Of a stretch of DNA of 29,593 nt, positions 1 to 29,593 are shown piece by piece. The DNA is from Stenotrophomonas raiganjensis (SeqCode). GTDB lineage: Bacteria; Pseudomonadota; Gammaproteobacteria; Xanthomonadales; Xanthomonadaceae. Within the stretch, counting starts at the first letter, position 1; the number at the start of each line of letters is the position of its first letter. Below the pieces are notes generated by a model that saw only the letters and a list, made by a program, of their open reading frames with translations, was not told the origin of the DNA and searched no databases. The stretch lies in contig NZ_JAUTXR010000085.1 in NCBI RefSeq assembly GCF_030658505.1, positions 1-29,593 on the forward strand, read 5' to 3'. The translations under genes were made by a program, and so were the position numbers.

Positions 1-71
1 ACCAGCAGGCCATGCCATCCAGACCGGTCGAGTAGACATGCCAACCAGACAGATCCCAGAGAACTGTCGAA

Positions 72-173
72 GGCGGGGTGGGACCGGTTGCGGGGGCGTG
101 AGCGCCATGGATGGCGCGACCGAGCCTCCACGGACGGATTCACGGCGTCCCCCGCAACCGGACCCACCCCGCC
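72..173 (+). repeat. Variable-arm palindromic element, 52-nt core family, copy A
   Basis: Two 25-nt arms (72-96 and 149-173) are inverted repeats with one mismatch. They flank a 52-nt core (97-148). The core contains the short palindrome GCGCCATGGATGGCGC and matches, at the same length, cores at 27319-27370 (opposite strand) and 27599-27650; 42 of 52 positions agree with the latter. The arms differ from those of the other two complete copies. A matching arm sequence reappears at the right edge of the window. No reading frame here looks coding. Function is unknown; it could form a large stem-loop in RNA or a cruciform in DNA. Confidence 0.8.
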
Positions 174-225
174 ATCCCACGGATAGCCAGCTGTTGCTTC
201 GGCTGTTGCCGTTGCATTGAGCAGG

Positions 226-244
226 TGCAGGGCGCAGCCCTGCA
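226..244. repeat. Short perfect hairpin repeated at the right edge
   Basis: The 8-bp arms TGCAGGGC and GCCCTGCA enclose a 3-nt loop. The same arms with a different loop occur at 29508-29526. The hairpin lies 17 nt beyond the stop of the leftward metallo-beta-lactamase-fold gene but has no U-tract, so a terminator role is only possible. The rest of 1-260 holds element A and no convincing gene. Confidence 0.6.
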
Positions 245-260
245 AAAGAAACCCTCTACC

Positions 261-1172
261 TCAGGGCCACTGCATCTCGCCCTTGGCCACCTTCGCACTC
301 AACTCCAGCGACGCCACGCCCGCCAGCTGCGGGTAGCGCACCTGCATCGCTTTCACCAGCGCCGCACTGTCCTTGGCCTTTGCCGCCTCGGCATCGAAGG
401 CGCGGATGTAGTCCGCCGTGAACGCAAGCGCACTCGCATCCAGCGCCGCACCCGGCGCGTAGTGCCCCGGCACCACCACCTTCGGCTTCAGTGCCTGCAG
501 TCGCTGCAGGGTCTGCAACCAGTCGGTGTGCGACTTCGGCGTCTGCGTATCGGCCATCCACACGTGCTCGCCGGCCATCACCGGAATACCCCCGACGATC
601 GCGCGCAGCGACGGTACCCACAGCACGCTGCGGTCCGGGGTCGGGCCATCCAGGCCGATCAGCGGCAGGCGCTCGCCTTCCAACGACAGGGCGTCGCCTT
701 CCAGCACCTGCGGCACCACGATGCGTGCCGGCACGTCGGCGCCCATCTTCGGCCCCCAGTAGGCCAGCTTGCCGGCCTGGGTCTGCTGGATGTGGGCGAC
801 GGTCTGCGCGGTGGCGACGATGCGCGCCTGCGGGAAGGCATCCTGCAGGGTGGCCAGGCCGAAGTAGTAATCCGGATCGCCGTGGCTGATGTAGATCGTG
901 GTCAGTCGCTTGCCGCTGGCACGGATCAGCTCGACCAGCTTGCGCGCGTCGTTGGCACCGAACTGCGCATCGACCAGGATCGCGTCATGGCGGCCTTCGA
1001 TCAGTACCGAAGACACCGAGAACATCGCCTGCGGGCCGGGGTGGAAGGTCTGCAGGTGCAGCTGGGACCTGGTCGCTGTGGCAGGTGCCGGCGTGGCCGA
1101 AGCGGCCATCAGCGGAGCACTGGCGAAGCCGGCGGCCAGCGCAAGGGGAAGCAGCAGGGCAGCGGTGCGCAT
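261..1172 (-). CDS. Secreted metallo-beta-lactamase-fold hydrolase with altered metal motif
   Basis: This is a 303-residue protein. The start at 1172 was chosen because it opens a clear signal peptide (residues 1-23, ending ALA-rich before SATPAP) and follows a GGAATT purine stretch; a longer reading frame upstream is not signal-like. The fold is indicated by the strand ILVDAQFG near residues 65-72, the metal-loop segment ISHGDPDYYFG at 95-105, and VVVPGHY near residue 240. The canonical HxHxDH metal motif reads H97-G-D99-P-D101-Y102, so the second and last histidines are replaced. The product is probably periplasmic; the substrate is unknown. It lies 89 bp downstream of a co-directional reductase gene, separated by palindromes, so shared transcription is uncertain. 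The fold call is firm and the activity is not. Confidence 0.85.
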   Translation of the reverse strand: MRTAALLLPLALAAGFASAPLMAASATPAPATATRSQLHLQTFHPGPQAMFSVSSVLIEGRHDAILVDAQFGANDARKLVELIRASGKRLTTIYISHGDPDYYFGLATLQDAFPQARIVATAQTVAHIQQTQAGKLAYWGPKMGADVPARIVVPQVLEGDALSLEGERLPLIGLDGPTPDRSVLWVPSLRAIVGGIPVMAGEHVWMADTQTPKSHTDWLQTLQRLQALKPKVVVPGHYAPGAALDASALAFTADYIRAFDAEAAKAKDSAALVKAMQVRYPQLAGVASLELSAKVAKGEMQWP

Positions 1173-1198
1173 GGGGAATTCCTTGTATCGGATGGGGG

Positions 1199-1252
1199 AG
1201 CCGAGCGTGGGCTTGGCGCTACAGGTGGGTGGCGCCGGGCCATGCCCGGCGC
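1199..1252. repeat. SMAG-like half element plus GC-rich palindrome
   Basis: Positions 1199-1222 read, on the minus strand, as GTAG followed by a degenerate SMAG-type arm. Positions 1232-1252 form a perfect 9-bp hairpin (GCGCCGGGC, CAT, GCCCGGCGC). The same stem, with loop AAT, is the gph/btuB terminator at 4492-4512. Here there is no T-tract on either side, so termination is less likely. Confidence 0.6.
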
Positions 1253-1261
1253 ACGCCATGA

Positions 1262-1900
1262 TCAGTAGGCTGCCGTGATGATCTGCTTGGGGTACCGGTG
1301 CGCCTCCAGCTCGGCGACGAACGCGGCGCCGTAGTCGGCGTAGCTGATGCGGCTGTGGCCGCTGGCGTCGGCCAGGAAGGCCTTGGGCTGCACGCGGTAC
1401 TGGCCGCGCTCTTCGCCCGGGCCGATTTCGGCGGCCGGCGAGAAGAAGGTCCAGTCCAGGTCGTCCACCGCCTGCAGGCGATTGAAGGCTGCACGGTGGG
1501 CCAGCGCGTACGCCTTGTAGGCCTCCGGGAAGCTGGGGGTATCGACCAGCTGCACGCCCGGCGCCACTTCCAGGCTGCCGGCGCCACCGACCACCACCAG
1601 GCGCGGTACACCGGCCTTGCGTGCGGCAGCAGCCAGCTGCGCGGCGACCTCGCCGACGCGGCCGATGTCATCGCCCGGACGCGGGCCGTAGGCACTGGCC
1701 AGCACATCGTGGCCGGCGATGGCAGCCACCAGGGCGTCCTGGTCATCCAGCGAGGCGATCACCGGGTGGGCGCCGGCCAGTTCGGCCGGGAGGTCCTGCG
1801 CGCTGCGCACGATGACGGTGAGTTCGTGGCCGCGCGCCAGCGCGTGGCGGGCGATCTGGCGGCCGATGTTGCCGGTGGAACCAACGAGGGCGATCTTCAT
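1262..1900 (-). CDS. NAD(P)-binding Rossmann-fold oxidoreductase (NAD_binding_10 type)
   Basis: This is a 212-residue protein starting MKIALVGSTGNIG, a GxxGxxG dinucleotide-binding loop immediately at the N terminus. The compact size and atypical short-chain dehydrogenase layout fit the NAD(P)H-binding family related to NmrA and YwnB-like proteins. Internal sequences such as LVVVGGAGSLEV (near residues 105-116) and DLDWTFFSPAAEIGPG match that family. A longer frame continues upstream but crosses the divergent regulator, so 1900 is the natural start. It is transcribed away from a LysR regulator with a 108-bp intergenic region, the usual layout for a LysR target gene. The physiological substrate cannot be read from sequence; quinone or flavin reductase-like roles in redox stress are possible. 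Confidence 0.85.
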   Translation of the reverse strand: MKIALVGSTGNIGRQIARHALARGHELTVIVRSAQDLPAELAGAHPVIASLDDQDALVAAIAGHDVLASAYGPRPGDDIGRVGEVAAQLAAAARKAGVPRLVVVGGAGSLEVAPGVQLVDTPSFPEAYKAYALAHRAAFNRLQAVDDLDWTFFSPAAEIGPGEERGQYRVQPKAFLADASGHSRISYADYGAAFVAELEAHRYPKQIITAAY

Positions 1901-2008
1901 GGCAGGACTCCGTGGGGCGGTGTGGGGTGGGAATGGGGCCACTCTAGGTCGCTGCAGTCGATCGAAAAACAGCGTATAACGCGCTTGTTTGTTGCATGGA
2001 TCGTGCAG

Positions 2009-2938
2009 ATGGACCGATTGACCGCCATGACCGTGTTCGTCGAGGTGGCCGAGCGCGGCAGCCTCACCGGCGCCGCCGAGGTGCTGGACATGTCGCGGGC
2101 GATGGTCACCCGCTACCTGGCCGAGGTCGAAGGCTGGCTGGGCGCGCGCCTGCTGCACCGGACCACGCGCCGGGTCAGCCTGACCGGCCCCGGCGAGGCG
2201 GCGCTGGCGCGCTTCCGGCAGATGCTGGCCATCGGCGAGGAGCTGCAGGGCGAGCTGGCCAGCGATGATCCCGAGCCGCACGGCACGCTGCGGGTGACCG
2301 CCAGCGTGTCGTTCGGGCAGAGCCACGTGGCGCGGGCGGTGGCCGCCTTTGTCGCGCGCCATCCGGCGGCGCGCATCGAGCTGCTGCTGGTCGACCGCAC
2401 GGTGAACCTGGTGGAGGAACGGGTGGACCTGGCGGTGCGCATCGCACGCCAGATCGATCCCAGCCTGATCGCACGGCGGCTGGCCACCTGCCGCTCGGTG
2501 TTGTGCGCGACGCCGTCCTACCTGCAGGCACGCGGTACGCCCACCGCACCGGAACACCTGGCCACGCACAACTGCCTGACCCATCACTACGTCGGCAAGA
2601 GCCTGTGGCAACTGCACCGCGATGGCCGCTCGCTGTCGGTGGCGGTGGGCGGCAACATCAGCGCCAACGAAGCCTCGCTGTTGCTGGAAGCGGTACGCGC
2701 CGGCGCCGGCATCGCCATGCTGCCGACTTACCAGGTGGCGCCGCTGCTGCGCAGTGGCGAGCTGATCGAGCTGCTGCCCGAATTCAGTCTGGACGAACTT
2801 GGCATTCATGCCGTGTACGCGTCACGGCGCCAGCAGCCCGCTATCATGCGGCGATTCCTGGATTTCCTCGGCGAGTGTTTTGCCAGCCCAGCCTTCCAGG
2901 ACCTGGATTGGCGCCCACCGGGCAAGGAGAATGCATGA
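2009..2938 (+). CDS. LysR-family transcriptional regulator
   Basis: This is a 309-residue protein. The N-terminal winged helix-turn-helix spans about residues 1-60 (MDRLTAMTVFVEVAERGSLT, then MSRAMVTRYLAEVEGWLGARLLHRTTRRVSLT), the standard LysR signature. The C-terminal part is a periplasmic-binding-like effector domain (TLRVTASVSFGQ through the end). The start at 2009 sits directly on the conserved MDRLTAM; upstream codons in the frame run through the divergent reductase gene. It probably controls the divergent oxidoreductase at 1262-1900 and possibly the overlapping methyltransferase downstream, with which it shares an ATGA stop/start overlap. The effector is unknown. Confidence 0.93.
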   Translation: MDRLTAMTVFVEVAERGSLTGAAEVLDMSRAMVTRYLAEVEGWLGARLLHRTTRRVSLTGPGEAALARFRQMLAIGEELQGELASDDPEPHGTLRVTASVSFGQSHVARAVAAFVARHPAARIELLLVDRTVNLVEERVDLAVRIARQIDPSLIARRLATCRSVLCATPSYLQARGTPTAPEHLATHNCLTHHYVGKSLWQLHRDGRSLSVAVGGNISANEASLLLEAVRAGAGIAMLPTYQVAPLLRSGELIELLPEFSLDELGIHAVYASRRQQPAIMRRFLDFLGECFASPAFQDLDWRPPGKENA

Positions 2939-3726
2939 ACCATGGACAGGCTCTGATCGACCACAACCGCGCGGCCTGGGACCGCCAGGCGCGCGAAGTG
3001 CGCGAATGGTCGCGGCCGGTGGAAAGCGCAACGATCGCCGCCGCGCGCGAAGGCCGCTGGCAGGTGCACCTGACCCCGCGCGCGTTGCCGCTGGACTGGC
3101 TGGGTGATGTGCGAGGCCGCCGCATCCTGTGCCTGGCCTCGGCCGGTGGCCAGCAGGCACCGGTGCTGGCGGCAGCGGGTGCCGATGTCACCGTGCTCGA
3201 TCTGTCCGATGGGCAGCTCGAACAGGACCGGCAGGTGGCGGCGCGCGATGGCCTGCAGCTGCGCACGGTGCAGGGCGACATGCGCGATCTGCATGCGTTC
3301 GCCAACGACAGTTTCGATGTGGTGTTCCAGCCGATCTCGAACCTGTATGTCCCCGACGTGCGCCCGGTGTGGAGCGAGTGCCATCGCGTGCTCACCCGCG
3401 ACGGCATGCTGATGGCCAGCTTCTACAACCCGGTGCTGTTTGTCGGTGCGCGCGATCCGCAGCTGGACGCACAGGGCCTGATCCGGCCGCAGTACGCCAT
3501 CCCCTATTCGGACCTGGAAGACCTGCCACCGGCCGAGCGCGAGGCGAAACTGGCCCGGGGCGATGCGCTGACCTTCGGCCACAGCCTGACCGAACTGATC
3601 GCTGGCCAGCTTGATGCCGGCTTCGTCATCGATCGCTTCATGGAAGACTGGCAGCCGCAGCCACGCTTCCTGATCGATCGCTACCTGCCCACATTCCTGG
3701 CCACGCGCGCGCGCCGCATCGGTTGA
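2935..3726 (+). CDS. Class I SAM-dependent methyltransferase
   Basis: This is a 263-residue soluble protein. Motif I reads ILCLASAGGQQAPVLAAAG (about residues 65-83), followed by the acidic strand end VTVLDLS (about 86-92) and the motif-II region FDVVFQPISNLYVPDV. This is the Methyltransf_11/25 pattern for small-molecule methyltransferases. The start codon overlaps the LysR stop (ATGA at 2935-2938), so translation is probably coupled and the two genes form one operon. Motif I has LASAGGQQ where many relatives have the E/DxGxGxG form. The acceptor substrate is not identifiable. Confidence 0.85.
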   Translation: MNHGQALIDHNRAAWDRQAREVREWSRPVESATIAAAREGRWQVHLTPRALPLDWLGDVRGRRILCLASAGGQQAPVLAAAGADVTVLDLSDGQLEQDRQVAARDGLQLRTVQGDMRDLHAFANDSFDVVFQPISNLYVPDVRPVWSECHRVLTRDGMLMASFYNPVLFVGARDPQLDAQGLIRPQYAIPYSDLEDLPPAEREAKLARGDALTFGHSLTELIAGQLDAGFVIDRFMEDWQPQPRFLIDRYLPTFLATRARRIG

Positions 3727-3753
3727 GGCAGGCGTGCCCGAAACACCGCGGCG

Positions 3754-3759
3754 TACAAT
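3754..3759 (+). promoter_or_regulatory. Candidate -10 box for gph
   Basis: TACAAT within GCGTACAATGG lies 31 nt upstream of the proposed TTG start of gph, so transcription from it would give a leader of about 25 nt. No convincing -35 hexamer is found 16-18 nt upstream. The same GCGTACAAT context occurs, on the other strand, in front of queD. Confidence 0.35.
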
Positions 3760-3790
3760 GGACGGCCCCACGTCATGCAGGTGCCGTCCG

Positions 3791-4465
3791 TTGTCGTATC
3801 CCTATCCGCTGGTCGTGTTCGACCTCGATGGCACGCTGGTCGACAGCGCTGCTGATATTGCCGAAGCGCTGAACCGCACGCTGGAGGACATCGGTGTGGC
3901 ACGCGTGCCGGAAGCTACGGTGCTGGGCTGGATCGGCGATGGCGTACGCCGCCTGGTCGAGCAGGCCGTGCATGCCGCCGATCGCGAGGTCGACCTGGCT
4001 GAAGTGATGCCGGTGTTCATGGTGCACTACCGTGAGTGCCTGCTGCGCAGCCCGCGCTTGTTCGATGGCGTGGCCGACGCATTGGCGCAGCTGCGTGCAC
4101 GCGGTGTGCCGCTGGCGATCTGCACCAACAAGCCCGAAGCGCTGGTGCCGCCGCTGCTGCGGCACCTGGGCATCGGTGATGCGTTCGCGCTCGTGCTGGG
4201 TGGTGATTCGCTGCCGCAGCGCAAGCCCAGCGGTGAGCCGCTGCGGCATATCGCTGCGCACTTCGGGCTGCCGGTCGACGCCTGCCTGATGGTGGGTGAC
4301 TCGCTGACCGACTACCGCGCCGCCGAAGATGCAGGGATGCCGATCGCGCTGGTGCGTTACGGCTACCCGCGTGGCCTGGACCTGGCCACCGCACAGGCGG
4401 TGGCAGTGATCGATGACCTGCGTGAGTTGCCGGGGTTGACCGCCGGCATTCCGGTGCAGGGGTAG
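3791..4465 (+). CDS. gph: Phosphoglycolate phosphatase (HAD family)
   Basis: This is a 224-residue HAD-superfamily phosphatase that dephosphorylates 2-phosphoglycolate, a by-product of DNA 3'-end repair and oxygenase chemistry. Motif I is FDLDGTLVDS (about residues 8-17), with the Asp nucleophile and acid/base pair. Motif II is ICTNKP, motif III RKPSGEP and motif IV MVGDSLTDY. The small helical cap lies between motifs I and II. The start was assigned to TTG at 3791: it gives the compact family N terminus (SYPYPLVVFDLDGT) and has AGG nine bases upstream. An in-frame start at 3734 would add about 19 unconserved residues and lies before the candidate promoter. A strong terminator follows the stop codon. 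Confidence 0.92.
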   Translation: MSYPYPLVVFDLDGTLVDSAADIAEALNRTLEDIGVARVPEATVLGWIGDGVRRLVEQAVHAADREVDLAEVMPVFMVHYRECLLRSPRLFDGVADALAQLRARGVPLAICTNKPEALVPPLLRHLGIGDAFALVLGGDSLPQRKPSGEPLRHIAAHFGLPVDACLMVGDSLTDYRAAEDAGMPIALVRYGYPRGLDLATAQAVAVIDDLRELPGLTAGIPVQG

Positions 4466-4520
4466 ATCGACGCCATGCGTCGATGGAAAAAGCGCCGGGC
4501 AATGCCCGGCGCCTTCTTTC
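4466..4520. terminator. Bidirectional terminator between gph and btuB
   Basis: A perfect 9-bp stem (4492-4500 with 4504-4512, loop AAT) is flanked by GGAAAAA on the left and CTTCTTTC on the right, so it can serve both converging transcripts. A second perfect palindrome, ATCGACGC-CAT-GCGTCGAT (4466-4484), sits between the gph stop and this stem. Confidence 0.75.
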
Positions 4521-6363
4521 ATTTCGGCTGGTAACGCACGCTCAACTGGTACTCGCGGCCGGGCTGGTTGAACCACGCCACGGTCTCGTAGCGGCGATCG
4601 AACACGTTGGCGGCACGTGCCAGCAGCGTCCACGACGGTGCCAGCGTGTACTCGGCGCGCAGATCCAGCGTGCCGTAACCGCCGACCCTCACCGAATTGG
4701 CCGCGTTGTCATAGCGCTTGCCCGCACCCTGCACGGTCAGCCCGGCGCGGAAGTCGCCAAAGCGGCGGTCGATGTCCAGGCGCGCCGTCTGCTGCGCCCG
4801 GCGTGGCAGCCAGTTGTCGAACTGGGCACTGCCGTGGGTGCGGTTGCGCGGGTCGGTGTAGCTCAGCTGGGCGCTGATGTCGAAGCCGGCCAGCAGCACG
4901 CCACCGGTCAGCTCGGCACCGCGGATGCGCGCCTTCTCCACCTGCTGCATCTTCATCGTGAGTGCGTCGTAGGTGATCAGGTCATCGACGCGGGTTTCGT
5001 ACACGTCCAGGCCCCAGTGCCAGCCCTGGCCCTGCTGCGAAACTCCCAGGTTTGCACTCTTGGATTTCTCTGGATCGAGCGTTCGCACGCCGCTCCACGG
5101 ATCGTACAGGTCGCTGAAAGTCGGTGCCTTGAACGCTGTGCCGTAGCTGGCATTGACGCGCAGGCCGTGGCCCAGTTCCATCGCCCAGCCAACGCTGCCG
5201 GTAGCGTGATTGCCGAACTGCTGGTTGTCGTCGTTGCGTGCGCTGACCTGCAGCTGGTGGCGGCCGAAGCGGCCCTGGTACTGCACGAACACGCCGGTGT
5301 TGCGACGGCTGTCGACGAGGTAGCCCGCGCTGCTGCCATCCAGGTTGTCTTCGCTCCAATCCACGCCGGCACTCAGCAGCTGGCCCTCAGCCATGCCGAA
5401 GTCACCCTGCAGCGAGGCGCTGTTGCGGTGGGTCTGCGCACTGCCAGATATGCCGGGCGCACCGAAGTTGTCCGACTCGTTGTCACTGCGGCCGACGTTG
5501 GCGGTGAACGCCAGGCGTTCGGACGGGGTGTAGCGCACCTTGCCGGCCAGCACCTGCTGGCGGGTCTCCGAGTAGTTGTAGTAGCCGTCGTAGTGGTTCT
5601 TGCCGTCGGCACGCAATGCGCTGCCTTCCACGGTCCACTGGTCGTTGAAGCTGTAGCCGCCGCGCAGGCTCTTGGACAGGTTGCGGTAGCCGTCGCGGTC
5701 GTGCTCGTCGGCAAAGCAGCCTGCGGTGAACACCGAGGAAGAGCCGCGGCAGGCATCGATGCCGTCGGAATGCTGGTAGGCGATATCCGCACCGAACCAG
5801 CCGCGTTCGGTGCCACCACCAATGCCGCCGCTGGCTTCGCGCAGCCCGTTGCTGCCGCCGCCGAGTTGGAAGTGCGGAGCGAAATCACCCTGGTTGCGGC
5901 GGGTGAAAATCTGGATCACGCCACCAATGGCGTCAGCGCCGTACAGGCTCGACTGCGGGCCACGCACGATTTCCACGCGCTCGATCTGCGCCAGCGGCAG
6001 GTCCTGGTACATGGCCAGGCCGAGATCGGCACTGTTGATGCGCACGCCATCGACCAGCACCACGGTGTGGCCCGAGTTGGTGCCGCGCAGGAACAGCGAG
6101 CTCTGCTTGCCCAGGCCGCCGGCATTGGTCAGGTTGATGCCGGCGCGGCCGCGCAGCAGTTCCTGCAGCGAGGTGGCCTGGCTGGATTCAATCTGCGCGC
6201 GGTCGATCACCTGGGCCGGCGCGATGCTGTCCTGCAGGGCGATCGGGGTGCGGGTGGCGGTGACCAGGATCTGGTCGAGTGCGGTGGTGTCATCGGCGGC
6301 CTGGGCCAGCGCGGGCAGGGCGGCCAGCACGGCCAGGGACAGCATTCGGGACTGCAGCTTCAT
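4519..6363 (-). CDS. btuB: TonB-dependent vitamin B12 receptor BtuB
   Basis: This 614-residue outer-membrane receptor imports cobalamin using TonB energy. A signal peptide covers residues 1-22 (MKLQSRMLSLAVLAALPALAQA). It is followed by a TonB-box region (DQILVTATRTP, about 30-40), a plug domain (VIDRAQIESSQATSLQELL; GRAGINL; LFLRGTNS; VVLVDGVRI) and a 22-strand barrel. Length matches BtuB, about 600 residues. The start at 6363 was chosen for its signal peptide and the GGAG ribosome site just upstream; the reading frame extends further but runs into a cobalamin riboswitch. That riboswitch and the neighbouring cobC gene support cobalamin as the ligand. The last residues (SVRYQPK) lack the terminal aromatic residue common in barrel proteins. 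Confidence 0.94.
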   Translation of the reverse strand: MKLQSRMLSLAVLAALPALAQAADDTTALDQILVTATRTPIALQDSIAPAQVIDRAQIESSQATSLQELLRGRAGINLTNAGGLGKQSSLFLRGTNSGHTVVLVDGVRINSADLGLAMYQDLPLAQIERVEIVRGPQSSLYGADAIGGVIQIFTRRNQGDFAPHFQLGGGSNGLREASGGIGGGTERGWFGADIAYQHSDGIDACRGSSSVFTAGCFADEHDRDGYRNLSKSLRGGYSFNDQWTVEGSALRADGKNHYDGYYNYSETRQQVLAGKVRYTPSERLAFTANVGRSDNESDNFGAPGISGSAQTHRNSASLQGDFGMAEGQLLSAGVDWSEDNLDGSSAGYLVDSRRNTGVFVQYQGRFGRHQLQVSARNDDNQQFGNHATGSVGWAMELGHGLRVNASYGTAFKAPTFSDLYDPWSGVRTLDPEKSKSANLGVSQQGQGWHWGLDVYETRVDDLITYDALTMKMQQVEKARIRGAELTGGVLLAGFDISAQLSYTDPRNRTHGSAQFDNWLPRRAQQTARLDIDRRFGDFRAGLTVQGAGKRYDNAANSVRVGGYGTLDLRAEYTLAPSWTLLARAANVFDRRYETVAWFNQPGREYQLSVRYQPK

Positions 6364-6376
6364 GGGGACTCCAGGT

Positions 6377-6396
6377 GCCACGCACGCCCGCGTGGC
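6377..6396 (-). promoter_or_regulatory. Hairpin just upstream of the btuB ribosome site
   Basis: On the minus strand a 7-bp stem (GCCACGC with GCGTGGC) lies between the riboswitch and the GGAG ribosome site at about 6369-6372. No T-tract follows, which favours control of translation over premature termination. Confidence 0.45.
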
Positions 6397-6479
6397 GAAG
6401 GGGAGGAGCCGCGAAGGCAGGCATGCGCCGACGCCGCAGCGCAGGCTGCGGACATCCAGCGCCATGCCCACCGCATCGC

Positions 6480-6679
6480 GACCTGAGGCTTCCGGGCCGG
6501 TCTCCGGGCTTGCCGCCGGGTGGCGCGAGGCCACCGTCCAGGCGCCTTCCCATGCCTGCGGCACAGTGGCGGTGTTGCCTGGAATTGACGTGCTTACCGT
6601 TGCGGGGGCAGCGCCGGCCTGGCGTGGAATCACGCGTCACCGGCTTCCCGTTTCAACCTGCCGGCCAAGGCCGCAGGTC
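6480..6679 (-). promoter_or_regulatory. Cobalamin (AdoCbl) riboswitch controlling btuB
   Basis: Read on the minus strand, the region holds the hallmark segments in order: GGGAAGCCGGTGA (about 6639-6651), the GCCCCCGCAACGGTAA core (6594-6609), and the B12 box AAGCCCGGAGACCGGCC (6495-6511). Closing-stem halves GACCTGCGGC (6670-6679) and GCCTCAGGTC (6480-6489) pair with one mismatch and mark the ends. This is a known class: when cobalamin binds, btuB expression falls. The stretch 6364-6830 contains, besides the riboswitch, the hairpin at 6377-6396, a SMAG palindrome, and no gene. Confidence 0.95.
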
Positions 6680-6718
6680 ACCTGGAAGTGCGCGCAGTCT
6701 ACGGCATCGCAGGCAGCG

Positions 6719-6743
6719 GTAGAGTCGAGCCTGCTCGACTGCC
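6719..6743. repeat. SMAG (GTAG-type) palindrome, single
   Basis: GTAG is followed by the perfect hairpin AGTCGAGC-CT-GCTCGACT. This matches the short GTAG-headed palindromes known as SMAG repeats in Stenotrophomonas maltophilia. It lies between the btuB leader and cobC. Confidence 0.8.
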
Positions 6744-6830
6744 TTTAGAATGGCTGCTTGATCCCGTGGTGCCGTTGCCGATGTCCGCCTGTTTTCTGCT
6801 GTTCCCGCGCTGCCTGTACAGGGCGCACGC

Positions 6831-7409
6831 ATGATCCTCGACCTGGTCCGCCACGCCGGCAACGGTCGCGACGAGTTCCTCGATGGCCGCAGCGATCCAC
6901 CGCAGCTGGCCCGCCTGCCGCAGGAACTGGTCGACGCTTACGCCGCGCAGCCCTGGGAGCGGGTGATCAGTTCGCCGCGGCTGCGCTCGCTGCACACGGC
7001 GATGGCCCTGGCCACCCCCCGTGGGCTGGACGTGGAAGCGGACGAGGAATGGGAAGAGCTGGATTTCGGCGACTGGGACGGGCAGTCGCTGTTCGACCTG
7101 CCGGAGGATGCACTGGCGGCCTTCCACGCCGATCCGCATGCGTTCCCGCCGCCCAACGGCGAAAGCTGGGGCCACTTCGAACGGCGCATCGCCCGCGCGC
7201 TGGATCGCCTGCTCGATGATGACGATCCGGTGCCGACGCTGGTGGTCAGCCATGGCGGCCCGCTGCGCATGGTGCTGTCGCAGGTCTGCGGCCTGCCGAT
7301 GTCGCTGTGCTGGGCTCTGCGCATCGACCACGGCACGCGCCTGCGGGTGTGGCTGGAGCGCGGCGAAGTCGGGCTGGTGGGCGAGCTGCTGGAACTGCAG
7401 CAGCCCTGA
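6831..7409 (+). CDS. cobC: Alpha-ribazole phosphatase-like histidine phosphatase
   Basis: This is a 192-residue histidine phosphatase. The N-terminal motif is LVRHAGN (residues 5-11), where H8 would carry the phosphate; most family members have RHG, here RHA. The second catalytic histidine lies in VVSHGGPLR (about residue 136). The segment ELDFGDWDGQS matches the E-x-x-F/Y-G-x-W-E/D-G motif of CobC and phosphoglycerate-mutase-like enzymes. CobC removes phosphate from alpha-ribazole phosphate during assembly of the cobalamin lower ligand. Placement next to a riboswitch-controlled btuB supports cobalamin salvage, although no other cob genes are in the window; a general histidine phosphatase is the alternative. 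A SMAG dimer follows the stop. Confidence 0.8.
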   Translation: MILDLVRHAGNGRDEFLDGRSDPPQLARLPQELVDAYAAQPWERVISSPRLRSLHTAMALATPRGLDVEADEEWEELDFGDWDGQSLFDLPEDALAAFHADPHAFPPPNGESWGHFERRIARALDRLLDDDDPVPTLVVSHGGPLRMVLSQVCGLPMSLCWALRIDHGTRLRVWLERGEVGLVGELLELQQP

Positions 7410-7417
7410 TCTGCTCT

Positions 7418-7486
7418 TGTAGAGCCGAGCCATGCTCGGCTGCACTTCGATCAGAGAGGCCAGCCGAGCGTGGGCTCGGCTCTACA
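7418..7486. repeat. SMAG dimer in inverted orientation
   Basis: TGTAGAGCCGAGCCATGCTCGGCT at the left is answered by an inverted copy ending GGCTCGGCTCTACA at the right. Both monomers form their own stems and the pair can form one long stem. It separates the convergent cobC and TfoX_C-domain genes and may help end both transcripts. Confidence 0.85.
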
Positions 7487-7498
7487 GAAGGGCGCGCC

Positions 7499-7861
7499 TC
7501 AATCCTCGTCCACACCCTCGGTCACGCTGTCCTCAGCGTCATGGTTGGCATCGAAGCGCTGCTCATGCACGGGGCCCGACGCCGGGCCGGCCGCCTTCAG
7601 CGGATGCGCGGCGATGCGCGCTTCGTAGTCCTGCACCAGCGCATCGCGCTGTGGCTCGCTCAGTTCCTGCCAGTGGCAGTCCAGCAACGCGCCCTCCAGC
7701 GAGTACAACAGGTTCAGGCTGGGCTTGAAGCCCGCGCGCTTGACCTTGACGAAGGCCCCGACCGCACCGATCGCAACCAGGTCCTCGCGGCTGCGCAGGC
7801 CAACCTGGCGCAGCCAGGCCGCACTTTTGGGGCCGATGTTGCGCAGCTTCGGCGCGCTCAT
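7499..7861 (-). CDS. TfoX/Sxy C-terminal-domain protein
   Basis: This is a 120-residue protein consisting of a TfoX_C (helix-hairpin-helix-like) domain at about residues 1-85, with LRNIGPKSAAWLRQVGLRS and LLYSLEGALLDCHWQELS. An acidic, low-complexity tail follows (AEDSVTEGVDED). Full-length TfoX/Sxy proteins, which activate competence genes, have an additional N-terminal domain that is absent here, so a role in competence cannot be assumed. Stand-alone TfoX_C proteins are common and poorly characterised. Its ATG overlaps the stop of the upstream msrC-like gene by four bases, indicating co-translation. Confidence 0.82.
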   Translation of the reverse strand: MSAPKLRNIGPKSAAWLRQVGLRSREDLVAIGAVGAFVKVKRAGFKPSLNLLYSLEGALLDCHWQELSEPQRDALVQDYEARIAAHPLKAAGPASGPVHEQRFDANHDAEDSVTEGVDED

Positions 7862-8340
7862 CCCAGCGCCTCGACGAACACGCGGGCGATCGCCTCCAGG
7901 CCGGTCTGGTCATCGGCATCGAAGCGGCCCACCTTCGGGCTGTCGATGTCGAACACGCCGATCAGTTCATCGCCGCGCAGCAGCGGCACCACCAGTTCCG
8001 AACGCGAGGCTGAATCGCAGGCGATGTGGCCGGGGAAGGCATCGACGTCCTCCACGCGCTGGGTCACGCGCTGGCTGGCGGCGGCACCGCACACGCCCTT
8101 GTCCAACGGGATGCGCACGCAGGCCGGCAGGCCCTGGAACGGGCCGACCACCAGTTCCTTGCCGTCGTACAGATAGAAGCCCACCCAGTTCAGGTCGGGC
8201 AGGGCGTGGTAGACCAGCGCAGAGAGGTTGGCCGCGTTGGCGATGCGGTCGGACTCGCCGTAGACCAGGCCACGGGCCTGTTCCACCAGCTGGGCGTATT
8301 GTTCCGGCTTGCTGCCGGTGAGCGAGGCATTGGCGAACAT
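7858..8340 (-). CDS. msrC: Free methionine-(R)-sulfoxide reductase (GAF domain)
   Basis: This 160-residue single GAF-domain enzyme reduces free methionine-R-sulfoxide in the cytoplasm with thioredoxin electrons. The three signature cysteines of the family are all present: GLPACVRI, KGVCGAA and HIACDSASRSE (about residues 82, 92 and 116). Length equals that of E. coli MsrC/YebR (about 165). It heads a two-gene unit with the TfoX_C protein and diverges from bioD over 67 bp. A separate envelope sulfoxide-repair operon (msrB-dipZ-msrA) lies about 2.5 kb away. Confidence 0.93.
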   Translation of the reverse strand: MFANASLTGSKPEQYAQLVEQARGLVYGESDRIANAANLSALVYHALPDLNWVGFYLYDGKELVVGPFQGLPACVRIPLDKGVCGAAASQRVTQRVEDVDAFPGHIACDSASRSELVVPLLRGDELIGVFDIDSPKVGRFDADDQTGLEAIARVFVEALG

Positions 8341-8407
8341 GGCTGCAGTCTAGCAAGCGCGCCGGGCCGGCGATAATGCACGCACTGTTGCCCTGTTGGA
8401 GCCCCCG

Positions 8408-9091
8408 ATGCCGTTGCCCGCCACGTTGCCGCCTGCCCTGTTCATTACCGGCACCGATACCGAGATCGGCAAGACCGCGGCCAGCACCGCGCTGCTGCAT
8501 GCGCTGCGCCGGCGCGGCCTGCGCGCTGTCGGCATGAAGCCGGTGGCCAGCGGCAGCGAAGATCTGGGACAGGGCCTGCGCAACGAGGACGCGCTGGCCC
8601 TGCAGGCGGCCAGCTGGCCAGTGCCGGACTATGCCGACCTGAATCCCTATGCGCTGCGGCAGCCGTTGGCACCGGAACTGGCTGCCGCCGAGGATGGTGT
8701 GCAGGTGGAGCTGGCGCCGATCGTGACCGCGTTCGCGCGCCTGCGTGCGCAGGCCGATATCGTGGTGGTGGAGGGCGTCGGTGGCTGGCTGGCACCGGTC
8801 TCGACCACGCTGGACCAGCTGGATCTGGTGCGTGCGCTGCAGCTGCCCGTGCTGCTGGTGGTGGGCATGCGGCTGGGCTGCGTCAACCATGCGCGGCTGA
8901 CCGCGCAGTCGCTGCAGGCCAGCGGCGTGGAGTGTCTGGGTTGGATCGGCAACCACATCGACCCGGCGATGCAGCGCCAGGACGAGAACATCGCCACGCT
9001 GCAGCAGCGCCTGCCGATGCCGTGCTGGGGGCGACTGCCGCATCTGCCGGGGGCGGATGGTCAGATCCTGAGTACGCACCTGCTCGACTGA
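8408..9091 (+). CDS. bioD: Dethiobiotin synthetase
   Basis: This 227-residue protein catalyses ATP-dependent ring closure of diaminopelargonic acid to dethiobiotin, the penultimate step of biotin synthesis. The modified P-loop ITGTDTEIGKT starts at about residue 12, KPVASGSE holds the substrate-contacting region, and VVVEGVGGWLAP and GNHID are family signatures. The ATG at 8408 was preferred over an in-frame TTG at 8396 because GGAG lies six bases before the ATG. It stands alone, as is usual where bioD is separated from other bio genes. A SMAG dimer follows the stop. Confidence 0.95.
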   Translation: MPLPATLPPALFITGTDTEIGKTAASTALLHALRRRGLRAVGMKPVASGSEDLGQGLRNEDALALQAASWPVPDYADLNPYALRQPLAPELAAAEDGVQVELAPIVTAFARLRAQADIVVVEGVGGWLAPVSTTLDQLDLVRALQLPVLLVVGMRLGCVNHARLTAQSLQASGVECLGWIGNHIDPAMQRQDENIATLQQRLPMPCWGRLPHLPGADGQILSTHLLD

Positions 9092-9100
9092 CCTGCTTCC

Positions 9101-9174
9101 TGTAGAGCCGAGCCCATGCTGGGCTCAGCGGGGACCATCAGCGAAGGGCCGCCGAGCGTAGGCTCGGCTCTACA
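9101..9174. repeat. SMAG dimer between bioD and the MocR gene
   Basis: The left monomer starts TGTAGAGCCGAGCCCATG and the right, inverted one ends AGGCTCGGCTCTACA. The left monomer's second arm is degenerate. The right terminal GTAG (on the minus strand) supplies the stop codon of the MocR-type gene. Confidence 0.85.
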
Positions 9175-10621
9175 GGAGCTGGCGCACTGCCAGCTCCTTC
9201 GCGATCGCACCAAGCCGCTCCACCGCGCCGATGAAGCGCGCATCCAGCGTCTGGCAGCACGACAGCCGCAGGCAGTGGCGATAGCGCGCGCCGCGCGAAT
9301 ACACCTGGCCAGGCATGAACACGATCTCCTCCTGCAGCGCACGCTCGAACAGTTCGCGTGTATCCACGCCCGGCAGCTCCAGCCACAGCAGGAAGCCGCC
9401 CTGAGGCTCTGTGGCGCGGGTGCCGGCCGGGAAATGCTCGGCCACCAGCTGCCGCAACCGCCCGACCTGTTCGCGGTACAGGCGCCGCATGCGATGCAGG
9501 TGGTGCTCGTAGCTGCCCGCCTCCAGGTAAGCCGCCACCGCATCGCCCAACAACTGCGGTTCGCCACCGGTGGACTGGAATTTCAGCAGTGCGATGCGTT
9601 CGGCGAAGCGGCCGCCATCGAGCCAGCCGATGCGATAGTCCGGCGCCAGCGTCTTGGAGAATCCACCCACCACCATGACCCAGCCGTCGCGATCGAAGGC
9701 CTTCAGCAAGGGGGCAGGCGGTTCGCAGAACTGCAGCTCGGCATACACGGCATCTTCGATCAGCGGTAGCTGGCGTGCGTTGACCAGTTCGGCCAAGCGC
9801 TGCTTGGCCGAGGTCGGCATGGTGCAGCCGAGCGGATTGTGCACGGTCGGCATCACCACCAGCGCCGCCAGCGACGTGTGTTCCAGCAGCGCGTCCAGTG
9901 CATCGACATCCAGGCCCTGCTGCGGGTGAGTGGGCAGTTCGATGGCCTGCAGGCCGAGGTTGGCCAGCAACGGATACAGGTTGAAGTAGGACGGTGCCTC
10001 GATGCCCACCGCATCACCGGGCTGGGTGACCGCGCGCAGCGCCAGCTGCAGCGCTTCCATCGCACCGTGGGTCAGCAGCAGGCGCTCGGCGTGGGTGTGC
10101 AGGCCCATGCGCGGACCGCGGCGCACGATCTGCGCCAGCAGCCGCGGCGAGCCGTTCGGACGCGCGTAGGTCTCCACCGTCTGCTGGCCGTGGCGCAGCA
10201 CCTGCGCGGTGTGCCTGGCCAGTTGCGCACCGGAATAGAACTGGCGCCCGCGAGGGCCGGCGAAGGCCAGGTCGATCACACCCGGGCGGCGCTGCGCCTC
10301 CAGCACGCGCGCCATCAGCACCTGCTGCAGCGGCGCGGTGGGCGCGGACGGGGCGTCGCGCAGCGAACGCTCCGGCACCGACAGTCGCGGCGCAACTTCG
10401 AAGCCGGCTTTCGGACGCGGGATCACCAGGCCGGCATCTTCCAGCTGGCGATAGGCGGCGATCACCGTGTTCAGGCTTAGCCGGCGCTGCAGGGCCATCT
10501 GCCGCAGCGAGGGCAGGCGGCTGCCAACCGGAAGGCGACCGCCGTGGATGGCCTCGGCCAGTTCATCGGACAGCCGCTGGTAACGGGGTGGGATCATCGC
10601 GCCCTGGTCATCTGTATCCAT
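9170..10621 (-). CDS. MocR-type GntR regulator with aminotransferase-like domain
   Basis: This is a 483-residue protein. The N-terminal GntR winged helix spans residues 10-80 (YQRLSDELAEAIHGGRLPVG; SLNTVIAAYRQLEDAGLV). A fold-type-I aminotransferase domain follows, with the PLP lysine in GGFSKTLAPDYRIGW. This is the MocR architecture, in which PLP or a PLP adduct modulates DNA binding; catalysis is usually not the main role. The start at 10621 gives MDTDDQGAMIPPRYQ. A 17-residue longer reading is possible but would cover an 8-bp inverted repeat that looks like an operator. The target is unknown, since such proteins usually control a divergent gene and none is adjacent. The TAG stop is formed by the SMAG repeat. 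Confidence 0.9.
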   Translation of the reverse strand: MDTDDQGAMIPPRYQRLSDELAEAIHGGRLPVGSRLPSLRQMALQRRLSLNTVIAAYRQLEDAGLVIPRPKAGFEVAPRLSVPERSLRDAPSAPTAPLQQVLMARVLEAQRRPGVIDLAFAGPRGRQFYSGAQLARHTAQVLRHGQQTVETYARPNGSPRLLAQIVRRGPRMGLHTHAERLLLTHGAMEALQLALRAVTQPGDAVGIEAPSYFNLYPLLANLGLQAIELPTHPQQGLDVDALDALLEHTSLAALVVMPTVHNPLGCTMPTSAKQRLAELVNARQLPLIEDAVYAELQFCEPPAPLLKAFDRDGWVMVVGGFSKTLAPDYRIGWLDGGRFAERIALLKFQSTGGEPQLLGDAVAAYLEAGSYEHHLHRMRRLYREQVGRLRQLVAEHFPAGTRATEPQGGFLLWLELPGVDTRELFERALQEEIVFMPGQVYSRGARYRHCLRLSCCQTLDARFIGAVERLGAIAKELAVRQLL

Positions 10622-10629
10622 CGAATTTC

Positions 10630-10660
10630 CCACCATCTGGTTCTGTACCCACGATGGTGG
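10630..10660. promoter_or_regulatory. Candidate operator upstream of the MocR gene
   Basis: Perfect inverted repeat CCACCATC (10630-10637) and GATGGTGG (10653-10660), 15 nt apart, starting 9 nt upstream of the MocR-type start codon. The position suits autoregulation. Assignment is inference. Confidence 0.4.
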
Positions 10661-10719
10661 CGAGCCTAGCATGCTGTTGTCGGCCGAGCCTGATCGGGGC
10701 CGGGCCGATACTTCCCAAG

Positions 10720-10750
10720 CGCACGGCTGGATGGCCGTGCGTTTTTTTTT
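10720..10750 (+). terminator. Rightward intrinsic terminator with no upstream gene on its strand
   Basis: Stem CGCACGGC (10720-10727) and GCCGTGCG (10734-10741) with a 6-nt loop, followed by nine T. It reads rightward, but the nearest rightward gene is bioD, more than 1.6 kb away and followed by its own palindromes. It therefore probably ends a short non-coding transcript beginning in 10640-10700, or an antisense transcript across the MocR gene. Confidence 0.75.
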
Positions 10751-10751
10751 G

Positions 10752-10775
10752 TGTAGAGCCGAGCGCTGGTCAGCC
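10752..10775. repeat. Degenerate SMAG half-element
   Basis: TGTAGAGCCGAGCGCTGG matches the left arm of a SMAG repeat. The second arm is eroded. Confidence 0.5.
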
Positions 10776-10789
10776 CAGGGAAGATGCCG

Positions 10790-11527
10790 TCAACGCATCG
10801 GCACCAGCACCGCATCGCGCCGGTACAGCGCCGGGAACTGCTTGCCCAGGGCGGCCAGCTTCGGCGCGTCGTAGTAGCGGATGTAGGCGGCCTGCGGGTA
10901 GTTGGTCATGTAGTTCTGGTGATAGCTCTCGGCCGGATAGAAGCGCTGGCCGCTGAGCAGCTGGGTGACGATCGGTGCACGGTAGCTGCCGGCCTGGCCG
11001 AGCTGCGCGATGTAGGCACGGCTGGCGGCCTGCTGGCGCACGTCATCACTGAAGATCGCCGAGCGGTACTGGCTGCCGTGGTCCGGCCCCTGCCGATTGA
11101 GCTGGGTCGGGTCGTGCACCACCGAGAAGAACACCTGCATCAGCTGGCCGTAGCTGACCTGCCGCGGGTCGTAGTCGATCTTGACCGCCTCGGCATGGCC
11201 GGTGCGTCCGCTGCTGACGCGCTCGTAGTGCGCATCGGCGGCGCTGCCACCAATGTAGCCGGACACAGCGTTGCTGACCCCTTTGACGTGCTGGAACACG
11301 CCCTGCACGCCCCAGAAGCAACCGCCGGCGAACACCACGCTGGCATGGGTGGCATCATCGCCGAACGCGGCATCGCCGCTGGGCGCAGGCAGGGCGGTGG
11401 CCTGTGCGCTGGCCTCGATCGGTGCGGCGACCGCACCGTGGTCGACCAGCAGCACACCGGCGATCAATGCCGTGGCCACAAGACCGGCGACACCGGCGGC
11501 GATGCCCTGTTCGAAGGAGAGTTTCAT
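10790..11527 (-). CDS. msrA: Envelope peptide methionine-(S)-sulfoxide reductase
   Basis: This 245-residue protein reduces methionine-S-sulfoxide in proteins. A hydrophobic N-terminal segment (about residues 10-28) acts as signal or anchor, so the enzyme is placed in the periplasm. Catalytic C70 lies in AGGCFWGVQ, followed by GYIGGSAADAHYERVSSGRTGHAE and the AESYHQNY region. C70 is the only cysteine in the mature protein, so the usual C-terminal resolving cysteine is absent and an external thiol must regenerate the enzyme. The start at 11527 follows GGGAG at six bases. It is the last gene of msrB-dipZ-msrA, 14 nt after dipZ, which offers a trans-membrane electron source. Confidence 0.94.
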   Translation of the reverse strand: MKLSFEQGIAAGVAGLVATALIAGVLLVDHGAVAAPIEASAQATALPAPSGDAAFGDDATHASVVFAGGCFWGVQGVFQHVKGVSNAVSGYIGGSAADAHYERVSSGRTGHAEAVKIDYDPRQVSYGQLMQVFFSVVHDPTQLNRQGPDHGSQYRSAIFSDDVRQQAASRAYIAQLGQAGSYRAPIVTQLLSGQRFYPAESYHQNYMTNYPQAAYIRYYDAPKLAALGKQFPALYRRDAVLVPMR

Positions 11528-11541
11528 CGTGTGCTCCCGGT

Positions 11542-13311
11542 TCAACCGAAGGTGAAGGCATAGGCCTGCACGCCCGCATCGAGGAATTCGATCTCGAAGC
11601 GATGCGGACCGACCGTGCCGCGCTGGCGTACCAGCTGGTACAGGCGATGCTCGTCGACCACGCCACTGCCATCGGCGCCGACATCACTGCCGGCATCGGT
11701 GGCGGGCAGCGGCTTGCCATCCAGCAGCACGCGGAAACGCACCGGCTTTCCGTCCTGGCCCGGCGCCAGCACCAGGTGCAGGTCGCGTGCATGGAACTGG
11801 AAGGCGATGCGGCCACCGGCCTGCTGCAGCTGCGCGGCTTCGTCGGTGACGTTCCAGCGCCCGGACAGCCCCCATTGGTTCAACGCCAGGGTGGCCGGCA
11901 GCGTGTAGTCGAACGCGGTGTCGCTGCGCTGCCCGCCGGGCGAGGCGAACTGCTCGGCGCGGGCGTGGCCCAGATAGGTTTCCGGCGAACGCAGGTTGCC
12001 CATGTCGGCCTGCACGGCGACGCCCTTCAGGTCGGCGGCAGCGGGATCGGCCGGCGGCGGCAGGTTCGTCTGCCCGGCTTCGGTCAGCAGGCGACGGATC
12101 ATCTGTTCCGAGCGCGCATAGTTGCCTTCGCCGAACTGATGGCCGCGGATGTTGCCCTGTGCATCGACGAAGTACTGCGCTGGCCAGTAGCGGTTGTTGA
12201 ACGCGCGCCAGATCGTGTACTGGTTGTCGAGCGCCACCGGGTACTCGACTTTCAGTTGCTGCACCGCCTTCATTACGTTGCGTGGGTCACGTTCGAAGGC
12301 GAACTCCGGTGTGTGCACGCCGACCACCACCAGGCCGTGGTCGCGGTAGCGTCGCTCCCATTCGTGCACGAACGGCATCGCGCGCAGGCAGTTGATGCAG
12401 GAGTAGGTCCAGAAGTCGACCAGCACGACTTTGCCGCGCAGCTGCTGGGCCGCCAGCGGTGGGCTGTTGAGCCAGCCGGTGGCGCCGTCCAGCGCGGGCA
12501 GGGTGCCTTCCACCGGCAGCGGTGCCTCGGCCCCCGCATTGGCGCCAGCCATCATCATCATCGGCGGTGCCGCTGGCTGCGCACTGGGAACCGCGTCCAG
12601 CAGGCGTTGTTCGATGCGCGCGGTGCTGACCGTCGACAGCCGTGTCAGCAGGCCGGTATCCCAGCCGAGGCCGATCGCCACCACGGCCAGCAGCGCGGCC
12701 ACGCCCAGCACCTTGCGCAGCGTGTCGCCCAGGCCTAGCCGCGCCTGCATCGCACGGAACACCCGGCCGCCCACCCACACCGCCAGTGCCAGCGCGGTGA
12801 TCGCGCCCAGCGCATACGCCAGCAGCAGGGCACTGGTACCCACGCTGGCGCCATGCAGGGCGGCGCCGGTCAGCACCAGGCCGAGGATCGGCCCGGCGCA
12901 TGGTGCCCACAGCAGGCCGGTGGCGATGCCGATCAGCAGCGAGGTCCACGCACCGCCGTGCCCCGCGGCATCCGCCGCATCGGCACGTGCGCTCAAGCGG
13001 GCACCCACGCGCTGGAACGGCGCCAGCAGATGGTCGGCCAGTCGTGGCCACAGCAGTGCTGCTGCGAACAGCGCCATCAGCAGCAGGGCGATCCAGCGAC
13101 CGATCTGGTTGGCCTGCGCCACCCACTGGCTGCCCACGGCGGCCAGGCTGGCAACCACGGTGAACGTGAGTGCCATGCCCAGCAGCAGCGGCAGCGTGCT
13201 GCGCAGGAACGGACGGTCGGCGCGCGCGAACACGAACGGCAGCACCGGCAGGATGCAGGGGCTGAGCAGGGTCACTGCGCCCCCGAGGTAGGCAAGCAGC
13301 AACAGCAGCAT
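11542..13311 (-). CDS. dipZ: DipZ-like CcdA/thioredoxin fusion, trans-membrane thiol relay
   Basis: This is a 589-residue inner-membrane protein. About residues 1-225 form a CcdA/DsbD-type bundle of six or so helices with the paired cysteines C19 (LLSPCILP) and C138 (LWAPCAGP). A TlpA-like thioredoxin domain with C305/C308 (WTYSCINCLR) spans about 265-420, followed by a beta-rich C-terminal domain (about 440-589). This order matches mycobacterial DipZ, whose C-terminal part resembles a carbohydrate-binding module. The family carries cytoplasmic thioredoxin electrons across the membrane. The start at 13311 is two bases past the msrB stop. Sandwiched between msrB and msrA, it most probably keeps the two sulfoxide reductases reduced. 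Residues 251-254 (MMMM) lie in the linker. Confidence 0.9.
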   Translation of the reverse strand: MLLLLLAYLGGAVTLLSPCILPVLPFVFARADRPFLRSTLPLLLGMALTFTVVASLAAVGSQWVAQANQIGRWIALLLMALFAAALLWPRLADHLLAPFQRVGARLSARADAADAAGHGGAWTSLLIGIATGLLWAPCAGPILGLVLTGAALHGASVGTSALLLAYALGAITALALAVWVGGRVFRAMQARLGLGDTLRKVLGVAALLAVVAIGLGWDTGLLTRLSTVSTARIEQRLLDAVPSAQPAAPPMMMMAGANAGAEAPLPVEGTLPALDGATGWLNSPPLAAQQLRGKVVLVDFWTYSCINCLRAMPFVHEWERRYRDHGLVVVGVHTPEFAFERDPRNVMKAVQQLKVEYPVALDNQYTIWRAFNNRYWPAQYFVDAQGNIRGHQFGEGNYARSEQMIRRLLTEAGQTNLPPPADPAAADLKGVAVQADMGNLRSPETYLGHARAEQFASPGGQRSDTAFDYTLPATLALNQWGLSGRWNVTDEAAQLQQAGGRIAFQFHARDLHLVLAPGQDGKPVRFRVLLDGKPLPATDAGSDVGADGSGVVDEHRLYQLVRQRGTVGPHRFEIEFLDAGVQAYAFTFG

Positions 13312-13313
13312 CG

Positions 13314-13886
13314 TCAGGCTCCGGACATGGGGGAAGAACCGACCGGCACCCGCCAGCCGTCGGCGGTGCCACCAGCGGCACCCGGAATGAACACCATCGC
13401 CGCGCCATTCATGCAGTAGCGCAGCCCGGTCGGGCGCGGGCCGTCGTTGAACACATGGCCGAGATGGCCACCGCAGCGGCGGCAATGCACCTCCACCCGC
13501 AGCATCCCGAAGGTCACGTCGCGGTCTTCGCCGATCGCGTTGTGCAGTGGCGCCCAGAAGCTGGGCCAGCCGGTGCCGCTCTCGAACTTGGTAGATGAGG
13601 AGAACAGCGGCAGCGCACAGCCGGCACAGGCGAACGTGCCCTGCCGGTGTTCCTTGTTGAGCGGGCTGCTCCACGGCCGTTCGGTGGCCTGCTGGCGCAG
13701 CACCGCGTACTGCGCCGGGGTCAGACGCTGGCGCCAGTCGGCATCGCTGTGCATGACCTCGAACTGTCGCGAAGGGCGCGCTTCGGCGGCGGCCGGCGCG
13801 GCGCGGCTGCAGGCCCCCAGGCCAAGCAGGCCGGCGGCGGTGGCAACACCGCCCAGGCCCAGCAGATGGCGGCGGGTGAGGGACAT
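13314..13886 (-). CDS. msrB: Tat-exported peptide methionine-(R)-sulfoxide reductase
   Basis: This is a 190-residue protein. The N terminus MSLTRRHLLGLGG is a twin-arginine signal, followed by LGLGAC, a plausible lipobox with C26, so it may be a Tat-exported lipoprotein. Zinc cysteines C87/C90 (CAGC) and C135/C138 (CRRC) are present. The catalytic C158 lies in LRYCMNGAA. In FESGTGWPSF the position often holding a resolving cysteine is threonine, so an outside reductant is needed. The start at 13886 was chosen for the Tat motif and the GGAG seven bases upstream. It is the first gene of a leftward operon with dipZ and msrA and diverges from a two-component system. Confidence 0.94.
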   Translation of the reverse strand: MSLTRRHLLGLGGVATAAGLLGLGACSRAAPAAAEARPSRQFEVMHSDADWRQRLTPAQYAVLRQQATERPWSSPLNKEHRQGTFACAGCALPLFSSSTKFESGTGWPSFWAPLHNAIGEDRDVTFGMLRVEVHCRRCGGHLGHVFNDGPRPTGLRYCMNGAAMVFIPGAAGGTADGWRVPVGSSPMSGA

Positions 13887-13938
13887 GGCAGACTCCGGGA
13901 AGGGGCGACGGGGCCATGCTGCGCCCGCCCGGGTCAAC

Positions 13939-13971
13939 GAATCCTCACGCAGGATTCAATTTTTCGTGAGG
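13939..13971. promoter_or_regulatory. Nested inverted repeats between msrB and the divergent response regulator
   Basis: GAATCCTCACGCAGGATTC (13939-13957) is a perfect 7-5-7 palindrome. A second perfect pair, CCTCACG (13943-13949) and CGTGAGG (13965-13971), overlaps it. The block lies 53 nt from msrB and 59 nt from the regulator start, suited to controlling both directions. The binding protein is unknown; the adjacent response regulator is the first candidate. Confidence 0.5.
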
Positions 13972-14030
13972 TATCGGCGGCCGTCCCGCGCCACAATGCA
14001 GCCAGCCTCCCCACTGGCCCCGAGCTGCCG

Positions 14031-14750
14031 ATGTCGACCAAACGCGTGCTGATCGTTGAAGACGATGCCCACATCGCCGACCTGCTGCGCATGCATCTGG
14101 GCGATGAGGGCTACGACGTCGCCCACGCCGCCACCGGTGACGCCGGCCTGCGCCTGCTGGAGCAGGAAGGCCCGTGGGATGCGCTGGTGCTGGACGTGAT
14201 GCTGCCCGGCGTGGATGGCCTGCAGGTGTGCCAGCGCGCACGCGCGATGGCGCGCTATGTGCCGATCATCATCATCAGTGCACGCGGCAGCGAAACCCAG
14301 CGCATCGTCGGCCTCGAGCTGGGGGCGGACGATTACCTGGCAAAGCCCTTCTCGATGCCGGAGCTGGTGGCACGGGTGCGTGCGCTGCTGCGCCGGGCCG
14401 AGGCGATGGCGCAGAGTGCGCGTATCGATGCCGGCGCGATCGAGCTGGGCGGCCTGCAGCTGGACCCGGTCGCGCGCACCGCCTCGGTGGATGGCAACAC
14501 GCTGGAACTGACTCCGCGCGAGTTCGACCTGCTGCTGTTCTTCGCACGCCATCCTGACCAGGTGTTCGCGCGCATGGAACTGCTCAACCAGGTCTGGGGC
14601 TACCAGCACGATGGCTACGAGCACACGGTCAACACCCATATCAACCGCCTGCGCAGCAAGATTGAATCCGATCCGGCCAATCCGCAGCGGCTGCTGACGG
14701 TATGGGGCCGCGGCTACAAGCTGGTCGATCCGGCCGGAGCATCGGCATGA
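14031..14750 (+). CDS. OmpR/PhoB-family response regulator
   Basis: This 239-residue protein has a receiver domain at about residues 1-120: acidic pocket E10-D11-D12, phospho-acceptor D55 (LVLDVMLPG), S/T in IIISARG, lysine in DDYLAKPF. A winged-helix DNA-binding domain follows at about 135-232 (LELTPREFDLLLFFARHP; HTVNTHINRLRSKIE; VWGRGYKLV). It is paired with a histidine kinase whose start overlaps its stop (ATGA). Sequence alone does not identify the subfamily. Divergence from msrB-dipZ-msrA suggests, by analogy with E. coli HprSR and msrPQ, a role in the envelope oxidative response. Confidence 0.93.
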   Translation: MSTKRVLIVEDDAHIADLLRMHLGDEGYDVAHAATGDAGLRLLEQEGPWDALVLDVMLPGVDGLQVCQRARAMARYVPIIIISARGSETQRIVGLELGADDYLAKPFSMPELVARVRALLRRAEAMAQSARIDAGAIELGGLQLDPVARTASVDGNTLELTPREFDLLLFFARHPDQVFARMELLNQVWGYQHDGYEHTVNTHINRLRSKIESDPANPQRLLTVWGRGYKLVDPAGASA

Positions 14751-16216
14751 TCACGCCGAACCTGTGGCAGAAGCTGGCGGCGGTGATCGCTGCGCTGATG
14801 CTGATGTGCTGCATGGCGTTGCTGGCATTGCAGATGCGCGCCAACACCCGCCACGAACAGGAGGTGGTGCAGCGGTTGTCGCTGGGCCTGGCCGAGCATA
14901 TCGCCCAGCGCAGCGAGCTGATGGATACCAGCGGCATGCGCGATGCCGCGGTGCGCGCGCTGTTCGGCCAGCTGATGGCGGTCAACCCCAGTGTCGAGGT
15001 CTACCTGCTGGATGACCAGGGCCGCATCCTCGGCCACGACGCGCCCAGCGGCCACCTGGTGCGCACCCGCGTGGACGTGGCACCGTTGCGTGAACTGCTG
15101 GCAGGCGCGCCGCTGCCGATTCTCGGTGATGATCCGCGCAGCGCTGACGGCCGCAAGGTATTCAGCGCCGCGCCGCTGATCGTGCAGGGCCGCCAGGCCG
15201 GCTACGTGTACGTGGTGCTGGTGGGTGAACACCGGCAGATGCTGGCCGACGATCTTGCCGCTGGCAGCCAATGGGACACCACGCTGTGGTCGGTGGTGCT
15301 GGTCGGCGGTCTCGGCCTGCTGGCCGGGCTGGTGGCGTTCTATTGGGTGACCCGCCCGCTGCGGCGGCTGACCCGGCGCATCCAGGCCTTCGATATCGAC
15401 GCACCCACGCCGTTGCCGCCGCCGGAGCCGCTGCGCCCTGGTGAGCGCGATGAGCTGGTGATCCTCGAGCACGCGCACGCGCAGATGGCACAGCGGCTGG
15501 GTGAGCAATGGCAGCAGCTGCGCCAGCAGGACCTGCAGCGGCGCGAGCTGGTCGCCAACATCTCGCATGACCTGCGCACGCCGTTGTCGTCACTGCACGG
15601 CTACCTGGAGACGCTGGCCCTGAAGGACGCCACGCTGTCGCCGGACGAACGCCGCCGCTATCTCGGCATCGCACTGGCGCAGAGCGCCAAAGTCGGCCGG
15701 CTGGCACGCGCGCTGTTCGAGCTGGCGCGGCTGGAGCACGGCGAAGTACGGCTGGAGTGGGAGGTGTTCGCGCTGCCGGAGCTGCTGCAGGACGTACTGC
15801 AGAAGTTCGAGCTGGCGGCGCAGGCGCGCAATCAGCGCCTGCATGCCGTGTTCCCGCCGGGCCTGCCACTGGTGCGGGCCGATCTGGGGCTGGTCGAGCG
15901 GGTGCTGACCAATCTGCTCGACAATGCGTTGCGGCATGCGCCGGACGCAGGCGTGATCGAAGTGCGCCTGCGTGCGACCGCCGACAGCGTAGAGGTGAGC
16001 GTGGCGGATGACGGTCCCGGTGTCGCTCCGGCGCTGCGCACCCAGCTGTTCCAGGCACCGGCCGCGCTGGGTGCACGTCGTGGCGAGAATGGTGGGTTGG
16101 GCCTGTTGATCGTGCAGCGCATCGTGCAGCTGCATGGCCGTCGCATCGAGCTGCGCGACAGCGAGCACGGCGCGCTGTTCGTGTTTGCCTTGCCGCGTGC
16201 GGAACCGGCGGCCTAG
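14747..16216 (+). CDS. Sensor histidine kinase partner
   Basis: This 489-residue inner-membrane kinase has helix one at about 11-29, a periplasmic sensor region of roughly 150 residues, helix two at about 180-201 and a HAMP-like linker (TRPLRRLTRRIQAFD). The H-box is NISHDLRTPLSS (H274), the N-box LLDNALRHAP, the G1-box DDGPGV and the G2-box GGLGLLIVQ. The first helix contains MCCM, two adjacent cysteines at the membrane (C21, C22), which could respond to redox state but might be incidental. It overlaps the response-regulator gene by four bases. Its stop codon overlaps, on the opposite strand, the stop of the neighbouring kinase gene. Confidence 0.93.
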   Translation: MITPNLWQKLAAVIAALMLMCCMALLALQMRANTRHEQEVVQRLSLGLAEHIAQRSELMDTSGMRDAAVRALFGQLMAVNPSVEVYLLDDQGRILGHDAPSGHLVRTRVDVAPLRELLAGAPLPILGDDPRSADGRKVFSAAPLIVQGRQAGYVYVVLVGEHRQMLADDLAAGSQWDTTLWSVVLVGGLGLLAGLVAFYWVTRPLRRLTRRIQAFDIDAPTPLPPPEPLRPGERDELVILEHAHAQMAQRLGEQWQQLRQQDLQRRELVANISHDLRTPLSSLHGYLETLALKDATLSPDERRRYLGIALAQSAKVGRLARALFELARLEHGEVRLEWEVFALPELLQDVLQKFELAAQARNQRLHAVFPPGLPLVRADLGLVERVLTNLLDNALRHAPDAGVIEVRLRATADSVEVSVADDGPGVAPALRTQLFQAPAALGARRGENGGLGLLIVQRIVQLHGRRIELRDSEHGALFVFALPRAEPAA

Positions 16217-17559
16217 CAGGCCGTTTCGCATTCGACGATACCGCCGGATTCCAGCGGCAGGTGCAGGCGGATACAGGCACCGCCCAACTCCGAATCGGTC
16301 ACCTCGACGTGGCCACCATGCTTGTCGGCCACTACCTGCACCAGCGCCAGCCCGAGGCCGAAACCGGGGCTGCCCGGGTCCAGCCGCACGTAGGGCTGCA
16401 GCACCTGGCCGCGCAGTTCGGGCGCGATGCCGGGGCCATCGTCCTCCACCTGCAAGCACAGCCAGCCGTCATTGACGGTGCTGGCAATACGGATCTGCCG
16501 GCGGGCGTAACGCATTGCATTGCCGAGCAGGTTGCGCAGCGCCAGCTCCAGCATGTGCCGGTTGACGTTGACCAGGCCTACCGGCGACAGCACCTGCTGT
16601 ACCGGCATCGGCAACGGTGCGAACTGGGCCACTACACCGCGTACCAGTGCCGCCAGCTGCAGGCGCTGCCGGGTCAGCTGGTGGCAGCGGCCGAGTGCGG
16701 CGTACTCGACGCCAGCATCGGTGAGGTGCTGCAGGCGGTCGACATCGGTGCGCAGCCCGCCCAGCGCATCGCGCTGCACATCATCGAGCGCGGTGTCCTC
16801 CAGGTCGGCCAGGCCGAAACGCATTCGCGCCAACGGCGTGCGCACCTCGTGTGCCACCGCCTGTGCCAGCACGCGCTGGCTTTCCAGCAGCTGCTGCAGC
16901 TGCTCGGCCATATGGTTGAAGGCATTGGCCAACGGCCGCACCAGCGCGGTACCCGCACGCGGCGCGCGGGTATCCAGCTGGCCATCGCGCATCTGCCGTG
17001 CCGCCTGCGCCAACTGCGAGACGTCGCGCCACAGCCGATAGACCATCACGTACATCGGCAGCGCCACCGCCACCATCAGGATCAGCAGCAGGATCGCTAC
17101 GCCGGATACTTCACTGTCCTGCCAGCCTTCGTCCGGCAGCGCTTCGTCCAGCGGCCCCAGCATCACTGCGTAGTCGCTGTCGCCGATCCGCTGCAGGCTG
17201 CGCATGTGCTCAAGGTCGATCTGCACGCGGCCGTTGTTGAACGCCGGGCGTTGGCTGGCCGGCAGCTCCTTCACTGCCTCGGCCAGCGGCACCATGCGCA
17301 GCGCATAGGCGAAATCGGCGTCGAGTTCGCGTGCCAGCACCGGCCACTGTTCGCGCGGGGTTTCGGCGAAGCGGTGCTGCAGCAGTGCATGGGTGCCGCG
17401 CATCTCGGCCTGCAGTCCGGCTTCGGTGCGGTCTTCCAGCAGGGCATCCCAGGCCCACAGGCCGAGCACGATCAGCAGCAGGTGGGCGACCAGGAAGCCG
17501 ATGCCGTAGCGCAGGAAGTGGAAGGCGTGGCCGCGCATCGCCGAAGGCGTGCGCGTCAT
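16213..17559 (-). CDS. rstB: RstB-like sensor histidine kinase
   Basis: This 448-residue kinase has helices at about 17-37 and 152-174, with a short periplasmic sensor between and a HAMP region after. The H-box is AHEVRTPLARMRF (H237), the N-box NLLGNAMRYA, the G1-box DDGPGI and the G2-box GFGLGLALVQ. The AHE[LV]RTPLARLRF-type H-box and the pairing with an RstA-like regulator support RstB. The start at 17559 overlaps the regulator stop by four bases (ATGA); another ATG two codons earlier is possible. The stop codon lies in CCTAGC, shared with the converging kinase gene. Confidence 0.88.
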   Translation of the reverse strand: MTRTPSAMRGHAFHFLRYGIGFLVAHLLLIVLGLWAWDALLEDRTEAGLQAEMRGTHALLQHRFAETPREQWPVLARELDADFAYALRMVPLAEAVKELPASQRPAFNNGRVQIDLEHMRSLQRIGDSDYAVMLGPLDEALPDEGWQDSEVSGVAILLLILMVAVALPMYVMVYRLWRDVSQLAQAARQMRDGQLDTRAPRAGTALVRPLANAFNHMAEQLQQLLESQRVLAQAVAHEVRTPLARMRFGLADLEDTALDDVQRDALGGLRTDVDRLQHLTDAGVEYAALGRCHQLTRQRLQLAALVRGVVAQFAPLPMPVQQVLSPVGLVNVNRHMLELALRNLLGNAMRYARRQIRIASTVNDGWLCLQVEDDGPGIAPELRGQVLQPYVRLDPGSPGFGLGLALVQVVADKHGGHVEVTDSELGGACIRLHLPLESGGIVECETAC

Positions 17560-18245
17560 CCCCATGCCGATCGGCTGAACAGGTAGCCGCGGCCGCGCAC
17601 GGTCTTGATCCGTTCCGGCTGTTCCGGGTTGTCGCCCAGCTTGCGGCGCAGGCGCGAGATGCGCGCATCGATCGAGCGGTCGAGACCATCGAAGGCGATC
17701 CCGCGCAGGCCGCGCAGCAGCGCGTCGCGGTCGAGGATCTGGCCGGCGTTGCTGGCCAGCAGGAACAGCAGGTCGAACTCGGCGGTGGTCAGCTCCAGCA
17801 GGTTGCCCTGCAGGTGCACATTGCGGGTGGACGGGTCGATGTTCAGTTCGCCGAAGCGCAGGCTGCCGTCTCGCGGCTCGACCCGGCGGTGGCGGCGCAG
17901 GTGGGCGCGCAGGCGGGCCAGCAGCACCCGTGGTTCGATCGGCTTGCCGATGTAGTCATCGGCGCCCAGCTCCAGCCCCAGCACCTGGTCGATGTTGTCG
18001 GTGCGGGCGGTCAGCACGCAGATGATGCCGTCATAGTGGGGCCGGATCTGCCGACACACTTCGAAACCATCCTGGTCCGGCAGGCCGACATCCAGCAGGA
18101 CCAGCGCCGGCTTCTCGGCCAGGATCCGGGTGACCGCACGTTCGCCACTGCGCTCGTGGGCCACCTGGTAGCCATGCCGCTGAAGATAGTCGCTGACCAT
18201 CGTACCCAGGCGGGCATCGTCTTCGACCAGTACGATATCCAGCAT
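17556..18245 (-). CDS. rstA: RstA-like response regulator
   Basis: This 229-residue regulator has a receiver domain with E8-D9-D10, D52 (LLDVGLPDQDG) and lysine in YIGKPIEP. The winged-helix domain carries LASNAGQILDRDALLRGLRG, FDGLDRSIDARISRLRRKL and RIKTVRGRGYLF, closely following E. coli RstA including a C-terminal AW. The start at 18245 has GGAGG eight bases upstream. It forms an operon with rstB. A sequence resembling the E. coli RstA box lies 175 bp upstream, between this gene and the asnB-like gene. Confidence 0.9.
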   Translation of the reverse strand: MLDIVLVEDDARLGTMVSDYLQRHGYQVAHERSGERAVTRILAEKPALVLLDVGLPDQDGFEVCRQIRPHYDGIICVLTARTDNIDQVLGLELGADDYIGKPIEPRVLLARLRAHLRRHRRVEPRDGSLRFGELNIDPSTRNVHLQGNLLELTTAEFDLLFLLASNAGQILDRDALLRGLRGIAFDGLDRSIDARISRLRRKLGDNPEQPERIKTVRGRGYLFSRSAWG

Positions 18246-18419
18246 TTTCAAGGCCTCCGTGGACGCAAACGTACCGCCACGGCACGAACGCGGCGATGCT
18301 ATCCCAGCCTTCGGGCCGCCCGGGTCCCAGGGGCGGGCGCCATTCAGCCGGGGTTGCTGGCGCACGGGCCGGGGTTCAGTCCCGGCAACAACTTGCCGCC
18401 CAGCATAACGCGTCGCTGT

Positions 18420-18433
18420 TACAAAACGTTACC
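18420..18433 (+). promoter_or_regulatory. RstA-box-like site in the rstA/asnB-like intergenic region
   Basis: TACAAAACGTTACC resembles the E. coli RstA box TACATNTNGTTACA, keeping both TACA and GTTAC blocks at the right spacing. GTTAC occurs as a direct repeat at 10-bp period (GTTACAAAACGTTAC), the usual layout for OmpR-family regulators. The remaining stretch 18246-18594 contains GC-rich stems (for example GCCGGG/CCCGGC near 18370-18392) and no gene that I can support. Confidence 0.5.
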
Positions 18434-18594
18434 TTCGTGATACGTCCGGTGACCATCGCTGACAGCAATGCGACTGACGCCAGGCAGGGACGGGCCGAGC
18501 ATGGAGTCTCCTCCGTTCCGCGTGCCGTCCCCATGTCGCCCGCCGCCCCCCGCCCGTTGAGTCTGTCCCGTCGCCTGCGTTGCCGAGGTGCCCG

Positions 18595-20496
18595 ATGAGC
18601 GGCGTGGTTGGCGCCTGGCTGCCGCCGGCCGAGGACGAGCACCTGCTGCAGCAGCTGGCGCCGATGCTGCGCGCCCTGCAGCAGCGCGGCCGGGGCCGCA
18701 TCGGCTACTGGACCGACGCCGAGGCTGGTCTGGCGCTGGGGCATTGCCGGGCGCCGACCGATACGCCGTTGCAGCCGTTGAGCTCGGATTGCGGTCGCTA
18801 CGTGCTGTGCCTGGACGGGCGTCTCTACAACCGCACGGATCTGCAGTCGCAGTTGCGTGATCTGCCGCGCAGCTGCAGCGATGCCCGTGTGCTGCTGCAG
18901 GCGATCGTCGAGTGGGGCGTGGAGCGGGCGCTGTCGCGCATCGAGGGGGCGTTCGGCTTCAGTGTCTGGGACCGCGAGTCGCGCGAGCTGTGGCTTGCCC
19001 GCGACCCGGTCGGCGAGCGGCCGCTGTATTACGGCTGGTACCAAGGGCAGTTCCTGTTCGCCTCCGAGCTGAAGGCGTTGCAGGCGTTCGCCGGCTTCGC
19101 GCCGAGCATCGATCAGGATGCACTGAGCCTGCTGCTGCGCCACGACTATGTGCCGGCGCCGCATACCATCTATCGCGGTATCCACAAGCTGGTGGCCGGC
19201 GCGATGCTGCGTGTCGACCTCAGCGATCATGCTGCGGGCAGCTCCAGCCAGGCGGCACAGGGCGGTTCGCGCTACTGGTGTGCACGCGACGCGATGCAGA
19301 GTGCACTGCGGGAGCCGCTGCAGCCGGTGCCGGGCCTGGAACAGGCGACCGACCAGCTGGAAGCGGTGCTGCAGAAGGCCATCGCCGCACGCATGCATTC
19401 GCCGCTGGCCTGTGGCGCGTTCCTGTCGGGTGGCACCGATTCGTCGCTGGTGACGGCGATGATGCAGGCCCAATCCACCCTGCCGATCGAAGCATGGACC
19501 GTCGGTTTCGACGATCCCGGCCATGATGAGAGCGACTGGGCCTCGCAGGTTGCGCGGCATCTGGGTGTACAGCACCACCTGCACCGGATGGACGCGCGCC
19601 AGGGCCTGGACCTGCTGCAGCGCCTGCCGCAGGTCTGGTGTGAGCCGTTCGCCGATGCCTCGCAGCTGCCGACCCTGCTCGCCAGCGAGCTGCTGGGCGC
19701 GCGCAAGCCGGTGGCACTGACCGGCGATGGGGGCGACGAGCTGTTCTTCGGCCATCCCAGCTATGGACGCGCGCTGCGCAATGCGCGGTTGTGCGGTGGC
19801 CTGCCGGATTGGGTGCGCGACCTGGCGCGGCGCAGCGGTAGCCGCATGAACGCCGAACGTGGCCGCCTGGGAGGCTGGCGCGCGCTGGTGGCCGAGGTCG
19901 CCGCCAACGACGTGGAGGGGCACTACCTGCAGCGCGTCACGCGCTGGCGACAGCCGGCGCAGGTGGTGCTGGGCGCGCGCGAACCGATGACGATCTTCCA
20001 GCAGCAGGACACGGCATTGCCCGCCGAGGCGCGCATCCAGCTGCTGGATTTCCGCATGGATCTGGCCGAGGGCATTCTTGCAAAGGTCGATCGCGCCGGC
20101 ATGGCGGCGGGTGTGGAAACGCGTGCGCCGCTGCTGGACATGGAGGTGGTGCGCTTGGCCTGGCGCCTGCCGCAGCACCTGAAGTACCACGATGGTGAGC
20201 ACAAGCGGATCCTCAAGCATCTGCTGGCACGCTACCTGCCGGAACCGCTGGTGTACCGCCCGAAGCGTGGCTTTGGGCCCCCGATGGCGCGATGGTTGGC
20301 GGGCCCGTTGCGCGACTGGGCGGAGGCGCTGCTGGACCCACAGCTGCTGCGCAACCAGGGCTGTTTCGATGCGGCACGCGTGCGTGGCATCTGGGAGGCG
20401 TTCCTGCGCGGCGAGCGCAAGTGGCACACGCACCTGTGGAATGTGCTGATGTTCCAGGCGTGGCACCAGCACTGGCACGTCAATCGCGGGCGTTGA
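18595..20496 (+). CDS. asnB: Asparagine-synthetase-like protein with degenerate glutaminase domain
   Basis: This is a 633-residue protein with the AsnB domain order. Residues 1-200 form a class-II glutaminase fold (GAFGFSVWDRES; ARDPVGERPLYYG; FASELKAL). Residues 250-600 form an ATP-pyrophosphatase/amidotransferase synthetase domain with SGGTDSS at 278-284, LTGDGGDELFFG, KVDRAGMAAGVETRAPLLD and KRGFGPPMA. Functional enzymes begin MCG; this one begins MSG (AGC codon), so the catalytic cysteine is absent. The glutamine-binding NGEIYN is DGRLYN, and the HRGPD loop is QRGRG. The synthetase part looks intact, so an ammonia-dependent enzyme or another amide-forming ligase is likely. The start at 18595 has GAGG six bases upstream, and no alternative start restores MC. 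Confidence 0.88.
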   Translation: MSGVVGAWLPPAEDEHLLQQLAPMLRALQQRGRGRIGYWTDAEAGLALGHCRAPTDTPLQPLSSDCGRYVLCLDGRLYNRTDLQSQLRDLPRSCSDARVLLQAIVEWGVERALSRIEGAFGFSVWDRESRELWLARDPVGERPLYYGWYQGQFLFASELKALQAFAGFAPSIDQDALSLLLRHDYVPAPHTIYRGIHKLVAGAMLRVDLSDHAAGSSSQAAQGGSRYWCARDAMQSALREPLQPVPGLEQATDQLEAVLQKAIAARMHSPLACGAFLSGGTDSSLVTAMMQAQSTLPIEAWTVGFDDPGHDESDWASQVARHLGVQHHLHRMDARQGLDLLQRLPQVWCEPFADASQLPTLLASELLGARKPVALTGDGGDELFFGHPSYGRALRNARLCGGLPDWVRDLARRSGSRMNAERGRLGGWRALVAEVAANDVEGHYLQRVTRWRQPAQVVLGAREPMTIFQQQDTALPAEARIQLLDFRMDLAEGILAKVDRAGMAAGVETRAPLLDMEVVRLAWRLPQHLKYHDGEHKRILKHLLARYLPEPLVYRPKRGFGPPMARWLAGPLRDWAEALLDPQLLRNQGCFDAARVRGIWEAFLRGERKWHTHLWNVLMFQAWHQHWHVNRGR

Positions 20497-20523
20497 GATT
20501 CCTTCGCGGTTTGTTCTGCGTGG

Positions 20524-20619
20524 CGCAGGGCGTAGGCCCTTGCGTACGAATGTCCTCCGGCGCCGGCCGTTGGCCGTCACCTCCCCCTTTACTTCGTACG
20601 CAAGGGCCTACGCCCTGCG
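20524..20619 (-). repeat. Variable-arm palindromic element, 42-nt core family, copy E1
   Basis: Perfect 27-bp inverted arms (20524-20550 and 20593-20619) enclose a 42-nt core (20551-20592). The core, read on the minus strand, matches 40 of 42 positions of the core at 20723-20764. The arms share no obvious sequence with those of that second copy. It begins 28 nt after the asnB-like stop and might end that transcript. Confidence 0.85.
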
Positions 20620-20708
20620 TTCGGAGTTCGTCGACGCCTCGTTGAAAGGCGCCGCGAGCGCTGCGCTTTTCCTTTCCTGCCGCAAGCCGAGCCTCGTCGG
20701 GGCGGGCA

Positions 20709-20778
20709 GGGGTTTGGGCAAAGTAAAGGAGGAGGTGACGGCCAACGGCCGGCGCCGGGGGACATTTGCCCAGGCCCC
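20709..20778 (+). repeat. Variable-arm palindromic element, 42-nt core family, copy E2
   Basis: Arms GGGGTTTGGGCAAA (20709-20722) and TTTGCCCAGGCCCC (20765-20778) pair along 14 positions, two of them as G-U in RNA. The 42-nt core (20723-20764) starts GTAAAGGAGGAGGTGACGG and contains the hairpin CGGCC-AAC-GGCCG. The orientation is opposite to copy E1. The stretch 20497-20935 holds these two copies and the phasin terminator, and no gene. Confidence 0.8.
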
Positions 20779-20852
20779 AGCCTGTCCCGGCGGGGCCCTT
20801 CAGTTCGCGGCGAATCCAGACGAGGAAGCGCTCTTCAATGCAGACGCCAGGC

Positions 20853-20889
20853 AAAAAAAGACCCGGCAGAGGGAGGGATCTGCCGGGTC
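20853..20889 (-). terminator. Intrinsic terminator of the phasin gene
   Basis: On the minus strand an 11-bp stem (20879-20889 with 20860-20870) with an 8-nt loop is followed by seven T (20853-20859). Confidence 0.9.
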
Positions 20890-20935
20890 CGGATTGCGTG
20901 GGGGGAGGGACCCACGCAATGAGCGTTGCGTCGCG

Positions 20936-21283
20936 TCAGTGGTTCTTCGCGTCCGCCGTTGATTCGTTGTAGCCCTGCACCAGCTCGGACCAGGCCTTGC
21001 TGGCCTGCAGGCCAAGCCCGACCACGTCCTGCTGGGCCTGGCCCAGCCGCTGCAGGTTGTCCTGCCACAGCTGTGCGCCCTTGGAGAGCACCCCGGCCGC
21101 ATCCTCGCTGCGGGCCAGCTCGCCGAGCCAGCCGCCGGTGGCGGTCAGGTTGCGTTCCATCGCCTTCAGCTGCACGCCGAAGATGCTTTCCGCGTGCTCC
21201 AACGCCAGTCGGTTCGCGCGCGTTGCCGTGGCGGCGAGCTGGCGGGTGGCATCACTGAAGCGATCGCTGAAGGCGGCGGCCAT
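20936..21283 (-). CDS. Phasin-family protein
   Basis: This is a 115-residue, almost entirely helical, amphipathic protein without cysteine or a signal peptide. Segments such as MAAAFSDRFSDATRQLAATA, LALEHAESIFGVQLKAMERN and LGLQASKAWSELVQGYNE fit the phasin_2 family. Phasins coat polyhydroxyalkanoate granules and also occur as stress-related helical proteins in bacteria without obvious granules; no PHA synthase gene is in the window. It has its own terminator and lies downstream of queD on the same strand, separated by the queD terminator, so it is probably transcribed alone. The ribosome site is weak. Confidence 0.85.
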   Translation of the reverse strand: MAAAFSDRFSDATRQLAATATRANRLALEHAESIFGVQLKAMERNLTATGGWLGELARSEDAAGVLSKGAQLWQDNLQRLGQAQQDVVGLGLQASKAWSELVQGYNESTADAKNH

Positions 21284-21340
21284 GGGGCATCAGGGAGTGG
21301 CTTGATGCGTTGCAGCATACGCCCTTGATGCCGCAATGCA

Positions 21341-21373
21341 ACAAAAATAACAAAGGCGCCCAAAGCGCCTTTG
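21341..21373 (-). terminator. Intrinsic terminator of queD
   Basis: Perfect 9-bp stem CAAAGGCGC/GCGCCTTTG (21351-21359 with 21365-21373) with a 5-nt loop, followed on the minus strand by TTATTTTTGT. Confidence 0.88.
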
Positions 21374-21399
21374 AAACACCTTTCCGATCAATGGGTTGA

Positions 21400-21762
21400 T
21401 CAGGCGGCCGGACCGCGGTAGCGGCAGCCGGAGGTGCAGGTTTCGTGCACCGTGATCTCGCTCAGCGCCGGCAGGCTGGGCTTGAGTTCGTTCCAGATCC
21501 ACACCGCCAGGTTCTCGCTGGTCGGGTTTTCCAGGCCGGGAATGTCGTTGAGGTAGTGATGGTCCAGGCGGTCATAGATCGGCTGGAAAGCTGCCTTTAC
21601 GTCGCCGAAGTCCATGATCCAGCCGGTCTGCGCGCCGGGCTCGCCCTCGACCTTCAGTTCCACCCGGAACGAGTGGCCGTGCAGGCGCGCGCACTTGTGC
21701 CCGGGCGGCACGTTGGGAAGGCGGTGCGCCGCCTCGAGCATGAAGACTTTGAAGATTTCCAT
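21400..21762 (-). CDS. queD: 6-carboxytetrahydropterin synthase QueD
   Basis: This 120-residue enzyme converts dihydroneopterin triphosphate to 6-carboxytetrahydropterin in the preQ0/queuosine pathway for tRNA modification. Zinc histidines lie in LEAAHRLP and ARLHGHSF. The catalytic cysteine is in [11 protein letters not shown] (about residue 24). The family ending [15 protein letters not shown] is present, as is the [11 protein letters not shown] helix. Length is typical. A candidate -10 box lies only six bases before the ATG, so the mRNA may be leaderless. It ends in its own terminator and is transcribed alone. Confidence 0.95.
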
Positions 21763-21768
21763 GGCCCG

Positions 21769-21774
21769 ATTGTA
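21769..21774 (-). promoter_or_regulatory. Candidate -10 box of queD, possible leaderless promoter
   Basis: On the minus strand GCGTACAATCGGGCCATG places TACAAT six bases from the ATG. Transcription would start at or within a base or two of the start codon. No Shine-Dalgarno sequence is seen. The -35 region is weak (AGGCTG). Confidence 0.45.
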
Positions 21775-21830
21775 CGCCGCAGGCGGCCCGGCAGCCTGAG
21801 CGGATGTTGGTCTTTCGTGAAGAAACTCTT

Positions 21831-21881
21831 TTCATCCGGATGAAGAGATGATAGCTTCTCTTATATCCGTATGAAGAGATG
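21831..21881. promoter_or_regulatory. Tandem repeats and palindrome upstream of the TonB receptor
   Basis: TCCGGATGAAGAGATG (21835-21850) recurs as TCCGTATGAAGAGATG (21866-21881), 15 of 16 identical, at 31-bp spacing (about three helical turns). The first copy is part of the perfect 14-bp palindrome TTCATCCGGATGAA (21831-21844). A TTATAT (-10-like) sits between them at 21861-21866. The local A+T content is high for this genome. It looks like a two-site operator for the receptor gene; the regulator is unknown. Confidence 0.55.
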
Positions 21882-21954
21882 TTATTGGCCGACCCCCGGC
21901 CAGGCATGGACTACTGCGGAACTTCGTCGTCCTTACCACCTCCCCCACATCGTC

Positions 21955-24594
21955 ATGCCCAAGCACACCCTGCTCGTGGCGGCCCTGGCCGTCGCTCTGG
22001 CCGCGCCTTTGTCCGCCGCCGCCGAAACCTCCGCCGACGCCAGTGCCGAAGCCAGCACCCTGGCCGCCGTGCGCGTCACCGGTTCCAACATCAAGCGCAC
22101 CGATACCGAAGCCTCCAACCCGGTGCAGGTGATCGGCCGCCAGCAGCTGGAACAGACCGGCAAGGCCACCGTGGCCGACGTGCTGCGCTCGATCTCCGCC
22201 AATACCGGCAATGCCAGCAACGAAACCACCAACAATGGCTGGGCCTCCGGCTCGGCCGGTATCGGCCTGCGTGGCCTGTCGCAGAAAAACACGCTGGTGC
22301 TGCTCAATGGCCGACGCCTGGCCAACTACGGCTTCCCGGCCGGTGGCCTGTCCGACACCTTCGTCGATCTCAACGCGCTGCCGCTGGTTGCGGTCGAGCG
22401 CATCGAAGTGCTCAAGGACGGCGCTTCGGCGGTCTACGGTTCCGATGCAGTGGCCGGCGTGGTCAACATCATCACCCGGCAGAACTTCGAAGGCGCCGAG
22501 ATCGGTGGCAGCTTTGGCGGCGCCGACCAGGGCGGCCTGCACGAGCAGAACCTGAAGTTCGTCGGCGGCCTCGGTGATCTGGACACCGACGGCTACAACA
22601 TCCTCTTCAGCCTGCAGGGCTACAACCGCGAACGCCTCGATCAGGACGAACGCAACCTGACCAGCAGCGGCATCTACACAGACAAGCCGGGGGGCCGTTG
22701 GAACGGCTGGTCGGCCAAGGGTGCGCGCTACCTGGTCAACGGCGTGTCGGTGCCGATGCTCGATGCCAACGGCAACTGCCCGGCCGGCACCACCCGCGTT
22801 GCCAGCGCGCCGATCGATGGCCTGGCCGGTGACACCTGCGGCTTCAACCAGGCACCGTTCACTACGTTGATCCCCTCGACCAAGCGCTACCAGGCCTACG
22901 CCAACGGCACCTTCCGCCTGAACGACAGCGTCGAAGCCTTCGGCGAAGTGCTGTACAGCCAGATCAAGAGCGCCGCGTGGTTCGGCAGCAGCCCGTTCTT
23001 CACCCTGGAAAGCGGCCGCTTCGCATTGAACGCGAACAGCGGCCTGGCCGAGCCGGTGTCGTCGCTGCTGCCGGCCAACAATCCCTACAACCCGTACGGC
23101 CGCGCGATCCCGATCGAGTACACCTTCTTCGACCTCGGCGGCACGATCAAGACCAACCGCTCCACCGCCTACCGCGGTGTATTCGGCCTGCGTGGCACCA
23201 CCGCGTCGTGGGACTGGGAAGTGGCTGCGTTCGGTGCACGCAGCAGTGAGCGCGAGAGCGTCTCTGGTGGTTTCGCCAACCGCTGGGCGCTGGCCAACGC
23301 ACTGTCCACCGGCAGCTACAACCTGCTGAACCCGGCGGCCACGCCGCAGTCGGTGCGCGATTCGATCAACATCGCCACGCTGCGCCCGGCCGAGTCCAAG
23401 CTGCAGGGGATCGACGCCAAGATCTCCGGCAGCCTGGGCCACACCTGGGCCGGCGAGATCGGCTTTGCTGCCGGTGCCGAATGGCGCCGCGAGAAGCTCG
23501 ACTCCAACAACCCGTGGCAGATCGATGCCGGCCTGCAGGTGCGCCCGGCCATTGCCGAAGTGCATGGCCAGCGTCAGGTCAGTGCGGCCTACGCCGAAGT
23601 GAACGTGCCGCTGGCCTCGACCCTGGAGCTGTCGGCCGCCGCGCGCGCCGACCACTACGACGATTTCGGTGATGCGTTCTCGCCGAAGATCGGCCTGCGC
23701 TGGCAGCCGCTGGATGTCCTGCTGGTGCGCGCCTCGGCGTCGAAGGGCTTCCGCGCACCGTCGCTGTCGGAAAACTCCAACAGCACCAGCATCGCCTATG
23801 GCAGCGTGGTCGATCCGCGTGATCCGGACGTGCCGGGCTCGCGCCAGAACCCGACCTTCTTCACCGTCGGCAACAACGCGCTGAAGCCCGAGCGCACCAG
23901 GAGCGTGAACTTCGGCGTGGTGTTGTCGCCGTGGGCCAACACCAACCTGAGCGTGGACTACTACCGCATCCAGCTGGACAACCTGGTCGGCACCAACAAC
24001 ACCCAGACCCTGGTCAACGACAACGTGGCCGGCGCCGTGCAGCGCGATGAGCGTGGCAAGCTGCAGGCGGTCTACAACCGCTACCAGAACCTGAGCGAGC
24101 TGAAGACCTCGGGCATCGATGTCGAGCTGCGCCAGCGCATCCCGACCGCGGCACTGGGTGACTTCACCGTGTCCTCGGCCTACACCCACGTGCGCGACTA
24201 CCGTCGTCCGACCGTGGTCGGTGGCCCGCTGGTCGACTACGCCGGGAGCAACCTCGGCGCGACCCTGCCCAAGGACAAGGCCACCACCACGCTGGACTGG
24301 AAGCATGGCGATTTCAATGCAGCCGTGACCTGGTACTACACCAGCAGCTACCGCCAGGAAGCCAGTACCGCCGCCACGGCCGTGCAGCAGCGCGTCGGCA
24401 GCTACAGCCAGTACGACCTGTACCTGGCCTACACCGGCATCGACAAGCTGACCCTGTACGCCAAGGTGCAGAACCTGGCCGACAAGACGCCGCCGTACGA
24501 CGCCTCGTTCCCGGGCATCCGCGCGCCGTACGACTTCAGCCAGTACGACCTGCGCGGCCGCTACTTCACGCTGGGCTTCGATTACCGCTTCTGA
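21955..24594 (+). CDS. TonB-dependent outer-membrane receptor, peptide-type context
   Basis: This 879-residue receptor has a signal peptide at 1-25 (MPKHTLLVAALAVALAAPLS). A plug domain follows (LAAVRVTGSNIKRTD; NPVQVIGRQQLEQTG; GLSQKNTLVLLNGRRLANYG; VERIEVLKDGASAVYGSDAV; GVVNIITR), then a long barrel ending FTLGFDYRF with the expected terminal phenylalanine. The barrel is larger than in BtuB, fitting receptors for oligopeptides or other organic ligands. The start at 21955 was chosen for the signal peptide; an in-frame ATG at 21871 would add 28 unsuitable residues and sits in the candidate operator. The next gene, 73 bp downstream, encodes a secreted M14 carboxypeptidase. The ligand is unknown. 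Confidence 0.93.
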   Translation: MPKHTLLVAALAVALAAPLSAAAETSADASAEASTLAAVRVTGSNIKRTDTEASNPVQVIGRQQLEQTGKATVADVLRSISANTGNASNETTNNGWASGSAGIGLRGLSQKNTLVLLNGRRLANYGFPAGGLSDTFVDLNALPLVAVERIEVLKDGASAVYGSDAVAGVVNIITRQNFEGAEIGGSFGGADQGGLHEQNLKFVGGLGDLDTDGYNILFSLQGYNRERLDQDERNLTSSGIYTDKPGGRWNGWSAKGARYLVNGVSVPMLDANGNCPAGTTRVASAPIDGLAGDTCGFNQAPFTTLIPSTKRYQAYANGTFRLNDSVEAFGEVLYSQIKSAAWFGSSPFFTLESGRFALNANSGLAEPVSSLLPANNPYNPYGRAIPIEYTFFDLGGTIKTNRSTAYRGVFGLRGTTASWDWEVAAFGARSSERESVSGGFANRWALANALSTGSYNLLNPAATPQSVRDSINIATLRPAESKLQGIDAKISGSLGHTWAGEIGFAAGAEWRREKLDSNNPWQIDAGLQVRPAIAEVHGQRQVSAAYAEVNVPLASTLELSAAARADHYDDFGDAFSPKIGLRWQPLDVLLVRASASKGFRAPSLSENSNSTSIAYGSVVDPRDPDVPGSRQNPTFFTVGNNALKPERTRSVNFGVVLSPWANTNLSVDYYRIQLDNLVGTNNTQTLVNDNVAGAVQRDERGKLQAVYNRYQNLSELKTSGIDVELRQRIPTAALGDFTVSSAYTHVRDYRRPTVVGGPLVDYAGSNLGATLPKDKATTTLDWKHGDFNAAVTWYYTSSYRQEASTAATAVQQRVGSYSQYDLYLAYTGIDKLTLYAKVQNLADKTPPYDASFPGIRAPYDFSQYDLRGRYFTLGFDYRF

Positions 24595-24600
24595 TCCATC

Positions 24601-24633
24601 CGCCGCGGCCGGTCGCCTGAAGGGGCCGCGGCG
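24601..24633 (+). other. Intercistronic hairpin between receptor and peptidase genes
   Basis: Perfect 10-bp stem CGCCGCGGCC/GGCCGCGGCG with a 13-nt loop and no T-tract. It could stabilise or reduce the downstream part of a shared transcript. Confidence 0.55.
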
Positions 24634-24667
24634 CGACCGTCTGCCGTTGAGTTCCAGGGGAGTTACC

Positions 24668-27262
24668 GTGTCCTTGCATCGCCGTGCCGTTCTTCCGTTG
24701 CTGCTTGCCGCCGCCACCGCACTGTCCTCGCCGCAGCCGGTGCAGGCACAGAGCGCGTACTTCTTTCCGCAGGTCACCGACGCAGCGGCGTTCGATGCAG
24801 CGGTGCCCACACCGGAGCAGTTCCTCGGCTACCCGATCGGCAGCCGTTACACCCGGCACGACCAGCTGGTGGCGTACTTCCAGGAACTGGCGAAACGCTC
24901 GGACAAGATCAGCGTGCGCGAGATCGGCCGCAGCTATGAAGGCCGCCCGCTGTTGATCGCCACCGTCACCGCTGCAGGCAATCATGCGCGGCTGGAACAG
25001 ATCCGCCAGCAGCACGCGACCCTGGCCGATCCGGCGCAGCCGCGCAGCGCCGCGGGTGACAGCCCGGTGGTGGTGTGGCTGGGCTACAGCGTGCACGGCA
25101 ACGAAACCTCCAGCGCCGAAGCGGCGATGCTGACCGCCTACTACCTGGTGGCCAACCGCAGCGCCGAAACCCAGCAGTGGCTGCAGCAGGCGGTGGTGCT
25201 GTTCGACCCCGCGCAGAATCCGGATGGCCGTGATCGCGCGGCCAACTGGCACAACGCCTGGGCCTCCGACCCTGCCGCGGCCGATCCAGCCGACAAGGAA
25301 CACGTTGAACCGTTCCCGCAGGGCCGCACCAACCACTACTTCACCGATCTCAACCGCGACTGGCTGGCCCTGACCCAGCAGGACTCACGGCCGAAGGTAG
25401 AGGTGTTCCACCAGTGGTACCCGAACGTGCAGATCGACTTCCACGAGATGGGCAAGGACAGCACCTACTACTTCGAGCCCTCGCCGAAGAGCATGCACAG
25501 CCCGTTGATTCCGGCGCCGTCGTACGAGTTCAACAAGACCCTGGCCAAGTACCACGCGCAGGCGCTGGATGCCTTGGGTTCGCTGTACTACACCGGCGAG
25601 AATTTCGACAATTTCTCGCCGGTGTATGGCTCGACCTATCCGGACTTCCACGGCGCAGTCGGCGTCACCGTCGAGCAGGCCAGTTCGCGTGGTCGTGTGC
25701 AGGAATCGGTGAATGGCCTGCTGACCTTCCCGTTCACCATCCGCAACCAGGTAGCTACCGGGCTGGGCACTGTGCGTGGCGCGGTGGCCGAACGCAGCGG
25801 CCTGTTCGACCTGCAGAAGCAGTTCTTCCAGAGCGCGCTGAAGCAGGCCGCGCAGCAGCCGGTGAAGAGCTTCGTGTTCGGTGATGCGCATGACCCGGCA
25901 TTGACCCGTCGCCTGCTGGAACTGTTGCTGCTGCATCGCATCGAGGTGCGCGCGCTGGATCGTGCGGTGACCATCGATGGGCAGCGCTTCGAGGTGGGCA
26001 GTGCCTATGTGGTTCCAGTGCAGCAGGCGCAGTTCCGCCTGGTGCATTCGATCTTTGCCGAGACGCCGCCGATCAAGGGGGATGTGTTCTACGGCAGCAC
26101 CAGCTATGCGATCGCACCGGCCTACGGCGTGGCGTTCGCCGGCAGCCGTAGCCGTATCGAGGGTGGCGCACGCGTGACTGCGCTGCCGGCGGAGCAGGGC
26201 GCGGTGCTGGGTGGCCAGGCCGGATTCGCGTACGCGATCGACTGGCGCGACTACAACGCCGGGCACGCGCTGGCCGCGCTGCAGGGCAAAGGTGTGAGCG
26301 CACGTGCGGCATTCCAACCGTTCACCACCGCGACCGCGCAGGGCGAGGTCAGCTTCGCCGCCGGCAGCCTGGTGATTCCGGTGGCCGGGCAATCGCTGCA
26401 GGGCGCAGCGCTGCTTGAGGCAGTGACGTCCGCCGCGCGCGAGGCGGGCGTACAGGTACATGCGCTGTCCAGCGGCCGCAGCCGCGAAGGCATCGACCTG
26501 GGCAGTGACGGCGTCAAGGCGCTGCGCAAGCCTGCGGTGGCACTGGTGATGGGCGAGGGCGTGGCGGCCACCGAGATCGGCTCGGCCTGGTTCCTGCTCG
26601 ACCAGCAGTTGCAGCTGCCGGCGAGCAAGCTGGACCCGCAGCAGCTCGGGAAGGTTCCGTTGGATCGCTACACCACCATCGTGCTGTCAGGCGGCACCTA
26701 TGCCGCCGTGGATGCATCGGCGGTGGCTGCATTGAAGCGCTGGGTGCAGGCCGGTGGCTCGCTGGTGACCTACGGCAGTGCCTCGAAGTGGGCGATCGAA
26801 CAGAAGCTGGCCGACGGCGAGAAGCTCGGCAAGGAAGAGGATGCCACTGACGAAAACCGCCGCGCGTTCGGCGACCAGCGCGATATCGCCGCGATCGAGC
26901 GGGTCAGCGGCAACATCCTCAGCGCCGACGTTGATACCAGCCACCCGCTGGCGTTCGGTGTGCCGCGTCGGCAGCTGGCGATCAACAAGGAGAACACGGT
27001 GACGCTGCAGCCGAGCGCGAACCCGTTTTCCACGGTGGTGCGCATCGACACGCCGCCGCGGGTGAACGGTTACCTGTCCGAGCGCAACCGTGCGCGGGTG
27101 GCGGGCAGCGCATGGCTGCTGGTGTCGGCACAGGGGCAGGGCAATGTGGTGCTGTTTGCCGATGACCCGGCGCACCGCAAGTACTGGCACGGGACGGATC
27201 GACTGCTGATCAACGCGATCTTCTTCGGGAATCTGGTGAATCCGAGTAAGGCGCGGGGTTGA
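24668..27262 (+). CDS. Secreted M14-family zinc carboxypeptidase
   Basis: This 864-residue protein has a signal peptide at about residues 1-27 (ending PVQAQ). The M14 catalytic domain spans about 55-400: zinc ligands H143 and E146 in SVHGNETSSAEA, NPDGRDR near 184-190, third ligand H259 in IDFHEMG, and catalytic glutamate E336 in GVTVEQASS. The long remainder (about 400-864) has a glutamine-amidotransferase-like flavour (IVLSGGTYAAVDASAVAALK; FADDPAHRKYWHG), as in large secreted M14 enzymes of this order. The start is GTG at 24668, with AGGGGAG six bases upstream. It is probably co-transcribed with the receptor. Inferred role: trimming of peptides for uptake or nutrition. Confidence 0.92.
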   Translation: MSLHRRAVLPLLLAAATALSSPQPVQAQSAYFFPQVTDAAAFDAAVPTPEQFLGYPIGSRYTRHDQLVAYFQELAKRSDKISVREIGRSYEGRPLLIATVTAAGNHARLEQIRQQHATLADPAQPRSAAGDSPVVVWLGYSVHGNETSSAEAAMLTAYYLVANRSAETQQWLQQAVVLFDPAQNPDGRDRAANWHNAWASDPAAADPADKEHVEPFPQGRTNHYFTDLNRDWLALTQQDSRPKVEVFHQWYPNVQIDFHEMGKDSTYYFEPSPKSMHSPLIPAPSYEFNKTLAKYHAQALDALGSLYYTGENFDNFSPVYGSTYPDFHGAVGVTVEQASSRGRVQESVNGLLTFPFTIRNQVATGLGTVRGAVAERSGLFDLQKQFFQSALKQAAQQPVKSFVFGDAHDPALTRRLLELLLLHRIEVRALDRAVTIDGQRFEVGSAYVVPVQQAQFRLVHSIFAETPPIKGDVFYGSTSYAIAPAYGVAFAGSRSRIEGGARVTALPAEQGAVLGGQAGFAYAIDWRDYNAGHALAALQGKGVSARAAFQPFTTATAQGEVSFAAGSLVIPVAGQSLQGAALLEAVTSAAREAGVQVHALSSGRSREGIDLGSDGVKALRKPAVALVMGEGVAATEIGSAWFLLDQQLQLPASKLDPQQLGKVPLDRYTTIVLSGGTYAAVDASAVAALKRWVQAGGSLVTYGSASKWAIEQKLADGEKLGKEEDATDENRRAFGDQRDIAAIERVSGNILSADVDTSHPLAFGVPRRQLAINKENTVTLQPSANPFSTVVRIDTPPRVNGYLSERNRARVAGSAWLLVSAQGQGNVVLFADDPAHRKYWHGTDRLLINAIFFGNLVNPSKARG

Positions 27263-27296
27263 GGCGTTTGGCGCCTTGACTGATGCGTGTGGGGGC

Positions 27297-27392
27297 GGCC
27301 GGGCGGGCTGCGCAGTACACGCCGTAAACCCGTCCTTGGGGGCTCGATGGCGCCATCCTTGGCGCCAACGGTCCTGCGCAGCCCGCCCGGCC
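27297..27392 (-). repeat. Variable-arm palindromic element, 52-nt core family, copy B
   Basis: Arms 27297-27318 and 27371-27392 pair over 22 positions with one mismatch. The core 27319-27370 is exactly 52 nt and, read on the minus strand, agrees with copy C at 44 of 52 positions. The arm sequence differs from copies A and C. It lies just after the M14 peptidase gene. Confidence 0.85.
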
Positions 27393-27449
27393 TCCCCAAG
27401 ACAGTTTCCAGCGGGCGCGGACGCGTCAGACCCCAAGGCGGGAGCGAGG

Positions 27450-27551
27450 GCAAAAGCAAAAGCAAAGCCAGGAATTGCGACTTCGGCTTTTGCCTTTGAA
27501 TTTGAATTTGAATTTGATCTTTCTTCTCCCGGCTACCCGGCGGGAGAAGAA
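27450..27551. repeat. Low-complexity block with short tandem repeats and a hairpin
   Basis: CAAAAG units (27450-27466), nearly four tandem TTTGAA units (27495-27517), and an 11-bp hairpin TTCTTCTCCCG/CGGGAGAAGAA (27521-27531 with 27541-27551). The first part also pairs imperfectly with GGCTTTTGCC nearby. The A+T-rich sequence contrasts with the genome. No gene is seen anywhere in 27263-27798, which otherwise holds copies B and C and the rhlE terminator. Confidence 0.6.
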
Positions 27552-27570
27552 GGCGCAGGCAATGCTTGAA

Positions 27571-27678
27571 GCGGATGGGCATGGGGGCAGCGCAGAACCG
27601 TTGGCGCCATGGATGGCGCCATCGAGCTTACATGGACGTATTTACAGCGTGTTCTGCGCTGCCCCCATGCCCATTCGC
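27571..27678 (+). repeat. Variable-arm palindromic element, 52-nt core family, copy C
   Basis: Arms 27571-27598 and 27651-27678 pair across 28 positions with a single G-T. The core 27599-27650 is exactly 52 nt and includes the perfect palindrome GGCGCCATGGATGGCGCC. It is in opposite orientation to copy B, 178 nt away. Confidence 0.88.
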
Positions 27679-27723
27679 CCTCGGTACTGCCACCGCGTGC
27701 TTTATCACCCGGTAGCCCGCAAC

Positions 27724-27751
27724 AAAAAAGGACGGCGCGTCAGCGCCGTCC
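27724..27751 (-). terminator. Intrinsic terminator of rhlE
   Basis: On the minus strand GGACGGCGC-TGAC-GCGCCGTCC (27730-27751) is followed by six T (27724-27729). Confidence 0.9.
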
Positions 27752-27798
27752 CTCGATAGCCCCCGCGCAGCGGGAAGCACCCTCCATGTCAGCTGGAA

Positions 27799-29214
<1,416 letters not shown>

Positions 29215-29241
29215 TGAGTTTGCTCCAAGTACAAGAAACGC

Positions 29242-29257
29242 CTGTCCGAACGGACAG
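29242..29257 (-). promoter_or_regulatory. Hairpin in the rhlE leader
   Basis: CTGTCCG-TT-CGGACAG on the minus strand, 27 nt upstream of the rhlE start codon and upstream of its ribosome site. It could affect translation or RNA stability. Stretch 29215-29593 otherwise contains the rhlE promoter candidate, a leftward terminator and repeats, with no gene found. Confidence 0.5.
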
Positions 29258-29449
29258 ACGGGGGCAGATCAAACTGATCGGCTGACTCGGAGCGTTCCCG
29301 TGAACCGCGCTGCGAGAAGTTGGGTGCAGCCGGCACGGAGCGCAGGCTGGAATGCGTGACGAACGGTGTCGGAGTGGGGGCGGGCGACGGGGCGAACCCC
29401 GGACGCCGGCGATCCCGAAGGGAAACGGACGGCCGCTGCAGACCCGCCT

Positions 29450-29479
29450 AGTCTAACCGATGGCTGAGACCTCGCGCAA
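29450..29479 (-). promoter_or_regulatory. Candidate sigma70-type promoter of rhlE
   Basis: On the minus strand TTGCGC (29474-29479), an 18-nt spacer and TAGACT (29450-29455). This would make a leader of about 230 nt before rhlE. The -35 overlaps the T-tract of the terminator to its right. Confidence 0.4.
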
Positions 29480-29504
29480 AAAGCCCCGTTCAGGTGGGGG
29501 GGCT
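29478..29504 (-). terminator. Leftward terminator of a gene beyond the right edge
   Basis: AGCCCC/GGGGCT stem (29482-29487 with 29499-29504) with an 11-nt loop and TTTTT on the minus strand. It implies a leftward gene just outside the window. Confidence 0.55.
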
Positions 29505-29507
29505 CTC

Positions 29508-29526
29508 TGCAGGGCTGCGCCCTGCA
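29508..29526. repeat. Short perfect hairpin, second copy
   Basis: TGCAGGGC-TGC-GCCCTGCA has the same arms as the hairpin at 226-244. The two hairpins lie near similar palindromic-element arms at the two window ends. Confidence 0.6.
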
Positions 29527-29572
29527 CCCGCAGAGGCCAAAGCGACGTCAACGTCAAAAGCGGGTTTCCTGA

Positions 29573-29593
29573 GGGATGGCGGGGTGGGCCCGG
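29573..29593. repeat. Probable fourth 52-nt-family element, cut by the window edge
   Basis: GGGATGGCGGGGTGGGCCCGG matches the reverse complement of the right arm and flank of copy A (153-178 region) except for one base. Only an arm is visible. The core would lie beyond the edge. Confidence 0.5.

Follow-up and report, generated by a model that had tools for sequence, protein, structure and literature searches.

A high-copy palindromic repeat of Stenotrophomonas and other Gammaproteobacteria, most likely a TwoAYGGAY variant with paired putative CsrA/RsmA sites

Three palindromic elements (A, B and C) in a 29,593 nt stretch of the Stenotrophomonas raiganjensis genome (contig NZ_JAUTXR010000085.1; hereafter the window) most likely belong to a gammaproteobacterial variant of TwoAYGGAY that is present in high copy number, mostly as divergent pairs, and would act as paired CsrA/RsmA sites in RNA. 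From comparative sequence analysis, the probability that the palindromes are RNA modules of the TwoAYGGAY kind, with putative CsrA/RsmA sites that act jointly as decoys or at 3′ ends, is put at about 0.64. The pairing of the arms is itself maintained, and the sequence of the stem that they form is nearly free.

Architecture of the three copies

Each copy is composed of a 52 nt core between two 26 nt arms (Table 1). The cores of A and B share 43 of 52 positions, those of A and C 42 and those of B and C 44 (81-85%), which agrees with the exact 52 nt core and 80-85% identity reported in the preliminary description. The arms are, as also stated there, almost perfectly complementary within each copy, with 24/26 Watson-Crick pairs in A and in B, and 25/26 plus one G-U pair in C. 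The further claim that the arms of different copies are unrelated holds for A, as comparisons of a left arm with the right arm of another copy give only 8-10/26 pairs for A with B or C. However, it is too strong for B and C because their left arms are identical at 18/26 positions, including 8 of the inner nine bases, and this accounts for the 17-18/26 pairs formed between these two copies.

Table 1. Positions in the window of the three elements, their hairpins and adjacent features. R1 is the covariance model described below.
Feature	Position	Strand	Details
Copy A, whole element	71..174	+	left arm 71-96, core 97-148, right arm 149-174; R1 match 89-156, 89.7 bits
Copy A, hairpin P2	102..117	+	GCGCC-ATGGAT-GGCGC; covariation
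Copy A, hairpin P3	124..146	+	lower GCC/GGC, apical TCC-ACGGAC-GGA; sequence and covariation
Flanking gene, Peptidase_M14 domain	24647..27262	+	3′ end toward copy B
Copy B, whole element	27293..27396	-	5′ arm 27371-27396, core 27319-27370, 3′ arm 27293-27318; R1 match 27311-27378, 85.2 bits
Copy B, hairpin P3	27321..27343	-	loop AAGGAC; sequence and covariation
Copy B, hairpin P2	27350..27365	-	loop AAGGAT; covariation
Spacer of divergent pair B/C	27397..27572	.	alignable among this locus and 9 congeners
Copy C, match to TwoAYGGAY (RF01731)	27564-27685	+	36.7 bits, cut-off 43
Copy C, whole element	27573..27676	+	left arm 27573-27598, core 27599-27650, right arm 27651-27676; R1 88.4 bits
Copy C, hairpin P2	27604..27619	+	loop ATGGAT; covariation
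Copy C, hairpin P3	27626..27648	+	TAC-ATGGAC-GTA; sequence and covariation
Flanking gene, DEAD-box helicase	27799..29214	-	3′ end toward copy C

Four sites in the window have at least 22/26 pairs at a 52 nt spacing, namely A, B, C and a different palindrome at 20546, and no comparable palindrome was found in 20 first-order Markov windows. The other palindrome (20524-20619) is nested, with perfect 27 bp arms flanking 42 nt, and is overlapped by one at 20549-20766 in which 46 nt arms, 96% complementary, flank 126 nt. Elsewhere in the window, a Cobalamin riboswitch (6478-6700, minus strand, 91.8 bits) overlaps the called start of a gene at 4519-6633 (minus strand) that appears by eye to be TonB-dependent receptor-like.

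Structure of the core

The core folds into two hairpins, P2 and P3, on the long outer stem P1. In copies from this genome the loop of P2 is AUGGAU, and P3 consists of a lower stem GCY/RGC, an apical stem CCC/GGG, UCC/GGA or UAC/GUA, and the loop ANGGAY. In an ungapped alignment of 48 copies from S. raiganjensis, 18 of the 23 pairs vary on both sides, and 96.4% of the cells are paired, versus 75.6% after shuffling and at most 50.1% for slid structures. For 42 distinct sequences from other genomes, in an alignment fitted to the model, the figure is 98.1% (slid structures at most 47.4%), again with 18/23 pairs varying on both sides. Covariation is seen in all four helices.

Both loops read CANGGANG in the 96 ungapped matches from other genomes, with 92-96 sequences agreeing at each fixed position and a mixture of bases at each N. 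The counts, which were not conditioned on GGA, are C93 A93 N G96 G95 A94 N G92 for P2 and C95 A93 N G94 G96 A93 N G93 for P3, where for loci L167-L246 P3, though not P2, was partly fixed by the search pattern CANGGAYG. Within S. raiganjensis the P2 loop is ATGGAT in 47/48 copies, and the first N of the P3 loop is mixed. P3 fits ANGGAY in nearly all copies, the second base being Y in 20/48 copies from this genome and 44/96 from others, and often G or A instead. GA/GA is found by eye at alignment columns 12-13/30-31 in a minority of copies, and standard pairs are absent there in 15/48.

In silico, P3 is weak on the strand that carries the loops (the loop strand), with a mean pair probability of 0.18 in this genome and 0.26 elsewhere; on the antisense strand the corresponding values rise to 0.51 and 0.43. 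The minimum free energy folds of A, B and C are unlike the covariation structure. Outside the Xanthomonadaceae, the outer ends of the stem often read A-G ... C-G, leaving an A/G mismatch beyond the last pair (for example in L235, L188, L231, L121 and L123; by eye).

Copies in the S. raiganjensis genome

A pattern search of the genome returned 90 copies, and the reversed control none. R1, a covariance model of 68 positions built from 48 of the genome's copies, gave at least 148 matches at E<=0.01 (150 candidates scored), a count in which repeats at contig ends may have been included twice. The extracted stretches hold 108 copies, 99 of them with full flanks; when G-U is included, 81 of the 99 form at least 20/26 arm pairs and 12 fewer than 14. 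Those that pair most poorly include some into which another sequence has inserted, some located at the end of a contig, and one divergent pair on contig C180, at 19173 (minus) and 19438 (plus), with exchanged arms, such that each left arm pairs with the right arm of the other copy. This is as expected from, and suggests, an inversion between the two cores. A filter for interruptions removed 3 of the 108 copies, and four copies interrupted by an insertion sequence stayed in the resulting set of 105.

The arms in this genome are a mixture, with the common arm GGCGGGGTGGGTCCGGTTGCGGG and its close variants in many copies and copy-specific arms in others (by eye). The copy-specific arms initially described are thus a property of some copies, and strictly locus-specific arms were rejected, as many copies have arms in common. 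Because copies share arms, a copy's own partner gives the best or tied-best pairing in only 46/99 cases. Most genomic copies neither carry arms that are all alike nor lack complementary arms.

Maintenance and turnover of the arms

R1 holds only the inner eight arm pairs, and the arms beyond them therefore constitute a blind test. After filtering for length and flanks, which retained 120 of 134 matches in set A4 and 50 of 51 in set A3, 157 distinct matches from other genomes were available. Positions 9-20 of their arms form Watson-Crick pairs in 79% of cases with the copy's own partner, versus 30% with that of another copy, and pairing runs at least 10 pairs past the model in 126/157.

At the locus orthologous to B/C in congeners, the place, the orientation and an alignable spacer are kept, and the arms have sometimes been replaced outright. 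The spacers of 10 loci (this one and 9 congeners) are 69-99% identical (mean 81%) despite differing arms. Watson-Crick-to-Watson-Crick compensations make up 178/242 of the pairwise left-arm differences for B and 327/441 of those for C, in comparisons of 11 B and 12 C copies that exclude the insertion-bearing B of L146, L148 and L154, and in which pairwise counts are not independent. Poorer pairing was seen in B of L145 (20 Watson-Crick, 4 G-U and 2 mismatches), and pairing in C of L146 and L148 is reduced by an apparent one-base indel. The arm types of B and C are not linked across congener loci (by eye). The earlier proposal that pairing itself is maintained is thus upheld by the 81/99 copies in this genome, by the blind test elsewhere and by an orthologous locus that has changed on both arms.

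Mismatches in the arms

A transition in one arm appears as G-U when one strand is read and as A-C when its complement is read, and a palindrome maintained at the DNA level should therefore show both about equally. On the loop strand, the ratio of G-U to A-C is 59:12 in the arms of S. raiganjensis copies, found by a pattern without a pairing requirement, and 44:12 after shared contexts were collapsed (p=2e-5); the paralogous copies are not independent, and one column of the alignment used holds 21 U-G cells. The ratio in other genomes is 168:27 (133 matches with arms of at least 12). As the covariance model prefers G-U over A-C in its eight arm pairs, the pairs outside the model were recounted, giving 142:23, or 78:18 without Xanthomonas and Stenotrophomonas, the genera sampled most heavily. 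G-U outnumbers A-C in 53 loci and the reverse is true of 9, with 30 ties; by taxon group, 32 have more G-U and 5 more A-C, with 15 ties (p=7e-6). No clear strand bias was found in the P2 and P3 stems (4:2 in this genome, 2:6 elsewhere).

From these arm mismatches, the loop strand appears to be a selected RNA stem. Part of the excess could stem from a C-to-T mutation bias of a transcribed strand; such a bias acting on the loop strand would in turn mean that the loop strand undergoes transcription. The preliminary description had offered either selection on an RNA or DNA structure or template switching; the G-U excess narrows this choice and points to RNA of one strand, as DNA-level homogenising is not expected to give such an excess.

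Taxonomic distribution

The distribution was sampled within the Pseudomonadota. R1 matched 48/274 genomes (42/221 genera) of the Gammaproteobacteria sample, 58/248 genomes (9/19 genera) of the Pseudomonadaceae, and 24/349 genomes of the phylum sample, all 24 of them Gammaproteobacteria; 18, 20 and 14 candidates were scored per genome, respectively, with stricter filters, and absences are not proof. One congener and one genome of the same family in the class sample gave no R1 match, so that presence looks patchy. The matches listed by a pattern scan amount to at least 119 stretches at at least 80 loci, and the genera among them include Stenotrophomonas, Xanthomonas, Halopseudomonas, Shewanella, Rheinheimera, Marinobacter, Oceanisphaera and Methylomonas; Yersinia similis is also present. 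The variant found in Pseudomonadaceae is 73 nt and keeps both loops. In six Pseudomonadaceae genomes of 5-7 Mb with this 73 nt twin-loop repeat (L322-L341), R1 gave 15-39 matches in five and 2 in the sixth. A CsrA gene is present in S. raiganjensis. However, co-occurrence with CsrA is uninformative, because CsrA is found in 191/226 genomes without the element as well as in 44/48 with it.

Genomic context

The 3′-side gene is convergent for 57 and co-oriented for 26 of the 105 copies in this genome, and elsewhere for 23 and 9, respectively (43 of 51 matches, with duplicates from the same place omitted); both counts are from crude ORF calls. The mRNA of a convergent 3′-side gene carries the antisense strand, so that transcription of the loop strand would have to start at a dedicated promoter or run in from the gene on the 5′ side. 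The 5′-side gene points toward the element in 41 cases versus 28 in this genome, and in 14 versus 19 elsewhere.

The better surviving alternative, though an improbable one, is a DNA-level palindrome that is mobile or homogenises itself, resembling a REPIN or MITE. In such a scheme the divergent pair would be the mobile unit, a transposase would read the loops in single-stranded DNA and template switching would restore the arms. High copy number and a patchy distribution favour it, as does the arrangement of neighbouring copies (within 600 bp), which are divergent in 28/28 cases in this genome and in 35/46 elsewhere, resembling paired REPs; 6 of the 11 remaining cases are in Xanthomonas arrays. 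The replacement of orthologous arms in place, the insertions found within cores and the exchanged arms at C180, which suggest inversion between cores, fit the same scheme. CTGTC or TGTC directly upstream of the left arm in 68/82 copies from this genome could likewise be the end tag of a mobile unit. However, the TGTC tag was found in 14/18 copies from other Stenotrophomonas, 5/28 from Xanthomonas and 2/84 from others, and a universal end tag was rejected as it is rare outside Stenotrophomonas. Among 72,556 plasmid records, 9 matched the copy C core (68 bases), each only partially and over less than 80% of the query, in a search that could miss divergent cores, and one exact pattern gave 2 stretches in viral contigs; a plasmid-borne or phage-borne repeat was accordingly rejected. 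No clean empty site was seen among the orthologous loci, where those without the element have deletions fused between the arms (L150 and L152) or other sequence (L153, L155 and L158). A DNA process should, moreover, treat G-T and A-C alike, in contrast to the excess of G-U observed.

The likeness to the REP/SMAG and REPIN elements of Stenotrophomonas and Pseudomonas extends to high-copy intergenic palindromes, often past gene tails and in inverted pairs. However, the present element is ∼104 nt with a three-way fold, while theirs is a 20-40 bp palindrome (PMC3733652). Identity with SMAG/GTAG REPs was rejected, as within 12 nt of the arms GTAG occurs upstream in 0/82 copies and downstream in 1/82, and CTAC downstream in 2/82; the lack of GTAG upstream also argues against the mobile palindrome.

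The same insertion-sequence end follows ...GGGTT inside P3 in four copies from this genome (C107:5460, C127:130, C142:23653 and C180:41385), three of them less than 250 bp from a contig end, and at L243:115. At C107 the inserted element carries two frames, a small one with HTH_Tnp_1 and then one with HTH_21/rve, as IS3-type elements do. The repeat may be a preferred target of this insertion sequence. A hairpin-rich secondary insertion with GCAAGACCGGGGTTGGGC is located in the P2 loop of B at L148 and L154 and of the S. raiganjensis copies at C101:233947, C169:359 and C176:87082, and copy B of L146 carries a different insertion, within P3. The spacers between copies in this genome contain repeats bearing GTAG and GGGGTCAG (by eye).

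Relationship to known families

The preliminary description did not recognise the palindromes as a described family. However, the loop strand has the architecture of TwoAYGGAY (RF01731), and the other strand is, in Yersinia, the Rfam family Ysr224. Like TwoAYGGAY, the element encloses a pair of neighbouring hairpins, with A(N)GGA(Y) loops, in an external stem that is present without conservation of sequence. It differs in being a repeat of at least 100 copies, mostly in divergent pairs, and in the P3 loop, where the base after A is often G or A in place of Y. Copy C aligns to positions 1-168 of the RF01731 model, B and A gave no match at E<=5, and all three window copies are under the cut-off of 43 bits and so formally outside the family. 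The S. raiganjensis genome has 5 weak RF01731 matches, none above the cut-off, and matches above it were found in a congener (G277, 1/9) and in the Pseudomonadaceae genomes G486 (49/64) and G434 (17/32). In 4 of 10 genomes bearing the R1 element, RF01731 had no match at E<=0.1. For hairpins of this sort, Rfam scores under the threshold say little by themselves, as models of miRNA hairpins do equally well or better: one outranks TwoAYGGAY over copy C (E 4.9e-5 vs 3e-4), and over copy A many of them match and TwoAYGGAY does not.

Rfam types the TwoAYGGAY entry as cis-regulatory, and its line in the discovery table reads probably RNA, probably not cis-regulatory (Weinberg 2010, PMC2864571). TwoAYGGAY and RsmY are in the same Rfam clan, CL00106. 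For TwoAYGGAY, PMC4333381 notes two strong CsrA-motif matches, a poorly conserved external stem and tandem G-A in one stem, and predicts CsrA binding with Clostridia in mind, validation being then (2014) in progress; two side-by-side CANGGANG hairpins would, by the same account, suit one CsrA dimer. The CsrA consensus is quoted in PMC7937890 as RUACARGGAUGU, and P3 of copy C, UACAUGGACGUA, has UACA-N-GGA-N-GU in common with it. Both hairpins show the feature of a CsrA/RsmA site, CANGGANG in a hairpin loop with N free, though P3 is thermodynamically weak. In P. putida KT2440, according to PMC7937890, RsmA, RsmE and RsmI bind RNAs among which are a 'long palindromic region' and several intergenic sequences associated with ISPpu8, and a relationship of these palindromes to the present element is a lead. 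A link to ISPpu8 via the insertion in four S. raiganjensis copies was dropped, as that insertion has HTH_Tnp_1 and HTH_21/rve frames and ISPpu8 is listed in the IS4 family (PMC3056050, table 2). In the titles and abstract beginnings covered by a literature search, Stenotrophomonas palindromes are nowhere described as TwoAYGGAY.

CsrB, RsmY and RsmZ are sRNAs each encoded by a single gene, which has a regulated promoter and whose product offers many sites. They share GGA hairpin loops with the present element, and RsmY belongs to the clan of TwoAYGGAY, but the element has two sites per module, is dispersed and has no known promoter. The CsrB, RsmX, RsmY and RsmZ models gave no match over the window copies, and the two RsmY matches elsewhere in the genome are both below the cut-off.

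Ysr224 (RF02770) of Yersinia is the antisense strand of the present element, opposite to the loop strand. It scores 126.5 bits (cut-off 70) on the antisense strand of Yersinia similis (L208:7884-7994), overlapping an R1 match, and on the antisense of the window copies 35.1 (C), 29.8 (B) and 23.3 bits (A), all under the cut-off. Several expressed copies of Ysr224 are reported for Y. ruckeri in PMC12112432. The high Ysr224 count that genome surveys give in PMC9029176 may reflect the repeat. It is mainly because Ysr224 is the antisense strand and its copies are reported as expressed in Y. ruckeri that an antisense or two-stranded reading was kept, in which the opposite strand would be the working RNA, either a Ysr224-like sRNA or a 3′-end hairpin that stops transcription or protects the message, and the CsrA motif a coincidence. 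This is less probable still than a mobile palindrome: a convergent 3′-side gene would transcribe the antisense strand, P3 folds better on it and terminator-like repeats of P. fluorescens are known to lie between two gene tails (PMC2718517), but the arm mismatches favour the loop strand (142:23 in unmodelled pairs), a terminator would not need so specific a feature as CANGGANG with free N in each of two hairpins that covary separately, and no U tract adjoins the arms of the window copies (by eye).

Proposed function and significance

If the palindromes are TwoAYGGAY-kind modules, the long outer stem P1 would carry two short hairpins, P2 and P3, each presenting a CANGGANG loop, which is the RNA signature of the CsrA/RsmA family and a predicted docking site. 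P1 would be free in sequence and its pairing under selection, and copies could then differ in their arms, since nothing but pairing counts there. The loop strand would be transcribed, most simply in the read-through 3′ end of a neighbouring gene, and bound by CsrA/RsmA. Jointly, the 100 or more sites per genome would then be dispersed CsrA decoys, or would determine what becomes of the 3′ ends in which they lie.

A wider and more tentative proposal is that at least 100 dispersed two-site RNA modules constitute a genome-wide CsrA/RsmA buffer, in which a propagating repeat became, or exploited, a part of the Csr/Rsm circuit, with arms that diversify fast under selection for pairing, and that the Rsm-bound palindromes of P. 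putida are members. Such buffer modules would be present in many Gammaproteobacteria, intergenic and often beyond gene tails; rapid diversification of the arms may also hinder recombination between copies, and in vivo evidence may already exist unnoticed in the P. putida Rsm pull-downs. CsrA/RsmA activity hinges on how much protein there is relative to its binding sites, and only a few sRNAs are known as decoys. Transcription of 100 or more additional two-site modules would mean that a large term is missing from Csr/Rsm titration models for Stenotrophomonas, Xanthomonas, relatives of Pseudomonas and many marine genera. Compensatory evolution can also be followed in this family with unusual clarity, as in a natural experiment, because dozens of paralogues per genome, and orthologues too, have stems that remain paired as their sequence changes, with a readable strand signature. 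The element would link TwoAYGGAY, Ysr224 and the Rsm-bound palindromes of P. putida, which have so far been filed apart.
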